The position numbers and the translations under genes are program-made. Positions 1-64,000 of a stretch of 64,000 nt of DNA are shown piece after piece. The notes beneath the pieces were generated by a model. The model saw only the letters and a program-made list of their open reading frames with translations. It did no database searches and had not been told where the DNA came from. This stretch comes from Ciceribacter lividus (lineage in GTDB: Bacteria > Pseudomonadota > Alphaproteobacteria > Rhizobiales > Rhizobiaceae). The DNA lies in assembly GCF_003337715.1 (NCBI RefSeq), contig NZ_QPIX01000007.1:186001-250000 (forward strand). The letters run 5' to 3'. Numbering within the stretch: the stretch's first letter is position 1; every line of letters begins with the position of its first letter.

Positions 1-1
1 A

Positions 2-214
2 TATCGAGGCATTCCGCAAGGAATTGCTCGTCGAAGAGGACAGGCGCGATCTACTGCCGGATGTGAACCTTGTCCGCCTGGAGACGGTGTCGGTGACATC
101 TCAAGCTCTCGTCTCGCTCTCGACGATCTCCACGGTCAGCTCGACGACCTCATCCGTGTGCAGGAAGTCGTTGAGGTGATCACGCCGCCGCAGCTGACAG
201 CAGGTGATGCCTGA
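2..214 (+). pseudogene. 3' remnant of an unidentified gene, possibly frameshifted
   Basis: A reading frame enters from the left edge and stops at the TGA at 212-214, ending ...VEVITPPQLTAGDA. The first 90 bases look more protein-like in the neighbouring frame (EAFRKELLVEEDRRDLL), while the last 100 bases look coding in the frame ending at 214. This suggests a frameshift near 95-105, or chance openness in GC-rich DNA. It converges on the end of traA, where Ti-type plasmids would carry traF. The family is not recognised and no start is visible. Confidence 0.25.
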
Positions 215-268
215 TCCCGTCGCCCGAGGTGAGTGCGGCGCTGCTGAAGCGTCAATCGCCACCATGGA

Positions 269-3200
269 TCAAAGCCCGAGCCCCCGTCCTCTTCCGAGCC
301 CGTGATACAAGGCGAGTTCCCGTCCGAGGCTGCGGCCTGACCCGAAATCGCCGCTGATACCGAGCTCCCGCTTGCGGTTGGCGAGAATGGATTCAAGTTG
401 CGGGTCACGTTGAAGGCTGTTCGCCATGTCGCCCATCGCCGCGCGGCTCGCGCGATAGCCGGACATGTCGCCTTCCCTGTACTGGCGCTGGCTGGCGTGG
501 TCGAGCTTCTGCCAGCGTTCCACGAAGCGGTCGGCCCGGCGCTGCGGGTCGGTACGAATTTCAGTTTCGAGCTGGAGCGCGCGAATGGCGCGGTTGACCT
601 TGCCTGTCCCCGCTTCGCGGGCAAGGTCCGCGTCCTTGCCATAGGCGGCTTCGGCATCCTGCCAGCCGTGGGGTCGCACGGCATCGAAGCTCTTGCGGGC
701 GTCGTGCAGTTCCCGCACCTGCTCCGGGGTTAAGGCTTCGCCCTGTCCCTGTGCGGTGAGGATCGCGTCCACCGCGCGGGCATGACGCACAAGCGCCCGC
801 GTGCGGGCTCGGCGCAGGGCGTCCTCCGCGTCTCCCCCGGCCGGCCTCTCTGCCGATACCTCCCCTGCACTTCCTCTTTCCGGCTGCTTAGCGGCGGCGG
901 CGCCGGGCACGGCGTCGGCGGGCGAGCGCAGACCGTCCAGCAGATTGTCGACGGCATCGCGTAGCCGTTTCGGGACAAGCCCGTGGATGATCTCGGCGAC
1001 GCGGGCGCGGAAGATGATGCCGCGCCGCTCGGCGTAGTCCCGGGCCGGATCGATCTGATCGTAATCGGACGCCATGTCCTTGGCGCGGTCGCGCGACAGG
1101 GCACGGAGAAGCCGGTCCTGACTGGAGAAATCGTCGCGGCCGTAATGCAGGTCCATTCCGTCACGGTGACGCGACAGGGCGACATAGCTCGAATGGGCAT
1201 CCATTCCCGGTGTCGCCAGCACATGGGTGCGATCCACGGTCATGCCCTGCGCCTTGTGGATGGTCGCCGCATAGCCGTGGTCGATGCGGTCGTAGTCCTT
1301 CAAGTCGAAGGAGACAGTGCGCCCGTCATCGGTGCGGACGCTCATGGCTATCTCGCTGACCTGTTCGATGCTGCCGAGCGTGCCGTTCTTCACGCCAAGC
1401 CCGCGTTCGTTCTGCAGGAACATGACACGATCCCCGGCGGCAAAGGAACGGTCGTTCCGCTGTCCGTCACTCCGCCCGACCGTAACACGTACATCCTCGC
1501 CGAGATCGCCGGCTTCCCGCATCCGCTCCCGCGCTGCCTCGTTGAGTTCCCGCACCTCCGCATTGGTATGGGTGAGGATGATACGGCTCTGGTCCGGCTC
1601 TGCCAGCCGTTCGCGATCCCAGCGGTCTATCAGTTCGTCACGAGCCTGCTCACGCGTCTGCACCTCATGTACCATGCCGTGGCGCTCATAGGCGTGGATC
1701 GCTTCACCGGTCCTGCCGGTTGCCAGATCGCGGGTGGCGTCGCGTTGCCAGTCCTCGTGCTGGCGGCGCACCTCGCCGATTTCCACGCCGCCATGGTGTT
1801 CGTGGATCGACCGGAAGGCGGCACCCGCCTCGATCGCCTGCAATTGCTGCGGATCGCCGACCAGCACCACCTTTGCGCCAGCTTCCGCGGCATGGGAGAG
1901 CACGCGCTCCAACTGGCGCGTGCCGACCATGCCCGCCTCGTCGATGACCAGAATTTGCCGGGACGTGAGCATGTCGCGGCCCTGTCCCCAGCCGTGTTCC
2001 ATGCTGGCGATGGTGCGCGAGGAAATACCCGATCCGCTTTCCAGGTTCTCCGCCGCGATCCCGGACAGGGCGGCACCGCGAACCTCGTAGCCCGCCGCCT
2101 CCCATGCCTCGCGGGCAACTCCGAGCATGGCGCTCTTTCCCGTTCCGGCATAGCCGACGACGATGCCAAGATCGCGTCCGTCCGTGACATGCGCCAGCCC
2201 ATCCGCCTGCTCGCAGGACAGGACAAGGCCATGCTGTCCGGCGCGATGCAAGGCGGCGTCCCGGTCCCTGTCCTCCACACCGTGCCGTGCGCGCTCCGCC
2301 ATCATCTCCGCTGCGCGGTGCAGGCGCTGTTCCGTCTCGATCATGTCGACGGTGGTGAAACGGTCGTTGCCGGAAGAATCCTTTCCCAATTCGACCAGAT
2401 CGGGCGCATTGCCCATTGCCGCCATGACCCTGTTGAACTGCTCGATGCCGTCGCTATGGCGGTGCGCGAACCTCGCCATGTCCCGGCGCGTGAACGTCGA
2501 TTGCTGGTGGGTGATCGCGTCGAGGGCGATGGAAGGATCGGCGATGATGCGCGCGCCATTGTTGCGGGCGATCACCCGGTGCAGTTCGGCCCGATCCGCA
2601 ACGGTGTCGATGACAGTGTCGTTGACACTGGCGGCGGCGTCTCGCCCCTCCCCCTCGATGCGCTGTGCCGGTGCGCCGATCTGTGTTTGCGGCTCCAGGT
2701 CGATGCCCTGTGCTTCAAGGCTGCGGTGGTCGATCCGGGCGTCGATGTCGAGTTCGGCAAGCCGCTCGTTGGCAAGATCCGCCCAGCGTTCGCGCCAGCG
2801 CTCGACCATCTCCGTGCGGTTCCAGTCGCGCACCTTTGGCCCGAAACCGCTCTCGTCCACGGAACGCATCGTCAGCATCACATGCGCGTGGGGCTTGGGG
2901 CTTCCGTCCTCGCCGAAATCCCAATGCACATTGAGGTCAGCGATCATGCCCTGATCGACGAATTCGGATTGCACAAAGTCGCGGGCGAGCTCGATGCCCT
3001 GCGCCCGCGACAGTTCCCGCGGAATGGCGAACTCCACCTCGCGGGCAAGCTGCGCATCCTTGCGCGCTTCGAACGCCTCGACATCGTTCCACAGCCGCTC
3101 GCGGTCACTCCAGTGTTCGGGCGCGTTCTCCGGCAACAGCACTTCGGAATGGACGACGCCGCGCTTGCCGGAGAAATCATGGGCACGGTCGAGGCGCTCG

Positions 3201-3298
3201 TCGTGCAGCCGTAGCCCCGAGCGGTAGGCGGCAGACGCCACCGCGCTGGAGCCGGCCTTGCGGGAAATGACCTTGACGTGAAGATGATAGATCGCCAT
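269..3298 (-). CDS. traA: Ti-type conjugative relaxase-helicase TraA
   Basis: The 1009-residue protein nicks oriT and unwinds the transferred strand during conjugation. The N-terminal MOBQ/MobA-type relaxase domain (about 1-230) has a candidate nucleophile Tyr25 in ASAAYRSG and the metal-binding PHAHVML motif with His137 and His139. A TraI/RecD-like helicase follows, with Walker A GYAGTGKSAML and Walker B ILVIDEAGMVG. The length is slightly below the roughly 1100 residues of Ti-plasmid TraA. It starts 30 bases from the oriT-like hairpin and is divergent from traC, the Ti arrangement. The partners traF, traB and traH do not follow: coding density on this strand ends at 269, facing a gene remnant. 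It therefore belongs to a mobile element that may be incomplete here. Confidence 0.93.
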   Translation of the reverse strand: MAIYHLHVKVISRKAGSSAVASAAYRSGLRLHDERLDRAHDFSGKRGVVHSEVLLPENAPEHWSDRERLWNDVEAFEARKDAQLAREVEFAIPRELSRAQGIELARDFVQSEFVDQGMIADLNVHWDFGEDGSPKPHAHVMLTMRSVDESGFGPKVRDWNRTEMVERWRERWADLANERLAELDIDARIDHRSLEAQGIDLEPQTQIGAPAQRIEGEGRDAAASVNDTVIDTVADRAELHRVIARNNGARIIADPSIALDAITHQQSTFTRRDMARFAHRHSDGIEQFNRVMAAMGNAPDLVELGKDSSGNDRFTTVDMIETEQRLHRAAEMMAERARHGVEDRDRDAALHRAGQHGLVLSCEQADGLAHVTDGRDLGIVVGYAGTGKSAMLGVAREAWEAAGYEVRGAALSGIAAENLESGSGISSRTIASMEHGWGQGRDMLTSRQILVIDEAGMVGTRQLERVLSHAAEAGAKVVLVGDPQQLQAIEAGAAFRSIHEHHGGVEIGEVRRQHEDWQRDATRDLATGRTGEAIHAYERHGMVHEVQTREQARDELIDRWDRERLAEPDQSRIILTHTNAEVRELNEAARERMREAGDLGEDVRVTVGRSDGQRNDRSFAAGDRVMFLQNERGLGVKNGTLGSIEQVSEIAMSVRTDDGRTVSFDLKDYDRIDHGYAATIHKAQGMTVDRTHVLATPGMDAHSSYVALSRHRDGMDLHYGRDDFSSQDRLLRALSRDRAKDMASDYDQIDPARDYAERRGIIFRARVAEIIHGLVPKRLRDAVDNLLDGLRSPADAVPGAAAAKQPERGSAGEVSAERPAGGDAEDALRRARTRALVRHARAVDAILTAQGQGEALTPEQVRELHDARKSFDAVRPHGWQDAEAAYGKDADLAREAGTGKVNRAIRALQLETEIRTDPQRRADRFVERWQKLDHASQRQYREGDMSGYRASRAAMGDMANSLQRDPQLESILANRKRELGISGDFGSGRSLGRELALYHGLGRGRGLGL

Positions 3299-3328
3299 CG
3301 CGATCTGAACATAGCCACGGAAAAGCGC

Positions 3329-3360
3329 ACGTCGGAACGACGTATAAGCGCGCCCTCCCT
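3329..3360. other. Putative origin of transfer (oriT) with hairpin and nic core
   Basis: Between the divergent traA and traC lies a perfect inverted repeat ACGTCG-GAA-CGACGT (3329-3343), followed at once by TATAAGCGCGCCCTCCC (3343-3359). The hairpin plus TAAG...GCGCCCT arrangement resembles the nic region of RSF1010/Ti-type (MOBQ) origins, and TraA is the matching relaxase class. The position between traA and traC is where Ti plasmids carry oriT. The exact nick base cannot be assigned by reading. Confidence 0.7.
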
Positions 3361-3479
3361 CGAAAAAATCTCGGGATGGACCAAGCCGTGCCAGCCCGTC
3401 CCGGTAACATGGAAGCCTTCCGCGAGGTGCTCAACTATCATCGCGACATCGACAATGAACGATGACGATGGAGGCGACA

Positions 3480-3806
3480 TTGCGCAAGCCACGGGACTTC
3501 GATGCGGAGCTGAAGGCGCTGGAAGACAAGGCGAAAGACCTCAAAGCACGCAAGGTGCAGCAGCTTGGCGAACTGGTGATCGCGACCGGGGCCGATACGC
3601 TCAACCCCGAGGAACTGGTTGGCGCGCTGGTCGCCATCGCAGAGACGAAGGACGCGGTAAAACGGGAGGCTTGGGCACGGCGCGGCTCGGCGTGGTTTCG
3701 GAGCAAATCACGGCGACCTGCTCCGGCAACTGATCGCGACAACAGCGGCACTCAGACGCAACCGGGTGGCGCGCAACCGCCGTCAGGCACAGAAGGCGCG
3801 GCATGA
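3480..3806 (+). CDS. traC: Conjugal transfer protein TraC
   Basis: The 108-residue protein resembles TraC of the Ti-type transfer system, an accessory DNA-processing protein acting with TraA and TraD at oriT. The pattern RKPRDFDAELKALEDKAKDL followed by LGELVIATGADTL is typical of the family. I chose the TTG start at 3480 because GGAGG at 3470-3474 lies 5 bases upstream and the protein then begins MRKPRD. In-frame ATGs at 3462 and 3468 exist but lack a ribosome site. The C-terminal 30 residues are Pro/Gly/Thr-rich and probably disordered. It ends 1 base before the traD ATG. Confidence 0.8.
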   Translation: MRKPRDFDAELKALEDKAKDLKARKVQQLGELVIATGADTLNPEELVGALVAIAETKDAVKREAWARRGSAWFRSKSRRPAPATDRDNSGTQTQPGGAQPPSGTEGAA

Positions 3807-3807
3807 C

Positions 3808-4074
3808 ATGCGCACCTGGCAGGTCGAGCGCCGCAAGCGTACACGGCACCTAATCGAACTCGGCGGTCTCGTCGTCAAGGCGGGCATCGTGGACCTGACG
3901 AACGACGACCGCACCGTCATTCTCGGCGCGCTCATCTGGATGACCGAAAAGCTCCAAAGCGATCAGGGTGAAAAGGCACGCTCGCTATGGGTCGAGAAAG
4001 GAAAGCAGGCGTTCGCGGAGGAGCGAGCACAAGACGCGACCATCCAACCGCAGGACACGACCGTCAGCCAGTGA
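3808..4074 (+). CDS. traD: Conjugal transfer protein TraD
   Basis: This is an 88-residue basic protein of the small TraD family, recognised by the core RRKRTRHLIELGGLVVKAGI. In Ti-type systems it is encoded between traC and traG and helps form the relaxosome. The ATG at 3808 follows the traC stop by one base. An in-frame GTG at 3766 would add a basic 14-residue extension overlapping traC. The coupling protein gene traG, which normally comes next, is absent: a 330-base gap and an unrelated, lower-GC peptide cluster follow. The transfer module is therefore truncated or interrupted here. Confidence 0.78.
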   Translation: MRTWQVERRKRTRHLIELGGLVVKAGIVDLTNDDRTVILGALIWMTEKLQSDQGEKARSLWVEKGKQAFAEERAQDATIQPQDTTVSQ

Positions 4075-4406
4075 CGATGAGCTGTGGCGCACCGTTGCTG
4101 ACCTCGACCTCGATCGATCCGAACCAGCATACCGGAGAGCCATGCCTTTCCGGTAAGTGCATTTACGCTTGGTGGCGACTGGCACTCGCCCTGAGCCAGA
4201 GAAAGCGACATTTTTCGCATGAGTTAACAGCGGGTTACGTTATGTACACGCAAAACGTGCGATCAAGCTTGATGAACGTCAAAGTTATGCCACATACCTG
4301 CACGAGCGTTTTGTGGCGGGCATACGCCTGTGGTTGCGCAACGAAGCGTAGTCTAATGACATCCATGCTCATGGATGTTCTCTGAAAAACCAAGAAGGAA
4401 CGAAAA
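4075..4406 (+). promoter_or_regulatory. Leader and promoter region of the peptide cluster
   Basis: This 332-base gap has no convincing gene. It contains an inverted repeat TACCGGA/TCCGGTA (4130-4136 and 4149-4155), possibly a weak terminator for traCD. There is also a 12-base palindrome ATCAAGCTTGAT (4262-4273) and a second inverted repeat listed separately. Composition changes from GC-rich before about 4200 to mixed afterwards. A promoter for the downstream operon must lie here, but no clear -35/-10 pair could be fixed. A short open stretch ending ...DLDRSEPAYRRAMPFR at 4156 may be a decayed gene end. Confidence 0.5.
4359..4378. promoter_or_regulatory. Perfect inverted repeat just before the precursor gene
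   Basis: ACATCCATG-CT-CATGGATGT is a perfect 9-base inverted repeat with a 2-base centre. It ends 13 bases before the AGAAGGA ribosome site (4392-4398) of the precursor peptide gene. The tiny centre fits a protein-binding operator better than an RNA hairpin. No regulator gene is visible in the cluster, so the binding protein is unknown. Confidence 0.55.
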
Positions 4407-4577
4407 ATGTCCGATGTCCAGTTGAAAGAGCCTCCCATCCAAACCGAACAGAAGAAGCTCTCGCCCCAGGTTGACAAGGCATTTCTGGATGCCTTGAAGG
4501 AAATCTCCGGCGACAGGGACGACTATACCGGCTTTGACGCCGGCCCGCGTCGCGACATCGGTCCTCGGACCGTCTGA
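4407..4577 (+). CDS. Putative RiPP precursor peptide, 56 residues
   Basis: A small gene with ribosome site AGAAGGA 8 bases upstream and a stop 17 bases before the next gene. The first 35 residues are charged with a predicted helix (VDKAFLDALKEIS), like a leader peptide. The remainder, DDYTGFDAGPRRDIGPRTV, has two GPR motifs, three Arg, a Tyr, a Phe and several Asp, and resembles a core. There is no Cys, so it is not a lanthipeptide or other thioether substrate. It is followed without a break by oxygenases, an ABC exporter and an arginase-like enzyme, which is the main support for its role. The leader/core boundary is not marked by a double-Gly site; a cut near Gly35-Asp36 is one option. No known family is recognised. 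Confidence 0.75.
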   Translation: MSDVQLKEPPIQTEQKKLSPQVDKAFLDALKEISGDRDDYTGFDAGPRRDIGPRTV

Positions 4578-4594
4578 TCGGAAGGAGAGCGGGA

Positions 4595-5752
4595 ATGTGG
4601 AGGGAATTGTACCAAGATTCTCACGAGTTTCTCGGCCCTCATTTGGTTCGAGGCCTCGACGCGTTTCCGCTCTCCTTTGAGCATATCGCCGATGCTTTAT
4701 ATGGAGCGAGGACCGACACTGGTCCTTCGAAACTCAATTACTTCCGGGGCTACGTCGGCGGTCGAGAAGACTATAGCGTCGCGGAGAAATTCCTACGTTA
4801 CGACCTTGCATACAACACTATTGAGCGATCGATCGCCGACGCCTTCGGTGGAGAGAGGCCTGAGCTTGGTGAAAGCGCCGGTCTCATCATTAATGGTTCT
4901 CTCCAATGGTCAGATCGGCTTCAAGAAGTAAGCAGCGGACACGCTCATCAAATCGCTAGGATCTATAGCGGTCAGCAGATCACTTATGATGTGACGCTCT
5001 TTATTGGTGCATACGGATCTACACCATTCGGCGTCCACATCGACGACGCAAGCCATCGCACAATCCTCTTCAATTTGGGACCCGGCGACAAGGGAATGGC
5101 CATCTGGCGCAACCAGGACATCCTGGAACAATTTGGCAAAGTTCGGAACATCATAGACCCGACCTCAATTGAAGCGGCACCGGAACAATTCTTCTTCAAA
5201 ACGGGTGAGGCGTTCGTTCTACCCTCGGAACGATATCATGTGGGCCTGAATAATACTTTATCGACCACCGCCGCCATCGTCGTAGATATTGTTAGTGACG
5301 GGAAAGCTGTTGCGAGAGAAGCGCAGAGCCTTGGCGCTTCTTTCGATGCAATGCCTGAATCCAAGAAAGCCGACCTGAGGCTCATTACTCTTGAGGACCT
5401 TTCACGTCTCAGTGGGCTGCGAAATTCGTCTAACAACTTTCTCCGATACTCGCGTGCACGAAGACCGTTTGATATGTCCGGCGTCTCCAAAGGGACAATC
5501 CTGAGACGATCCAAACTGGCTGGTGTCGAAGTGGTTCCGCTAAGGCAGAACTCCATCATCTATTCTCGCGGTTATCACCATATTTTCGAAGGGGTTCTGG
5601 TCCCCACATCCTTCAGCTCACTTCTGCAGGCCAACACATTGAACGTTGGTTGCTTCCTCGCGGCCTTACCCGGGGGGGAGGAGGTAATCAGTGCAAAGCT
5701 CCTACTACTAAAGTTTCTCATTGAGACGGGCACTTTGGAGGCATCCCAATGA
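4595..5752 (+). CDS. Cupin/JmjC-like oxygenase A of the peptide cluster
   Basis: The 385-residue protein has a double-stranded beta-helix core with an iron-binding set H148-x-D150 (FGVHIDDA) and H215 (SERYHVG), plus a possible cosubstrate-binding region FNLGPGDKG. This pattern is that of Fe(II)/2-oxoglutarate cupin hydroxylases of the JmjC/ribosomal-oxygenase type. It is paralogous to the next gene, sharing FGVHIDDA(S/T) and NLGP. The C-terminal 100 residues end in a helix-rich LLLKFLIETGTLEA, like a winged-helix peptide-binding domain. The ATG has GGAGAG 7 bases upstream. It probably hydroxylates the precursor peptide; the target residue is unknown. Base composition is lower in GC than the housekeeping genes. 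Confidence 0.72.
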   Translation: MWRELYQDSHEFLGPHLVRGLDAFPLSFEHIADALYGARTDTGPSKLNYFRGYVGGREDYSVAEKFLRYDLAYNTIERSIADAFGGERPELGESAGLIINGSLQWSDRLQEVSSGHAHQIARIYSGQQITYDVTLFIGAYGSTPFGVHIDDASHRTILFNLGPGDKGMAIWRNQDILEQFGKVRNIIDPTSIEAAPEQFFFKTGEAFVLPSERYHVGLNNTLSTTAAIVVDIVSDGKAVAREAQSLGASFDAMPESKKADLRLITLEDLSRLSGLRNSSNNFLRYSRARRPFDMSGVSKGTILRRSKLAGVEVVPLRQNSIIYSRGYHHIFEGVLVPTSFSSLLQANTLNVGCFLAALPGGEEVISAKLLLLKFLIETGTLEASQ

Positions 5753-6954
5753 CAACGCTATTTGATCAGTTTTACGACGCCACCGGGCGATTCCGCCGAC
5801 CGTATGGCGAGAAGGTCGTAAGCCACCCCTACACTGAAGCCATGGTGAAGGAATGCCTCGATAGGCTCGCCAACGAGCCCAATTCAAAGATTAGTAAAAG
5901 ATGCCGAATATATCGGAATGGACGTCAACTGGGACCGTTTGAGGCAAAGGAATTCATCGTCGACGTCAGTCGCTTTCCGACTTTGGCCAGCGTCGCATGG
6001 GAAGAAATCACGGCCGGCGAACCTTTCTTGATCTTCGTTAATTTTGCTGCACTCCTCTCGCATGAACTCGGCGAGGCGTCGAGACGGTTCATCGGCGATT
6101 TCGGTCAACGGTTTGAGCCAGACGGGATTTCGATCGAGCACCATCTGATTATCGGCAAATATGACGAGACAGCGTTCGGCGTGCATATTGACGATGCAAC
6201 GGACCGGGTATTCCACTTCAATCTCGGCCCAAGCGCAAAAGAGATGATTTTGTGGCCACGCGAGGACTATCTCGCATCTTACAACGGAGACGTGGCGCGG
6301 CCACTAAAATCGGTCTCGATGAACGGATCGCAGACCTACCCGATGCCGGTTGGCGGATGCTTCTTTCTTCCTGCGGATTACTATCACGTCGGACGGAGCC
6401 CGCACGGTGTCAGCATCGTGGTCTCATTGGCTTTGACGCGAAACAGCTGCAAACACCAGCTGGCGTCCGCCGTTGGCGCACTGGATCTCTTTACTCATGT
6501 AGATGAGTCAGCCGACGACTATTACAGAGATTTTAGCAGCAGGCCCAACCCGGACGCGGTCGCGAACGTGTGGGTAAAGGCTGAGGAAATCGGTTTCGCA
6601 AATCTGCTTGAGCACGCGCGGGCCCGCAATCGCAGCAACAACTATCTTATTGAAATCTCGCCGATTAACGCCTCTCCCCTTCCCGATGAAGCAGCTTGGT
6701 TTGAGATAAGAGACCCATCGAACCTGCAAGTGATAGAGCACGATGGTAGTCTCAATGTGTATTCGAGAGGCCACTACGCGCTGCTATACAACACCGTAGA
6801 CATCAAGACATTTAGGGATGCCATTGAGGCCGGTAGGTTCGAGTACAGCATGCAGCATTTTCAGAATGCCCGCAGGCGAGGCGACCGAGGCACAGCGCTG
6901 CTAGGCTGGGTAATCGCAACCAAGGGAGCGGTGCGCTCGGGCGCGCCCGAATAA
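5749..6954 (+). CDS. Cupin/JmjC-like oxygenase B of the peptide cluster
   Basis: The 401-residue paralogue of the preceding gene overlaps it by an ATGA junction with GGAGG upstream. The iron site is H146-x-D148 (FGVHIDDA) and H213 (DYYHVG), with FHFNLGPSAKEM following the first pair. The N-terminal part diverges from oxygenase A while the metal core is clearly shared, so the pair probably arose by duplication and acts on different residues or forms a heterodimer. The C-terminal section (about 270-400) could be a peptide-binding domain. Function as a peptide hydroxylase is inferred from fold signature and context. An amino-acid hydroxylase acting on free substrates is the alternative. Confidence 0.7.
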   Translation: MTTLFDQFYDATGRFRRPYGEKVVSHPYTEAMVKECLDRLANEPNSKISKRCRIYRNGRQLGPFEAKEFIVDVSRFPTLASVAWEEITAGEPFLIFVNFAALLSHELGEASRRFIGDFGQRFEPDGISIEHHLIIGKYDETAFGVHIDDATDRVFHFNLGPSAKEMILWPREDYLASYNGDVARPLKSVSMNGSQTYPMPVGGCFFLPADYYHVGRSPHGVSIVVSLALTRNSCKHQLASAVGALDLFTHVDESADDYYRDFSSRPNPDAVANVWVKAEEIGFANLLEHARARNRSNNYLIEISPINASPLPDEAAWFEIRDPSNLQVIEHDGSLNVYSRGHYALLYNTVDIKTFRDAIEAGRFEYSMQHFQNARRRGDRGTALLGWVIATKGAVRSGAPE

Positions 6955-6955
6955 T

Positions 6956-7702
6956 ATGGCCAAGGTAGACTTTGACGACACGAGACCTGCCTGCCTCAGT
7001 CTTCCAATCTGTGACATGCTGCCTTACCGCAGCGCATCGGACTTCTTTTGCGAGTTTGGCGATGCCCATGTCGACGTGACTGACGGCAGAGGCTGCACTG
7101 TCAGACGATCGCAACTCTACGCGTTGGCGACATGGTGGCAAAACCGGTCTGCCGCGCCAGCTGAAGAAGCACTGAGCGGCACCGTGGTTCACTGGCCGAT
7201 CCGCGAAGACGATAACCATTCCGCGCGCCTCCAAGGCGTCATCGATGACGTTACGAGATATATTGTCGATGGTCATGCTGATCGGTCATCCATTTTCGAT
7301 CTTTATGACTTTCCCCAAATTCCTCGTTTCGCGTGGGCAATCATCGGACCGAAGTCCGTGCCGGTGAATGCTCACCAGGACATGTTCGGTACTGCGAGCT
7401 GGAACCTCCTGTATTCCGGTCGCAAGGAGTGGTCTTTTTGGGCGCCTGATCTCCATGCGATTGGAGGTCACCCACCATTCACGACCTTTGAGCAATGCCC
7501 CGGCGAACTAGTCTGGATTCCGGAAAACTGGTGGCACAGCGTCCGCTATAGGGACGCGTCCATATGCTTTTCGAAGAACCTCATCCTGCGCCGTTCGGTG
7601 GATTCTGTGCTGCAGTCGATGAGATTGAAGGCACCACGCTATGCACACGTATTGGAAGCTGTTCTTTTGACCGAACAAAGGAGCAAAGTTGATGTTGCCT
7701 AG
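6956..7702 (+). CDS. JmjC-like cupin-8 hydroxylase of the peptide cluster
   Basis: The 248-residue protein has the clearest JmjC/cupin-8 signature in the cluster: H140-x-D142 (NAHQDMFG), the GRKEW segment with Lys157, and PGELVWIPENWWHSV with H194. This matches FIH/tRNA-yW-type hydroxylases that use Fe(II), oxygen and 2-oxoglutarate, often on Asp, Asn or Lys side chains. It starts one base after the stop of oxygenase B and overlaps the next gene by 11 bases. It lacks the extra C-terminal domain of oxygenases A and B. Its probable substrate is the Asp-rich precursor peptide. Confidence 0.75.
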   Translation: MAKVDFDDTRPACLSLPICDMLPYRSASDFFCEFGDAHVDVTDGRGCTVRRSQLYALATWWQNRSAAPAEEALSGTVVHWPIREDDNHSARLQGVIDDVTRYIVDGHADRSSIFDLYDFPQIPRFAWAIIGPKSVPVNAHQDMFGTASWNLLYSGRKEWSFWAPDLHAIGGHPPFTTFEQCPGELVWIPENWWHSVRYRDASICFSKNLILRRSVDSVLQSMRLKAPRYAHVLEAVLLTEQRSKVDVA

Positions 7703-8369
7703 TGCCGATAGCGTTCGAACCTCGCTCGATACGAGCGGCTTTGTCTCACGTGACGATTTCCTTCCCGATGACACCTTTCGCGCACTCAACGAGCTGGTTT
7801 TGCAGTCATGGAACGGCGGGAACGGTTGGCGTACGAGGGTCAAGGGGCCTGGGGGGGCAAGAGTGTTGCCGCTCCAACCACCGTCTAGAATCGCCAAAAT
7901 TCGCTCCCTGCTGGACGAGCACGCGAACAGTGCCAGTTCTGAATTCAGCTATCTGTATCACTCGCTTCATGAAGAAAATGACGAGTCTGGCCTTATCGGG
8001 AAAATCACGGCGGCCGTGATCGAAGGATGGAATCCGCTAATCAACGACTTGATTGGCGAATGGAGCCACACCAATTTTTCTCTAACCGCATACACGCCGT
8101 CTTGTTTTCTGGACTCGCACACGGATCACGATCCCGGCGTGTCACGGTACCAGATCACCCTGCTACTTTACTTCGGTGACGCAGGGAAAGAGACGCAGCA
8201 AGCCGGTCTGGTTTTCGACTATCTTGGAAAAAGGTCGATCATTCCGGCCAGTCCAAATCGGGCCGTAATGTTTGTTCCTTCGCCGGAAACAAACCATGGA
8301 ATTCCCCGTGCGGACGAAACCGTGGCGTCTGATTACGCCCGCCTCGCATTCTCAGGTTGGCTGATCTGA
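7692..8369 (+). CDS. Prolyl-4-hydroxylase-like Fe(II)/2OG oxygenase
   Basis: A 225-residue enzyme of the 2OG-Fe(II) oxygenase superfamily, a different subfamily from the three cupins before it. The iron ligands are H143-x-D145 (SHTDHD) and H202 (TNHGIP). Arg217 in YARLAFSGW is placed to bind the 2-oxoglutarate carboxylate. I chose the ATG at 7692 because AAAGGAG sits 7 bases upstream; a TTG one codon earlier is also open. The gene overlaps its predecessor by 11 bases and abuts the exporter gene. Two Pro-containing GPR motifs in the precursor make proline or arginine hydroxylation plausible, but this is inference. Confidence 0.75.
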   Translation: MLPSADSVRTSLDTSGFVSRDDFLPDDTFRALNELVLQSWNGGNGWRTRVKGPGGARVLPLQPPSRIAKIRSLLDEHANSASSEFSYLYHSLHEENDESGLIGKITAAVIEGWNPLINDLIGEWSHTNFSLTAYTPSCFLDSHTDHDPGVSRYQITLLLYFGDAGKETQQAGLVFDYLGKRSIIPASPNRAVMFVPSPETNHGIPRADETVASDYARLAFSGWLI

Positions 8370-10166
8370 ATGAAACATACTCATGTCGAGCTTGTTTGGA
8401 AGCTTAGCCTGCTTGCCCTTATCGGTCGCGAATTTTGGCTACCCTATTCAGTAACATTGTCGCTGGTGATCGCGTCGACGATCCTCTCGGCGCTTGCACC
8501 ATTGCTTTTCGGCAAGATTATCGACGGATTAACTCAGGGATATAATGGATCACAAGCGGATGTGCTTCTGCTAGTCATTGTATATCTATTGATCCAGCTC
8601 GCGTCATCCGGATTGAAGGCGATTTCAAACTACGTAGCAGCTTCTCGTAGCGAGACTATCTCACATTATCTTCGGACGAGTCTAACTGAGAGGATTTTCC
8701 ACAGAGGAGCCAATCACTCGGCGATCCTAAACGAAGATCGCGGCAAAACGTTATCATTGTTTAGCCGGGACATAGAATCCCTGTGGGATCTATTTGGATT
8801 TGCCATCCTTGATATCATCGCGTCATCTATCATGATCTTTACTCTATGTATCGTCGTATTCTCTATAAACGACGTCTTGGGCATTATCATCATCGCGATC
8901 TCCGCGGTGTTTTCAATTGCCTTCTATTTGAACGGGCACCGGGTCAGAACTTACTTTGCTGCGGCCTCGCCCAAATTTGATCGTATGATCGGCTTCATCA
9001 ACTCGGCCCTTAGCGGCTATGAAACCATCGTGTCCTTCCGCGCCCAGCGGTGGGCGAACGAGCTAATCACTCGGAAAAGCCGGGATGTCACCGAGCTTGC
9101 GAATAGAGCGCACCTGAGATCGACGACCTTCACCTTCATCACGTCAACTGTAAACCTCTGCGGACTTCTTCTGGTTTGGCTATTGTGCCTGCCGTCGCTG
9201 CTCCAACAAGGTCCAGCCTATGTAGAAATTACGTTGGGGCAATTCCTTGCCGTGTTGGCGTATTTCGCGATGATCATGAGCCCCTTGGAGAACATAAGCG
9301 GATCGGCGAAGGCAATTACGAAGGGTATGGTGTCAATAGAACGTCTGTCCTCATTTCTGCGTCACTCTCATGAACCCAATGATCAACCGCAAACCTCTGG
9401 GCTGTCGGTCTCCCGAGCCAACTCTCCGGAGACGCCAGTCATCGAAGTATCGGGACTGGAGTGCGAGGGAGTGAGCGACGCCGCCACAAAGCCCATCCTC
9501 AACGGGCTGTCCTTCAGCGTTGCCCACGGTCAGATGATTGGTCTGGCCGGCGAATCCGGAAGTGGCAAATCGACGCTCTTACGGGCTTTGGGGAGATTAG
9601 CTGAACCGAGCGGCGGCGAGATATCCTATTTCGGAACCACTATCTGCTCGTTTCCAGAAGACGAGTTTCGGCAGAAAGTCACATATGTGCCTCAATCCGC
9701 CGCGCTATTCCCTGTGAATTTTAGACAGAACATTACCCTGGTCGAACGTGATGATCAAAACAGTGACGACCTGCGCGAGGCCGCGACGGCAGCATCCGCA
9801 GCCGCCTTCGTAGACAGATTCGACGATCATGTTGATATGGAGCGGTCTGGATTGTCAGGAGGCGAAGCCCAACGACTTTCACTCGCAAGAGCGTTCTTCC
9901 GGGAGTCTTCCATCCTGTTGGTCGATGAACCTACCAGTGCGTTGGACTTCACGAATAGCGTAGCGGTTGCTGATTCCTTGAGGGCAGCGGCCCGACGAGG
10001 GGCCGTCGTGGTGGCGTCGCACGACAAACATGTGCTCGAAAGATGCTCGTATGTGCTTCTACTTACAGATGGCGCGATCGCCGCGCGTGGAAGCCATTTT
10101 GATTTGGATGCGAAATCCAGTTTGTACCGTTCAATCATCTCGTCGCAAGGGGATAACCGTGTTTAA
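8370..10166 (+). CDS. ABC exporter (fused membrane and ATPase domains)
   Basis: The 598-residue half-transporter has about six membrane helices in residues 20-310 and a nucleotide-binding domain from about 355. Walker A is GESGSGKST (394-402), the signature is LSGGEAQRLSLARA, and Walker B is ILLVDEPTSAL. It starts directly after the preceding TGA. There is no N-terminal C39 peptidase domain, so leader removal, if it occurs, must use another protease. It most likely exports the modified peptide and may confer self-resistance. Codon use is AT-richer than the chromosomal ABC gene at 23874, consistent with horizontal origin. Confidence 0.9.
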   Translation: MKHTHVELVWKLSLLALIGREFWLPYSVTLSLVIASTILSALAPLLFGKIIDGLTQGYNGSQADVLLLVIVYLLIQLASSGLKAISNYVAASRSETISHYLRTSLTERIFHRGANHSAILNEDRGKTLSLFSRDIESLWDLFGFAILDIIASSIMIFTLCIVVFSINDVLGIIIIAISAVFSIAFYLNGHRVRTYFAAASPKFDRMIGFINSALSGYETIVSFRAQRWANELITRKSRDVTELANRAHLRSTTFTFITSTVNLCGLLLVWLLCLPSLLQQGPAYVEITLGQFLAVLAYFAMIMSPLENISGSAKAITKGMVSIERLSSFLRHSHEPNDQPQTSGLSVSRANSPETPVIEVSGLECEGVSDAATKPILNGLSFSVAHGQMIGLAGESGSGKSTLLRALGRLAEPSGGEISYFGTTICSFPEDEFRQKVTYVPQSAALFPVNFRQNITLVERDDQNSDDLREAATAASAAAFVDRFDDHVDMERSGLSGGEAQRLSLARAFFRESSILLVDEPTSALDFTNSVAVADSLRAAARRGAVVVASHDKHVLERCSYVLLLTDGAIAARGSHFDLDAKSSLYRSIISSQGDNRV

Positions 10167-11223
10167 GGTGCGGTTGGGTGCAGATATGGAGAGGCTATCC
10201 GCGGAAGAATTTAAGCTCGCTGGAAAGCCTTCCAAACCTCTTCCGGGCGTACTGAAACCTCTGGCTTTTCTCTCGCACGAGTGGTGCTCGATCAACGATC
10301 TGCGGCAGGCTGGAGTGTGCCCGGAAAGTGTCGAGGCGTTGATCAGAACGGGAGTGCTTTCCTTTGGAATCGGCCGAGAGACTTTTCCGCATGCAGCAAG
10401 AGCGTTTTACGAGACCCAGTTTCCAGTTCACGCTGCCGCATTCCCCTTGTTGAATTGGTTGGAAGGGCCGTTGCCGATCAATACAATCTGGATCGGGCTT
10501 CCGCTCTGCCATTTGACGAACATCCGACATTCGACAGCAACGGGGCTCGCGAGCGTGCTGGATGGATCGAACGGATCCATTATTCCTCTCCTAGGAATCT
10601 TCCCATTCATGAACCCGACCGAAAAGTGCCTTGAATACCTGCATCGGACTCACACCTTGGCCTGCGATGCAGGCAAGCGTCTGGGAGCGCTCGGCGGTGA
10701 TCACCGGGTCGCGTGGGCACTCTTGGAAGCGGTGCGCCGCTCGGCACCGGCCGATCTTCAGATGAGGTATATCCATATTGATGCGCACCATGACCTGTAT
10801 GGATCAATGGACAATGTCGGGGCCGGCAATGTCGCTCATTCTAACTTTCTGCTGAAGCTTCTCGCGAATGGTACTATCGACGAAGCGGTTTTGATAGGCT
10901 GCCGGGATGACCCGGTGCCGATCAACCAGATTTTGGAGCGAGGGTTTGGTGTGGCTTCTGTCGCTGACTATTCATCTGCCCCAAAAGCGACAAGGGCGAA
11001 GCACTACACCCATCTCTCGATAGACCTTGATATTATCGATCCATCTATCATTCCTGACGTATCCAGCCCTCTTGCGGGAGGTTGGTCCGTGCAAACGTTG
11101 AAGACGACTATTCGGGACATTTTGGTGAACGAGACCATAGATAGCGTCTCGCTTGTTGAACCTGGAATGAGCACAGCCTCGGCTGTGATAGCCAAAGACA
11201 TTCTGGAGGCTTTGAGTGGGTAG
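10159..11223 (+). CDS. Arginase-fold enzyme, putative peptide arginase
   Basis: The 354-residue enzyme of the ureohydrolase superfamily keeps all six manganese ligands: H182 in GGDH, D208, H210 and D212 in DAHHD, and D289 and D291 in SIDLDIIDP. Glu334 (VEPG) matches the arginase active-site Glu. About 130 residues precede the catalytic domain, including a small helical segment EALIRTGVLSFG resembling winged-helix peptide-binding domains. I chose GTG 10159, with AAGGGG 7 bases upstream; it overlaps the exporter stop by 8 bases. Peptide arginases such as OspR convert Arg to ornithine in RiPP precursors, and the precursor here carries three Arg in its C-terminal segment. A metabolic arginase is less likely given the extension and setting. 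Confidence 0.82.
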   Translation: MFKVRLGADMERLSAEEFKLAGKPSKPLPGVLKPLAFLSHEWCSINDLRQAGVCPESVEALIRTGVLSFGIGRETFPHAARAFYETQFPVHAAAFPLLNWLEGPLPINTIWIGLPLCHLTNIRHSTATGLASVLDGSNGSIIPLLGIFPFMNPTEKCLEYLHRTHTLACDAGKRLGALGGDHRVAWALLEAVRRSAPADLQMRYIHIDAHHDLYGSMDNVGAGNVAHSNFLLKLLANGTIDEAVLIGCRDDPVPINQILERGFGVASVADYSSAPKATRAKHYTHLSIDLDIIDPSIIPDVSSPLAGGWSVQTLKTTIRDILVNETIDSVSLVEPGMSTASAVIAKDILEALSG

Positions 11224-11773
11224 GAAAATGAAAAGAGATTACCGTGTGAAACGTGTACCAGAATACGAGATCGACGCGCCCACCGCGAAGCAGATTGTGG
11301 CACTGCTGGACGAAAATTTCCCCGACACCTTCGACGGTAGAACCTATTTTAAGCAACTACCGCACTTCCGTTATCTGGCGTTTGACGGCGAAACCGTCAT
11401 CGGCCAGGCAGGTGTTGATCACCGTGTTATTAGGGCGGGGGGAAAGATCATCAGGATCTTCGGGATTGTCGACCTATGCGTCACGCCGACGCATCGCGGC
11501 GTCGGTTTGGCCAGCAACCTTCTGAAGCAGATCGAAAATCTGGCGGCCGTGTCCAATGTCGACTTTCTTGTTTTGATGGGAGATGTTGACGCACTCTACA
11601 TCGCGAATGGCTTTCAACACGTGGGCTCGGCGATGACAAAGTGGCTAGCTGTGGAAGAAGTAGAAAGCTTCAGTCTGATCGAGCGAGATCTCTCGTATTG
11701 CTTCCTCGTCAAGCCGGTTCGTGGCGAAAGCTGGCCATTGGGTCCAATCGATATGCTGGGCTATCTCTTTTGA
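11216..11773 (+). CDS. GNAT-family N-acyltransferase of the peptide cluster
   Basis: The 185-residue GNAT protein has the acyl-CoA binding motif VTPTHRGVGLASNLL (Q/RxxGxG/A type) at about 99-113. I chose GTG 11216 because GGAGG lies 6 bases upstream and the start overlaps the arginase stop by 8 bases, the same geometry as the preceding junction. An ATG at 11228 is the alternative. The tail WPLGPIDML recalls the C-terminus of the Nod-factor acyltransferase NodA, though overall likeness was not tested. It may acylate the peptide, for example the new ornithine side chain or the N-terminus, or act as a self-protection enzyme. Confidence 0.75.
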   Translation: MGRKMKRDYRVKRVPEYEIDAPTAKQIVALLDENFPDTFDGRTYFKQLPHFRYLAFDGETVIGQAGVDHRVIRAGGKIIRIFGIVDLCVTPTHRGVGLASNLLKQIENLAAVSNVDFLVLMGDVDALYIANGFQHVGSAMTKWLAVEEVESFSLIERDLSYCFLVKPVRGESWPLGPIDMLGYLF

Positions 11774-12067
11774 TTCACTGAATACCCCAGAGTTACGTAG
11801 ACACCCTCGCGCTAGATTCCCTGCGGCACATGCGGATCAAGCAGCGGGCAATAGCGGGTTCTTGGGGCCTGTCACGAATTTCGTGTACGCGCGTGCGGTT
11901 GAACGTCCGCGTTCGAGGTGAGAGGTGAGAGGTGAGAGGTGGCTTTACTCTGTCGCGCAGGTTGATGCGACAGTGTTGTATTCTATCGTAGGGCTATAGC
12001 GTGAACGTAGTGATCATCACTATCGGTCGCGGCCCGCCATTTTCCCCTTATCTCTTCCTCGACATTC
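11774..12067. other. Gap at the right edge of the peptide cluster
   Basis: There is no gene in these 294 bases. They contain an inverted repeat CACGAA-T-TTCGTG (11873-11885) and a second one TAGTGAT-C-ATCACTA (12008-12022) near the end of coxG, either of which could act in termination or recombination. Composition returns to chromosomal style across this gap, so the right boundary of the acquired segment probably lies here. No tRNA was recognised. Confidence 0.45.
11915..11940. repeat. Short tandem repeat of GAGGTGA
   Basis: The 7-base unit GAGGTGA occurs three times in direct succession, followed by a partial fourth copy, between the GNAT gene and the coxG-like gene. It looks like a slippage-prone microsatellite. 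There are no spacers, so it is not a CRISPR array. Confidence 0.85.
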
Positions 12068-12544
12068 TCAAGCGGACGGCAAGGCCTGGTCCTGTGTAGC
12101 CGGACCGCCGACAAGCTCGGAGAAGCGGGAGAAGAACTCGCCTGCCAGCTTCTTGGCGGTCGAGTCGATGAGCCGGCTGCCGAGCTGGGCAATCTTGCCA
12201 CCGACTTCCGCCTTGACGTTGTAGGTCAGTATGGTGACCGCCTCTCCATCCGCCGCAAGCGCGACGTCGGCGCCGCCCTTGGCAAAGCCCGCGATTCCGC
12301 CTTTCCCCTCGCCGCTGATCGTATAGGAGCGTGGCGGGTCAAGGTTCGAAAGTGCAACAGCCCCCTCGAACTTCGCCTTGATTGGACCGATCTTCAAAAC
12401 GACCTTCGCCGACATGTCGGTATCGCTCGTCTTGTCGAGGCTCTCGCAGCCGGGGATGGCCTGCCGGAGAATTCCGGGGTCGTTCAGGGCCTGCCAGACG
12501 GCGCCGATCGGCGCCTCGATACGTTCCGTTCCGCTCATGTCCAT
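12068..12544 (-). CDS. CoxG-like SRPBCC protein
   Basis: The 158-residue protein matches the carbon monoxide dehydrogenase subunit G family (START/SRPBCC fold), with the N-terminal pattern SGTERIEAPIGAVWQALND and a conserved GEGKGGIAGFAKG turn. CoxG helps deliver or assemble the membrane-associated CO dehydrogenase or carry quinone. No coxMSL genes are nearby, so here it may be a stand-alone ligand-binding protein. GGGAGGA lies 8 bases before the ATG at 12544. It shares the strand with pncB, 74 bases downstream of its start. Confidence 0.8.
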   Translation of the reverse strand: MDMSGTERIEAPIGAVWQALNDPGILRQAIPGCESLDKTSDTDMSAKVVLKIGPIKAKFEGAVALSNLDPPRSYTISGEGKGGIAGFAKGGADVALAADGEAVTILTYNVKAEVGGKIAQLGSRLIDSTAKKLAGEFFSRFSELVGGPATQDQALPSA

Positions 12545-12618
12545 CGGCCGATCCTCCCGTTTTGCAAGCTCCTCGCCGGCAGCTTACAGGCGCCTCGATC
12601 CGCTTGGCAAGGCGGCGA

Positions 12619-13923
12619 TCAGACGACGACAGGCTGTTCGACCCGACCCACGCCGCCGAAGAATTTCAGGTACCGTTCGATCTCCGCGGAATCGCCAGTC
12701 GCCTTGCGTGGATTGTCGGAGAGTTTGACGGCCGGTCGGCCGTTGGCCTCGCTCACCTTGCAGACGAGCGAGATGGGTTTCAGGCTCTCGATCTCGCGCG
12801 GCGCACAGCCTGCAAAGTCGTTGGTGAGATTGGTCCCCCAGCCGAAGCTCATCCGGACCCTGCCCTCGAAGTGCCGGTACGTGTCGATGATCGCGTCGAC
12901 GTCGAGCGCATCCGAAAAGATCAAGAGCTTCTGGCGTGGATCGCGGCCCATCTTCCGCCACCACTCGATGATTTCCTCGCCACCCTCGATGGGCGGTGCG
13001 CTGTCAGGGCGAAACCCGGTCCAGTCGGCAACCCAGTCGGGCGCATCACGCAGGAAGGCCGCTGTGCCGAACGTATCCGGCAGCACGATCAGCAAGTTGC
13101 CGCCGTAGAGCTGCTTCCAGTCGCGCAGCACCTGATAGGGAGCGGCTGCGAGTTCGGCGTCGTTCCGTGCCAGCGCCGCCAGGACCATGGGCAATTCGTG
13201 GGCGTTGGTGCCGACCGCCTCGAGGTCGGAGTCCATCGCGAGCAGGACATTGCTGGTGCCGGTGAAGGCGGGGCCGATCCCCTCCTTCAGGGCTTCGACG
13301 CACCAGCGTTGCCAGAGGAAACTATGCCGGCGGCGCGTACCGAAATCGGAGATTCTCAATCCCGGGAGGTCACGCAAGCGTTCAACCTTCGCCCACATCT
13401 TGGCCTTGGCACGGGCATAGAGTACGTCGAGCGTAAAGAGACCCAGCGACTTCATGACGGCACGCGAGCGCAGCTCATTGATGATCGAAAGCGCCGGAAT
13501 CTCCCACATCGTGGTCTCCTTCCAGCGTCCATGGAAGTGCAAAACGTACTGGCCGTTCTTCTTGGACAGCTCGTATTCCGGGAGTTGAAAGTCGGCAAAC
13601 CAGCTCAGAAACTCCGGCTCGAATATCTGCGACTTGCCGTAGAACGTGTTGCCGGCGAGCCAGATCGCCTCCTTCTTCGTGAGGCGCAGCGAGCGGGCAT
13701 AATCGAGTTGCTCGCGCAGTTCTCCCTCGTCGATCTCGTCGGCGAGACGTACGGTCGTCGTCCGGTTGATCAGGCTGAAGGTGGCGTCGACGTCCGGATA
13801 CCGTTTCCAGATCATCTGCAGCATCAGAAGCTTGTAGAAGTCGGTGTCGATCAGGCTTCGGACAATGGGATCGAGCTTCCAGGTGTGGTTGTACACACGG
13901 GTTGCGATATCGGTCTTGGTCAT
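12619..13923 (-). CDS. pncB: Nicotinate phosphoribosyltransferase
   Basis: The 434-residue enzyme makes nicotinate mononucleotide from nicotinate and phosphoribosyl pyrophosphate in the NAD salvage pathway. The length and start ([19 protein letters not shown]) are those of rhizobial PncB. The [11 protein letters not shown] segment contains the His that is phosphorylated during the ATP-linked cycle, and [12 protein letters not shown]-type residues near 350 ([12 protein letters not shown]) form the phosphate-binding region. It is encoded in front of the coxG-like gene on the same strand. Confidence 0.95.
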
Positions 13924-14109
13924 CGGATGTCCGCCCTGCCAGAAACGGCCGGGTCAGGCCGCCAGTTCACGAGCCGGCCAGAGGGTCGACTGCTTCCGAC
14001 GCAACCTTATCGAAAAAACCTCTACCAAAGTCCATAGCAGAACGGAGACTTATGCCTGCCCGCCATTACGCGGCCGGGGCCAATATTCCCCGCAAACACA
14101 TGGCCGAGG

Positions 14110-15072
14110 TCAGTAGCCCGCCTTGCGGTCAACGACATGCTGGAGCGGCATGCCCGATTCGAACCGCTCGATCTGTTCCTCGACATGAGCAAACAGGGCC
14201 TTGACGTCGGAGGCGGCGGCCGCGTGCGGCGTTACAATCACGTTTTCCATGCCCCACAGCGGGCTTTCCGTGGAAAGCGGCTCCTGTTCGAATACGTCGA
14301 GCGAGGCTCCCCCGAGGACACCGTTTTCAAGCGCGGCAATAACATCAGCCTCGACCTGGCTGCCGCCCCGCCCGGCATTGATGAAGACCGGCTTGCCGAG
14401 CGCACCGCCCTGACGCAGCCGGGCAAACAGACGCGCCTCGTAAATGCCCCGCGTATCGGGCGTGAGCGGCAACAGGCCGACAAGGATGTCGGTCCGGTCG
14501 AGGAATGCATCGAGGCCGTCGGCATCGAAGGTCTCGACACCATCGATCATCTTCGCGGTTCGCGACCAGCCGATGACGTTGAAGCCCATGACCTTGAGTT
14601 TCCGGACAGCGTCCTGGCCGAGAACGCCGAGCCCCATGACGCCGACGGTCAGATCGCGCGCCTCCGGCTGCGGATCGATTTCGCGCCAGACCCGCGCTCG
14701 CTGCTGCATCGCATAGGCCGGAACGCGGCGCAGATGGGCGAGCGCCTGCAGCACGACCCATTCGCTCATGCGGTCGGTCAGGCTGCGATCCACGAAGCGC
14801 ACAACGGGCAAGTCCGGCAAGTCATAGGCCGAGAGAATGTGATCCACACCGGCTCCACCGGAGAAGATCACTTTCAGGCCGCCTGCGCGAACGAAGAGCT
14901 GCGGGTCCGGCTTCCAGACCACCGCATAGGGAATGCCGCTCAGATCGCGACCGGCATTTTCGGGCAGCGCCATATCGATGACTTCGCGGCCGGCGAAGGC
15001 GTTCGTGAGCGCAGCCATGACGCTGGCACGGCCGAACTTAAGATCAATGACGACGGGGCTCTTCTCGGCCAT
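14110..15072 (-). CDS. ghrA: Glyoxylate/hydroxypyruvate reductase A type dehydrogenase
   Basis: The 320-residue D-2-hydroxyacid dehydrogenase reduces glyoxylate or hydroxypyruvate with NAD(P)H. It has the Rossmann motif GVMGLGVLGQDA, the FINAGRGG segment, and a catalytic His in VTPHAAAASD. The open frame extends further upstream, but the ATG at 15072 (MAEKSPVV) gives the family length and avoids overlap with the ABC gene ending at 15089. It lies downstream of the yej genes on the same strand and may be co-transcribed. Substrate preference within the GhrA/phosphoglycerate-dehydrogenase group cannot be read from sequence. Confidence 0.87.
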   Translation of the reverse strand: MAEKSPVVIDLKFGRASVMAALTNAFAGREVIDMALPENAGRDLSGIPYAVVWKPDPQLFVRAGGLKVIFSGGAGVDHILSAYDLPDLPVVRFVDRSLTDRMSEWVVLQALAHLRRVPAYAMQQRARVWREIDPQPEARDLTVGVMGLGVLGQDAVRKLKVMGFNVIGWSRTAKMIDGVETFDADGLDAFLDRTDILVGLLPLTPDTRGIYEARLFARLRQGGALGKPVFINAGRGGSQVEADVIAALENGVLGGASLDVFEQEPLSTESPLWGMENVIVTPHAAAASDVKALFAHVEEQIERFESGMPLQHVVDRKAGY

Positions 15073-15088
15073 GGGATACCTTATCCTG

Positions 15089-16717
15089 CTACTCACTGAT
15101 TGCGGCGGTCCTGACCGCCTCGAGATTGAAGGCCGCGGCGAGCAGAGCCCGTGTGTATTCGTTTTTTGGCGCGCCGAAGATGTCCGCGGCCGGCCCCTGC
15201 TCCACCACCTGCCCTGCGCGCATGACGATGACGTCGTTTGCAAGCGCCTTCACGACGCGCAGATCGTGACTGATGAAGAGGTAGGCGAGGTCGTGGCGCT
15301 TCTGCAGGTCACGCAAGAGGTCGACCACTTGCGCCTGTACGCTCATGTCGAGCGCAGAGGTCGGTTCGTCGAGCATGACGAAACGCGGCTTCAGCACCAT
15401 GGCGCGGGCGATCGCTATGCGTTGACGCTGGCCGCCGGAGAACTCGTGCGGGTAGCGCCACCGGGTCGCGGTGTCGAGCCCCACTTCCTCGAGTGCCCAG
15501 CAGACCCTTGCATCGCGCTCATCCGCAGAAAGATCGCGTTCGTGAACCTTCAGTCCCTCGGCAATGATCTCGCCGACCGACATGCGGGGGCTCAGGGAAC
15601 CATAGGGATCCTGGAAGACGATCTGCAGGCGGTTGCGCAGCGGACGCATGTCCTTGTGCGAATAGCCATCGATTTCCTGGCCGATGAAGCCGATGCGCCC
15701 CGTCGAGGAAATCATGCGCGCGAGCGCCAGTCCGAGCGTCGTCTTGCCGGAACCGGATTCGCCGACCACGCCGAGCGTCTGCCCGGCCCGTAGCACCATG
15801 TCGACACCATCCACCGCCTTGACGTGATCGACGACCTTGCGCAGGAAACCCGCCTTGATCGGAAACCAGACACGAATGTCCTTGCCTTCCATCACGATCG
15901 GCTTGCCGGGATCGGTCGGCGGTGGCTCGCCGCGCGGCTCGGAGGCGAGGAGATGACGCGTATAGGCATGCTGCGGGTTCGAGAAGATTTCTTCAACGGG
16001 GCCGCTTTCGACAATACGCCCTCCGGTCATGACGCAGACGCGATCGGCGAACTTGCGGACAATGCCGAGGTCATGGGTGATGAACAGCATCGACATGCCG
16101 TGGGTCGCCTTCAGCGAGCGCAGGAGCTCGAGGATCTGTGCCTGAACGGTAACGTCGAGCGCGGTCGTCGGCTCGTCGGCGATCAGCAGCTTCGGACGGT
16201 TGGCGAGCGCCATGGCGATCATCACGCGCTGGCGCTGCCCGCCCGAAAGCTCGTGCGGATAGGCGGCAAGTCGCTTCTCCGGATCACGAATGCCGACCTG
16301 ACGCAACAATTCCAGCGTCCGGTCGCGCGCCGCCGATCCGCTCGTCGCCTGATGCAGGGCGAGTATTTCGCCGATTTGCTTCTCTATGGTGTGGAGCGGA
16401 TTGAGCGAAGTCATCGGCTCCTGGAAGATCATCGTGACATCGTTGCCACGCACACGACGAAGATCAGTCTCTGGAAGCTTCAGCAGGTCACGACCCTCGA
16501 AGAGGATCTCGCCCGACGGATGGCTTGCCGCCGGGTAAGGCAAAAGTCGCAGGACAGAGTTCGCCGTTACGGATTTGCCGGATCCCGACTCGCCGACCAA
16601 GGCGACGACCTCGCCCGGCCGGACGTCGAAGCTCACGCGATCGACCGCGAGCGTCTCTCCGTCGCCCTGGCGGAAGGCGACCGAAAGGTCCCGGACCGAG
16701 AGAAGCGCCTCCGTCAT
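15089..16717 (-). CDS. yejF: Peptide ABC importer ATPase YejF (two ATPase domains)
   Basis: The 542-residue protein has two complete nucleotide-binding domains. The first has Walker A GESGSGKS near residue 40 and [16 protein letters not shown]. The second has GESGSGKTT near 315 and [16 protein letters not shown]. Two fused OppD/OppF-like halves define YejF. It overlaps yejE by four bases and energises the YejABEF importer of oligopeptides and microcin-like peptides. In Sinorhizobium meliloti this system is linked to tolerance of plant NCR peptides. Confidence 0.93.
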
Positions 16718-17862
16718 TTGAAGACCTTTCTCGGATCGAAGGCATCACGCACGGCCTCGCCCACGAAGATCAGCAGCGAAAGCATGATCGACATGGTGAA
16801 GAAGGCGGTGAGGCCGAGCCACGGCGCCTGCAGATTGCGCTTGCCCTGCGCGATGAGTTCACCGAGCGACGGAGAGCCGGGCGGCATGCCGAAGCCGAGG
16901 AAATCGAGCGAGGTGAGCGTGGTGATGGAGCCAGACAGAATGAACGGGAGGAAAGTCAGCGTCGCAACCATCGCATTGGGAAGAAGGTGGCGGAACATGA
17001 TCGTCCAGTTGCCCACCCCTAGCGCGCGGGCAGCGTTCACATATTCGAAGTTGCGGGCCCGCAAGAACTCGGCGCGGACGATCCCGACGAAGCTCACCCA
17101 CGAGAAGAGCAGCATGATGCCGAGCAGGACGAAAAAGCCGGGCGGCAGGATCGCCGCGATGATGAGCAGGATGTAGAGCACCGGCATGGACGACCAGATC
17201 TCGATGAAGCGCTGCATCAGGAGGTCCGTCCAGCCGCCGAAATACCCTTGCACGGCACCGGCGGTGACGCCGATGACTGCCGAACAGAGGGTGAGCGCGA
17301 GACCGAACAGCACCGAAATGCGGAACCCATAGATCATGCGGGCGGTGACGTCCCGGGCCTGATCGTCGGTGCCCAGCCAGTTGAGGTTCCCGAGTACGCA
17401 ACCCGGATCATCGGCGCCCAGCGGATAGCCTTTGCAGCGCTCCTCCTTGCTCATCAGCCAAAACGGCGGCGTCGGAGCCGAATGGGGAATTTCCGAATTG
17501 ACGGTGCGATAGGAGTAGCGGATCGGTGGCCAGACCATCCAGCCGTTGGCATTGATCTCGTCGGCGACGAAGGGTGAACGGTAATCGGTGACAGCCAGGA
17601 AGCCGCCGAACTTCTCCTCCGGGTAGTCGATGAGAACCGGAAGCAGGAGTTCCCCTTTGTAGAACGCGACGAGGGGGCGGTCGTTGGCGATGAACTCGGC
17701 AAAGAGGCTGAGCACGAAGAGGATCATGAAGATCCAGAAGGACCAGAAGCCCCGCCGGTTGGCCTTGAAATTTTCGAGGCGCCTGCGGTTGGTCGGAGAA
17801 AGCCAGGGCTTCCTGCCCGGCCCCACGGTACCCTTGACCGCGATCGGTTCGGAAACGGACAT
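16714..17862 (-). CDS. yejE: Peptide ABC importer permease YejE
   Basis: The 382-residue inner-membrane permease of the DppC/OppC group has a membrane helix near 38-55 and a large periplasmic insertion at about 60-160 (TDYRSPFVADEINANGW region). The C-terminal five-helix domain carries the EAA-type loop ARALGVGNWTIMFRHLLPN. The insertion is characteristic of YejE. The gene overlaps yejF by four bases and follows yejB by one base, so the four genes form one operon. Confidence 0.93.
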   Translation of the reverse strand: MSVSEPIAVKGTVGPGRKPWLSPTNRRRLENFKANRRGFWSFWIFMILFVLSLFAEFIANDRPLVAFYKGELLLPVLIDYPEEKFGGFLAVTDYRSPFVADEINANGWMVWPPIRYSYRTVNSEIPHSAPTPPFWLMSKEERCKGYPLGADDPGCVLGNLNWLGTDDQARDVTARMIYGFRISVLFGLALTLCSAVIGVTAGAVQGYFGGWTDLLMQRFIEIWSSMPVLYILLIIAAILPPGFFVLLGIMLLFSWVSFVGIVRAEFLRARNFEYVNAARALGVGNWTIMFRHLLPNAMVATLTFLPFILSGSITTLTSLDFLGFGMPPGSPSLGELIAQGKRNLQAPWLGLTAFFTMSIMLSLLIFVGEAVRDAFDPRKVFK

Positions 17863-17863
17863 C

Positions 17864-18961
17864 TCAGACGTCCCTCCGTTCGAAATCGATGCGCGGATCG
17901 ATCCAGGTATAGATCAGGTCCGAGACGAGGCCGACAAAAAGGCCCATCAGCGAGAAGATGTAGAGCGTGGCAAAGACGATCGGATAGTCGCGATTGACCA
18001 CCGACAGATAGCCCATACGGCCGAGGCCATCGAGCGAGAAGATATTCTCGATCAGCAGAGAGCCGGTGAAGAAGGCGGAGATGAAGGCGCCCGGAATGCC
18101 TGCGATAACGATCAGCATGGCGTTGCGGAAGACGTGGCCGTAGAGCACCTGTCGCTCGGAGAGCCCCTTGGCCCGTGCCGTGATCACGTACTGCTTCTTG
18201 ATCTCGTCGATGAACGAATTCTTGGTGAGCAGGGTCGTGGTGGCGAAGGCCGAAAGCGAGAGTGCAATCAGCGGCAGCGTCAGGTGCCAGAAATAGTCGA
18301 CGATCTTCTCCCACCAGGAAAGCTCGGCGAAATTGTCCGAGACGAGTCCGCGCAGCGGAAACCAGTCGAAGAAGGAACCGCCGGCAAAAAGCACGATCAG
18401 CAGGATACCGAAAAGAAAGCTCGGAACCGCGTAGCCGATGACGATGACCCCGGACGTCCAGACATCGAAGGGCGAGCCGTCCTCCACCGCCTTCTTGATC
18501 CCGAGCGGGATCGAGATCGCGTAGGAAATGAGCAGGATCCATACACCGAGAGAAATCGAGACGGGCATCTTCTCGACAATCAGGTCGACGACAGACGTGT
18601 TTCGGAAGAAACTTTCACCGAAATCGAAGCGAATATAGTTCCACATCATCTCGGCGAAGCGCGTGAGCGGCGGCTTGTCGAAACCGAACTGCTTCTCCAG
18701 CTTGGCAATGAGCTCGGGATCGAGACCCTGCGCACCGCGATATTTCGAACTCGTTTCGTCGGCCCCGAACTGCTGCTGGCCTGCGAGATCGCCGCCACCC
18801 GTCAGACGCTGGTCGGCGCTGTCCCCCTGGCCCGTCAGTTGTGCGATCACCTGCTCGACGGGCCCGCCGGGCGCGAACTGTATGACCAGGAAGGAAATGC
18901 CCATGATACCGACGATGGTCGGGATCATCAGAAGCAGGCGCCGCAGGATATAGCCGCTCAT
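17864..18961 (-). CDS. yejB: Peptide ABC importer permease YejB
   Basis: The 365-residue permease of the DppB/OppB group starts MSGYILRRLLLMIPTIVGI, an uncleaved first helix typical of the family. An EAA loop (ARAKGLSERQVLYGHVFRN) lies near residue 265. An extra hydrophilic stretch at about 45-95 is rich in Gln and Gly. It pairs with YejE to form the membrane channel. It begins 161 bases after yejA. Confidence 0.93.
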   Translation of the reverse strand: MSGYILRRLLLMIPTIVGIMGISFLVIQFAPGGPVEQVIAQLTGQGDSADQRLTGGGDLAGQQQFGADETSSKYRGAQGLDPELIAKLEKQFGFDKPPLTRFAEMMWNYIRFDFGESFFRNTSVVDLIVEKMPVSISLGVWILLISYAISIPLGIKKAVEDGSPFDVWTSGVIVIGYAVPSFLFGILLIVLFAGGSFFDWFPLRGLVSDNFAELSWWEKIVDYFWHLTLPLIALSLSAFATTTLLTKNSFIDEIKKQYVITARAKGLSERQVLYGHVFRNAMLIVIAGIPGAFISAFFTGSLLIENIFSLDGLGRMGYLSVVNRDYPIVFATLYIFSLMGLFVGLVSDLIYTWIDPRIDFERRDV

Positions 18962-19121
18962 CGAACCGATGCTCCGGTCGGGCGGAGGCTTCTCACGCCA
19001 AAATCCGTCTCATGCCCTGCGATCAACTCGTTGGTCCTTTCCCGCCACGGCCTCACTCGGCGAGTGGCGATTCGCACTATCCATTCCTAGCCGGTCAGGG
19101 GAACGGCGCAAGCCCTGCCCG

Positions 19122-20972
19122 TCATTGCGCCGCACCTTTGGCCCACCAGATCTGGGGAAAGCCGATGCCATAGGCCGGGAGCGGTTCCGGGCGCCCGAAC
19201 TTGTCCCAGTAGGCGATTCTGGACGATCGCATGGTGTAGGAAGGCACGACATAGTTTCCCGTCAACAGAAGCCGGTCGAGCGCCTTCACCGTCGCAACCA
19301 GCGTCTTCCGGTCCTTCACGAACGCGATCTCATCAACGAGCTTGTCAATCGCAGGATTGCTGATCCCTGCGTAGTTCCGGGAACCGGGCACGTCGACGGA
19401 CTTCGACCCCCAATATTCGCTCTGCTCATTGCCAGGGTTGAGACTTTGCGCCCAGCCCAGATAGATCATATCGTAGTCGAAGCTGCGGACACGATTGGTG
19501 TACTGCGAAGCGTCGACGGTTCGAACAGACACTTCCACGCCGATCTTCCTCAGATTATCCGCAAAAGGCAGGGCGACCTTTTCAATCGTCGGCCCGTTCA
19601 ACAGGATTTCGAAGGAGAGCGGAACACCGGTAGAGGCGAGGACCATCCGCCCGTTGCGCAGCTCGTAACCCGCTTCCTTCAGAAGGCCGATCGCCTTGCG
19701 CAGATTTTCTCTCAGCTTCGCCGAATCTCCGCCGACCGGATTGCTGTATCCCGTCGAAAACACCTCGGGTGGCACATCGTCCTTGAGCGACTGCAGGATT
19801 TCCAGCTCCTTGCCGTCCGGCAGCCCTTTCGACGCGAGTTCCGAACCGTAGAAATAACTATCGATCCGCTGGTACTGGCCGAAGAAGACCGTCCGATTCA
19901 AATCCTCGAAGTCAAAGGCGTAGTTAAGCGCCTTGCGAACGCGAATATCCTTGAATTTGTCCCGACGCATGTTCGGTATGAAGCCCATCAGAATGCCGGA
20001 AGTCTTGTATTCGTTATCCAGCACCTCCCGCTTGACGCGCCCATCGGCAACGGCCGGGAAATCGTAGGCTCTCGCCCAACGCATTGCTGAGTTCTCAGCC
20101 CAGAAATCCACGGTACCCGAACGGAAGGCCTCGAACTCGACATCGAGATCCGCGAAGTAGGTGTAGGTCTGGCTGCGGAAATTGTCGTAGCCGATGTTGA
20201 CGTTGAGGTCCTTGCCCCAATAGTCGTCGCGAAGCTCGTAGCGGATTCTTGCACCGGGCGAAAAAGCAGCGATGCGGTATGGGCCGGACCCCATGATCGG
20301 CTCGAGGGTGGTCTTGGCTATGTCTCGAGGCTTGCCATCAGCCCCCTTGGCCTCCCACCAGTGCTTCGGAACGATATCGAGTTCACCGATGATGACCGGC
20401 AGCTCGCGGTTGTTCTTCTCGTCGAAAGTGAAGGTGATTTCCCGCTCGCCCGTTTTTTCCGCCTTCAGCACGTGGCGATAGTAGTTTGTGTAGAGCGGAT
20501 TGAGTTCCTTGAACTTGTCAAAGCTGAAGACGACGTCCTCGGGTGTGACGGGGACGCCATCCGCCCATTTCGCCTCCGGGCGCAATCGGAACTTCACGAA
20601 GGAGTAGTCGTCCGGAAAGGCGACAGCCTCGGCAAGAAGCCCGTAAACTGCATCGACTTCGTCCATCGAAGGTTTAAGCAGGGTTTCCGTGACGAGCGAC
20701 AGACGCGGCGCCAGCCCCGCAGCCAGTTCCCCTTTGTCGAGCACCGGATTGAAGCTGTCGAACGTACCCGATGCGGAGAGATTGAGATCGCCGCCCTTCG
20801 GCGCGTCGGGATTGACGTAGGAGAAGTGTGGGAAATCCTTCGCGTATTTCGGCGGCTCGATCACCGAGATCGCGTGGCGCCATTCAAGCTCCTCGGCAGT
20901 CACGCCTTCCGGCGCGGCGAATAACGCCGATACGAGAGCGAGGATGCCCGTTCCGACAAGAGCCAACCGCAT
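19122..20972 (-). CDS. yejA: Periplasmic peptide-binding protein YejA
   Basis: The 616-residue SBP_bac_5 (cluster C) solute-binding protein has a signal peptide at about 1-26 (MRLALVGTGILALVSALFAA). The domain order and motifs such as YVNPDAPKGGDLNLSASGTF and MGSGPYRIAAF fit YejA. It captures oligopeptides for the YejBEF importer. A 160-base gap before yejB has no recognisable gene and could allow higher expression of the binding protein than of the permeases. It is divergent from mepA. Confidence 0.93.
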   Translation of the reverse strand: MRLALVGTGILALVSALFAAPEGVTAEELEWRHAISVIEPPKYAKDFPHFSYVNPDAPKGGDLNLSASGTFDSFNPVLDKGELAAGLAPRLSLVTETLLKPSMDEVDAVYGLLAEAVAFPDDYSFVKFRLRPEAKWADGVPVTPEDVVFSFDKFKELNPLYTNYYRHVLKAEKTGEREITFTFDEKNNRELPVIIGELDIVPKHWWEAKGADGKPRDIAKTTLEPIMGSGPYRIAAFSPGARIRYELRDDYWGKDLNVNIGYDNFRSQTYTYFADLDVEFEAFRSGTVDFWAENSAMRWARAYDFPAVADGRVKREVLDNEYKTSGILMGFIPNMRRDKFKDIRVRKALNYAFDFEDLNRTVFFGQYQRIDSYFYGSELASKGLPDGKELEILQSLKDDVPPEVFSTGYSNPVGGDSAKLRENLRKAIGLLKEAGYELRNGRMVLASTGVPLSFEILLNGPTIEKVALPFADNLRKIGVEVSVRTVDASQYTNRVRSFDYDMIYLGWAQSLNPGNEQSEYWGSKSVDVPGSRNYAGISNPAIDKLVDEIAFVKDRKTLVATVKALDRLLLTGNYVVPSYTMRSSRIAYWDKFGRPEPLPAYGIGFPQIWWAKGAAQ

Positions 20973-21160
20973 GCCAAATCACCCCTTAATTTTCTAGAGT
21001 TTCAGCCACCATAAGCAAAACAGCGGCAAAAGACAGGCCTCGGATAATCGTGGCGGCAGAGAGTGCGGCAGGTCACGGATTCACCAAACTCCGAATCCAC
21101 GCTACACTTGACGGCAAATCACCTGCGGCGGCCAACACTGGCTCTCGGCGGATTGAGGAC

Positions 21161-22228
21161 ATGAGATTGCAGACGAGAATGAGGCTGATCCGACTGGCGG
21201 TGATCGCGATAGCCGCACCGCTTCTTACGCTTCCGGAAAGTGGAAAGGCCTCCGAGCAGGTACCGGCCAAGCAGATCTTCGGCGGCATCGAGCTTCCGAG
21301 CCGGGCAGCACCGGCGCCTTACGGGTTCTATTCGAAGGGGTGCATTTCCGGCGCTGTTGCGCTTCCCACCGACGGCCCCACATGGCAGGCCATGCGGCTC
21401 TCGCGAAACCGTCGCTGGGGGCACCCGCTGATGATTTCGCTGCTTGAACAGCTCGCGCACGATGCGCCCAAGGTCGGCTGGCCGGGTCTGCTCGTCGGGG
21501 ACGTCTCGCAGCCGCGCGGTGGGCCGATGATGAATGGCCACGCCTCTCACCAGATCGGTCTCGACGCCGATATCTGGCTCACCCCAATGCCTGACCGCCG
21601 GCTCAGCGCGCAGGAGCGTGAAGACCTTCCCTTCACCTCCATGCTGCGCAAGGACAAATTTCTGACCGTCGATTCCCGGCTTTGGACGCCATCCCATGCG
21701 CGCCTCGTCATGCTGGCGGCGAGCTATCCGCAAGTCGAACGCGTCTTCGTCAATCCCGCAATCAAGAAGAAGCTCTGCGACACCTGGACCGGTGATCGCT
21801 CGCTGCTCGGCAAGGTGCGGCCGATCTACGGTCACGACGCGCATTTTCATGTGCGCATCAAGTGCCCGGTCGGCGCGAGCGGATGCAAGTCCCAGGCGGC
21901 ACCTCCGCCCGGAGACGGCTGCGACAAGTCCCTTGCCTGGTGGTTTACTCCCGAGCCCTGGGCGAAACCGAAGACGGATCCGAAGAAGCCCGCGCCGAAG
22001 CCGCGGGAGATCGGTATTTCCGACCTGCCGAAATCCTGCGTCGCAGTGCTGAAGGCCCCTTCTGTCCCGAGTGAAGGCGAGGTGACATACAGCGGCGGCG
22101 CCACTCCGGTAGCCGCTTATGCCTCGGCACCCGTAGCGAACACACCCGCCGCAATGGTGGCGGGCGATCCGGCAGACATCGTTCCGGCAGAGGTTCCGAT
22201 TCCGCTGCCTCGCCCCCTCGGCCAGTGA
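21161..22228 (+). CDS. mepA: Penicillin-insensitive murein endopeptidase
   Basis: The M74/LAS-type zinc peptidase cleaves D-Ala-meso-DAP cross-links in peptidoglycan. Metal and catalytic residues appear in NGHASHQIGLDADIW (HxxHxxGxxxD) and HDAHFHVRI (HxH). The ATG at 21161 gives 355 residues with a signal peptide (LIRLAVIAIAAPLLTL). The frame is open further upstream, to 21050. The C-terminal tail after about residue 265 is rich in Pro, Lys and Ala, ends in PIPLPRPLGQ, and is longer than in enterobacterial MepA. It acts in the periplasm. Confidence 0.88.
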   Translation: MRLQTRMRLIRLAVIAIAAPLLTLPESGKASEQVPAKQIFGGIELPSRAAPAPYGFYSKGCISGAVALPTDGPTWQAMRLSRNRRWGHPLMISLLEQLAHDAPKVGWPGLLVGDVSQPRGGPMMNGHASHQIGLDADIWLTPMPDRRLSAQEREDLPFTSMLRKDKFLTVDSRLWTPSHARLVMLAASYPQVERVFVNPAIKKKLCDTWTGDRSLLGKVRPIYGHDAHFHVRIKCPVGASGCKSQAAPPPGDGCDKSLAWWFTPEPWAKPKTDPKKPAPKPREIGISDLPKSCVAVLKAPSVPSEGEVTYSGGATPVAAYASAPVANTPAAMVAGDPADIVPAEVPIPLPRPLGQ

Positions 22229-22320
22229 CGTCTTCTCGGGCAGGCCGGCGCCACCTTTTCAAGGCGGCAATCGTGCTATAGAAGGCTCTCAAATCGATTT
22301 AAATCCAACCGGACCGACCA

Positions 22321-22701
22321 ATGCCCGAGCGCCAATGCATCGCCCTCATCGCGCATGACCAGAAGAAGGACGAACTCGCCGAGTTCGCACGCCGCCATGC
22401 GCGGACGCTTTCCAGGTTCCGCATCGTGGCGACAGGTACCACCGGCGGAAGAGTGGCCGAGGCGTGTCCGGAACTCGACGTCGCGCGCATGAAGAGCGGA
22501 CCTCTCGGTGGCGACCAGCAGATCGGTGCGATGATCGCCACCGGCGAGGTGCAGATACTCATTTTCTTCGTCGATCCGTTGACCGCAATGCCACACGACG
22601 TGGATGTGAAGGCACTGATGCGGCTTGCCACCGTCTACGACATTCCGATGGCGTTGAATCTCGCGACCGCCGAGATATTGATGAGCGCAAAGAAAAACTG
22701 A
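22321..22701 (+). CDS. mgsA: Methylglyoxal synthase
   Basis: The 126-residue enzyme converts dihydroxyacetone phosphate to methylglyoxal and phosphate, a bypass of lower glycolysis. The N-terminus [20 protein letters not shown], the phosphate-binding TGTTGG and the [18 protein letters not shown] segment with its catalytic Asp are family hallmarks. It lies 34 bases before glk and is probably co-transcribed with it. Confidence 0.96.
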
Positions 22702-22735
22702 CGCAGCGCCCGATTTGGATCGCAGGAGCCGGCCT

Positions 22736-23758
22736 ATGCCCAAGATCATCGAAAACGAGCAGCTTACTTTCCCCATCCTGATCGGCGACATCGGGGGGAC
22801 CAATGCGCGCTTTTCGATCCTCATCGACACCTATGCCGAACCTCGGCAGTTTCCGATCGTCCACACGGCCGCCTTCCCGACGATCGAAGAAGCGATCCAG
22901 CAAGGCGTGCTCGACAGGACCTCGATCCAGCCGCGCTCAGCGATCCTCGCGATCGCCGGCCCGATCAATGACGACGAGATCCCGCTGACCAATTGCGACT
23001 GGGTCGTCCGTCCGAGGACGATGATCGAAGAGATGGGGTTCGAGGACGTGCTGATCGTCAACGACTTCGAAGCGCAGGCGCTCGCCGTCGCTTCACTCTC
23101 CGACGAGAATCGCGAGCCGATCGGCCCGCTCTCCGCAAGTCCTATCGCCTCGCGTGTCGTGCTGGGGCCCGGCACGGGTCTCGGCGTGGCCGGACTGCTG
23201 CATGCGCAGCACACCTGGTTTCCGATCCCGGGTGAAGGTGGGCACGTGGACGTGGGCCCGCGCAGCGACCGCGATTTCCAGATATTCCCGCACCTGGCGC
23301 GGATCGACGGTCGCATCTCAGGAGAGATGCTCCTCTGCGGTCGTGGCGTCGTCAACATCTATGACGCGATCTGTGCGGCCGATGGCGTGAAGCCGCGATG
23401 GACAGACCCGGCCGACGTCTCGACACACGGACTGGCCGGCAGCGACGTACAGGCTGCCGAGACCCTCTCGCTCTTCGTCACTTACCTGGGTCGGCTTGCC
23501 GGGGATCTCGCCCTCATCTTCATGGCCCGGGGCGGCGTGTTCCTTGCCGGTGGCATTCCCCAGAAAATACTGCCGGCGCTCAAACGTCCGGAATTCCGCA
23601 CCGCCTTCGAAGACAAGGCCCCGCACACCGGGCTGATGCGCACGATCCCGACCTTCGTCGTCACTCACCCGCTCGCCGCGCTGTCAGGCCTCGCAAATTT
23701 CGCACGCACGCCTGCAAATTTCGGCTTGGCGACCGACGGCAGGCGCTGGCGCCGCTGA
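22736..23758 (+). CDS. glk: Glucokinase
   Basis: The 340-residue bacterial glucokinase phosphorylates glucose using ATP. The phosphate-binding motif is [12 protein letters not shown] near residue 18, with [12 protein letters not shown] and [11 protein letters not shown] following. I chose ATG 22736 with GGAG 8 bases upstream rather than the open TTG at 22715. A clear intrinsic terminator follows 5 bases after the stop, so the mgsA-glk unit ends here. Confidence 0.95.
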
Positions 23759-23763
23759 CGATC

Positions 23764-23784
23764 AAAGCGGGCGTCCGCTTTTTT
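23764..23784 (+). terminator. Intrinsic terminator after glk
   Basis: A perfect stem AAAGCGG-GCGT-CCGCTTT runs into a T tract, immediately downstream of the glk stop codon. Confidence 0.92.
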
Positions 23785-23873
23785 GTGGCCAACGGGGTTG
23801 CGACTGGCTATAGAGCGCCTAGGCCACAGCGTCCGCGGGTCCGGACGCGCAGTTCCACGGGGAATGCCTTTAT

Positions 23874-25667
23874 TTGGAAGCCAGCAGGACACACAAGACG
23901 CCCGTCAGCTCGAGCAGCATCACAACCGTTCTGAAGCGTATCATCGCCGAGAACGGCCGCGATCACGTCAAGGGCTACATCTTCGCCGTCCTCTGCCTTG
24001 CGGTAGTGGCGCTCACGACCGCGTTCACCGCATGGATCATGGAGACGGTGGTGAACGAAGCGTTCGCCAACCAGAGAGCGGACATCGTCTGGCTCATCTG
24101 CGGCGCCATTCTCGGCGCCTTCATGCTGCGCGGCCTCGCAAGCTATGGGCAGGCGGTCACTCTTTCAAAGATCGGCAACAACATCGTTGCCCGCTATCAG
24201 CGGCGTCTTTTTTCGCACCTGATGACCCTGTCACTCGGCTTTTTTAGCGAGTCCCGCTCGGCTCATCTTGCGGCGCAGATCAGCCAGAACATCAACGGCA
24301 TCCGTGATGTCCTCAATCTTACGGTCACGTCGACTGCGCGCGACCTGCTCACCCTGATTGCGCTGATCGGCGTCATGTTCGCCAAGGACTGGCTGCTGAC
24401 ATTGATCGTCTTCGTCGTGGCGCCCCCCCTGCTCTACGCGCTGCGCTACCTCTCCAAGCGGCTGCGCGCGGCGACGCGCGAGTCGATCATCTTCAACAGC
24501 CACGTGCTGGGCGCCATGCAGGAGACGATCCAGGGCATCGCGATCGTCAAGGCCTTCACGATGGAAGAAGAGCTGGACCGCAAGGTCCAGGGCACGATCG
24601 CCGCGGCCGAGCGCCGCGCGAACCGCATCGCCCGGCTCAGCGAACGAACGTCACCGCTCACGGAAACCTTTGCGGGGGTCGCCATTTCCAGCGTACTTGC
24701 CTATGCGGCGTTCCGCTCGATCTATGGCGGCGTGCTGCCCGGCGCCTTCTTCTCCTTCATCGCGGCGCTGCTGATGGCCTACGAACCGGCGAAGCGGCTC
24801 GCCAAGCTGCAGGTGCAGATGGAGCGCGCCGTCGTCAATGCTCGGATGATCTACGAAATCCTCGACATGGAGAGCCCGCAACGCGACAAGCGGGACGCAA
24901 CCGAACTCAAGGTCGGCGAGGCACGTATCGAATTTCGTAACGTCAAGTTCGCCTACGGCAACAACGAGCCGGTGCTGAAGGGCATCAACTTCGTCGCCGA
25001 AGGCGGAAGGACGACGGCGCTCGTCGGCCCGTCCGGTGCGGGCAAGTCGACCGTCATTACGCTCGTTCCGCGGTTCTACGATCCCGCAGAGGGTGAGATT
25101 CTGATCGACGGCCAGAACATCGCTTCGGTGACCAAGGCATCGCTGCGCGGGCACATCGCCTACGTATCGCAGCAGCCCTATCTCTTCGAAGGGACGATCC
25201 GCGACAACATCCGCTACGGCCGGCCTGAAGCGACGGATGCGGAGATCGAGGAAGCCGCCCGCCTCGCCTACGCCCACGACTTCATCATGGCTCAGCCAAT
25301 GGGTTACGACACCCCTGTCGGGGAAAACGGCGTCACACTTTCCGGCGGTCAGCGACAGCGGCTGTCGATCGCCCGCGCGCTGGTTCGCAACGCACCGATC
25401 CTGCTGCTCGACGAGGCAACATCGGCGCTCGACACAGAATCGGAAGCGGCCGTCCAGAAGGCTCTGGACGAGGCAATGACCGGACGCACGGTCATCGTCA
25501 TCGCCCACCGGCTTTCGACGATCATCAAGGCTGACAAGATCATCGTAATGCAGGGCGGGACGATCGCCGAGGAAGGGACCCACCAGTCGCTTGCACAGCG
25601 TCCCAACGGGCTCTACGCTCGGCTGAACCAGCTGCAGCCGGGCAGCAGCAACAACGAATTCTTCTGA
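23874..25667 (+). CDS. MsbA-type ABC exporter
   Basis: The 597-residue half-transporter has a six-helix membrane domain at about 30-330 and an ATPase domain with Walker [10 protein letters not shown], signature [14 protein letters not shown] and Walker [12 protein letters not shown]. It resembles MsbA/LipA-exporter subfamily proteins that flip lipids or lipid-linked sugars. The only start near the N-terminus is TTG 23874, with GGGGA 10 bases upstream; an ATG at 23864 is out of frame. It is followed by dapB after 13 bases. Confidence 0.87.
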
Positions 25668-25680
25668 GGTCGGACCACCC

Positions 25681-26505
25681 ATGAGTGCTGCCATGAAACT
25701 CGTCGTCGTCGGAGCCGGTGGCCGCATGGGCCAGACGGTGCTGCGCCTCATCCAGGAGACGGAAGGTGCCGTGCTTCACGCCGCCGTCGAGCGTCCCGGC
25801 TCGCCGGCGATCGGCAAGGACGCCGGGGAACTGGCCGGGCTCGGGTCCATCGGAGTCCCGGTGAGCGACGATCCACTCGCCGCCTTCGTCCATGCCGATG
25901 GCGTGATCGATTTCACGTCGCCAGCGGCCAGCGTCGAATATGCCGGCCTCGCCGCGCAAGCGCGGATCGTCCATGTCGTCGGCACGACCGGCTGCACGGC
26001 GGAGGACGATGCGAAAATCGCGGCGGCAGCGCGCCACGCACGCATCGTCAAGTCCGGGAACATGAGCCTCGGGGTCAATCTGCTCTCCGTCCTGGTGAAA
26101 CAGGCAGCACAGGCGCTCGACGCGGCGGGCTGGGATATCGAGGTGCTGGAAATGCATCACAAGCGCAAGGTAGACGCGCCGTCCGGGACGGCGCTTCTGC
26201 TCGGACGGGCGGCCGCCGAAGGGCGCGGTATAGACCTTGCAACTCATTCCGTCCGTGTGCGCGATGGCCATACGGGGCCGCGCGAGGATGGCAGCATCGG
26301 CTTTGCGACACTGCGGGGCGGCTCGGTGATCGGCGAGCACTCCGTGCTCTTCGCCGGCGAGGGCGAGACGATAACGCTCTCCCACAGCGCCGGCGATCGT
26401 TCACTTTTCGCGCGCGGTGCGCTGAGGGCGGCGCTCTGGGCGCGTGACAAGAAGCCCGGCCTCTATTCCATGCTCGATGTTCTCGGGCTTTCTTCGTCCA
26501 TCTAG
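25681..26505 (+). CDS. dapB: 4-hydroxy-tetrahydrodipicolinate reductase
   Basis: The 274-residue NAD(P)H-dependent enzyme acts in the diaminopimelate and lysine pathway. The dinucleotide motif is [10 protein letters not shown] near residue 11, and the DapB signature [15 protein letters not shown] contains the catalytic His and Lys. The in-frame MSAAMKLVV start at 25681 is used; the second Met is also possible. Confidence 0.96.
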
Positions 26506-26529
26506 ATATTTCCTGCGGAGGATTTTCCC

Positions 26530-27165
26530 ATGAGCGGTACTCTCGTGCTGGTTCGTCACGGCCAGAGCGAATGGAATCTCAAGAACCTGTTCACCGGCTG
26601 GCGCGATCCGGGGCTGACCGAACTCGGCGTCCAGGAGGCTGAAGCCGGGGGGCAGGCTCTCGCCGATTACGGGATCAAGTTCGACATCGCGTTCACCTCC
26701 GCATTGTCGCGGGCGCAGAAGACTTGCGAAATCATCCTGAACAAGATCGGCCAGCCCAGCCTCGAGACCATTCGGGACGAAGCGCTGAACGAACGCGACT
26801 ACGGCGACCTCTCAGGTCTCAACAAGGACGACGCCCGCGCTAAGTGGGGCGAGGAACAGGTCCATGTCTGGCGACGGTCCTACGACGTGCCGCCTCCGGG
26901 CGGCGAGAGCCTTCGCGACACCGGCGCCCGCGTCTGGCCTTACTACATGACCGACATCCTTCCGCGCGTGCTGCGCGGCGGAAAAGTCCTGGTCGCAGCC
27001 CACGGCAACTCGTTGCGTGCGCTCGTCATGGTCCTCGACCGTCTCTCCAAAGAGCAGATCCTCAAGCTCAACTTGGCGACCGGCGTGCCGATGGTCTACA
27101 AGCTCAATCCGGACTCGACCGTCGCCAGCAAGGAAGTGCTCGGCGACATGTCCGGCGCCCACTGA
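26530..27165 (+). CDS. gpmA: 2,3-bisphosphoglycerate-dependent phosphoglycerate mutase
   Basis: The 211-residue histidine phosphatase-fold enzyme interconverts 2- and 3-phosphoglycerate. [10 protein letters not shown] holds the phosphorylated His, [10 protein letters not shown] the acid, and [10 protein letters not shown] the second His. It is a short alphaproteobacterial form compared with the 250-residue enterobacterial enzyme. GGAGG lies before the ATG. It converges on phnF. Confidence 0.96.
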
Positions 27166-27181
27166 GGCGCCGCTTCGCCGG

Positions 27182-27919
27182 TCAAGTTGCGATCGTGAAC
27201 TGGACACGGTCAGCCGGAAACCGGGTGACCGCGTACTGTATCGGGACTCCCGAAAGATCCGTATTGACGGCCCTCGTCACAAGCAGGATCGCTCCCGGCG
27301 TGAGCTCGAGAGCCGCAATGTCGGCGGCTTCGGCATGGGTCGCGGAAATCTCGGTAACGGAGCGCAAATAGTCGCCCAGCCCCAGCGCCGCGAGTGCTTC
27401 CGTGATCGAACCGCTGCGGGCGAAGACCTCGCCGATACCCTTGAAGCGCTCGGCGGGAAACCAGGCGGTCGAGCGCGATACTGCGCGGCCGTCGGCTTTG
27501 CGCAGCGCCTCCAGCCGGATAACCGGCGTCCCCGCCTCGAGCGCGAGCCAACGGGCAACCTCCGGGTCAGCCGGCTCTATTTCCGACGACAGCAGTAATC
27601 CCTGCAGATCGCGCGCCTGATCGCCTATACCCTCCGTGAACCGAGTCCTACGCGAGATCGGAAAATTGAAACGTTCCTTGCGAACGATCAGGGTTCCGCG
27701 CCCCTGCACCGCCTGCACGATGCCCTCCTGCGCCAGCGATGCAAGGGCGCTGCGCACCGTATGGCGATTGACGCCGAACTGGCCGGCAAGCACCATCTCC
27801 GGCGGCACCATGCCGGTTTCGTCGAATTCTCCCCGCGAAATGGCCTCTCGAATTCTGTCGGCAATCTGACGCCAGAGCGCGACGCCCGCCTGTCTTTCCA
27901 CTCGTTTCAAATCCGTCAT
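27182..27919 (-). CDS. phnF: GntR/HutC-family regulator PhnF of phosphonate genes
   Basis: The 245-residue repressor has an N-terminal winged helix-turn-helix (about 12-75; GQFGVNRHTVRSALASL) and a C-terminal UTRA ligand domain (about 95-235). The divergent position opposite phnG and the HutC subfamily identify PhnF. Its likely target is the inverted repeat at 27971-27986. A Pho-box-like element overlaps its start codon, so phnF itself may respond to phosphate. Confidence 0.92.
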   Translation of the reverse strand: MTDLKRVERQAGVALWRQIADRIREAISRGEFDETGMVPPEMVLAGQFGVNRHTVRSALASLAQEGIVQAVQGRGTLIVRKERFNFPISRRTRFTEGIGDQARDLQGLLLSSEIEPADPEVARWLALEAGTPVIRLEALRKADGRAVSRSTAWFPAERFKGIGEVFARSGSITEALAALGLGDYLRSVTEISATHAEAADIAALELTPGAILLVTRAVNTDLSGVPIQYAVTRFPADRVQFTIAT

Positions 27920-27935
27920 GTCACACGCTTGTCAC
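27918..27935 (+). promoter_or_regulatory. Pho-box-like direct repeat upstream of phnG
   Basis: ATGTCAC-ACGC-TTGTCAC is a 7-base direct repeat at 11-base spacing. It matches the xTGTCAx pattern of the rhizobial PhoB site CTGTCAT-N4-CTGTCAT. It lies between phnF and phnG and would place C-P lyase expression under phosphate starvation control. Confidence 0.65.
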
Positions 27936-27940
27936 GCTCG

Positions 27941-27986
27941 TTGGATATCCATAATCTCAGTTGTATGGTTGTCTATATTAATAGAC
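27941..27986 (+). promoter_or_regulatory. phnG promoter with PhnF operator candidate
   Basis: TTGGAT (27941-27946) and TATGGT (27964-27969) are spaced 17 bases apart. Just after them, where the transcript should start, lies GTCTAT-ATTA-ATAGAC (27971-27986), a perfect 6-base inverted repeat of the GTnTA...TAnAC type bound by HutC/PhnF regulators. Repressor binding there would block phnG transcription. Confidence 0.55.
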
Positions 27987-28002
27987 ATTTTGGAGCCTGA
28001 CA

Positions 28003-28476
28003 ATGGATGTCAACAAACAAAGTGTAGGGGGCGAGGCAAGTGGCGATCGCAAGCATGCAATCGACCTGCTCAGCCGTGCAAGCCGCGCAGAACTGACTGC
28101 CGCCTGGGCGGCGCTTTCGCTGCAACCGAGCGTCCAGATGCTGCGGGGACCGGAGACCGGACTTGTCATGGTTCGGGGCCGCATCGGCGGCGGCGGCTCG
28201 CCCTTTAACCTCGGAGAGGCGACGGTCAGCCGTGCGACGGTACGATTGGCAAACGGCATCGTCGGCTTCGGCCATTCGCTCGGCACCGATCGCGAAAAGG
28301 CGAGACTTGCGGCCATCTTCGACGCCCTCTGGCAACAGGCCGATACGCGTGACTTCGTGGAGGCGCACCTGCTGTCGCCGATCGCCGCCCGCATCGCTGC
28401 GGAAGACCGGCGCAAGACCGAGGAAACCGCGGCCACGCGCGTCGATTTCTTCACGATGGTGAGAGGAGAGGACTGA
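28003..28476 (+). CDS. phnG: C-P lyase core subunit PhnG
   Basis: The 157-residue PhnG forms part of the PhnGHIJ core complex that breaks carbon-phosphorus bonds of alkylphosphonates. The segments RIGGGGSPFNLGEATVSRAT and GHSLGTDREKARLAAIFDAL are typical. It is the first gene of the operon and overlaps phnH by one base. Confidence 0.95.
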   Translation: MDVNKQSVGGEASGDRKHAIDLLSRASRAELTAAWAALSLQPSVQMLRGPETGLVMVRGRIGGGGSPFNLGEATVSRATVRLANGIVGFGHSLGTDREKARLAAIFDALWQQADTRDFVEAHLLSPIAARIAAEDRRKTEETAATRVDFFTMVRGED

Positions 28477-29084
28477 TGACTCTCAGAACAGAAGCGCTGA
28501 CCGGTGGCTACATCGACCCGGTCCACGATGCGCAAAGCACGTTTCGCATGTTGATGGATGGCATGGCCAGGCCGGGAACGACAAAGACCATCGTTCCGCC
28601 CGTCGAGCCACCCGCCCCCTTGGGTTCGGCGGCGGGCGCCATAGCGCTCGCACTCTGCGACAACGACACGCCCGTCTGGCTTTCCGCCAGTATGGCGAAA
28701 TCGCTGATCGCCGAGTGGATCGGCTTTCACACGGGTGCACCGGTAACGCGCGAGAAATCGGAAGCACGCTTCGCCTTCTTCGGGGCAGGCTCGCCTGTCG
28801 CATCCTTCGGCCTCTTTGCGCTCGGCAGCCAGGAATATCCGGACCGGTCGACGACTGTGATTATCGAAATCGCCGGTCTCGAGAGAGGCCCTCGGCTTAC
28901 CCTGACGGGGCCGGGTATCCGCGAGAGCGTGGAGATCGCACCCGTCGGCCTTCCAGACATGTTTCTCCGGCAATGGGCCGACAACCGAGCGCTCTTTCCG
29001 CGCGGGATCGATGTCGTCCTGACGGCCGGGCGACAGTTTCTCTGCCTGCCGAGAACCTGCAACATCAGCACCGGGGAGATCTGA
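28476..29084 (+). CDS. phnH: C-P lyase core subunit PhnH
   Basis: The 202-residue PhnH is required, with PhnG, PhnI and PhnL, to transfer the phosphonate to ATP ribose. The N-terminal region VHDAQSTFRMLMDGMARPGT and the C-terminal FPRGIDVVLTAGRQFLCLPR are conserved family segments. The ATG overlaps the phnG stop, and phnI begins after 3 bases. Confidence 0.95.
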   Translation: MTLRTEALTGGYIDPVHDAQSTFRMLMDGMARPGTTKTIVPPVEPPAPLGSAAGAIALALCDNDTPVWLSASMAKSLIAEWIGFHTGAPVTREKSEARFAFFGAGSPVASFGLFALGSQEYPDRSTTVIIEIAGLERGPRLTLTGPGIRESVEIAPVGLPDMFLRQWADNRALFPRGIDVVLTAGRQFLCLPRTCNISTGEI

Positions 29085-29087
29085 CGA

Positions 29088-30194
29088 ATGTATGTCGCCG
29101 TCAAAGGTGGAGAAACCGCGATCGCGAATGCCCATCGCCTGCTGGCAGACCGGCGTCGCGGAACCCGCGACCTTCCGTCGGTCACGATCGACCAGATCAG
29201 CGAGCAGCTTGGCCTTGCCGTCGATCGTGTCATGGCGGAAGCCTCGCTCTACGACCGCGCGCTCGCTGCGCTCGCCATCAAGCAATCGCGCGGTGATCTC
29301 ATCGAAGCGATCTTCCTTCTGCGCGCCTATCGCACGACGTTGCCCCGCTACGGCTACTCGGTTGCCATAGACACTGCGGACATGAAGATCGAGCGCCGCA
29401 TCTCTGCGACGTACAAGGATCTTCCGGGCGGGCAACTCCTGGGCCCGACGTTCGATTACACGCATCGCCTTCTCGATCCGGATCTGATGGGGGATGAGGC
29501 GGTTGAAGAGCCGGCCCTCAAGGAAAGCGAGTCCGAAAGAATAATGCGGGTCTCGGAGATCCTGGCGGAAGAAGGGCTGGTCGAGCCCGACGGCGACATG
29601 CCCGAGGACCACGTGACGGGCGACATCACCCGCGAGCCGATCGATTTTCCGATGCCGCGTGACCTGCGCCTTCAGGCACTTGCCCGTGGCGACGAGGGTT
29701 TCCTGCTTGCCCTCGGCTATTCCACCCAGCGTGGCTACGGCCGGACTCATCCCTTCGCCGGCGAGATTCGCATCGGCGAAGTCGAGGTGGAGATCGACAT
29801 TCCCGAGCTCGGCTTTGCCGTCTCGCTCGGACGCATTCAAGTGACCGAGTGTCAAATGATCAACCAGTTCAAGGGATCGGCGAAAGCACCGCCGCAGTTC
29901 ACACGCGGATACGGACTCGTGTTCGGCCACAGCGAACGCAAGGCGATGGCCATGTCTCTCGTCGACCGCGCCCTGCGCGCGGACGAATTCGGCGAAGACA
30001 TCGTCGCCCCGGCACAGGACGAGGAATTCGTGATCTCACACTCCGACAACGTCCAGGCGACCGGCTTCGTCGAACATCTGAAGCTGCCGCACTATGTCGA
30101 CTTCCAGGCCGAACTCGAACTCGTGCGTCGCATGCGGGCAGAATACGAGGCCGGCCGGTCCAATCGTTTCACCGACAAGGAGGCTGCGGAATGA
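29088..30194 (+). CDS. phnI: C-P lyase core subunit PhnI
   Basis: The 368-residue PhnI is the nucleosidase-like subunit that couples the phosphonate to the ribose of ATP, releasing adenine. The start MYVAVKGGETAIANAHRLLA and the segment LALGYSTQRGYGRTHPFAGE are family signatures. The stop overlaps the phnJ ATG (ATGA), giving translational coupling within the core complex genes. Confidence 0.96.
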   Translation: MYVAVKGGETAIANAHRLLADRRRGTRDLPSVTIDQISEQLGLAVDRVMAEASLYDRALAALAIKQSRGDLIEAIFLLRAYRTTLPRYGYSVAIDTADMKIERRISATYKDLPGGQLLGPTFDYTHRLLDPDLMGDEAVEEPALKESESERIMRVSEILAEEGLVEPDGDMPEDHVTGDITREPIDFPMPRDLRLQALARGDEGFLLALGYSTQRGYGRTHPFAGEIRIGEVEVEIDIPELGFAVSLGRIQVTECQMINQFKGSAKAPPQFTRGYGLVFGHSERKAMAMSLVDRALRADEFGEDIVAPAQDEEFVISHSDNVQATGFVEHLKLPHYVDFQAELELVRRMRAEYEAGRSNRFTDKEAAE

Positions 30195-31081
30195 GCGCCG
30201 TTCCAGAGCTCGCCCAATACAATTTCGCGTATCTCGACGAACAGACGAAGCGGATGATCCGGCGGGCGATCCTGAAGGCGATCGCGATCCCCGGCTACCA
30301 GGTCCCGTTTGCGTCGCGTGAAATGCCGATGCCCTACGGTTGGGGGACTGGGGGCGTGCAGGTCACGGCCTCGATCATCGGCGCAAACGACGTGCTCAAG
30401 GTAATCGACCAGGGCGCCGACGACACCACCAATGCAGTGTCGATTCGTGCCTTCTTCCAGAAGGTCGCCAATGTCGCGGTCACCACGCATACGCACGAGG
30501 CGACCATTATCCAGACACGCCACCGCATCCCGGAAAAGCCGCTCAACGAGAACCAGGTGCTCGTCTACCAGGTGCCGATCCCGGAACCGTTGCGCTTCCT
30601 CGAACCGCGCGAGACCGAGACCCGCAAGATGCATGCGCTTGAGGAATACGGGCTCATGCACGTGAAACTCTACGAAGACATCGCCAGGAACGGCCATATC
30701 GCGACGACCTACGCCTACCCGGTGAAGGTCAACGGCCGCTACGTCATGGATCCCTCCCCGACGCCCAAGTTCGACAATCCGAAGATGCACATGTCGGACG
30801 CCCTCCAGCTCTTCGGCGCCGGACGCGAAAAGCGCATCTATGCAGTACCGCCTTACACCGAGGTGGTGAGTCTCGACTTCGAGGATCACCCATTCGAGAT
30901 CCAGAAATTCCATCAGCCGTGCGCACTCTGTGGCGCAGAAGGCGTCTATCTCGATGAGGTGGTGCTCGACGACCGGGGCGGGCGCATGTTCGTTTGCTCG
31001 GACACCGATCACTGCGAGGAACGGCGTGAACAGGGTCATGTCGGACGCTTGCTCGCCACGCAGAAGGAGGCCGCGGAATGA
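30191..31081 (+). CDS. phnJ: Radical SAM C-P lyase PhnJ
   Basis: The 296-residue PhnJ cuts the C-P bond by radical chemistry. The C-terminal Cys cluster CALCGAEG followed by VCSDTDHC has four cysteines that supply the iron-sulfur ligands and the catalytic thiol. The frame is open to 29849, but the ATG at 30191, overlapping the phnI stop, gives the family length. The phnK ATG overlaps its stop. Confidence 0.97.
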   Translation: MSAVPELAQYNFAYLDEQTKRMIRRAILKAIAIPGYQVPFASREMPMPYGWGTGGVQVTASIIGANDVLKVIDQGADDTTNAVSIRAFFQKVANVAVTTHTHEATIIQTRHRIPEKPLNENQVLVYQVPIPEPLRFLEPRETETRKMHALEEYGLMHVKLYEDIARNGHIATTYAYPVKVNGRYVMDPSPTPKFDNPKMHMSDALQLFGAGREKRIYAVPPYTEVVSLDFEDHPFEIQKFHQPCALCGAEGVYLDEVVLDDRGGRMFVCSDTDHCEERREQGHVGRLLATQKEAAE

Positions 31082-31854
31082 CCGATACACCGCTCCTGAA
31101 AGTCCGCGACGTCTCGAAATTCTACGGCAACCGGATCGGTTGCAGCAACGTGGCCTTCGACCTCTGGCCCGGGGAAGTGTTGGCAATCGTCGGGGAGTCC
31201 GGTTCAGGCAAGACCACCCTCCTCAACTGCCTTTCGACACGGCTGATGCCGACCACCGGCACCGTGGAGTACCATACACGCGACGGCAGCTATCGCGACC
31301 TGTACCACATGAGCGAAGCCGAGCGGCGCTTCCTCATGCGCACGGACTGGGGCTTCGTCCACCAGAACCCAGCCGATGGGTTGCGCATGACTGTGTCTGC
31401 CGGAGCCAACGTCAGCGAGCGGCTGATGGCGATCGGCAATCGACACTACGGCAACATTCGCGAAACCGCCGGTTCGTGGCTCGAGCGCGTCGAGATCAGC
31501 AACGACCGCATAGACGACCAGCCGCGCGCCTTTTCCGGCGGGATGCGTCAGCGCCTGCAGATCGCCCGCAATCTTGTCACCGCCCCACGCCTCGTCTTCA
31601 TGGACGAACCGACAGGCGGCCTCGATGTCTCGGTGCAGGCGCGCCTTCTCGACCTCGTCCGCGGCCTCGTCAACGATCTTGGCCTTTCGGCGATTGTCGT
31701 CACGCACGACCTGGCGGTCGCGAGGCTCCTCTCCCACCGCATGATGGTGATGAAGGATGGCATGGTGATCGAACAGGGCCTCACTGATCGTGTGCTCGAT
31801 GACCCCCGCGAGCCCTACACGCAATTGCTCGTCTCCTCGATCCTGCAAGTCTGA
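31078..31854 (+). CDS. phnK: C-P lyase ATP-binding subunit PhnK
   Basis: The 258-residue ABC-type ATPase binds the PhnGHIJ core through PhnJ rather than a membrane permease. Walker A is GESGSGKTT, the signature is FSGGMRQRLQIARNLV, and Walker B is LVFMDEPTGGLD. It overlaps phnJ by four bases. Confidence 0.95.
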   Translation: MTDTPLLKVRDVSKFYGNRIGCSNVAFDLWPGEVLAIVGESGSGKTTLLNCLSTRLMPTTGTVEYHTRDGSYRDLYHMSEAERRFLMRTDWGFVHQNPADGLRMTVSAGANVSERLMAIGNRHYGNIRETAGSWLERVEISNDRIDDQPRAFSGGMRQRLQIARNLVTAPRLVFMDEPTGGLDVSVQARLLDLVRGLVNDLGLSAIVVTHDLAVARLLSHRMMVMKDGMVIEQGLTDRVLDDPREPYTQLLVSSILQV

Positions 31855-31866
31855 ACGGAAAGCGCC

Positions 31867-32574
31867 ATGGCAACGCCCCTCGTCGTCTCCGAAGTCTCGA
31901 AGAGCTTCACCATGCACCTGCGCGACGGCATCCGCCTGCCGGTCGTCGCGAACGTCTCCTTCTCGATTGCCGAAGCCGAATGCGTCGTCCTCGGCGGCCC
32001 TTCAGGCATCGGCAAGAGCTCGATCCTCAAGATGCTCTATGGCAACTATGCCGTGGATGCCGGACAGGTGCTCGTGCAGCACCGCGGTCACATTGTCGAC
32101 ATAGCGACCGCCGATCCGCGCATGATCATGGACATCCGCCGCACCACGGTGGGCTATGTGAGCCAGTTCTTGCGGACCGTCCCACGTGTCGCCGCAATCG
32201 ACGTCGTCGCCGAACCCCTGGTCGTTCGCGGCACCGGGGTGGATACCGCGCGCATCCGTGCCGGCGAACTGCTGGAACGGCTCAATCTGCCGCAGGACCT
32301 CTGGCAACTGCCGCCTGCGACCTTCTCCGGCGGCGAGCAGCAGCGCGTGAACATCGCCCGCGGCTTCATCACCGATCATCGCATCCTCCTTCTCGATGAA
32401 CCGACGGCCTCGCTCGATGCCACGAACCGGGCAGTGGTGGTGGACATGATCCGCCAGAAGAAGGCGGACGGCGTCGCCCTGCTCGGGATCTTCCATGACG
32501 AGGAGGTGCGCGAGGAGGTGGCCGACCGCATTCTCGACGTGACCGCGTTCTCGCCGAGAAAGGCAGCCGCATGA
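31867..32574 (+). CDS. phnL: C-P lyase ATP-binding subunit PhnL
   Basis: The 235-residue ABC-type ATPase is needed with PhnGHI for phosphonate activation. Walker A is GPSGIGKSS (slightly divergent), the signature is [16 protein letters not shown], and Walker B is [12 protein letters not shown]. It overlaps the acetyltransferase gene by four bases. Confidence 0.95.
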
Positions 32575-33191
32575 GCAAGAAGCTCGGGCACGATCCGCTT
32601 GTTCACGAGACCGCACATGTCGTGAACTCGGTACTCGGAGGCTATACCGAGATCGCCGAGCGCTGCCGCCTCGATGAGGTGGAACTCGGCGATTATTCCT
32701 ACATGATGCAGGATAGTTCCGCCTGGTGCACTACCATCGGAAAGTTCGTCAACATCGCCGCGGCAGTGCGCATCAACGCACCCAATCACCCGACGTGGCG
32801 GGCGACACTGCATCACTTCACCTACCGGGCGACATCCTATTTCGACGGTGCGGAGAATGACGACGATTTCTTCGCATGGCGCCGCGAGAACCGTGTCGTG
32901 ATTGGCCATGACGTATGGATCGGACATGGGGCGACGATCCTTCCGGGTGTTCACGTCGGAAACGGTGCCGTGATCGGTGCTGGAGCCGTCGTCTCCAAGT
33001 CCGTTGCTCCCTACGCGATCGTCGGCGGCGTTCCCGCCCGGCTCATCCGCGAGCGCTTTCCGGCAGATGTCGCCACCAGAATGGAAGCGCTCGCCTGGTG
33101 GGACTGGAGCCATGACCGGCTGCACATCGCTCTTGAGGATTTCCGGCGGCTGGATGGTGCTGCCTTCGTCGCAAAATACGGGAAATCGTAA
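32571..33191 (+). CDS. Phosphonate-operon hexapeptide acetyltransferase
   Basis: The 206-residue left-handed beta-helix acyltransferase of the xenobiotic/chloramphenicol acetyltransferase type has hexapeptide repeats ([35 protein letters not shown]). Members of this subfamily are found specifically in phn operons. The role is probably to acetylate aminophosphonates or an intermediate, a task done by the unrelated PhnO elsewhere. It closes the first phn transcription unit. Confidence 0.9.
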
Positions 33192-33209
33192 GTTCCTTCA
33201 AAAGGATAT

Positions 33210-33252
33210 CAGATTTTACAATACCTACACAAATCTGACATCCGCACTTCAT
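33210..33252 (+). promoter_or_regulatory. Pho-box-like element upstream of phnC
   Basis: CTGACAT-CCGC-ACTTCAT (33235-33252) fits the Pho box spacing of two 7-base repeats 11 bases apart, with a few mismatches. It overlaps the right arm of an inverted repeat CAGATTT/AAATCTG (33210-33216 and 33231-33237). In S. meliloti the equivalent transporter (phoCDET) is PhoB-activated. Confidence 0.55.
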
Positions 33253-33307
33253 CCCCGTCCGATACAGGCTTTACCAATCACACGCACAGAAGATCGGAAG
33301 CGCCAAG

Positions 33308-34165
33308 ATGAGATTTGAGCTGAAGAACCTCACCCGCCGCTTCGGGGATAATGTTGCGGTCAATGCCGTCAGTCTCGATATCCCGCAGGGACAGATGGTG
33401 GGGGTAATCGGTCGCTCGGGCGCCGGCAAATCGACGCTGCTGCGGATGATCAACCGCCTCGTCGACCCCTCCTCCGGGTCCATCCACTTCGGTGACGCGG
33501 AAGTCTCGTCACTGCGGGGGCGGACACTGCGCAACTGGCAGCGCGACTGTGCGATGATCTTCCAGCAGTTCAACCTTGTGCCTCGGCTGGACGTCCTGAC
33601 CAACGTTCTGCTCGGTCGGCTGAACCACCGTTCCACCGCGCTGAGCATTCTCAACTATTTCACACGCGAGGAACGGATCATGGCGATTGCCGCCCTCGAA
33701 AGGCTCGGCATCGAGCAGACGGCACTGCAGCCGGCCGGCACGCTTTCCGGCGGCCAGCAGCAGCGCGTCGCGATAGCGCGAGCTTTGATGCAAAGACCGA
33801 AGATGGTGCTCGCCGACGAACCGATCGCCTCGCTGGACCCCCTGAACGCCAAGATCGTCATGGACGCGTTGCGCGACATCAATGTCCGGGAAGGCATTAC
33901 GGTCATCACGAACCTGCATACGCTCGATACGGCCCGTACGTACTGCGACAGGATCGTCGGCATGGCACACGGATCGGTGGTCTTCGACGGCCGGCCGGAG
34001 GCTCTGACGGCGGACACCATACGGCAGATCTATGGTTCGAACCGGGACGGCAGCGGTGTCGACGAGGGCGTGACGTCGACGAGCATCGAGATCAAGCGTC
34101 CGAAGGCGATGACCGATGTCCTGCCGGCTGCAGGATTTCGCCCCCTTGCCGCCGCCGATGCCTGA
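33308..34165 (+). CDS. phnC: Phosphonate/phosphate ABC importer ATPase PhnC
   Basis: The 285-residue ATPase has Walker [10 protein letters not shown] near residue 39, signature [16 protein letters not shown] and Walker [12 protein letters not shown]. The residues ASLDP...[10 protein letters not shown] after Walker B are typical of PhnC. It starts a second transcription unit behind the Pho-box-like site and energises uptake through PhnD and the two PhnE permeases. Confidence 0.95.
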
Positions 34166-34237
34166 GCGGTCCCAGATCGTCCGCACAAGAGTTACTTCCA
34201 CCACCCTATCCGAGTACCGGAGAAACAGGAGAGACCC

Positions 34238-35143
34238 ATGTTGAAGAAGACCCTTCTTGCCGCCGTCGCGCTCGTCGCCATGGCCGGTGCAGCTGCTGCG
34301 GAAGACCTCAAGGAATTCCGAATCGGTATCCTCGGTGGCGAAAACGAAGCCGACCGCCTGCGCAATTTCCAGTGCCTCGTCGACAAGTTGCCCGCTGCCA
34401 TCGGCGTTGAGAAGGTCGCGCTGTTCCCGGCGGCAGACTATGACGGTGTCATTCAGGGACTGCTGGGTGGGACGCTCGACTTCGCCGAACTCGGCGCTTC
34501 CGGCTATGCAAAGACGTACCTCGCGAATGCCGACGCCGTCGAGCCGATCTTCACCACGGTTCAGACCGACGGTTCGATGGGCTATTATTCGATCATGGTC
34601 GCCCGCAAGGATTCGGGCATGACCAAGGTCGAAGACATCAAGGGCAAGAAGCTCGGTTTTGCTGATCCGGACTCCACCTCCGGCTACCTCGTTCCCTCCG
34701 TTACCTTGCCCGAGGTCCTCGGCGCGCCGGTCAAGGAATACGTCGCTTCGACCGGGTTCGGCGGCGGCCATGAAAATCTCGTCCTCGAAGTCCTGAAAGG
34801 CACCTTCGACGCCGGCACGACCTACGGCTCGGGCGTCGGCGAGTTCAAGGACGGGTACACCTCCGGCAACCTGCGCAAGATGGTCGACAAGGGTATCCTG
34901 AACATGGACGATCTCGTCGAGCTCTGGAAATCGCCGCTGATCCCGAACGCTCCGATCGTTGTGCGCACCTCCATGGAGGATGGCATGAAGGCGAAGGTGA
35001 AGAACTTCTTCGCCAAGCTTCCGGAGTCCGATCCGGCCTGCTTCGCCGCAATCGAAGGCGGCGAATTCAAGGGCTATGCGGAGGTCAATGTCGACTTCTA
35101 CAAGCCGATCATTGACGCCCGCAAGGCAACCATCGGCGGCTGA
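34238..35143 (+). CDS. phnD: Periplasmic phosphonate-binding protein PhnD
   Basis: The 301-residue solute-binding protein has a signal peptide at about 1-21 (MLKKTLLAAVALVAMAGAAA). The segments FRIGILGGENEADRLRNFQC and GFADPDSTSGYLVPS belong to the PhnD/PhoD group that binds phosphonates or phosphate. It is followed by a hairpin at 35162-35189 that may favour this gene over the permeases. Confidence 0.94.
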   Translation: MLKKTLLAAVALVAMAGAAAAEDLKEFRIGILGGENEADRLRNFQCLVDKLPAAIGVEKVALFPAADYDGVIQGLLGGTLDFAELGASGYAKTYLANADAVEPIFTTVQTDGSMGYYSIMVARKDSGMTKVEDIKGKKLGFADPDSTSGYLVPSVTLPEVLGAPVKEYVASTGFGGGHENLVLEVLKGTFDAGTTYGSGVGEFKDGYTSGNLRKMVDKGILNMDDLVELWKSPLIPNAPIVVRTSMEDGMKAKVKNFFAKLPESDPACFAAIEGGEFKGYAEVNVDFYKPIIDARKATIGG

Positions 35144-35161
35144 CATCCTGATGCCGAAAAG

Positions 35162-35196
35162 GCCGCCGGGTGCGTGGGCATCCGGCGGCTCTTGTT
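35162..35196 (+). terminator. Stem-loop between phnD and phnE, possible attenuator
   Basis: GCCGCCGG (35162-35169) pairs with CCGGCGGC (35182-35189). Four more pairs (GTGC/GCAT with one G-U) close the loop to GTGG, giving a 12-base-pair stem followed by TCTTGTT. It is a weak terminator or a 3' stabiliser of phnD mRNA within the operon. Confidence 0.6.
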
Positions 35197-35245
35197 GAAT
35201 GCACGTCGCCGCCGCGACGACGTGATCAAAAGCGGACCGCCTGCC

Positions 35246-36208
35246 ATGAGTTCCTTCACCTACAAACCCGCGCTCAGCGAGAAGGGCGCGCTCATCGAGA
35301 ACCATTGGCGAGATCTTGCCAGAGGCCGTCGTTTCTACACGATGCTCTCGCTAACGGTGCTTTCCCTGGCGCTTACCGGTTCACTTTGGTTTGCCAACGA
35401 AACCAATTCGGGCAAGTTCTTCGACCGGCTGCCGCATCTCTTCGATTTCGTCGGCGACCTGATGCCTCGCGACGGCGTCGAAGTCTGGCGCGCACTCCTC
35501 GACCTGCCCTCCCCCTATTTCGACGGGAGCCTCAAATACGACTATCCTGAAGGCCGTTTCTACGTCACCGACAGCCTCTACATACCCGAGTACGTCTACA
35601 AGATGACGGAAACGCTGAATATCGCGTTGCTGTCGACGATCATCGGGTTCGGCTTCGGCTTCCTGTTGTCGTTTCTTGCGGCAAAGAACATGACGCCCAA
35701 TGCTTGGGCCCGCGTTCCCGTGCGCCGTTTCATGGAACTGCTGCGCGCCTTTCCCGAGATCGTTCTCGCCGGCTTCTTCCTGGCTATCCTCTCGCTCGGT
35801 CCGATTCCGGCGATCATCGCGGTTTCGATCCACACGGTCGGCGCGCTCGGCAAGCTCTTCTTCGAAGTGATCGAGAACGCGGACATGAAACCGGACGAGG
35901 GGCTGAGGGCGGTCGGTGCATCGTGGCTGGAACGCGCCTGGTTCGGCATGGTGCCACAGGTCATGCCGAACTTCGTCAGCTACTTCCTGCTGCGCTTCGA
36001 AATCAACGTGCGCGCCTCCACGATCATCGGCGCCGTCGGCGGCGGCGGCATCGGGGAACAGCTGCGTCTTTCGATCAGCCGCGGTCACGAGGCGAAGACA
36101 CTGGCAATCGTTCTCCTGCTCTTCGCGACGATTATTGCAGTCGACCAGCTGTCGGCCTGGCTGCGCCGCAGGCTCGTCGGCGATCAGGCCTTCCAGGCAG
36201 TGATATAG
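35246..36208 (+). CDS. phnE: Phosphonate importer permease PhnE1
   Basis: The 320-residue inner-membrane permease has an N-terminal helix near 35-50, a periplasmic stretch to about 115, then the binding-protein-dependent transport domain with GAVGGGGIGEQLRLSISRGH. I chose ATG 35246 (MSSFTYKP); the frame is open upstream but lies in the hairpin region. It works as a pair with the following permease. Confidence 0.92.
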   Translation: MSSFTYKPALSEKGALIENHWRDLARGRRFYTMLSLTVLSLALTGSLWFANETNSGKFFDRLPHLFDFVGDLMPRDGVEVWRALLDLPSPYFDGSLKYDYPEGRFYVTDSLYIPEYVYKMTETLNIALLSTIIGFGFGFLLSFLAAKNMTPNAWARVPVRRFMELLRAFPEIVLAGFFLAILSLGPIPAIIAVSIHTVGALGKLFFEVIENADMKPDEGLRAVGASWLERAWFGMVPQVMPNFVSYFLLRFEINVRASTIIGAVGGGGIGEQLRLSISRGHEAKTLAIVLLLFATIIAVDQLSAWLRRRLVGDQAFQAVI

Positions 36209-36217
36209 GAGCAAACC

Positions 36218-37714
36218 GTGAAAACGATGAATGTCTCCGAACTCGAAGCCGTCGCTGCTCGTCATCCACAATTCCTCTTGCCGTCTTTCTGGTCACGTTT
36301 CCGCTTCGCAGTGATCGGAGGAGCCATCGCCCTCTACTTCGTGTTCTGCTGGTGGTTCTTCGCCATCGGTCAGGTGCTCGGCACCGCCAACTGGGGTATC
36401 GCCACCACCTATCTCGCCGACTGGATATCCTATGAGGTCCGGCCGGACATAGTGCTCCGTGCGGACGGGACAATGCAGATCGAGTTCTCGCGCTACGATC
36501 CGATCGGCCCCAACCCCCAGCCCGAGTGGCTCGAGGCTGAGCGCGAAACGATTACGCGCACGGTGGAAATTCCGGCGACGGCGATGCAAGCCAAGCCGAA
36601 ATCTTCATTCAGCTTCGTCGCTCCAAGCAATGCAGGCAAGCAGCAGGAGATTGCCGAGGCTCGAACAGAAACACGTACCGAAGAGGTGGTTACCCATGCG
36701 GTCGTGTCCATGAACTCGACCGACTGGATCGACGTCGTGCCAGAACATGTCGAGGTCCATCGCGGAAATGAAAAGCTTGACATCACGCTCAGCAGCAACG
36801 GCGGTGTGAGAGCTGATCGCGACTTGCCCGCTTGGGCGACGCAGCGCACGCCTGGCGAAAAGATCGTTCTCGCCTTCGGTTTCTCGGGCTGGGCGGAAAT
36901 TCGCGACGATGCGGTTAAGATCCACAAGCGCTTTCTCGGATGGGAAAACTTCTTCTTCGATATCGACTCGCCTTTCTTCGGCAAATCGGCGGGAGAAGTC
37001 TTCCAACTGCTGCTGTTCGGAGAGCGCCTCGACCCGAACCGCAGCAACATCTCGCTCGCTCTGGAGAATTTCCTCTACAATCCCTCCTGGCAGCATCTCG
37101 ATGTCTGGACCAAGCTGCTGCAGACAATTGTCATGGCCTTTGTCGGGACTCTCTTCGCAACGATCGTTGCCTTTCCGCTCTCGTTCGTTGCCGCCCGCAA
37201 CATCACGCGCAACGGCATCGTCAACCACGCAGCCAAGCGATTCTTCGATTTCCAGCGCTCGGTCGACATGTTCATCTGGGCGCTGTTCTTTACGCGTGCA
37301 TTCGGTCCCGGACCGCTTGCGGGGATTTCCGCGATCTTCTTCACCGATACGGGAACGCTCGGAAAACTCTACGCAGAAGCGCTCGAAAACATCGACGACA
37401 AGCAGCGCGAAGGTGTGAAGTCCGTCGGTGCAGGCCCCTTGGCTGTTCAACGCTTCGGAGTGCTGCCGCAGGTTCTGCCGGTCTTCGCCTCCCAGGCGCT
37501 TTACTTCTGGGAGTCTAACACCCGGTCAGCCACGATCATCGGCGCCGTCGGTGCCGGCGGTATCGGCCTGAAGCTCTGGGAGGCGATGCGGACCAATCAG
37601 GACTGGGAGAACGTCGGCTACATGGTCCTGCTCATCCTCATCGTCGTCTTCATCTTCGATTCGATCTCGAATGCCCTGCGTTCGCGTCTCATCGGCAGGC
37701 GGTCGACTTCATGA
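36218..37714 (+). CDS. phnE: Phosphonate importer permease PhnE2 with large extra domain
   Basis: The 498-residue permease is much longer than PhnE1. After a first helix (about 30-50) comes a roughly 200-residue hydrophilic segment (about 65-265), probably periplasmic. The transport domain follows, with GAVGAGGIGLKLWEAMRT near 445. The GTG at 36218, behind AGGAG, is used; an ATG at 36227 is also possible. It corresponds in place to PhoT of rhizobia. The extra segment could contact the binding protein. Confidence 0.9.
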   Translation: MKTMNVSELEAVAARHPQFLLPSFWSRFRFAVIGGAIALYFVFCWWFFAIGQVLGTANWGIATTYLADWISYEVRPDIVLRADGTMQIEFSRYDPIGPNPQPEWLEAERETITRTVEIPATAMQAKPKSSFSFVAPSNAGKQQEIAEARTETRTEEVVTHAVVSMNSTDWIDVVPEHVEVHRGNEKLDITLSSNGGVRADRDLPAWATQRTPGEKIVLAFGFSGWAEIRDDAVKIHKRFLGWENFFFDIDSPFFGKSAGEVFQLLLFGERLDPNRSNISLALENFLYNPSWQHLDVWTKLLQTIVMAFVGTLFATIVAFPLSFVAARNITRNGIVNHAAKRFFDFQRSVDMFIWALFFTRAFGPGPLAGISAIFFTDTGTLGKLYAEALENIDDKQREGVKSVGAGPLAVQRFGVLPQVLPVFASQALYFWESNTRSATIIGAVGAGGIGLKLWEAMRTNQDWENVGYMVLLILIVVFIFDSISNALRSRLIGRRSTS

Positions 37715-37817
37715 GGCTCGCCACCTCGCAATTGCTGTGCATCCGGCATCGGTGCCTCGCAAATGCCACGGCGCACGGTTTACTCTCGCTGCAGTAGCAA
37801 TCCGAAGGAATCAGTCT

Positions 37818-38507
37818 TTGCGTTACGCGCTCTATTTCACACCGCCCGAACGCGACCCGCTGACGCTGGCGGCGGCGCGCTGGCTCGGCCGCGATCCGTT
37901 CAGCGGAGAACTTCTGCCGGCGACGAAGGCCGAGGGATTCGATGTCGAAGAACTGGTCAACCTTACCGCGGAGCCGCGACGCTACGGTTTCCACGCGACG
38001 TTGAAGGCGCCCTTCTCTCTTGCAGCAGACCGGAGCGAAGACGAACTCATCGATGCGTTCGAACGCTTTTGCAGGAAGACACCGGCCTTCGCGATCCCCT
38101 CGGTTCTGATCGGGCAACTCGACCGCTTCTTCGCACTCGTTCCGGAGCAGCCGTTCTTGCCGCTACAGACATTTGCTGCCGGGGTAGTCGAGGCCTTCGA
38201 GGCCTATCGCGCACCGTTGAACGACGCGGATATCGCGCGGCGCAAGCCGGAGGCCTTGAGCGAGGCTCAGCGCTCCAATCTTGTCCGATGGGGCTATCCC
38301 TACGTCATGGAGGAATTCCGCTTCCACATGACACTGACCGGACCTGTCGAACCCCGCCGAGCGGCGGCGGTGCGCCGCCTTCTCGATGCCAGCTTCGCCG
38401 ACTTCGTCGGCCGTCCGCTCAGCATTTCCGGTCTCGCCCTCTATGTCGAAGAAGAGCACGGGACTCCCTTCACCATTCATTCCTGGCTGCCTTTGTCTGG
38501 CGCCTGA
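37818..38507 (+). CDS. Phosphonate-operon DUF1045 protein (2H phosphoesterase fold)
   Basis: The 229-residue protein of the family often seen in phn operons has two HxTx motifs, FHATLK and FHMTLT, the hallmark of 2H cyclic phosphodiesterases. It may open the cyclic ribose phosphate made by C-P lyase, in place of PhnP, which is absent here. TTG 37818 is chosen because AAGGA lies 8 bases upstream; the open frame upstream of it overlaps phnE2. Confidence 0.85.
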   Translation: MRYALYFTPPERDPLTLAAARWLGRDPFSGELLPATKAEGFDVEELVNLTAEPRRYGFHATLKAPFSLAADRSEDELIDAFERFCRKTPAFAIPSVLIGQLDRFFALVPEQPFLPLQTFAAGVVEAFEAYRAPLNDADIARRKPEALSEAQRSNLVRWGYPYVMEEFRFHMTLTGPVEPRRAAAVRRLLDASFADFVGRPLSISGLALYVEEEHGTPFTIHSWLPLSGA

Positions 38508-38526
38508 TCGAAAGGACAACCGACCG

Positions 38527-39666
38527 ATGACCATCGAATCCGTGTTCACCAACGCCCGCATCGTCCTCAAGGACGATATCATTTCCGGCACGCTTGTCAT
38601 TCGCGACGGTCGCATCGCCTCCTTCTCGGAAGGCCAGACGACCGGCGGAGAGGACATGGAGGGCGACTACATCATTCCGGGTCTGGTCGAACTGCACACC
38701 GACCACTTGGAAGCGCACTACTCGCCGCGGCCAGGCGTGCGCTGGGACAAGATCTCGGCGATCCAGGCGCACGACGCACAGGTCGTGACCTCCGGCATAA
38801 CCACAGTCTTCGATTGCCTGCGAATGGGTTCCGACGAGGACGGCGGCTTCATGAAAGGCGAGATGCGCGAGATGGCAGACGCCATTCAGACGGCCGAGCG
38901 CGAGGACCGGCTGCGGGCGGAGCACCTTCTGCATCTGCGCTGCGAGGTCTCGGCTCCGGACGTCCTGGAGCACTTCTCCGATTTCGAGCGCGACCCGCAT
39001 GTGCGTCTGGTCTCATTGATGGACCATGCGCCTGGGCAGCGCCAGTTCCAGACGATGGAGCAGTACACGCTCTACTACAAGAAAAAGCGCGGCCTCTCGG
39101 AAGATGCCTTTGCGCAATTCGTCGCACGCCGTCAGGAATCCTCCGCGCGCTATGCTGCCCCACACCGCGATGCCCTGGCCAAGAACTGCACCGAACGCGG
39201 CATCACCATCGCGAGCCACGACGACGCAACGCTCGACCACGTTGACGAGGCGATCGGCTACGGCGTCAAGCTTGCAGAGTTTCCGACCAGCTTCGATGCG
39301 GCCGAAGCCTCCCACAAGGCGGGCATGAGCGTGCTGATGGGAGCTCCGAACATCGTGCGCGGCAAATCGCACTCGGGCAACATCGCCGCCCGAGATCTTG
39401 CCGAACGCGGCGTTCTGGACGTATTGTCTTCCGACTATGTGCCGCTCAGCCTGCTGCACGCTCCTTTCGTACTTGCCGACGCACTGCCGAACCTCTCTCT
39501 GCCGCAGGCGCTCGCGATGGTGACGGCGACACCCGCCAAGACGGTGGGACTGTCCGACCGCGGTCGCATTGCCGAGGGGCTCCGCGCCGATCTGGTCCGG
39601 GTGCGCCGGCGGGCAGGTGTGCCGGTCGTTCGTGCGGTCTGGCGGGAAGGACGGCGGGTCGCCTGA
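38527..39666 (+). CDS. phnM: Alkylphosphonate triphosphate diphosphohydrolase PhnM
   Basis: The 379-residue amidohydrolase-superfamily enzyme releases pyrophosphate from the ribose-triphosphate phosphonate intermediate before PhnJ acts. Metal-binding residues lie in VELHTDHLEAHY, with further His in ITIASHDDATLDH. The ATG at 38527 gives the standard length; the stop overlaps the phnN ATG. Confidence 0.95.
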   Translation: MTIESVFTNARIVLKDDIISGTLVIRDGRIASFSEGQTTGGEDMEGDYIIPGLVELHTDHLEAHYSPRPGVRWDKISAIQAHDAQVVTSGITTVFDCLRMGSDEDGGFMKGEMREMADAIQTAEREDRLRAEHLLHLRCEVSAPDVLEHFSDFERDPHVRLVSLMDHAPGQRQFQTMEQYTLYYKKKRGLSEDAFAQFVARRQESSARYAAPHRDALAKNCTERGITIASHDDATLDHVDEAIGYGVKLAEFPTSFDAAEASHKAGMSVLMGAPNIVRGKSHSGNIAARDLAERGVLDVLSSDYVPLSLLHAPFVLADALPNLSLPQALAMVTATPAKTVGLSDRGRIAEGLRADLVRVRRRAGVPVVRAVWREGRRVA

Positions 39667-40271
39667 TGACAAATGGAGCGTCGATGTCCCCTCTCCCGGA
39701 ATCTTTCGGGACGTTCGTGGCGGTCGTCGGGCCGAGCGGTGCGGGCAAGGACAGCCTGATCTCATATGCTCAAAGACGTCTTGCGGGGCGACCGGACATC
39801 CACTTCGTCCGGCGCCTCATCACTCGTGACAGCGAGGCCGGCGGCGAAGATCACCTCGCCGTCTCCGCGGAGGACTTCGAGGACATGCGCGAGAAGGGAG
39901 GCTTTGCCGTTCATTGGGACGCCCATGGCCTCCGCTATGGGATACCGGCTTCCGTCAAAAATAAGTTGGCTCTCGGGCATGTGGTCGTCGCCAACGGCTC
40001 CCGCTCCGCGCTCGACGACTTCGCTGAGGCCTTCCCCCGACTGCTCGTCGCAAATATCGTCGCAAGGGCGGATATCCTGGCACATCGGCTGCAGCAGCGC
40101 GGCAGGGAGGGCGAGGCCGACGTCAGCAAGCGACTGCAGCGAGGCCCGCTGGCAATTCCCGAGGGTTTTCAAACCGTGACAATCGACAATAGCGGCGCTC
40201 TCGCCGATGCTGGCGAGAAATTGACGGGAATACTCGTGAATTTGCTCGCGGAGCGCAACGGCGTCGCCTGA
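39666..40271 (+). CDS. phnN: Ribose 1,5-bisphosphate kinase PhnN
   Basis: The 201-residue guanylate-kinase-like enzyme phosphorylates ribose 1,5-bisphosphate to PRPP, completing recovery of the sugar from C-P lyase. The P-loop is GPSGAGKDS near residue 25. It is the last gene of the phosphonate block and converges on pcaB with 3 bases between. Confidence 0.93.
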   Translation: MTNGASMSPLPESFGTFVAVVGPSGAGKDSLISYAQRRLAGRPDIHFVRRLITRDSEAGGEDHLAVSAEDFEDMREKGGFAVHWDAHGLRYGIPASVKNKLALGHVVVANGSRSALDDFAEAFPRLLVANIVARADILAHRLQQRGREGEADVSKRLQRGPLAIPEGFQTVTIDNSGALADAGEKLTGILVNLLAERNGVA

Positions 40272-40274
40272 CGT

Positions 40275-41330
40275 TCAGTCAGGATCTCCAAGCCGCTCGA
40301 TCGCCGCAAGCAAGGCGTGCCCGTGGATGAGCGAAAGCCCCGCCGCCTCGATCATCTTCGGCATGAGCAGCCATTCCAGCGTCCAGGCGCTGCCCGACCG
40401 TTCCTGTTCATGGACAAGCGCGTGATGAACACCAGCGAGCAGGGTTGCATTGTAGCGCGCGAGCGCAACAAGTATTTCGGCCCTCACCGGGTTCTGCTTG
40501 TGCGGCATGGCGGAGGAGCCGCCACCTCCCGAGATCTCCGCCTCATCGATGCCGTTCTGGACCATGAGTGCGAGATCTTGCCCGATCTTGCCGAAGGCGC
40601 CGGTGAGACGCGACAGGAAGCCGGCAAAATCCGCGATCCGGCCCCTGTCCGTATGCGGCGCGTAATCGGGGACGAAAAGCCCGAGATCGCGGGCCATTGC
40701 CCGCCGTATCGCGAAGATCCGGTCTCCGAATTTCTCCGACGTCCCCGCCGCACCTGCGAGCGTCAGGATCAGGACACGTTCGCGCTGGTGCGGCAACTCC
40801 GCAGCCAGATGTTCGAGGGGGCTCTTCCAGGCTCTCAGCCGGTCACCGACAGTAATTGGCACCGCCACCTGCATGCGCGTCCGCGCCAAGAGCCGATTTC
40901 CACCGAAGCGCGACTCAAGCACATCGAACTGCGAGTGGACGCTTATTAGCCGGCTATCAAAAACATCGAAGACGGATGCGAGCTTCAGGGCCGCGGCGGT
41001 ATCGATGACATCCTGACTGGTCGCACCGAGATGGATGAACCCGCCATGCCGCTCGCCGGCCGCGCGGCGCAGCTGACGGACCAACTCCGGCACCACCACG
41101 CCATCGCGTGCCGTCGCGCTCGTCAGCGCTTCCATGTCTGGAACGAAACGCGCGCAGGCGGACTCGATGGCCGCAGCGGCTTCCTCGTCCACCATACCCG
41201 CTGTCGCCTGAGCCCGCGCAAGCGCCGCCTCGAAGCGCAGCATGGCGCCCACGTCCGCGTTAGTGCCGAGCAAACCGGCGATTTCACCGTCACCGAGCAG
41301 GCCGTCGAGATAGGTGATCCCGGTGAGCAT
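40275..41330 (-). CDS. pcaB: 3-carboxy-cis,cis-muconate cycloisomerase
   Basis: The 351-residue member of the fumarase/adenylosuccinate lyase superfamily has the signature GSSAMPHKQNP. It lactonises carboxymuconate in the protocatechuate branch of the beta-ketoadipate pathway. I chose ATG 41330, two bases after the pcaF stop. It is shorter than the roughly 450-residue pseudomonad PcaB, as in other rhizobia. It is the last gene of the pca unit. Confidence 0.93.
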   Translation of the reverse strand: MLTGITYLDGLLGDGEIAGLLGTNADVGAMLRFEAALARAQATAGMVDEEAAAAIESACARFVPDMEALTSATARDGVVVPELVRQLRRAAGERHGGFIHLGATSQDVIDTAAALKLASVFDVFDSRLISVHSQFDVLESRFGGNRLLARTRMQVAVPITVGDRLRAWKSPLEHLAAELPHQRERVLILTLAGAAGTSEKFGDRIFAIRRAMARDLGLFVPDYAPHTDRGRIADFAGFLSRLTGAFGKIGQDLALMVQNGIDEAEISGGGGSSAMPHKQNPVRAEILVALARYNATLLAGVHHALVHEQERSGSAWTLEWLLMPKMIEAAGLSLIHGHALLAAIERLGDPD

Positions 41331-41332
41331 GG

Positions 41333-42538
41333 TCACACCCGTTCCAGGGCGATCGCGATACCTTGACCGACCCCAATGCACATCGCAGAAAGAGCATAGC
41401 GACCGCCTGTCAATGCGAGTTCGAGCGCCGCCGTGCCGGTGATGCGGGCGCCGGACATGCCGAGCGGATGTCCAAGCGCGATGGCCCCACCGTTGCGGTT
41501 GACCCGCGGATCGTCATCCGGGAGGCCGAGCTGGCGAAGCGTCGCAAGCGACTGGCTTGCGAAGGCCTCGTTGATCTCAATGACATCGAACTGCGCAACA
41601 TCCATGCCGAGACGAGTCATCAGCTTCTGCGAAGCGGGCGCCGGGCCGATGCCCATGACCCGCGGCGGCACGCCGGCCGTTGCCCCACCGAGGATGCGGG
41701 CGACCGGCGTCAGACCATGCCGGTGGGCGGCCTCTTCCGAGGCGATGATGAGAGCTGCGGCACCATCGTTGACGCCCGAGGCATTCCCTGCCGTAACGGT
41801 GGTCCCATCCAGCTGGTTGACAGGCTTCAGCCGCGCGAGCGCCTCCAGACTCGTGGCGCGCGGATGTTCGTCGCGATCGACGACGACATCCTCCCCTTTT
41901 CGCTGCGGAACGGTCACGCCCGTAATCTCCTTCGACAGACGACCGTTCGCCTGGGCAGCCGCCGCCTTTGCCTGGCTGCGGACCGCGAAGGCATCCTGAT
42001 CCTCCCGTGCAACGCTGCACTCGATTGCGACATTGTCACCCGTTTCGGGCATGGAGTCGACACCATACCGGCTCTTCATCAGCGGGTTGACGAACCTCCA
42101 GCCGATGGTGGTGTCGTAGATCTCCGCATGGCGGGAAAAGGCGGTGTCCGCCTTTGGCATGACGAATGGCGCGCGGCTCATGCTCTCGACGCCGCCGGCG
42201 ATCATCAGATCCGCCTCGCCCGATTTGATCGCGCGCGCGGCGGTAATGACCGCGTCCATACCCGAACCGCACAGACGATTGATGGTGGTGCCGCTGACCG
42301 ACACCGGTAATCCGGCGAGAAGCAGCGACATACGTGCCACGTTGCGATTGTCCTCGCCAGCCTGATTGGCACAGCCAAGGATCACGTCATCGACGGCTTC
42401 CCAATCGACCGAGGCATTGCGCTCCATCAGTGCCTTCAGCGGCACGGCGCCGAGATCATCAGCCCTGACCGCCGACAGGGCACCGCCGAAGCGGCCGATG
42501 GGCGTCCGGATATAGTCGCAGATAAAGGCGTCGGTCAT
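41333..42538 (-). CDS. pcaF: Beta-ketoadipyl-CoA thiolase
   Basis: The 401-residue thiolase has its nucleophilic Cys in INRLCGSGMDAV, a GHPLGMSGARI active-site His loop and the C-terminal CIGVGQG. It splits beta-ketoadipyl-CoA into succinyl-CoA and acetyl-CoA. The ATG at 42538 (MTDAFICDYIRTPIGRFGG) is chosen over the open upstream extension. The pcaIJ context fixes its substrate. Confidence 0.94.
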   Translation of the reverse strand: MTDAFICDYIRTPIGRFGGALSAVRADDLGAVPLKALMERNASVDWEAVDDVILGCANQAGEDNRNVARMSLLLAGLPVSVSGTTINRLCGSGMDAVITAARAIKSGEADLMIAGGVESMSRAPFVMPKADTAFSRHAEIYDTTIGWRFVNPLMKSRYGVDSMPETGDNVAIECSVAREDQDAFAVRSQAKAAAAQANGRLSKEITGVTVPQRKGEDVVVDRDEHPRATSLEALARLKPVNQLDGTTVTAGNASGVNDGAAALIIASEEAAHRHGLTPVARILGGATAGVPPRVMGIGPAPASQKLMTRLGMDVAQFDVIEINEAFASQSLATLRQLGLPDDDPRVNRNGGAIALGHPLGMSGARITGTAALELALTGGRYALSAMCIGVGQGIAIALERV

Positions 42539-42548
42539 GATGAAGTCC

Positions 42549-43238
42549 TTAGAGTGCCGGCACGACAAGGTCGGCGACCGGACGGTCGGCATGGAGTTTC
42601 GCACCGGTCATGGCCTGGAGTTCGTCCATGGTCATGGCCGCCAGCTTTTCCCGCACCACGAACTTGCCGCCGACAATGTCAATGACTGCATGGCTCGTAT
42701 AGACACGGGTGATGCATCCGACACCGGTCAGCGGAAACGTGCAGCGCTCGACAAGTTTCGGCTGACCATCCTTGGTGACGTGTTCGGTGATAACAAAAAC
42801 CTGCTTCGCCCCGTGTACGAGATCCATGGCTCCACCGACCGCGGGCACTCCCTTGGAACCGACACGCCAGTTCGCGAGATCGCCATTCTGGGCAACCTGG
42901 TAGGCCCCGAGAATGGCGACATCCAGGTGTCCGCCACGCACCATGGCAAAGCTGTCGGCATGGTGAAAGAAAGAGGCTCCGGGCTTCAGCGTCACTGCCT
43001 TCTTCCCGGCATTGATGAGGTCCCAATCTTCCTCACCTTCCGGTGGCGGCTCACCGAAATTCAGGATGCCGTTTTCCGTGTGGAAGATGGCTTCTCGGCC
43101 CTCCGGCTGATAGCGGGCGACCATTTCCGGAAAGCCGATCCCGAGATTGACATAGGCGCCGTCGGCGATGTCCTGCGCGGCACGCCAGGCGATCTGGGCG
43201 TTGGAGAGCTTCTTGTCTTCGCGCGCAACGGTCGTCAT
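42549..43238 (-). CDS. pcaJ: 3-oxoadipate CoA-transferase subunit beta
   Basis: The 229-residue family I CoA-transferase beta subunit has its catalytic Glu in HTENGILNFG and the glycine loop VNLGIGFPE. It transfers CoA from succinyl-CoA to beta-ketoadipate together with PcaI. The ATG at 43238 overlaps the pcaI stop (ATGA). Confidence 0.95.
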   Translation of the reverse strand: MTTVAREDKKLSNAQIAWRAAQDIADGAYVNLGIGFPEMVARYQPEGREAIFHTENGILNFGEPPPEGEEDWDLINAGKKAVTLKPGASFFHHADSFAMVRGGHLDVAILGAYQVAQNGDLANWRVGSKGVPAVGGAMDLVHGAKQVFVITEHVTKDGQPKLVERCTFPLTGVGCITRVYTSHAVIDIVGGKFVVREKLAAMTMDELQAMTGAKLHADRPVADLVVPAL

Positions 43239-43942
43239 GCGTAGGCCACTCCGGCTCGTATGAGCACTTCTTCCTGCTGTGGATTCGTCACCTCGACGAG
43301 GGCGTTCACGAAGATGCCGGGCGTCACGACATGCTCGGGATCGATGCCTCCGGCGGGCACGATCCTGGAAACCTGCGCGATCGTTCTTGCTGCCGCCATG
43401 CACATCAGCGGATTGAAGTTGCGGCCGGCCTTGTTGTAGGTGAGATTGCCGTGGGTGTCGCCGAGTTCGGCCTTGACGATCGCGAAATCGGCCTTGAGCC
43501 AGCGCTCCTGGACATAGTGCCGACCGTCGAATTCGGCGACCGGTTTGCCTTCTGCGAGTTCGGTACCGTAGGCGGTCGGCGTATAGAAGGCCGGGATGCC
43601 AGCACCGCCAGCGCGGATACGCTCGGCAAGCGTGCCCTGCGGAACCAGTTCGAGCTCGATCTCGCCGGCGAGATACTTTTCCGTGAAGGCGCGCGGGTCG
43701 GACGAGCGTGGAAAAGAACAGACCATCTTTCGCACCATGCCCGCATCGATCATGGCCGCAATGCCGATGCGGCCGTTGCCGGCATTGTTGTTTATGACCG
43801 TCAGGTTCTTCGGCCCCTTGTCGATCAGGGCGTGGATCAGCTCGATCGGCGCCCCAGAACCCCCGAAGCCACCAATCATCACGGTGGCGCCGTCACCGAT
43901 TTCGGCAACGGCTTCGGCCACGTCTGCAATTGTCTTGTTCAT
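43235..43942 (-). CDS. pcaI: 3-oxoadipate CoA-transferase subunit alpha
   Basis: The 235-residue alpha subunit has the CoA-binding MIGGFGGSGAP motif near residue 25 and INNNAGNG. The ATG at 43942 follows GGAAGGGG; an open extension to 43981 runs into the intergenic hairpin. Its position between pcaG and pcaJ merges the two usual pca units. Confidence 0.95.
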   Translation of the reverse strand: MNKTIADVAEAVAEIGDGATVMIGGFGGSGAPIELIHALIDKGPKNLTVINNNAGNGRIGIAAMIDAGMVRKMVCSFPRSSDPRAFTEKYLAGEIELELVPQGTLAERIRAGGAGIPAFYTPTAYGTELAEGKPVAEFDGRHYVQERWLKADFAIVKAELGDTHGNLTYNKAGRNFNPLMCMAAARTIAQVSRIVPAGGIDPEHVVTPGIFVNALVEVTNPQQEEVLIRAGVAYA

Positions 43943-43965
43943 TTCATGGCCCCTTCCGGCCCGTC

Positions 43966-44001
43966 CGGCAAGCATCGGCAATGTCGCGTGCCGGCTTGCC
44001 G
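43966..44001. repeat. Hairpin in the pcaG-pcaI gap
   Basis: CGGCAAGC (43966-43973) and GCTTGCCG (43994-44001) form a perfect 8-base-pair stem with a 20-base loop. There is no T tract on either strand, so it looks like an mRNA processing or stability element rather than a terminator. Confidence 0.6.
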
Positions 44002-44019
44002 AAAATGACGTTTGCGGGT

Positions 44020-44637
44020 TCAGATGTCGAAGAACACCGTTTCGTTTTCGCCCTGGAGATGGATGTCAAAGGTGTAAGTGTCTCCGTCACGGGCAGCAAT
44101 CAGCGTCGGGACCCGTACCTTGTGCTCGATGCGCACCAGCACCGGATCAACGGCATTCGCTTCCGCTTCGTCGGCGAAATACATGCGCGTATGAAGGCCA
44201 ATATTGATGCCGCGGGCGACGATCCAGAAGGTGATGTGGGGAGCCATGACCCGACCATCGCGAAACGGCACGCGCCCCGGCTTGATCGTTTCGAAAATGT
44301 ACTCGCCAGTCTCCATGTCGGCCGGACAGCGGCCCCAGCCGGCAAAGTTCGGATCTGCCTTTCCGCGCGTCTCCGAGGGGCTATTGTAGAGCCCGTCGGC
44401 GTCGGCCTGCCAGATCTCGATGAGCGCGTCCTTGAGCGGCGTGCCCGATCCGTCGATCACGCGGCCGCGGATTGTTATACGTTCGCCCCTTGCGCGTTCG
44501 TTGTAGAGCGGACCGGCGCCGAGGTCCTTTTCGAATACCCCTTCGATGCCGGTAAAATTGGGTGTGCAACCGATATGTACGTAAGGACCGGCCGTCTGCG
44601 ACGGTGATTCCTTCAGATAACCGAGCGGCTGAACCAT
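44020..44637 (-). CDS. pcaG: Protocatechuate 3,4-dioxygenase alpha subunit
   Basis: The 205-residue intradiol dioxygenase alpha chain has the beta-sandwich motif LIEIWQADADGLYNSP and the MAPHITFWIVARG segment. PcaG pairs with PcaH in the iron(III) enzyme that cleaves the protocatechuate ring. The ATG at 44637 lies one base after the pcaH stop. Confidence 0.95.
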   Translation of the reverse strand: MVQPLGYLKESPSQTAGPYVHIGCTPNFTGIEGVFEKDLGAGPLYNERARGERITIRGRVIDGSGTPLKDALIEIWQADADGLYNSPSETRGKADPNFAGWGRCPADMETGEYIFETIKPGRVPFRDGRVMAPHITFWIVARGINIGLHTRMYFADEAEANAVDPVLVRIEHKVRVPTLIAARDGDTYTFDIHLQGENETVFFDI

Positions 44638-44638
44638 C

Positions 44639-45794
<1,156 letters not shown>

Positions 45795-45804
45795 GAACGT
45801 CCTT

Positions 45805-46593
45805 TCATGCCTTCCTGACAAAGGGTTCGATCAACGCGGCCAGCCGCTGTGGCTGCTCCACGCAGGGGATGTGACCGCATCCTTCGATGACTTCGAAGCG
45901 GGCACCGGGGATCATGTCGGCCATGCCGCGGACGAGGTCCGGGGGGGTGGACCCGTCCTGGTCGCCAACGATACAGAGTGTCGGGACGGTGATCGTCGGC
46001 GGGATCGCGGAAAGGTCCGTATCGCGGATCACCTCACAAGTGCCGATATAGGCTGCCGCTGACTGTCGCTCCAACATCAGGCGATAGCCGGCGAGGTCCA
46101 CCCGCCGCTCCTCATGGAACGAACTCGTGAACCAACGCTCCATGACGCTGTCAGCAATGCCGGCAAGACCGCTCTTGCGGATCGCCTCGATCCGGCCGTC
46201 CCAGGCTTCCGCAGTGCCAATCTTCGGTGCCGTGTCGCAGAGCACCAGCTTGCGCACCAAATCCGGTCGTTTACGCCAGAGACCCTGCACGACCATTCCG
46301 CCAACCGAAAGGCCACAGAAGACGACTTTGTCGATGCCGACATGATCCACGAGGCCGACAAGATCGTCGACGAGATCCTCCATTACGAACCCGGCAGCGC
46401 CCAGACCGGTAAGACCGTGCCCGCGGGAATCATAGAGGAGTATGGAGACATCGTCGCCGAGTTCATCGAAGAGCGGCAGCCAGATTCGGAAATCGGTCCC
46501 CAGCGAATTCGAGAAGACAATGGTATGCTTGGCGCCGGGATCGCCGATGAATTCATAGTGAACCGTAATTCCGTTGATCGCGGCAAAGGCCAT
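45805..46593 (-). CDS. pcaD: 3-oxoadipate enol-lactonase
   Basis: The 262-residue alpha/beta hydrolase has a nucleophilic Ser in FCGLSVGGMV, an Asp near GDQDGSTPP and a His in GCGHIPCVEQP. It opens the enol-lactone to beta-ketoadipate. It is the first gene of the pca unit, divergent from pcaQ. Confidence 0.95.
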   Translation of the reverse strand: MAFAAINGITVHYEFIGDPGAKHTIVFSNSLGTDFRIWLPLFDELGDDVSILLYDSRGHGLTGLGAAGFVMEDLVDDLVGLVDHVGIDKVVFCGLSVGGMVVQGLWRKRPDLVRKLVLCDTAPKIGTAEAWDGRIEAIRKSGLAGIADSVMERWFTSSFHEERRVDLAGYRLMLERQSAAAYIGTCEVIRDTDLSAIPPTITVPTLCIVGDQDGSTPPDLVRGMADMIPGARFEVIEGCGHIPCVEQPQRLAALIEPFVRKA

Positions 46594-46649
46594 GACTTTC
46601 TCCTCTGACAGGAAAGGTAGCTAATGATTTTTGTTCGGTAAAATGATAT

Positions 46650-46679
46650 TTTGGCCAAATTCCATAACCAAATCGGCAT
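46650..46679. promoter_or_regulatory. Candidate PcaQ binding region
   Basis: In the 91-base pcaD-pcaQ gap, ATAACC-AAAT-CGGCAT (46664-46679) has the left half and spacing of the reported PcaQ site ATAACC-N4-GGTTAA, with a degenerate right half. TTTGGCCAAA (46650-46659) is a perfect palindrome next to it. Either could bind the LysR-type PcaQ. Confidence 0.45.
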
Positions 46680-46684
46680 GATTC

Positions 46685-47608
46685 ATGGATGCAAGGATCA
46701 AGTTTCGTCACCTGCAGACCTTCCTGGAAGTGGCCCGTCAACGCAGCGTCGGCAAGGCCGCAGACGCGCTCGCGATCACCCAACCGGCAGTGACACGCAC
46801 CGTCCGTGAACTGGAGGACATTCTTGGAGTGCCCCTCTTCGAACGCGAAGGCCGCGGGATCCGCATCTCCCATTTCGGCGAGATCTTCCTGAAGCATGCC
46901 GGCGAGAGCCTTGCCGCCGTGCAACGCGGGATGGACTCCGTGGCACAGGCACTGAAGTCGGAGGGACCCCCTGTTCGGATCGGAACGCTGCCGACCGCTT
47001 CGGCGACCTTCATGCCAGGGGCCGTGGCACAGTTTCTCGCAAGCGGCACCGGCAGCCAGGTGACGATCGCCTCAGGCGAGAACAGGGCACTGCTCAGTTC
47101 GCTGCGGCTCGGCGAGCTTGACCTCGTGGTCGGCCGGCTGGCGGCGCCGGAGGTCATGACAGGCCTATTCTTCGAACCGCTATACACCGAGGAAGTCGTG
47201 CTGGTCGTGCGCGCTTCGCATCCGTTGCTTGCCCGGCGCAATTTCACGCTCAATGCGCTCGCGAACTTCGTCGTCCTGATGCCACCGTCCGGAGCGGTCA
47301 TCCGCCCCTTCGTCGACCGGCTTTTCCTCACCAACGGCATCCCGGAACTCCCGCGCACGATCGAAACGGTTTCCGACTCCTTCGGCCGCGCATTCGTCGC
47401 ACGCAATGATGCGGTCTGGATCATCTCGCGCGGCGTCGTCGCAGATGAACTTTCCAGCGGACGGCTGGTTGCTCTCGATATCGACACGAGCGAAACACGG
47501 GGCGCCGTCGGGTTGACCACCCGCGACGGGGTCGAGCCGAGTGCGTCACTCTCGTTGATGATGCAAGCGATTCGTGACCACGTGTCAGCCCAGCAGGGAC
47601 ACTTCTAA
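46685..47608 (+). CDS. pcaQ: LysR-type regulator PcaQ
   Basis: The 307-residue LysR regulator has an N-terminal helix-turn-helix (about 20-45; VGKAADALAITQPAVTRTVR) and a C-terminal effector domain. The divergent position next to pcaD and the start DARIKFRHLQTFLEVARQRS identify PcaQ, which activates pca genes in response to carboxymuconolactone. It converges on polA with 6 bases between stops. Confidence 0.94.
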   Translation: MDARIKFRHLQTFLEVARQRSVGKAADALAITQPAVTRTVRELEDILGVPLFEREGRGIRISHFGEIFLKHAGESLAAVQRGMDSVAQALKSEGPPVRIGTLPTASATFMPGAVAQFLASGTGSQVTIASGENRALLSSLRLGELDLVVGRLAAPEVMTGLFFEPLYTEEVVLVVRASHPLLARRNFTLNALANFVVLMPPSGAVIRPFVDRLFLTNGIPELPRTIETVSDSFGRAFVARNDAVWIISRGVVADELSSGRLVALDIDTSETRGAVGLTTRDGVEPSASLSLMMQAIRDHVSAQQGHF

Positions 47609-47614
47609 CGCCGC

Positions 47615-50602
47615 TCAGTGCGCCTCGTCCCAGTTGGTCGCCGCACGAGCGTCAACCTTCAACGGCACCTTCATCGAGATCGCCGGCATGGCTGCTTGCT
47701 CCATCACGGAGACGATCAGCGGCATTGCGCCGGTGACCGCTTCTTCTTCGACTTCGAAGATCAGTTCGTCATGCACCTGCAGCAGCATGCGCGCCCGCTC
47801 TGCAAACCCTGCGGCCGCGAGCGCCGGCTCGACCTTGATCATCGCACGGCGGATGATGTCGGCAGCCGATCCCTGGATAGGCGCGTTGATCGCGGCGCGC
47901 TCGTTGAATGAGCGGACCTGGGGATTGGAGGATTTGATCTCCGGGTAACGCGCGCGTCGACCGAAGATGGTCTCGACATAGCCGTTTTCGCGAGCAAAGG
48001 CCTTGGTCGATTCCATGTAGTCCCTGATACCGGGGAAGCGCTCGAAATACTTCTTGATGTACTCTCCCGCCTCCGAGCGTTCGATGCCGAGCTGGTTCGC
48101 GAGGCCGAAGGCGGAGATGCCGTAGATGATGCCGAAGTTGATCGCCTTGGCGCGACGACGCACCTCGGCCGGCATGCCTTCGACAGGAACGCCGAACATC
48201 TCCGAAGCGGTCATCGCGTGGATGTCGATGCCATCGGCGAACGCCTGACGCAGTTGCGGAATGTCGGCGACGTGGGCAAGCACACGAAGCTCGATCTGGC
48301 TGTAGTCGGCCGAGACAAGGCGGTGGCCTGGCGTCGAAATGAAGGCGGTCCGGATCTTCCGGCCTTCAGCGGTCCGCACGGGAATGTTCTGCAGATTGGG
48401 CTCGGACGACGAAAGCCGGCCGGTGGTGGTTGAAGCAAGCGAATAGCTGGTATGCACGCGCTTCGTCTGCGGATGCACGTAACCCGGCAGCGCGTCCGTG
48501 TAGGTGGACTTGAGCTTGGTGAGCTGGCGCCAGTCGACGATCTTGCGCGGCAGCTCGACGCCGGCCGCAGCCAGGTCCTCCAGCACCTGCGCGGAGGTCG
48601 ACCACTGGCCGGTCTTTGTCTTAGACCCACCCGGCAGACTCATCTTGCCGAACAGGATGTCGCCGAGCTGCTTGGGCGAACCGATGTTGAAACGCTCGCC
48701 GGCAAGCTCGTAAATCTCGGCTTCGTAAGCCGCCGCCTTCTGGGCAAGCTCGCCGGAGAGGCGCGAAAGAATCTGGCGATCGACGGTGATGCCGCGCTCT
48801 TCCATGCGCGCGAGAACCGGGATGAGCGGTCGCTCCAGCCGTTCGTAGACCTTGGTCAGGCCATCGGCGGCGAGCCGCGGCTTCAGCACCATCCAGAGCC
48901 GCAAGGTGACGTCCGCATCCTCGGCCGCATAGGCGGTCGCCCTGTCGATGTCGACCAGGTCAAATGTCACCGACGACTTTCCGGAGCCCGCGACCTCCTT
49001 GTAGGCGATCGGCGTGTGACCAAGCCAACGCTCCGAAAGCGCGTCCATTCCGTGATTGGTGCGGCCCGCCTCGAGGACATAGGAGATCAGCATCGTGTCA
49101 TCGAAGCTCTCGATGACGATGCCGTGCCGCTTCATCAGCAGGTAGTCGTATTTTAGGTTCTGGCCGACCTTGAGGACCGAGCGGTCCTCCAACAGCGTCT
49201 TTAGGGCAGCGAGTGCCTCAGCCATCGGAATCTGTCCGTCGGCATGGCCTCCGCCCAGCAGATCGCCGACACCCGTCTTGTGGGCAAGCGGTACATAGGC
49301 CGCACGGATTTCGGTCGATCCGGCGGAGTGCGCGTTGTCCGCGATCGCCAGCGAGAAACCAACGAGCTCGGCCAGCATCGGGTCGAGCGAGGTCGTCTCC
49401 GTGTCGAAGGCAACGAGGCCAGTTTCGCGTGCAGCCGCAATCCATGTCGCCAGCGTCGGCAGATCACGAATCGTCTGGTAGCCGCCGATATCGATCGTCT
49501 TCCCGTGGAAAGCGTCCGCGCGGACTTTGGCAAGATCAGCAGGCGTCGGGCCGCTGGGAACGGCGGCCGATGCGATTGCCGAACCCGCGACGGGGGACGC
49601 AACGGCCGCGGCTCCGTTCTCAGCCGGCAGTTCGCCGGCGCCGAGATCAGGTCCGTGTGCGGTCGAACCCCACTCAATCTTCACCGGCGCCGGCTCGATC
49701 GCGCTTGCATCGCAGCCACAGGCTTCGGCCACGCGGCGCGTTAGGGTATTGAACTCCATCGTCTTGAGAAAGCCGATGAGCAGAGGGCCGTTCTGGTTTT
49801 CTAGCACCAGTTGGTCCAGCGGTACATCAAGAGACACGTCGGTACGAAGGGTGACGAGCGTGCGCGAAAGTCGCGCCAGATCTGCATTTGCGACGATGTT
49901 CTCGCGCCGCTTCACCTGCTTGATCTCGCCGGCCCTCGCAAGCAGCGTATCGAGATCACCATACTCTTCGAGCAGCTGGGCGGCAGTCTTCGGCCCGATT
50001 CCCGGGATGCCTGGAATGTTGTCCGTCGAATCGCCGGTCAACGCCTGCAGGTCGATCATCTTCTCAGGCGGCACGCCCCACTTCTCGATGACATCCGGGA
50101 TGCCGATCTGCTTGTCCTTCATGCTGTCATACATGTGGACATTGGGGGTCACGAGCTGCATCAAATCCTTGTCGGAAGAGATGATCGTGACGTCGGCGCC
50201 GACGGCCTCCGCCAGGCGCGAATAGGTCGCGATGATGTCGTCGGCCTCGAAGCCTTCCTTCTCGATGCACGGAAGGTTGAAAGCACGGGTCGCCTCACGG
50301 ATCAGTCCGAATTGCGGCACCAGGTCCTCCGGCGGCGCCGAGCGGTTCGCCTTGTACGCGTCGTAGAGCTCCTTGCGAAACGTCTTGGAGGAATAGTCGA
50401 AGACAACGGCGAAATGGGTGGGCGTCACGCCGACGGAAGTATCGCGCGCATCCGTCAACAGCTTCCAGAGCATGTTGCAGAAGCCGGCGACTGCGCCCAC
50501 CGGCAGGCCGTCCGATTTTCGGGTGAGCGGCGGCAGGGCGTGGAACGCCCTGAAGATGAAGCCCGAACCGTCAACGAGGAAAAGATGATCGCCCTTTTTC
50601 AT
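47615..50602 (-). CDS. polA: DNA polymerase I
   Basis: The 995-residue polymerase has three domains: an N-terminal 5' nuclease (about 1-300), a 3'-5' proofreading exonuclease (about 370-570) and the polymerase (about 600-995). The exonuclease motif LVAFDTETTSLDPM keeps the Asp-x-Glu metal ligands, so proofreading should be active. Polymerase motifs include SADYSQIELRVLAHV and LLQVHDELIFEV. A low-complexity Ala/Pro linker (about 315-350) joins the domains. Confidence 0.97.
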   Translation of the reverse strand: MKKGDHLFLVDGSGFIFRAFHALPPLTRKSDGLPVGAVAGFCNMLWKLLTDARDTSVGVTPTHFAVVFDYSSKTFRKELYDAYKANRSAPPEDLVPQFGLIREATRAFNLPCIEKEGFEADDIIATYSRLAEAVGADVTIISSDKDLMQLVTPNVHMYDSMKDKQIGIPDVIEKWGVPPEKMIDLQALTGDSTDNIPGIPGIGPKTAAQLLEEYGDLDTLLARAGEIKQVKRRENIVANADLARLSRTLVTLRTDVSLDVPLDQLVLENQNGPLLIGFLKTMEFNTLTRRVAEACGCDASAIEPAPVKIEWGSTAHGPDLGAGELPAENGAAAVASPVAGSAIASAAVPSGPTPADLAKVRADAFHGKTIDIGGYQTIRDLPTLATWIAAARETGLVAFDTETTSLDPMLAELVGFSLAIADNAHSAGSTEIRAAYVPLAHKTGVGDLLGGGHADGQIPMAEALAALKTLLEDRSVLKVGQNLKYDYLLMKRHGIVIESFDDTMLISYVLEAGRTNHGMDALSERWLGHTPIAYKEVAGSGKSSVTFDLVDIDRATAYAAEDADVTLRLWMVLKPRLAADGLTKVYERLERPLIPVLARMEERGITVDRQILSRLSGELAQKAAAYEAEIYELAGERFNIGSPKQLGDILFGKMSLPGGSKTKTGQWSTSAQVLEDLAAAGVELPRKIVDWRQLTKLKSTYTDALPGYVHPQTKRVHTSYSLASTTTGRLSSSEPNLQNIPVRTAEGRKIRTAFISTPGHRLVSADYSQIELRVLAHVADIPQLRQAFADGIDIHAMTASEMFGVPVEGMPAEVRRRAKAINFGIIYGISAFGLANQLGIERSEAGEYIKKYFERFPGIRDYMESTKAFARENGYVETIFGRRARYPEIKSSNPQVRSFNERAAINAPIQGSAADIIRRAMIKVEPALAAAGFAERARMLLQVHDELIFEVEEEAVTGAMPLIVSVMEQAAMPAISMKVPLKVDARAATNWDEAH

Positions 50603-50704
50603 AGATGCATGGATAGCCTGCGACGGCGCAAAGGTCCATTGCGGTTTGTTGATCCTGATTTAAACTGGCTCGGCGATATGGCGCCGCATTCCGAGGGGAA
50701 CACG

Positions 50705-51082
50705 ATGAACCCGATCATCAGAACTTACATCTTCTATGGCCTGTTCATGTCGCTGTACGCCGCCATATCGTGGATGCTAGAAGATTCCGCATCGCTCATC
50801 TTCCTGAAGGCACTCGGTAGCGGAATGTACTTTCTGTCACAGGAGGGACTTCGCGCCCGTTTTCCCGAACGGTATGACGCGACACGCAGTCTGGCGACAT
50901 GGATCGAATTCAAGCTCCTGAACGCCGTCTTGTTCGGGACTTTGATTACATTCATCAATTTTAAGCCGGACGCACCACTCGACACCACTTTTCGCGGCTT
51001 CGTGGCCGCCGCAGGCGTGGTGGCAGCGCTTGATATCGGCTTCCTTCTCTACGGGCGCCGGAGGCCCGAACGGCCTTCCTGA
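50705..51082 (+). CDS. Small inner-membrane protein of unknown function
   Basis: The 125-residue protein has hydrophobic segments near 8-24, 28-44, 72-84 and 98-114, so three or four membrane helices. GAGGGGAA lies upstream of the ATG at 50705. The same frame stays open far upstream, but that part is antisense to polA and is not counted. No known family is recognised. It lies between polA and the sRNA, matching the hypothetical gene that flanks alpha-r7 in rhizobia. Confidence 0.7.
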   Translation: MNPIIRTYIFYGLFMSLYAAISWMLEDSASLIFLKALGSGMYFLSQEGLRARFPERYDATRSLATWIEFKLLNAVLFGTLITFINFKPDAPLDTTFRGFVAAAGVVAALDIGFLLYGRRRPERPS

Positions 51083-51144
51083 GAATCTTACAAATTTGTA
51101 ATCCAGCATTCCCTTGAAAAGCCGCATTCTGCATCTCATCTCTT

Positions 51145-51300
51145 GGTCATCGGCGACTGATCACGCCGTAGTCTGAAAGAGGCCCGTCCCCCGCCGCTTC
51201 AGACTTGGGCAAAGGCCTTATCCCCCTCTCCGGGCCTTTGTCCCAGCTTTTCGGCGAAGCCGCCGTGGCCCCTCCTCCAAGCCACGGCGGCTTTGCTTTT
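51145..51300 (+). ncRNA. Alpha-r7 (Smr7C)-like small RNA
   Basis: Four successive hairpins fill this gap. A short stem GGTCA/TGATC lies at 51145-51162, and GTCTGAA/TTCAGAC at 51171-51204. GGGCAAAGGCC pairs with GGCCTTTG(T)CCC at 51207-51244 with one bulge. The last is a 13-base-pair terminator stem at 51257-51293 followed by T-rich sequence. A -35-like CTTGAA lies at 51113-51118. About 150 bases of GC-rich hairpins next to polA match what I recall of the S. meliloti alpha-r7 (Smr7C) sRNA. That identity is from memory; the structure is seen directly. The start is approximate. Confidence 0.75.
51257..51300 (+). terminator. Intrinsic terminator of the sRNA
   Basis: GCCGCCGTGGC (51259-51269) pairs perfectly with GCCACGGCGGC (51281-51291). 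Two more A-T pairs extend the stem outside, and TTTGCTTTTG follows. Confidence 0.9.
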
Positions 51301-51399
51301 GCCGATGATCATCGTTCCACACATCAATTTGTCGTCTGCCAGCCTCGTCACCCGACATGGTTTCGGCTATCGTCCGCCCGATTCAAACGACAGGACAGG

Positions 51400-52800
51400 A
51401 TGATGAGCGACATTTCCGCCGTACTCGACTGCGCCGACAAGGCGCTTCCCCAGAGCCTCGACAGGCTTTTCGATCTCGTCAGAATCAAATCGATTTCGAC
51501 CGACCCTGCCTACAAGGCGGATTGCCGCAAAGCGGCGGAATGGCTGGTGCGCGAACTGACGGCGCTCGGCTTCGAGGCCTCGGTCCGGGACACGCCCGGC
51601 CATCCGATGGTGGTGGCGCATCACGCTGCGGGGTCGCCGGATGCACCGCACGCCCTGTTCTACGGACACTACGACGTCCAGCCCGTCGACCCGCTCAATC
51701 TTTGGGAAAACGATCCTTTCGAGCCGGCGATCAAGGAGATCGAAGCCGGCCGCAAGGTGATCACCGGCCGCGGCACCTCCGACGACAAGGGGCAGTTGTT
51801 GACCTTCGTAGAGGCATGCCGAGCCTACAAGGAGATCAACGGGACGCTCCCGGTCCGCATCACCATTCTTTTCGAGGGCGAAGAGGAATCGGGATCTCCT
51901 TCGCTGAAGCCGTTCCTCGCCGCGAACGCCGAGGAACTGAAGGCCGACTTCGCGCTCGTCTGCGACACCAGCATGTGGGACGGTGAAACGCCGGCGATCG
52001 CCGCGGCGCTTCGCGGGCTCGTCGGAGAGGAGATCGTCATTTCCGCCGCCGACCGCGACCTTCATTCCGGCCTCTTCGGAGGTGCCGCGGCAAACCCGAT
52101 TCACATTCTCGTTGACGTGCTTGCGGGCCTGCATGACGAAACGGGCCGGGTGACGTTGCCCGGTTTCTACGACGGCGTCGAAGAAACGCCCGCCAACATC
52201 AAGGCCTCGTGGGAAATCCTCGGCCGCACGGCCGAAAACTTCCTCGGCCAGGTCGGGCTTTCGGTCCCGGCAGGGGAGAAAGGCCGCTCCGTGCTGGAGT
52301 TGACCTGGGCGCGCCCGACGGCCGAAGTCAACGGAATCACCGGTGGCTATACCGGTGAAGGCTTCAAGACGGTCATTGCGGCGAAGGCGTCGGCCAAGGT
52401 CTCCTTCCGGCTCGTCGGAGACCAGGATCCGGCAAAGATCCGCGAGAGCTTCCGTGCCTATGTCCGCTCGAAGATCCCGGCGGACTGCTCGGTCGAATTC
52501 CATGAGCATGGCGGTTCGCCGGCAATCCAGCTCTCATACGATTCGCCGGTGCTGACGAAGGCGAAAAACGCACTGTCGGAAGAATGGCCGAAGCCGGCCG
52601 TGGTCATCGGCATGGGTGGCTCAATCCCGATCGTCGGCGATTTCCAGAAAATGCTCGGGATGGACTCGCTGCTGGTCGGCTACGGGCTGACCGACGATCG
52701 CATCCACTCGCCCAACGAGAAGTACGACCTCAAGTCCTTCCACAAGGGCATCCGGTCGTGGATCCGCATCTTGGACGCGCTCGCGACAAGTGCCAGGTAG
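51400..52800 (+). CDS. M20-family metallopeptidase (dipeptidase)
   Basis: The 466-residue di-zinc peptidase of the M20 family has metal motifs FYGHYDVQPVD (His, Asp), GRGTSDDKGQ (bridging Asp) and EGEEESGS (Glu pair), with an inserted dimerisation domain at about 195-350. Similar proteins hydrolyse dipeptides or beta-Ala peptides. The open frame extends into the sRNA region, but the double ATG at 51400/51403 behind AGGACAGG is the realistic start. A terminator follows at 52810. Confidence 0.9.
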   Translation: MMSDISAVLDCADKALPQSLDRLFDLVRIKSISTDPAYKADCRKAAEWLVRELTALGFEASVRDTPGHPMVVAHHAAGSPDAPHALFYGHYDVQPVDPLNLWENDPFEPAIKEIEAGRKVITGRGTSDDKGQLLTFVEACRAYKEINGTLPVRITILFEGEEESGSPSLKPFLAANAEELKADFALVCDTSMWDGETPAIAAALRGLVGEEIVISAADRDLHSGLFGGAAANPIHILVDVLAGLHDETGRVTLPGFYDGVEETPANIKASWEILGRTAENFLGQVGLSVPAGEKGRSVLELTWARPTAEVNGITGGYTGEGFKTVIAAKASAKVSFRLVGDQDPAKIRESFRAYVRSKIPADCSVEFHEHGGSPAIQLSYDSPVLTKAKNALSEEWPKPAVVIGMGGSIPIVGDFQKMLGMDSLLVGYGLTDDRIHSPNEKYDLKSFHKGIRSWIRILDALATSAR

Positions 52801-52809
52801 CCGAAAAGC

Positions 52810-52837
52810 AAAAGGCCGGGGACGACCCGACCTTTTC
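52810..52837 (+). terminator. Intrinsic terminator after the M20 peptidase gene
   Basis: AAAAGGCCGGG-GACGA-CCCGACCTTTT forms an 11-position stem with one mismatch and ends in a T-rich run (TTTTCTT), 9 bases after the stop codon. Confidence 0.85.
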
Positions 52838-53045
52838 TTCCATTTCACCGGTCCTGCCAGTACATCCGTGGTCAGGACCGGAAATGGGTGATGCCTCGCT
52901 TCTCGGCGCGTTCAACTTGCGCCGACCGACCTCATGACGACGATGCTGTCGCCTCAAGGTTAACATGAGGTTAATACGAGCGATCTTGAATGCTCGGCAC
53001 CGCCTAAGCTTTATTGATGTCACATCGATTGTTCTGGAAACTGCA

Positions 53046-53504
53046 ATGAGCCTTCAGTCTGTCAAAGATTTCTTCAGCCGCCACGCCCCCGAGATCGCCG
53101 TCATCGAAACGGAAGCAAGCTCGGCGACTGTTGCGCTCGCCGCCGAGGCGCATGGGGTGGAACCCGACCAGATCGCCAAGACGATCTGCCTGCGGATCGG
53201 CACCGAGCCGGTGCTCGTGGTCGCTGCCGGAACGAAGCGTTTGGACAATCGCAAGTTCAAGGACCGGTTCGGTGTCAAACCGCGGATGCTCGATGCCGAG
53301 GAGGTGCTGGCGACCACCTCTCATCCGGTCGGCGGAGTCTGCCCCTTCGGGCTGCCCTCGCCGATCAAGATCTTTTGCGACGTTTCACTTCAGGTCTTCG
53401 ACGAGGTTGTCCCAGCAGCGGGTGCGACCAACGCGGCCGTTCGGATCGCCCCGCAGCGCCTGACTGCGCTGACGGGGGCGGAATGGGCCGATCTCTGCCA
53501 GTGA
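53046..53504 (+). CDS. YbaK/ProX-type aminoacyl-tRNA deacylase
   Basis: The 152-residue protein with the YbaK fold has the conserved Lys in DQIAKTICLRI and the loop GGVCPFGLPSP. Such free-standing editing domains remove mischarged amino acids from tRNA-Pro or tRNA-Cys. The ATG at 53046 (MSLQSVKDFF) is chosen; an open extension to 52965 has no ribosome site. The substrate specificity within the family is not readable here. Confidence 0.88.
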   Translation: MSLQSVKDFFSRHAPEIAVIETEASSATVALAAEAHGVEPDQIAKTICLRIGTEPVLVVAAGTKRLDNRKFKDRFGVKPRMLDAEEVLATTSHPVGGVCPFGLPSPIKIFCDVSLQVFDEVVPAAGATNAAVRIAPQRLTALTGAEWADLCQ

Positions 53505-53575
53505 CCGGCGCACGCGGTGAGAACGACTAGTGCCTTGAAAGACATAGATATTCGTCAGGCCCTTCTTTAACCTCC

Positions 53576-53597
53576 CCTTAAATCGCCGCATTTAAGG
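53576..53597 (+). promoter_or_regulatory. AT-rich hairpin upstream of the PBP gene
   Basis: CCTTAAAT-CGCCGC-ATTTAAGG is a perfect 8-base inverted repeat with a 6-base loop, 110 bases before the class A PBP gene. No T tract follows. It may be an operator or a 5' leader structure. The rest of the 203-base gap shows nothing else clear. Confidence 0.55.
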
Positions 53598-53707
53598 TTG
53601 AAGGCGGCCGCGATTAGACAAGGTGCCGATGTCGCCTCAGGACGGTCGCTACGACGCCCGGGGACAGATGACGGCGGCGCCAACATCAGGAGCACCACCG
53701 GCAGCGA

Positions 53708-55933
53708 ATGGCAGGACGAGGCAGAGCGGACAAGCGTGTTGAGCCGACCTTCGAAGGAGGGCGCGGTGATGATGATTTTCGGCTGTCTGCCGGCGACCGC
53801 ATCACACGCGGATCCTCTGTCGGGAAGGGCGGCAGCAAGCCGAGATCTCGCAAGCCGACCCGGTCTCGTCCGAAGCGCCAACGCGAAGGGGGGCTGAGCG
53901 GCCTTCTGCGCAGAATAGTCTACTGGTCAGTCGTACTCGGGCTATGGGGCGGCATCGTCTTGGCCGGGATTGTCGCCTATTACGGCGCACGGATGCCGAG
54001 CGCGAGCACCTGGTCGATTCCGGAGCGCCCCCCGAACATCAAGATCGTCTCCGTCGAGGGTGAGGTGATCGCCAACCGCGGGATGACCGGCGGCGAGGCT
54101 CTCGCGCTCGAGGACATGTCTCCGTACATTCCACAGGCGGTGATCGCGATTGAAGACCGCCGCTTCTACTCCCATTTCGGGGTGGACCCCTTCGGGCTCG
54201 TCCGGGCGATCATCAACAACGCTCTGCCCGGACGCGGGACCCAGGGTGGCTCCACGCTGACGCAGCAGCTTGCCAAGAACCTTTTCCTCTCGCCGGAACG
54301 GACGATCGAGCGGAAGGTGCAGGAAGTGTTGCTCGCCTTCTGGCTCGAGCACACGTACACCAAGGACCAGATCCTCGCGATGTACCTGAACCGCGTCTAC
54401 TTCGGTTCCAATGCCTACGGTGTCGAGGCGGCGTCGAGGCGCTATTTCAACAAGTCGGCACGCGAAGTGAACCTTGGCGAGGCTGCGCTGTTGGCGGGAT
54501 TGCTGAAGGCTCCGTCCCGGCTGTCACCCGCGCGCGACCCCGAAGCTGCAGAGGCTCGCGCCCAGGTCGTTCTCGGCGCAATGCGCGAGGCCGGTTTCAT
54601 CACCGACGACGAGATCAAGACGGCCATGTCGCAGCCGCCTACCCGCGCGAAGCGTTACTGGTCGGGTGCCGGCCAGTACGTGGCCGACATGGTGATGGAC
54701 GACGTGCGCACGCTGGTCGGAACGGTCGAGGACGATCTGGTCGTCGAGACGACGATCGACATGTCGCTCGAGAAGAAGGCGGAAGCGGCGCTCCTCGACA
54801 TGCTCGCTCGTGACGGCGAAAAGTCGAAGGCGTCCCAGGCAGCCCTGGTTTCCATCGACGGCACCGGAGCGATCCGTGCTCTCGTTGGTGGCAGGGACTA
54901 CGCCGAGAGCCAGTTCAACCGCGCTGTCAAGGCGAAGCGTCAGCCGGGGTCCGCTTTCAAGCCGTTCGTTTATGTCTCCGCACTTGAAATCGGACTGCGG
55001 CCGGAATCGGTCCGTAACGACGCGCCGATCAGGATCGGCAAGTGGACACCGGAGAATTATGACCAGAAGTATCGCGGTCCGGTCACGTTAACTTCCGCGC
55101 TCGCCAACTCCCTGAACACCATCGCCGCCGAACTCGTGATGGAGGTCGGCCCCGAACACGTGGTCAAGGTCGCCCACCGCCTCGGCATCGAATCCGAGTT
55201 GCAGGCGAATGCGTCGATCGCGCTCGGAACCTCGGAAGTGTCGTTGCTCGAACTTACGTCGGCCTATGCTCCTTTCATGAACGGCGGCTACAAGGCAACC
55301 CCGCACGTTGTTCGCCGCATCACGACACCCGACGGCAAGATCCTCTATGAAAATGACTACGCCAATCCGCCGCAGGTTCTCAGCGAGCAGATCGTCGCGG
55401 CAATGAACATGATGCTGACGCATGTCATCGAGGACGGTACAGGCAAGAACGCACGCCTGAAGGGCTGGCCGGCTGCCGGCAAGACCGGAACCACGCAATC
55501 CTTCCGCGACGCGCTTTTTGTCGGCTATACCGGCAACCTGACGACGGGCGTCTGGTTCGGAAACGACGACGGCACCTCGATGAAGAAGGTGACGGGCGGC
55601 GGTCTGCCGGCGAAAGCATGGCACGAGTTCATGACGGACGCTCATTCGGGTCTGACGCCGATGCCCCTCGGCGGCGCACCCTACGAACCGCAAGACATGC
55701 AGCAGCAGCCGGAACCGCTTTCGATCGGCTCGATCATTTCGGAGGTCTTCTCACCCGCCGAGGAACGCTATCCCGCCGTTCCCGCAGCCCCCGTCTCGCC
55801 GGCCGCGGCGAAGGGCAATGCCCCGGGGGTGCGGCAGGCGCCGATTCCGCCCGGCGAAGTAGGCCGCGGGGATGCGACACCGCCGCAGGCCGCTCGGCGA
55901 ACGACACTTCTCGACATCATCATGGGACAGTGA
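53708..55933 (+). CDS. Class A penicillin-binding protein (PBP1A family)
   Basis: The 741-residue bifunctional peptidoglycan synthase has a basic cytoplasmic N-terminus to about residue 60, one membrane helix at about 68-92, and a GT51 glycosyltransferase with EDRRFYSHFGVDP and GGSTLTQQLAKNL. The transpeptidase carries the SxxK motif in GSAFKPF, SxN in ANSLNTIA and KTG in GKTGTTQ. The C-terminal 60 residues are Pro/Ala-rich. The start is uncertain because the basic N-terminus is open from 53708. It acts at the inner membrane in cell wall growth. Confidence 0.92.
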   Translation: MAGRGRADKRVEPTFEGGRGDDDFRLSAGDRITRGSSVGKGGSKPRSRKPTRSRPKRQREGGLSGLLRRIVYWSVVLGLWGGIVLAGIVAYYGARMPSASTWSIPERPPNIKIVSVEGEVIANRGMTGGEALALEDMSPYIPQAVIAIEDRRFYSHFGVDPFGLVRAIINNALPGRGTQGGSTLTQQLAKNLFLSPERTIERKVQEVLLAFWLEHTYTKDQILAMYLNRVYFGSNAYGVEAASRRYFNKSAREVNLGEAALLAGLLKAPSRLSPARDPEAAEARAQVVLGAMREAGFITDDEIKTAMSQPPTRAKRYWSGAGQYVADMVMDDVRTLVGTVEDDLVVETTIDMSLEKKAEAALLDMLARDGEKSKASQAALVSIDGTGAIRALVGGRDYAESQFNRAVKAKRQPGSAFKPFVYVSALEIGLRPESVRNDAPIRIGKWTPENYDQKYRGPVTLTSALANSLNTIAAELVMEVGPEHVVKVAHRLGIESELQANASIALGTSEVSLLELTSAYAPFMNGGYKATPHVVRRITTPDGKILYENDYANPPQVLSEQIVAAMNMMLTHVIEDGTGKNARLKGWPAAGKTGTTQSFRDALFVGYTGNLTTGVWFGNDDGTSMKKVTGGGLPAKAWHEFMTDAHSGLTPMPLGGAPYEPQDMQQQPEPLSIGSIISEVFSPAEERYPAVPAAPVSPAAAKGNAPGVRQAPIPPGEVGRGDATPPQAARRTTLLDIIMGQ

Positions 55934-56053
55934 GCGGCAAGCTGCATCAAGGTCCCCGACGGCTGGCACCCGCCGCGTCCGGCACCGGCGAAAACCGCCT
56001 CCCCCGGTGACGCCCAATCTGTTCTTTTTACTGGATTACAGCCGATTTGGAGC

Positions 56054-56083
56054 CTTGCAGTCGGAAAAACCGCTTCTTATATA
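56054..56083 (+). promoter_or_regulatory. Heat-shock-type (RpoH) promoter candidate for dnaK
   Basis: CTTGCAG (56054-56060), a 15-base spacer and CTTATATA (56076-56083) resemble the rhizobial RpoH promoter pattern CTTGAA-N14/15-CCATAT. It lies about 110 bases upstream of dnaK. No CIRCE repeat is seen. Confidence 0.5.
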
Positions 56084-56192
56084 CGCGACATAACCGCAGA
56101 CGAGACTGCGATTTTAGGACCATCCACGTCGAGGGGCTGTCAGGGGAATGCCTGTTCGGGGTTCCGACAGCTTGCTTCAAGGAGAGAATGAC

Positions 56193-58106
56193 ATGGCAAA
56201 AGTAATCGGTATCGACCTTGGAACGACCAATTCTTGCGTCGCCGTGATGGACGGCAAAGACGCCAAAGTTATCGAGAATTCCGAAGGTGCGCGCACCACG
56301 CCGTCAATGGTGGCATTTACCGATGATGGCGAGCGTCTGGTAGGTCAGCCGGCAAAGCGCCAGGCCGTGACCAATCCGACCAACACGCTTTTTGCGGTGA
56401 AGCGACTGATCGGCCGCCGCTACGAGGACCCGACCGTCGAAAAGGACAAGGGCCTCGTCCCGTTCCATATCGTCAAGGGCGACAACGGCGACGCGTGGGT
56501 CGAGGCGAACGGCAAGGGTTATTCCCCGTCTCAGATCTCCGCCATGGTCCTTCAGAAGATGAAGGAAACGGCCGAATCCTATCTCGGCGAAAAGGTCGAG
56601 AAGGCCGTCATCACCGTTCCCGCCTACTTCAACGATGCCCAGCGTCAGGCAACCAAGGACGCCGGCCGCATCGCGGGCCTCGAAGTCCTGCGCATCATCA
56701 ACGAGCCGACGGCGGCCGCATTGGCCTATGGCCTCGACAAGAAGGAAGGCAAGACGATTGCCGTCTACGACCTTGGCGGCGGTACCTTCGATATTTCGAT
56801 CCTGGAGATCGGCGACGGCGTCTTCGAAGTGAAGTCGACCAACGGCGACACCTTCCTCGGCGGTGAAGACTTCGACATGCGTCTCGTCGAATACCTCGCC
56901 AACGAATTCAAGAAGGACAACGGCATCGACCTGAAGAACGACAAGCTTGCTCTGCAGCGTCTGAAGGAAGCTGCCGAAAAGGCGAAGATCGAGCTCTCCT
57001 CGGCGCAGCAGACCGAAATCAACCTGCCGTTCATCACGGCCGACGCTTCCGGTCCGAAGCACCTGACGATGAAGCTCACCCGCGCCAAGTTCGAAAGCCT
57101 GGTCGACGATCTCGTCCAGCGCACCGTTGCACCGTGCAAGGCGGCCCTGAAGGACGCGGGCGTTTCCGCCAGCGAAATCGACGAAGTGGTTCTGGTCGGT
57201 GGCATGAGCCGTATGCCGAAGGTTCAGGAAACCGTAAAGCAGCTGTTCGGCAAGGAGCCGCACAAGGGTGTGAACCCGGACGAAGTGGTCGCCATGGGTG
57301 CCGCCATCCAGGCCGGCGTCCTGCAGGGTGACGTCAAGGACGTCCTGCTTCTCGACGTGACCCCGCTGTCGCTCGGCATCGAAACGCTCGGCGGTGTCTT
57401 CACCCGTCTGATCGATCGCAACACGACGATCCCGACCAAGAAGAGCCAGGTCTTCTCGACGGCTGACGACAACCAGCAAGCAGTGACCATCCGGGTGTCG
57501 CAGGGCGAGCGCGAGATGGCGGCCGACAACAAGCTGCTCGGTCAGTTCGACCTCGTCGGCCTGCCGCCGGCTCCGCGCGGTGTGCCGCAGATCGAAGTCA
57601 CCTTCGACATCGATGCCAACGGCATCGTCCAGGTATCTGCGAAGGACAAGGGTACCGGTAAGGAACAGCAGATCCGCATCCAGGCCTCCGGTGGCCTTTC
57701 CGACGCCGACATCGAGAAGATGGTCAAGGACGCCGAGGCGCATGCCGAGGATGACAAGAAGCGTCGTGCAGGTGTCGAAGCGAAGAACCATGCCGAAAGC
57801 CTGATCCATTCGACGGAGAAATCGCTGAAGGAATATGGCGACAAGGTTTCGGAGAGCGACCGCAAGGCGATCGAAGATGCCATCGCCGCCCTCAAGACCT
57901 CTGTCGAGGCTTCCGAGCCCAACGCCGACGACATCCAGGCCAAGACCCAGTCGCTCATGGAGGTTTCCATGAAGCTTGGTCAGGCGATCTACGAAGCCCA
58001 GCAGGCGGAAGCCGGCGAGGGTGGAGCATCTGCCAAGGGCGATGACGACGTCGTCGACGCCGACTACGAGGAAGTCAAGGACGAAGACGCGAAGAAGTCC
58101 GCCTGA
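56193..58106 (+). CDS. dnaK: Chaperone protein DnaK (Hsp70)
   Basis: The 637-residue Hsp70 has an N-terminal ATPase ([37 protein letters not shown]), a substrate-binding domain from about 395 ([15 protein letters not shown]) and a C-terminal lid ending in the acidic tail [25 protein letters not shown] precedes the ATG at 56193; the open 15-codon upstream extension is ignored. With DnaJ and GrpE it refolds proteins. Confidence 0.98.
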
Positions 58107-58585
58107 TGCGGAGGCCGACGAAGCGTCTGACACTCGAGAGGCTGGCCTTCGGGCCAGCCGCATTTTCGTTGATCCTCTGCGCGACGGCGGTGACCGCAAG
58201 CGCTGAAACCGCTGCTCGCCCGGAAGATGTTTTTCGCAAGGTTAGCACCGCGGAAGCGAGCGTTGTGCGCGCACTCGGTCGTCGGGACAGCAATGCGCTG
58301 GCGAAAACCGTCGGTGAATTGGGTCAGCTTATTGACGCCGCCCTGAAGCGCCGTGAACAAGGGCAGGAAGCGACCGCCTGCGACATGGCTGCGCATTCGC
58401 TTGCGTTCGCGGCGGTCTCTGCCGCCGAGGGCCTCTCCAACCAAGGAGAGGGCCGGCGCGTTCTCTTTCAGGATGCGATATCGGCAGCAGCGGATTTCCG
58501 CCAGGATGTGCGGGCCTGCGAGAAGCTGATAGGAAGGAACACCGGCAGCCACACGAGTGTGGAGAAGGCCTTGAGAGCTTTGTAA
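58106..58585 (+). CDS. Exported protein of unknown function between dnaK and dnaJ
   Basis: The 159-residue protein starts at the ATG overlapping the dnaK stop by one base. A signal peptide ([14 protein letters not shown], cut near residue 33) leads to a helix-rich mature part with two Cys (near 92 and 138) that could form a disulfide. No family is recognised. A strong terminator-like hairpin lies inside its first codons, so read-through controls its expression. The coding character (Ala/Glu-rich helices, normal codon bias) argues for a real gene. Confidence 0.7.
58140..58170 (+). terminator. UUCG hairpin after dnaK, likely attenuator
   Basis: GGCTGGCC-TTCG-GGCCAGCC (58140-58159) is a perfect 8-base-pair stem closed by a C(UUCG)G tetraloop, followed by GCATTTTCGTT. 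It looks like an intrinsic terminator 34 bases after dnaK, placed inside the next reading frame. It would keep dnaK transcripts in excess over the exported protein and dnaJ. Confidence 0.75.
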
Positions 58586-58589
58586 GACC

Positions 58590-59738
58590 ATGGCAAAAGC
58601 AGATTACTACGAAACCCTCGGGGTTGTCCGCACCGCGGACGAGAAGGAACTGAAGAGTGCCTTTCGAAAGCTGGCGATGAAGTATCACCCGGACAAGAAT
58701 CCGGGAGACCAGGATGCTGAGCGGAAGTTCAAGGAAATCAATGAAGCCTATGAGACGCTGAAGGATCCGCAGAAGCGCGCAGCCTACGATCGCTTCGGTC
58801 ATGCGGCGTTCGAGCAGGGCGGCATGGGCGGCGGCGGTTTCCAGGGTGGCGGCTTTGCCGGCGGCGGCTTCTCCGACATTTTCGAAGATATCTTCGGCGA
58901 GATGATGGGCGGTGGACGTGGCGGACGAGCCCGTTCCAGCGGCGGCCGCGAACGCGGCGCCGATTTGCGCTACAACATGGAAATCACCCTCGAGGAAGCT
59001 TTCACGGGCAAGACGGCGCAAATCCGCGTGCCAACCTCGATTACCTGCGACGTCTGTACGGGGACCGGGGCAAAGCCGGGAACGAAGCCGACGACCTGCG
59101 CCACCTGCCAGGGTAGCGGCCGGATTCGAGCCGCCCAGGGCTTCTTCTCCATCGAGCGGACCTGCCCGACCTGTCACGGTCGCGGTCAGACGATCTCCGA
59201 CCCCTGCACCAAGTGCCATGGACAGGGCCGGGTCACCGAGGAGCGTTCGCTTTCAGTCAACATCCCCTCCGGCATCGAGGATGGAACGCGTATTCGTTTG
59301 CAGGGAGAAGGTGAGGCAGGATTGCGTGGCGGCCCTGCGGGAGACCTCTATATCTTCCTTTCGGTCAAGCCGCATGAATTCTTCCAGCGCGACGGCGCCG
59401 ATCTCTATTGCTCGGTCCCGATCTCGATGACAACCGCTGCGCTCGGCGGCACGTTCGATGTGGTCACGCTCGACGGGACGAAGTCGCGCGTAACGGTTCC
59501 CGAAGGCACGCAGGCCGGCAAGCAGTTCCGCCTGAAGGCGAAAGGAATGCCGGTGCTGAGATCGTCGCAGACGGGTGATCTCTACATCCAAATCCAGATC
59601 GAAACGCCGCAGAAGCTCACCAAACGTCAACGCGAGCTGTTGCAGGAGTTCGAACAGATCTCGTCGAAGGAAAACAACCCGCAGTCCAGCGGCTTCTTCG
59701 CCCGGATGAAGGACTTCTTCGATACGCTCAGCGACTGA
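58590..59738 (+). CDS. dnaJ: Co-chaperone DnaJ (Hsp40)
   Basis: The 382-residue type I DnaJ has a J domain with [10 protein letters not shown] near residue 35 and a Gly/Phe-rich linker (about 75-115). Four CxxCxGxG zinc-binding repeats follow ([32 protein letters not shown]), then the C-terminal peptide-binding domain. It stimulates the DnaK ATPase. A terminator follows. Confidence 0.98.
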
Positions 59739-59760
59739 GCACGAAGGTATGCAGACGTTG

Positions 59761-59800
59761 GAAAGGCCGGGGGATGCGTTCTCCCGGCCTTTCTTGTTCT
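59761..59800 (+). terminator. Intrinsic terminator after dnaJ
   Basis: GAAAGGCCGGG (59761-59771) pairs with CCCGGCCTTTC (59783-59793), followed by TTGTTCTTG. It ends the dnaKJ unit and faces the convergent membrane-protein gene. Confidence 0.92.
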
Positions 59801-59818
59801 TGACCATTGGTCAGTCAC

Positions 59819-60076
59819 CTATGGGCGCGGCAACCGGGCGACAAACCAGCCGAAGTGTCGCTGAATCGCCGGCGCGATACCGTAGATGATCGAGAAGACC
59901 ATCACCGGTGCGATCACCAGCGTACGTTGCCAGAGGGGCCAACTCTCGGTCAGCGGCAATACGATGTAGAGCAACGCCGTGACGAACGGATAGACGGCAA
60001 CCAGCATGATCATTGCGAGGCGGAACTTCGACGGGACGGGTACCCTGCCGGCCTGGGCGGAATTTGTATGCGCCAT
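59819..60076 (-). CDS. Small membrane protein divergent from a TetR regulator
   Basis: The 85-residue protein has two hydrophobic helices (about 19-41 and 52-70). I chose ATG 60076, with GGAG 7 bases upstream; an ATG 4 codons earlier is open. Its promoter region carries repeats probably bound by the divergent TetR protein, so it is likely the regulated target. The family resembles DUF2798-type membrane proteins but this is unsure. Confidence 0.72.
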   Translation of the reverse strand: MAHTNSAQAGRVPVPSKFRLAMIMLVAVYPFVTALLYIVLPLTESWPLWQRTLVIAPVMVFSIIYGIAPAIQRHFGWFVARLPRP

Positions 60077-60098
60077 GAGGAACTCCATATGAACGGAA

Positions 60099-60133
60099 CG
60101 TTTCGTTCTATATAGAAACGAGCCGTTTCGTTC
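60099..60133. promoter_or_regulatory. Operator repeats between the membrane protein and TetR genes
   Basis: CGTTTCGTTC occurs as a direct repeat at 60099-60108 and 60124-60133. Between them GAAACG (60115-60120) forms an inverted repeat with the first copy (CGTTTC-N10-GAAACG). This is the usual style of TetR-family operators in a divergent gap. Confidence 0.75.
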
Positions 60134-60166
60134 AAGTGCTTTCTTGTGCTATTGTCGGGCATCGAA

Positions 60167-60784
60167 ATGGCTACAGCGATGAACGACGACCAAGACCTCA
60201 CCAAACGCCGCACCTCGATCGGGGCCCAACGCAATCCGGCGAGCCAGGAGGCGATCCTGCAGGCTGCCGCCGAAATTCTTGCCGAGCACGGGCCGAAGTC
60301 ATTCTCCATTGAAGCTGTCGCCAAGCGCGCGAAGGCCGGCAAGCCGACGATCTACCGATGGTGGCCGAACAAGGCGGCCCTCCTTCTCGACACCTACCAT
60401 CGTCAGAAGAACCCCCATCTGCATGCGGATTCCGGAGACCTGCAACGTGACCTCACCTGGTTCCTGACGGAACTCTTGGCCTTTTGGCGTCGAGGCGGCA
60501 GTGGCGCAATTTTCCGTTCCGTGATCGCCGAAGCGCAGACCGATCAGGCCGCGTGCGAGGCGCTGGGGGCCTATCTGGCGGAGCGCCGCAAACATTTGGG
60601 AGCGCAAATCCGGGCGACTCAGGCGCGCGAGAATATCGGCGCAGAGGTGAACCCGGAACTCGTGGCGGAAATGCTCTCGGGCTTTGCCTGGATAAGGCTG
60701 CTGACCAACCGCCTCGAAATTGACGAGGAAGAGGCTGGAAAGGTGGTAAAGACCATTCTCGACGGCATCCGGGGTCGGGGATAA
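60167..60784 (+). CDS. TetR-family transcriptional regulator
   Basis: The 205-residue regulator has an N-terminal helix-turn-helix at about 30-70 (FSIEAVAKRAKAGKPTIYRW) and a C-terminal ligand domain of the TetR_C_16/YcdC-like kind. ATG 60167 is chosen; a GTG at 60146 and ATG at 60179 are alternatives. It probably represses the divergent membrane protein and itself through the CGTTTCGTTC repeats. The ligand is unknown. Confidence 0.9.
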   Translation: MATAMNDDQDLTKRRTSIGAQRNPASQEAILQAAAEILAEHGPKSFSIEAVAKRAKAGKPTIYRWWPNKAALLLDTYHRQKNPHLHADSGDLQRDLTWFLTELLAFWRRGGSGAIFRSVIAEAQTDQAACEALGAYLAERRKHLGAQIRATQARENIGAEVNPELVAEMLSGFAWIRLLTNRLEIDEEEAGKVVKTILDGIRGRG

Positions 60785-60795
60785 CCTGTCCGCGA

Positions 60796-61005
60796 TCAGT
60801 AATGCGGCGGCCGGGTGATCGCCGGCGCGTCGAGTGATTGTTCCTCCAGCGCCAGAAAGCGTTCCGTCAGCCTGTCGAGCTTGGCACGGGTCTGCTCGAC
60901 GACCTTCCACTGGCTGGCAAGCTGTTCGGAAAGCTCCTCGATCACCCGTCCTTGATGGGCGAGCATTTCCTCGAGACGCGTGATGCGGTTCTCTTCTTCT
61001 GACAT
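60796..61005 (-). CDS. slyX: SlyX-family coiled-coil protein
   Basis: The 69-residue protein has a heptad-like helix (RITRLEEMLAHQGRVIEELS) and the C-terminal PPHY motif, both diagnostic of SlyX. Its function is not known. It converges on the TetR gene. Confidence 0.88.
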   Translation of the reverse strand: MSEEENRITRLEEMLAHQGRVIEELSEQLASQWKVVEQTRAKLDRLTERFLALEEQSLDAPAITRPPHY

Positions 61006-61081
61006 GGCACTCTCCGCCTCGGGTTGGTCTCACGCGTTCATGCAGAAAACCGGCTCGATGAGTCAATTGCTCCCGTCCGAG

Positions 61082-61369
61082 CTAACGTTGTTTCTTCTTC
61101 CTGTAAGGCATCAGCATGATCGCCGAGGCGGTCACGGCCGCGGCGAAGGTCAACGCCAAAGGGGCGCCGATGAGGACTGCCGGCAGGATCGGATTTTGCG
61201 CATGAACGATCCGTGTGCCAAGCCCGCCGACGTCAAACCATATCAGAAGGACGGTAACGCCAACGCCCAGAAGGGCGCCGAAGGCCGCATTGAACGCGAG
61301 GAAGTGCAGCATTTCCCAGTGATCCCGGCGCGCCTCCTCAGGTGTCAGTTCGTCGCGATCGGGCATCAT
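61082..61369 (-). CDS. Two-helix membrane protein of unknown function
   Basis: The 95-residue protein has an acidic start (MMPDRDELTPEEARRDHWEM) and hydrophobic helices at about 28-46 and 63-87, ending in a basic RKKKQR tail. It is encoded between slyX and recF on the opposite strand to recF. No characterised family is recognised; it looks like a conserved rhizobial hypothetical. The 186-base gap before recF shows nothing specific. Confidence 0.78.
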   Translation of the reverse strand: MMPDRDELTPEEARRDHWEMLHFLAFNAAFGALLGVGVTVLLIWFDVGGLGTRIVHAQNPILPAVLIGAPLALTFAAAVTASAIMLMPYRKKKQR

Positions 61370-61555
61370 GGGCTACGCCTTCAGGTCTTCGTGCTGCTCA
61401 TTCATCTCGTTTCGATAATATATGAGGGTGAACCTGGATCGCCACCGGCAGATCGTCGCGCCGTCCCACGTACTCGTAGGGCGGAAAATCGACGCTCGTC
61501 CTTGCCTTCGCCGGACATTCCGCCTAGGTCGTGGGGAACACTGAAACCGGCAACG

Positions 61556-62680
61556 ATGACGCATCGAGTTTTTCTCCGCGAGCTGAAGCTTACCGACTTC
61601 CGCAACTATGCGAGGGTGTCGCTGCCGCTCGACAGCCGCCATGTCGTCCTCACCGGTGAAAACGGGGCCGGCAAGACCAATCTCATGGAAGCGGTCTCCT
61701 TCCTCTCCCCCGGCAGGGGGCTTCGCCGCGCCGCTCTTGCAGATGTCGCACGCGTCGGCGCAGCCGGTGGGTTTGCGGTCTTCGCCGACCTCGAGGGAAT
61801 GGAGGGTGACGTCGAGATCGGCACCGGCACGGATGGCGGAGACGACGCTCTGGTGCGGCGCCTCCGCATCAACGGCACAGCCGCAAAATCCGTCGATGAA
61901 CTCACCGATCATCTCCGCGTGCTCTGGCTGACACCCGCGATGGACGGTCTCTTCACCGGTCCTTCGGCCGATCGGCGGCGGTTCCTCGACCGTTTGGTCC
62001 TGTCGCTTGATCCGGCGCACGGCAGACGCGCGAGCGATTTCGAGCGGGCGATGCGCGGGCGCAACCGACTCCTCGCCGAAGGGCGCTTCGACCCTGCCTG
62101 GCTCGGCGGCGTTGAAAGGCAAATGGCGTCCCTTGGGGTGGCAATGGCGCTCGCGCGCCAGGAGATGCTGGGTTTGCTCACGGCCCTCGTTGACGCCCAG
62201 GATCTGTCCTCGGCATTTCCTTCCGCCAGCCTTGCGCTCTCCGGCTTCCTGGACGATGAAATTGCCGCTCCGGCGATCGATCTCGAAGACCGCTACGCGG
62301 CAATACTGGCGGAAGGACGCTACCGTGATGCCGCCGCTGGACGAACGCTCGAAGGTCCTCACCGCAGCGATCTTCTCGTGCGTCACCGTGAGAAGAACAT
62401 GGAGGCCGAGCGCTGCTCTACGGGAGAACAGAAGGCACTGCTCGTCGGCCTGGTGCTTGCCCATGCACGGCTCGTCGCCAATATGACCGGACACGCGCCG
62501 ATCCTCCTTCTCGATGAGATCGCCGCCCATCTCGACGAGGGTCGACGCGCCGCGCTGTTCGACCGTATCGATGCGCTCGGCGGTCAGGCGTTCATGACGG
62601 GAACAGACAAGTCGATGTTTTCCGCGCTCGGTGACCGAGCCCGGTTTGTCACCGTGAGCGACGGCCACCTCAACGTCTGA
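61556..62680 (+). CDS. recF: Recombination mediator RecF
   Basis: The 374-residue SMC-like ATPase loads RecA at single-strand gaps. Walker A is GENGAGKTNLM near residue 38, the signature region is CSTGEQKALLVGLVLAHA, and Walker B is ILLLDEIAAHLDEGRR. The frame is open far upstream, but ATG 61556 gives the family length. It is not next to dnaA/dnaN, so it does not mark a replication origin here. Confidence 0.95.
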   Translation: MTHRVFLRELKLTDFRNYARVSLPLDSRHVVLTGENGAGKTNLMEAVSFLSPGRGLRRAALADVARVGAAGGFAVFADLEGMEGDVEIGTGTDGGDDALVRRLRINGTAAKSVDELTDHLRVLWLTPAMDGLFTGPSADRRRFLDRLVLSLDPAHGRRASDFERAMRGRNRLLAEGRFDPAWLGGVERQMASLGVAMALARQEMLGLLTALVDAQDLSSAFPSASLALSGFLDDEIAAPAIDLEDRYAAILAEGRYRDAAAGRTLEGPHRSDLLVRHREKNMEAERCSTGEQKALLVGLVLAHARLVANMTGHAPILLLDEIAAHLDEGRRAALFDRIDALGGQAFMTGTDKSMFSALGDRARFVTVSDGHLNV

Positions 62681-62724
62681 CCGGGATACTTTCTCCGGCA
62701 GGCAAAGCGTGCCATCATCCGCTC

Positions 62725-63489
62725 ATGGAAGCACTGACCCCCGAAGAGATATCCCGTTACAAGCGTCACATCCTGCTCTCCGAAGTGGGCGGAGTTGGAC
62801 AGCAGAAGCTCAAGAGGGCACGCGTGATGGTCGTCGGTGCCGGCGGCTTGGGTTCGCCTGTTCTCCAGTACCTCGCGGCAGCCGGCGTCGGCACGCTCGG
62901 TATCGTCGATGACGATCGCGTCTCGCTCTCCAATCTGCAACGGCAGGTGATTCACGACAGCGGCACAATCGGCGAGATGAAGACCCGAAGCGCCGCGGGG
63001 GCAATTGCCCGGCTTAACCCGCACGTCACGGTCCTTTCCTACGAGGAACGGTTTTCAGCCGACATGGCGGAGCGCCACCTTGGGCGCTTTGACCTCCTGA
63101 TCGACGGCTCCGACAATTTCGACACGCGCTATGCGGCCGCTGATGCGGCCGAGCACGCGCGCGTGCCACTGGTTACCGGGGCAGTCGGGCGCTTCGACGG
63201 ATCGCTGACCGTGCTGAAGCCTTATGAAGCCGGCCCTGATGGCCTCGCCAATCCGACTTATCGCGATCTTTTCCCCTCCGCTCCGCCACCCGGGCTCGTA
63301 CCCTCATGTGCAGAGGCCGGAATCATCGGCGCCCTCACCGGCGTCATCGGCACGCTCATGTCCATGGAAGCGATCAAGCTCATTACCGGCATCGGCGAGC
63401 CGCTCGTCGGCAGGCTCTTGCTGTATGATGCTCTTGCCGGACGCTTCGACACGGTTCGCTACAAGCGCCGCGCGCCATCGGGCAGTTGA
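62725..63489 (+). CDS. moeB: MoeB/ThiF-type adenylyltransferase
   Basis: The 254-residue E1-like enzyme has the nucleotide motif GAGGLGSPVLQYLAAAG near residue 38 and the conserved PSCAEAGIIG loop. It adenylates the C-terminus of a sulfur carrier such as MoaD or ThiS. No CxxC zinc pairs and no rhodanese domain are visible, so MoeB versus ThiF is uncertain. Confidence 0.88.
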   Translation: MEALTPEEISRYKRHILLSEVGGVGQQKLKRARVMVVGAGGLGSPVLQYLAAAGVGTLGIVDDDRVSLSNLQRQVIHDSGTIGEMKTRSAAGAIARLNPHVTVLSYEERFSADMAERHLGRFDLLIDGSDNFDTRYAAADAAEHARVPLVTGAVGRFDGSLTVLKPYEAGPDGLANPTYRDLFPSAPPPGLVPSCAEAGIIGALTGVIGTLMSMEAIKLITGIGEPLVGRLLLYDALAGRFDTVRYKRRAPSGS

Positions 63490-63511
63490 CCAAGGGGGCA
63501 AAGGGGCTGCA

Positions 63512-63991
63512 GTGGCAATCCAGATAGCGCGTATCGATGACCACTTCGAACGGTATGACGAACTGCTGCAGGTCATTCTCTCGGCCTTCGCGTACATGGA
63601 AGGCGTCGTTGATCCACCCTCCTCCGCGGCACGGCTGACGCCTCAGGTGCTACAAGACAAAAGTGGCAGCGAAATCGCCTATGTGGCTCTCGAGGGCGAT
63701 CGCATCGTCGGCTGCGTCTTCCTGCGACCGGAGCCGCCGGAAACGCTGTATGTCGGGAAGCTGGCCGTCCTGCCGGATGCGCAGGGAAAAGGTGTCGGTG
63801 GTCGGCTTTTGATGCTTGCAGAGCAAATAGCGCGGGCGGAGGGCCTTTGCGCCTTGCGGCTGGAAGTGCGGGTTGAGCTCACCCGCAACCGGAGCTATTT
63901 TGCAGGCTACGGTTTCGTCAAGACGGCCGAGAACCGGCATCCAGGCTTCGACCGAACGACTTCGATCGAGATGCGCAAGGCGCTCTCGTGA
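63512..63991 (+). CDS. GNAT-family N-acetyltransferase
   Basis: The 159-residue GNAT protein has the acetyl-CoA motif VLPDAQGKGVGGRLL near residue 90 and a C-terminal RNRSYFAGYGFVKT segment. I chose GTG 63512 with AAGGGG upstream; the open frame to 63224 overlaps moeB. It may be co-transcribed with moeB, 22 bases apart. The substrate is unknown. Confidence 0.85.
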   Translation: MAIQIARIDDHFERYDELLQVILSAFAYMEGVVDPPSSAARLTPQVLQDKSGSEIAYVALEGDRIVGCVFLRPEPPETLYVGKLAVLPDAQGKGVGGRLLMLAEQIARAEGLCALRLEVRVELTRNRSYFAGYGFVKTAENRHPGFDRTTSIEMRKALS

Positions 63992-64000
63992 CTTTTACGC

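What the first reader, a model, noticed from the sequence alone, without database searches (positions are those of the whole stretch)
4359..11773. Candidate undescribed RiPP pathway combining a peptide arginase with four oxygenases
Seen: a 56-residue peptide gene followed by eight-gene-style tight coupling of three HxD...H cupin proteins, one prolyl-hydroxylase-like oxygenase, an ABC exporter, an arginase-fold enzyme and a GNAT, all on one strand with overlaps. Known: OspR-type peptide arginases turn Arg into ornithine in RiPPs, and cupin/JmjC enzymes hydroxylate peptide side chains. Inferred: the product is a hydroxylated, ornithine-containing and possibly acylated peptide. I know of no described class with this exact enzyme set.
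Basis: partly seen in the sequence, partly recalled or inferred. Interest (0 to 1): 0.95.

Follow-up and report, generated by a model that had tools for sequence, protein, structure and literature searches.

The report
Arginase and oxygenase peptide gene cluster
A small gene cluster appears to make a heavily modified, ribosome-made peptide, and relatives of it with the same short peptide signature turn up in three bacterial phyla, beside enzymes that resemble those hydroxylating ribosomal proteins; the product is unknown and worth isolating.

Summary
In detail: eight co-directional, tightly packed genes at 4407-11773 encode a 56-aa peptide, two paralogous HxD...H oxygenases, a JmjC protein, a 2OG-Fe(II) oxygenase, an ABC exporter, an arginase-fold enzyme and a GNAT. 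The same eight genes in the same order occur in Notoacmeibacter marinus and the gammaproteobacterium Xenorhabdus anantnagensis. The peptide's C-terminal GFDAGPRRDIGPRT is identical in the window and its three homologues, with synonymous changes only: a real precursor core. cupA, without Pfam match, is predicted to fold like ribosomal oxygenases (YcfD, NO66). The same oxygenase type lies beside short peptides of one alignable family (x-P-x-R/Q/N-D/H-I/V-G/R) in Photorhabdus, Sodalis and Neisseriaceae (with arginase), and in Streptomyces and Pontibacillus (no arginase in the stretches fetched, but an RsgA-like ribosomal GTPase). So this is one arginase-bearing branch of a cross-phylum RiPP family. 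The arginase is a PF00491 ureohydrolase with intact catalytic residues, not OspR-type (PF12640). Most likely product: a leader-cleaved, hydroxylated, ornithine-containing peptide exported by the ABC protein; GNAT as self-protection or acylation. No chemistry is shown. Listings from an open-access library showed no description of this family.

The parts
4407..4577 (+). precursor peptide gene, 56 aa; proposed leader residues 1-41, core 42-55 GFDAGPRRDIGPRT
   Evidence: homologues beside the same oxygenase in L005, L008, L009; core 0 nonsynonymous against 2 to 9 synonymous differences in all six pairs; RBS-like sequence upstream, by eye
4595..5752 (+). cupA: ribosomal-oxygenase-like (ROX) JmjC-fold 2OG/Fe(II) oxygenase with C-terminal winged-helix-like domain
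   Evidence: no Pfam hit; AlphaFold2 model pLDDT 90.1, pTM 0.87; best PDB matches YcfD, NO66, MINA53; H148, D150, H215
5749..6954 (+). cupB: paralogue of cupA (no model of its own was made)
   Evidence: 21-22% identical to cupA, conserved HID...YHV; sister of the cupA clade in the tree, 99/97
6956..7702 (+). JmjC-domain oxygenase
   Evidence: PF02373 E 1.7e-6; best solved relative JMJD6, E 4.2e-9; HQD...H
7692..8369 (+). 2OG-Fe(II) oxygenase (2OG-FeII_Oxy_3; that this superfamily holds prolyl hydroxylases is recalled)
   Evidence: PF13640 E 3e-6, above its cut-off; HTD...H
8370..10166 (+). ABC exporter (fused membrane and ATPase domains, no peptidase domain matched)
   Evidence: PF00664 and PF00005
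10159..11223 (+). arginase-fold enzyme (PF00491); its first ~150 residues lie outside the Pfam match, which starts at profile position 64
   Evidence: PF00491 E 3.3e-21; GGDH, DAHxD, HxN, DxD and E334 invariant in 11 of 11 aligned homologues
11228..11773 (+). GNAT acetyltransferase
   Evidence: PF13527 E 8.2e-10; kept in L008, L009 and in the remnant L004

Best explanation
The locus is a RiPP biosynthetic gene cluster, an arginase-bearing branch of a cross-phylum family. The ribosome makes a 56-aa precursor whose N-terminal part is a leader and whose last ~14 residues (GFDAGPRRDIGPRT) are the core. [Shown by sequence: conserved operon, conserved core, intact catalytic residues.] The two paralogous oxygenases, related in predicted fold to enzymes that hydroxylate Arg or His of ribosomal proteins, bind the peptide, probably with help of their C-terminal winged-helix domain, and hydroxylate core residues, most likely the conserved Asp50 (His in other branches) and/or Arg. 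The JmjC and the 2OG oxygenase add further hydroxyl groups (candidates: Arg/Orn, Pro47, Pro53). The arginase hydrolyses one or more of Arg48, Arg49, Arg54 to ornithine. The ABC protein exports the peptide; a protease encoded elsewhere removes the leader. The GNAT acetylates an amine made by the arginase, as self-protection or as tailoring. [All chemistry, order of steps, export and protection are inferred.]
For: Whole eight-gene order kept in L008 (77-84% identity) and L009 (52-74%). Core identical in window, L005, L008 and L009; window against Xenorhabdus 7 synonymous and 0 nonsynonymous differences in 14 codons, while the leader has 35.2 nonsynonymous differences at 86.5 sites. cupA model matches YcfD (Foldseek E 2.8e-13) and NO66 (Z 15.4, rmsd 6.5, 315 residues) from its first to its last residue, C-terminal winged-helix part included. 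Arginase metal ligands and catalytic residues invariant in 11 of 11. Second branch: peptide, two ROX-like genes, ABC, arginase in 6 loci (L010, L011, L012, L015, L016, L017); a JmjC (phmmer E 5e-6 to 5e-4 to the window's, Pfam for L010 and L015) in 5 of these 6; a 2OG-FeII_Oxy_3 gene in L015. Of 13 precursors that I chose for one alignment, 12 share the pattern and all 13 the Pro. The motif stands at 27 of 14,647 frame ends against 1.4 in shuffles: 25 peptides beside the oxygenase, the frameshifted copy in L007, and one chance hit in L011; the pattern was written after seeing the peptides and many are near-copies. Arg count from the residue before the conserved Pro on: 2 or more in 9 of 9 arginase loci among L005-L045 (8 peptides and the Pantoea candidate), 1-2 in Streptomyces, 0 in Pontibacillus, where no arginase was found. 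Precedent: JmjC BipG gamma-hydroxylates ornithine made by an arginase in biphenomycin (PMC12707348, passages); KgrD is a PF00491 RiPP arginase (PMC12703449, introduction).
Against: No product, mass shift or expression data. Pontibacillus cores lack Arg although three ROX-like genes are present, so Arg cannot be the only target. 16 of 41 loci holding this oxygenase type have no motif peptide beside them, so the oxygenase alone does not mark a RiPP. The core of L010, whose gene set looks complete, has lost an Arg and the His (ARPVRQIC). Arg counts of arginase and non-arginase loci overlap at 2 (L006, L010 against L033, L041). The arginase model was poor (pLDDT 51.7, residues 1-109 under 50), so no peptide-binding domain is shown on it. 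No protease is among the eight proteins. The pairing of residues with enzymes is guesswork.
Confidence: 0.78

Rival explanations
1. The arginase and oxygenases do not act on the peptide: the arginase makes a free guanidino-derived building block and the small protein is a carrier, regulator or chaperone.
For: The arginase's nearest solved relatives by sequence are agmatinases and arginases of small molecules; its N-terminal region could not be modelled.
Against: An invariant C-terminal 14 residues behind a freely changing leader is the pattern of a precursor core. The solved relatives of cupA act on ribosomal proteins (entry titles). No peptide-synthetase or ligase is among the eight proteins. 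Arg number in the core tends to follow presence of the arginase.
Confidence: 0.1
2. The oxygenases make crosslinks or backbone changes rather than simple hydroxylations, so the product is macrocyclic.
For: 2OG enzymes that macrocyclise RiPPs have been reported (title only, reference 45 of PMC12710340; the paper is not held).
Against: No sequence evidence here points to a crosslink; the solved ROX enzymes are called hydroxylases (titles).
Confidence: 0.2
3. The peptide serves the host's own physiology (ribosome regulation or a toxin-antitoxin-like role) and is not an exported metabolite.
For: The oxygenases resemble ribosomal-protein hydroxylases; an RsgA-like ribosomal GTPase lies in the Streptomyces loci.
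Against: A transporter gene lies in the clusters looked at: ABC in window, L008, L009 and six loci of the second branch, MFS in the Streptomyces loci and L025, a weak MFS match below cut-off in L006. Distribution is patchy: cupA in 1 of 397 genomes of the order; low G+C island.
Confidence: 0.08

Closest known systems
Biphenomycin (bip/pbs) RiPP pathway (PMC12707348, passages; PMC12257519, abstract and passages)
   Same: An arginase turns Arg to Orn in a precursor and a JmjC/cupin-like enzyme hydroxylates that Orn.
   Different: Its arginase is UPF0489/pfam12640; it needs an MNIO and a B12 radical SAM enzyme; the precursor motif is FHAFRF. None of the eight proteins here matches a radical SAM family or a family I know as MNIO.
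Enteropeptin pathway with arginase KgrD (PMC12703449, introduction)
   Same: A pfam00491 arginase acting in a RiPP pathway, per that paper.
   Different: KgrD needs a thiomorpholine made first; no radical SAM enzyme is among the eight proteins here, and the cores are unrelated.
OspR-type peptide arginases, landornamide (PMC12703449, introduction and section 2.1)
   Same: Same reaction proposed.
   Different: Different Pfam family; [quoted passage not shown]
Ribosomal oxygenases YcfD, NO66, MINA53
   Same: Predicted fold over the full length of cupA, with a C-terminal winged-helix part; HxD...H triad.
   Different: 10-16% identity in the structural alignments; encoded as a tandem pair beside a small peptide gene.
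RRE-JmjC (PF08007) fusions (PMC12710340, one section and passages) and cupin-4 genes near NHLP precursors (PMC9426513, passage)
   Same: JmjC_2/cupin-4 type proteins in RiPP-like contexts have been pointed out before.
   Different: Neither passage mentions this precursor motif or the arginase combination.

Membership tests
RiPP pathway | small precursor gene consistently beside tailoring genes | tested here: met
   Window and 3 of 3 other loci with cupA orthologues of 64% or more; in the wider set 21 of 41 oxygenase loci by motif, 3 more decayed or frameshifted, 1 candidate, 16 none
RiPP pathway | core under selection, leader more variable | tested here: met
RiPP pathway | modified product derived from the precursor | not testable with these tools
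   needs mass spectrometry
OspR-type peptide arginase (PF12640) | PF12640 match and motifs EEH(N/H)EAF, LDIDLDYFSC | tested here: not met
   Only PF00491 matched; the sequence has GGDHRVA and SIDLDIIDPS
PF00491 ureohydrolase | binuclear metal ligands and catalytic residues (their roles recalled) | tested here: met
   GGDH, DAHxD, HxN, DxD, E invariant in 11 of 11
PF00491 ureohydrolase | peptidyl-Arg as substrate (KgrD-like) | not testable with these tools
   needs assay; arginase model too poor to judge
Ribosomal oxygenase (ROX) fold | JmjC core, further domain and C-terminal winged helix, HxD...H | tested here: met
   for cupA: model pLDDT 90.1; YcfD and NO66 aligned over 1-385; H148, D150, H215 invariant in 24 rows. 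cupB was not modelled
Ribosomal oxygenase (ROX) fold | substrate is a ribosomal protein | not testable with these tools
   genomic context argues for the peptide instead
Biphenomycin pathway | MNIO and B12 radical SAM genes, FHAFRF core | tested here: not met
   no such Pfam match among the eight proteins; core is GFDAGPRRDIGPRT
RRE-containing maturase | beta3-alpha3 winged helix that binds the leader | tested here: inconclusive
   cupA residues 300-385 have four strands then helices; leader binding untested; arginase N-terminus unresolved

The most novel reading that the evidence does not exclude
Enzymes related to ribosomal-protein hydroxylases were recruited, across Pseudomonadota, Actinomycetota and Bacillota, to build one family of small oxidised peptides that act on the small ribosomal subunit; producers protect themselves by an extra RsgA-like ribosomal GTPase (Streptomyces, Pontibacillus) or by N-acetylation of an arginase-made ornithine (this branch). 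Against it: no RsgA-like gene was found in the proteobacterial loci, and no activity is known.
Probability: 0.25. Interest if true: 0.92.

Novelty: new variant of a known kind. Interest (0 to 1): 0.78.

Why it matters
It would add a RiPP family that spans three phyla, with ribosomal-oxygenase-like maturases and, in some branches, a PF00491 arginase acting on peptides. It gives a clear, testable core sequence, small enough for full reconstitution and synthesis, and the linked RsgA-like and GNAT genes offer a target hypothesis that can be tested directly. Further enzyme types for making hydroxylated or ornithine-bearing peptides would be useful tools.

Tried and rejected
OspR-type arginase: rejected, other Pfam family. 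A peptide-binding (RRE) domain on the arginase N-terminus: suspected from its sequence, not shown; the model was poor and Pfam gave nothing there in three second-branch arginases. A siderophore product (hydroxyornithine, hydroxyaspartate): considered, dropped, since no receptor or flavin hydroxylase is in the eight-gene set. Plasmid location: a RepC search gave one hit on another contig (C8), so the replicon of the window's contig stays undecided. PHROGs gave no hit for four of the proteins, NCBIfam none for the window's precursor and six others. A PDB sequence search with the profile of alignment A4 found nothing convincing; the fold search did. The class-wide search gave two weak short extra matches (E 2.3e-5 and 6.8e-5), not followed. 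Of the 2 of 198 genomes, one is that of L009 and the other has the contig length (764493) of L014's contig, so L070 was not counted as new. The arginase search in the genus matched 63 of 63 genomes, but outside the window's own gene only at E 1e-11 or weaker with about 30% identity, that is ordinary ureohydrolases; it does not count for the cluster. The genome-wide scan used one exact stretch ([GDS]xT[PA]FG[VI]H[ILK]D), so relatives without it are missed. The paper listings were capped (20 of 22, 20 of 313, 15 of 61, 15 of 20, 10 of 11, 12 of 70). The paper by Xia and others on 2OG-catalysed RiPP macrocyclisation could not be read; it could describe a related system.
Full report
Observation. 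Pfam identifies a JmjC protein, a 2OG-FeII_Oxy_3 oxygenase, an ABC exporter with no peptidase match, a PF00491 arginase and a GNAT; the peptide and the two larger oxygenases match no Pfam family. The island has 53.3% G+C against 61.9% for 12000-64000, and 0 of 90 equal windows there are as low. It lies next to a MobA/MobL relaxase-helicase gene and two TraD genes.

The cluster is a conserved unit. A scan of the genome collection (described as 84,980 species) with one conserved stretch of alignment A1 gave 74 stretches and 38 confirmed loci; relatives without that exact stretch are missed. Two hold the complete eight genes in the same order: Notoacmeibacter marinus (L008, 77-84% identity) and Xenorhabdus anantnagensis (L009, 52-74%). 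Plasmid records add two remnants: Rhizobium sp. 007 (L005) has the peptide and a cupA cut by an IS5-type element; R. leguminosarum Vaf10 (L004) has arginase, GNAT and the last 33 residues of the ABC protein behind a gene with integrase-core domains. The single protein cupA was found in 1 of 397 genomes of the order, the window's own; the oxygenase profile gave a strong match in 1 of 289 genomes of the class, again the window's own, with two weak short ones, and matches in 2 of 198 genomes of the family of the Xenorhabdus genome, one being that genome itself.

The peptide is a precursor. In window, L005, L008 and L009 the 14 residues GFDAGPRRDIGPRT are identical. Between window and Xenorhabdus this core has 7 synonymous and 0 nonsynonymous differences, between Notoacmeibacter and Xenorhabdus 9 and 0; the leader changes freely between these.

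What the enzymes are. cupA was modelled with confidence (pLDDT 90.1, pTM 0.87). Its best solved relatives over the whole length are the ribosomal oxygenases YcfD, NO66 and MINA53 (Foldseek E 2.8e-13 for YcfD; VIA Z 15.4, rmsd 6.5, 315 residues for NO66). These are arginyl or histidyl hydroxylases of ribosomal proteins by their entry titles. A shared fold does not show function. cupB is a paralogue (21-22% identity) and was not modelled; in a tree of 29 oxygenases the cupA and cupB clades are sisters (99/97), with a warning of long branches. The arginase keeps GGDH, DAHxD, HxN, DxD and the distal Glu in 11 of 11 homologues. It is not pfam12640, to which PMC12703449 assigns OspR and PbsE; the RiPP precedent in pfam00491 is KgrD (introduction read). 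The arginase model failed (pLDDT 51.7).

A second branch with arginase. Loci of Photorhabdus (L010, L011, L012, L016), a Neisseriaceae bacterium (L015) and Sodalis (L017) have a peptide, two ROX-like genes, an ABC exporter and an arginase; a JmjC is seen in 5 of these 6 (not in L017), and L015 also has a 2OG-FeII_Oxy_3 gene. Five of these six peptides hold RP(V/I)RHIR; L010 has RPVRQIC. In L013 and L014, where the second oxygenase, exporter and arginase were not found, the arginines of the peptide are partly lost. Pantoea ananatis (L006) has a PF00491 arginase (E 3e-43), two cupin genes and a weak MFS match below cut-off, with a divergent small peptide gene that is only a candidate.

Branches without arginase in the stretch fetched. 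All 11 Streptomyces genome loci carry a 31-aa peptide ending in (G/S)PR(Q/R)DVGH upstream of the oxygenase; the plasmid copy L007 is frameshifted. Pontibacillus (L025) has three tandem copies ending in AAGPVNHVGH. In 10 of 12 Streptomyces loci (L007 included) an RsgA-like GTPase follows; the two others (L026, L039) end at the MFS gene; the name rests on NCBIfam and Pfam matches of L007 and L036. Pontibacillus has one 3.3 kb upstream of its peptides. No such gene was matched in the proteobacterial loci. Each of the 8 genomes tested holds three RsgA places above 80 bits, so copies outside the cluster exist. Of 13 precursors that I chose for alignment, 12 follow x-P-x-(R/Q/N)-(D/H)-(I/V)-(G/R), and all 13, the Pantoea candidate included, have the Pro. 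The motif occurs at 27 of 14,647 frame ends against a mean of 1.4 in 20 shuffles: 25 peptides, the frameshifted L007 copy and one unrelated hit in L011. The pattern was written after seeing the peptides, and many loci are near-copies. Of 41 oxygenase loci (L005-L045), 21 carry the motif peptide, 3 a decayed or frameshifted one (L007, L013, L014), 1 a candidate (L006), 16 none. The arginase was found in 9 of these 41, all with a motif peptide or the candidate.

Mechanism. Best reading: leader-guided hydroxylation by the ROX-like pair, further hydroxylation by the JmjC and 2OG enzymes, Arg-to-Orn hydrolysis, export and leader removal. Arg count gives some support for a peptide substrate of the arginase: from the residue before the conserved Pro onwards 2 to 5 Arg in the 9 arginase loci, 1-2 in Streptomyces, 0 in Pontibacillus; the ranges meet at 2. 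Against a purely Arg-directed oxygenase pair: Pontibacillus has no Arg in that stretch but three ROX-like genes. Precedent for arginase plus JmjC making hydroxyornithine: biphenomycin (PMC12707348, PMC12257519; passages read). The GNAT could protect the producer by acetylating ornithine; that odilorhabdin producers use such an acetyltransferase is recalled, not looked up. RsgA as self-protection is inferred; one paper's table of protein-synthesis-associated genes for predicting producers of protein-synthesis inhibitors includes rsgA (PMC9290621, one passage).

Novelty. The listings of ten paper searches, several capped, showed no description of this precursor motif or enzyme set. JmjC_2 or cupin-4 proteins in RiPP-like contexts have been pointed out (PMC12710340, one section and passages; PMC9426513, passage). 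One subscription paper could not be read. I rate it a new variant of a known kind: a RiPP family with an unusual, defined enzyme set.

Noticed in passing
L005:12001-12627 and L004:13941-16612: Two Rhizobium plasmids keep broken remains of the cluster: one cut by an IS5-type element inside cupA, one reduced to the ABC tail, arginase and GNAT behind a gene with integrase-core domains.
   Followed up: partly
L043:3598-9056: In a deltaproteobacterial MAG a ROX-like gene directly follows two genes with B12-binding and radical SAM domains: possibly another peptide- or metabolite-tailoring set.
   Followed up: partly
L018 and L020 (Photorhabdus), L023 (Paraburkholderia kirkii), about 7600-11700: A longer ROX-like oxygenase (633-697 aa) is followed by two genes of 305-333 aa, without the peptide motif; the two of L018 match no Pfam family.
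   Followed up: partly
L025:5922-6351: Three tandem precursor peptides (ending AAGPVNHVGH) in Pontibacillus, upstream of three ROX-like genes and an MFS transporter.
   Followed up: partly
L007:9672-9857: The plasmid copy of the Streptomyces precursor is frameshifted relative to the other loci; the FGPRQDVGH end survives in another frame.
   Followed up: partly
window 51148-51296 (+) and 52805-52935 (-): Alphaproteobacterial small RNAs ar7 and ar35 (Rfam).
   Followed up: no
window 269-4074: MobA/MobL relaxase-helicase gene (minus strand) and two TraD genes beside the cluster, a likely route of transfer.
   Followed up: no
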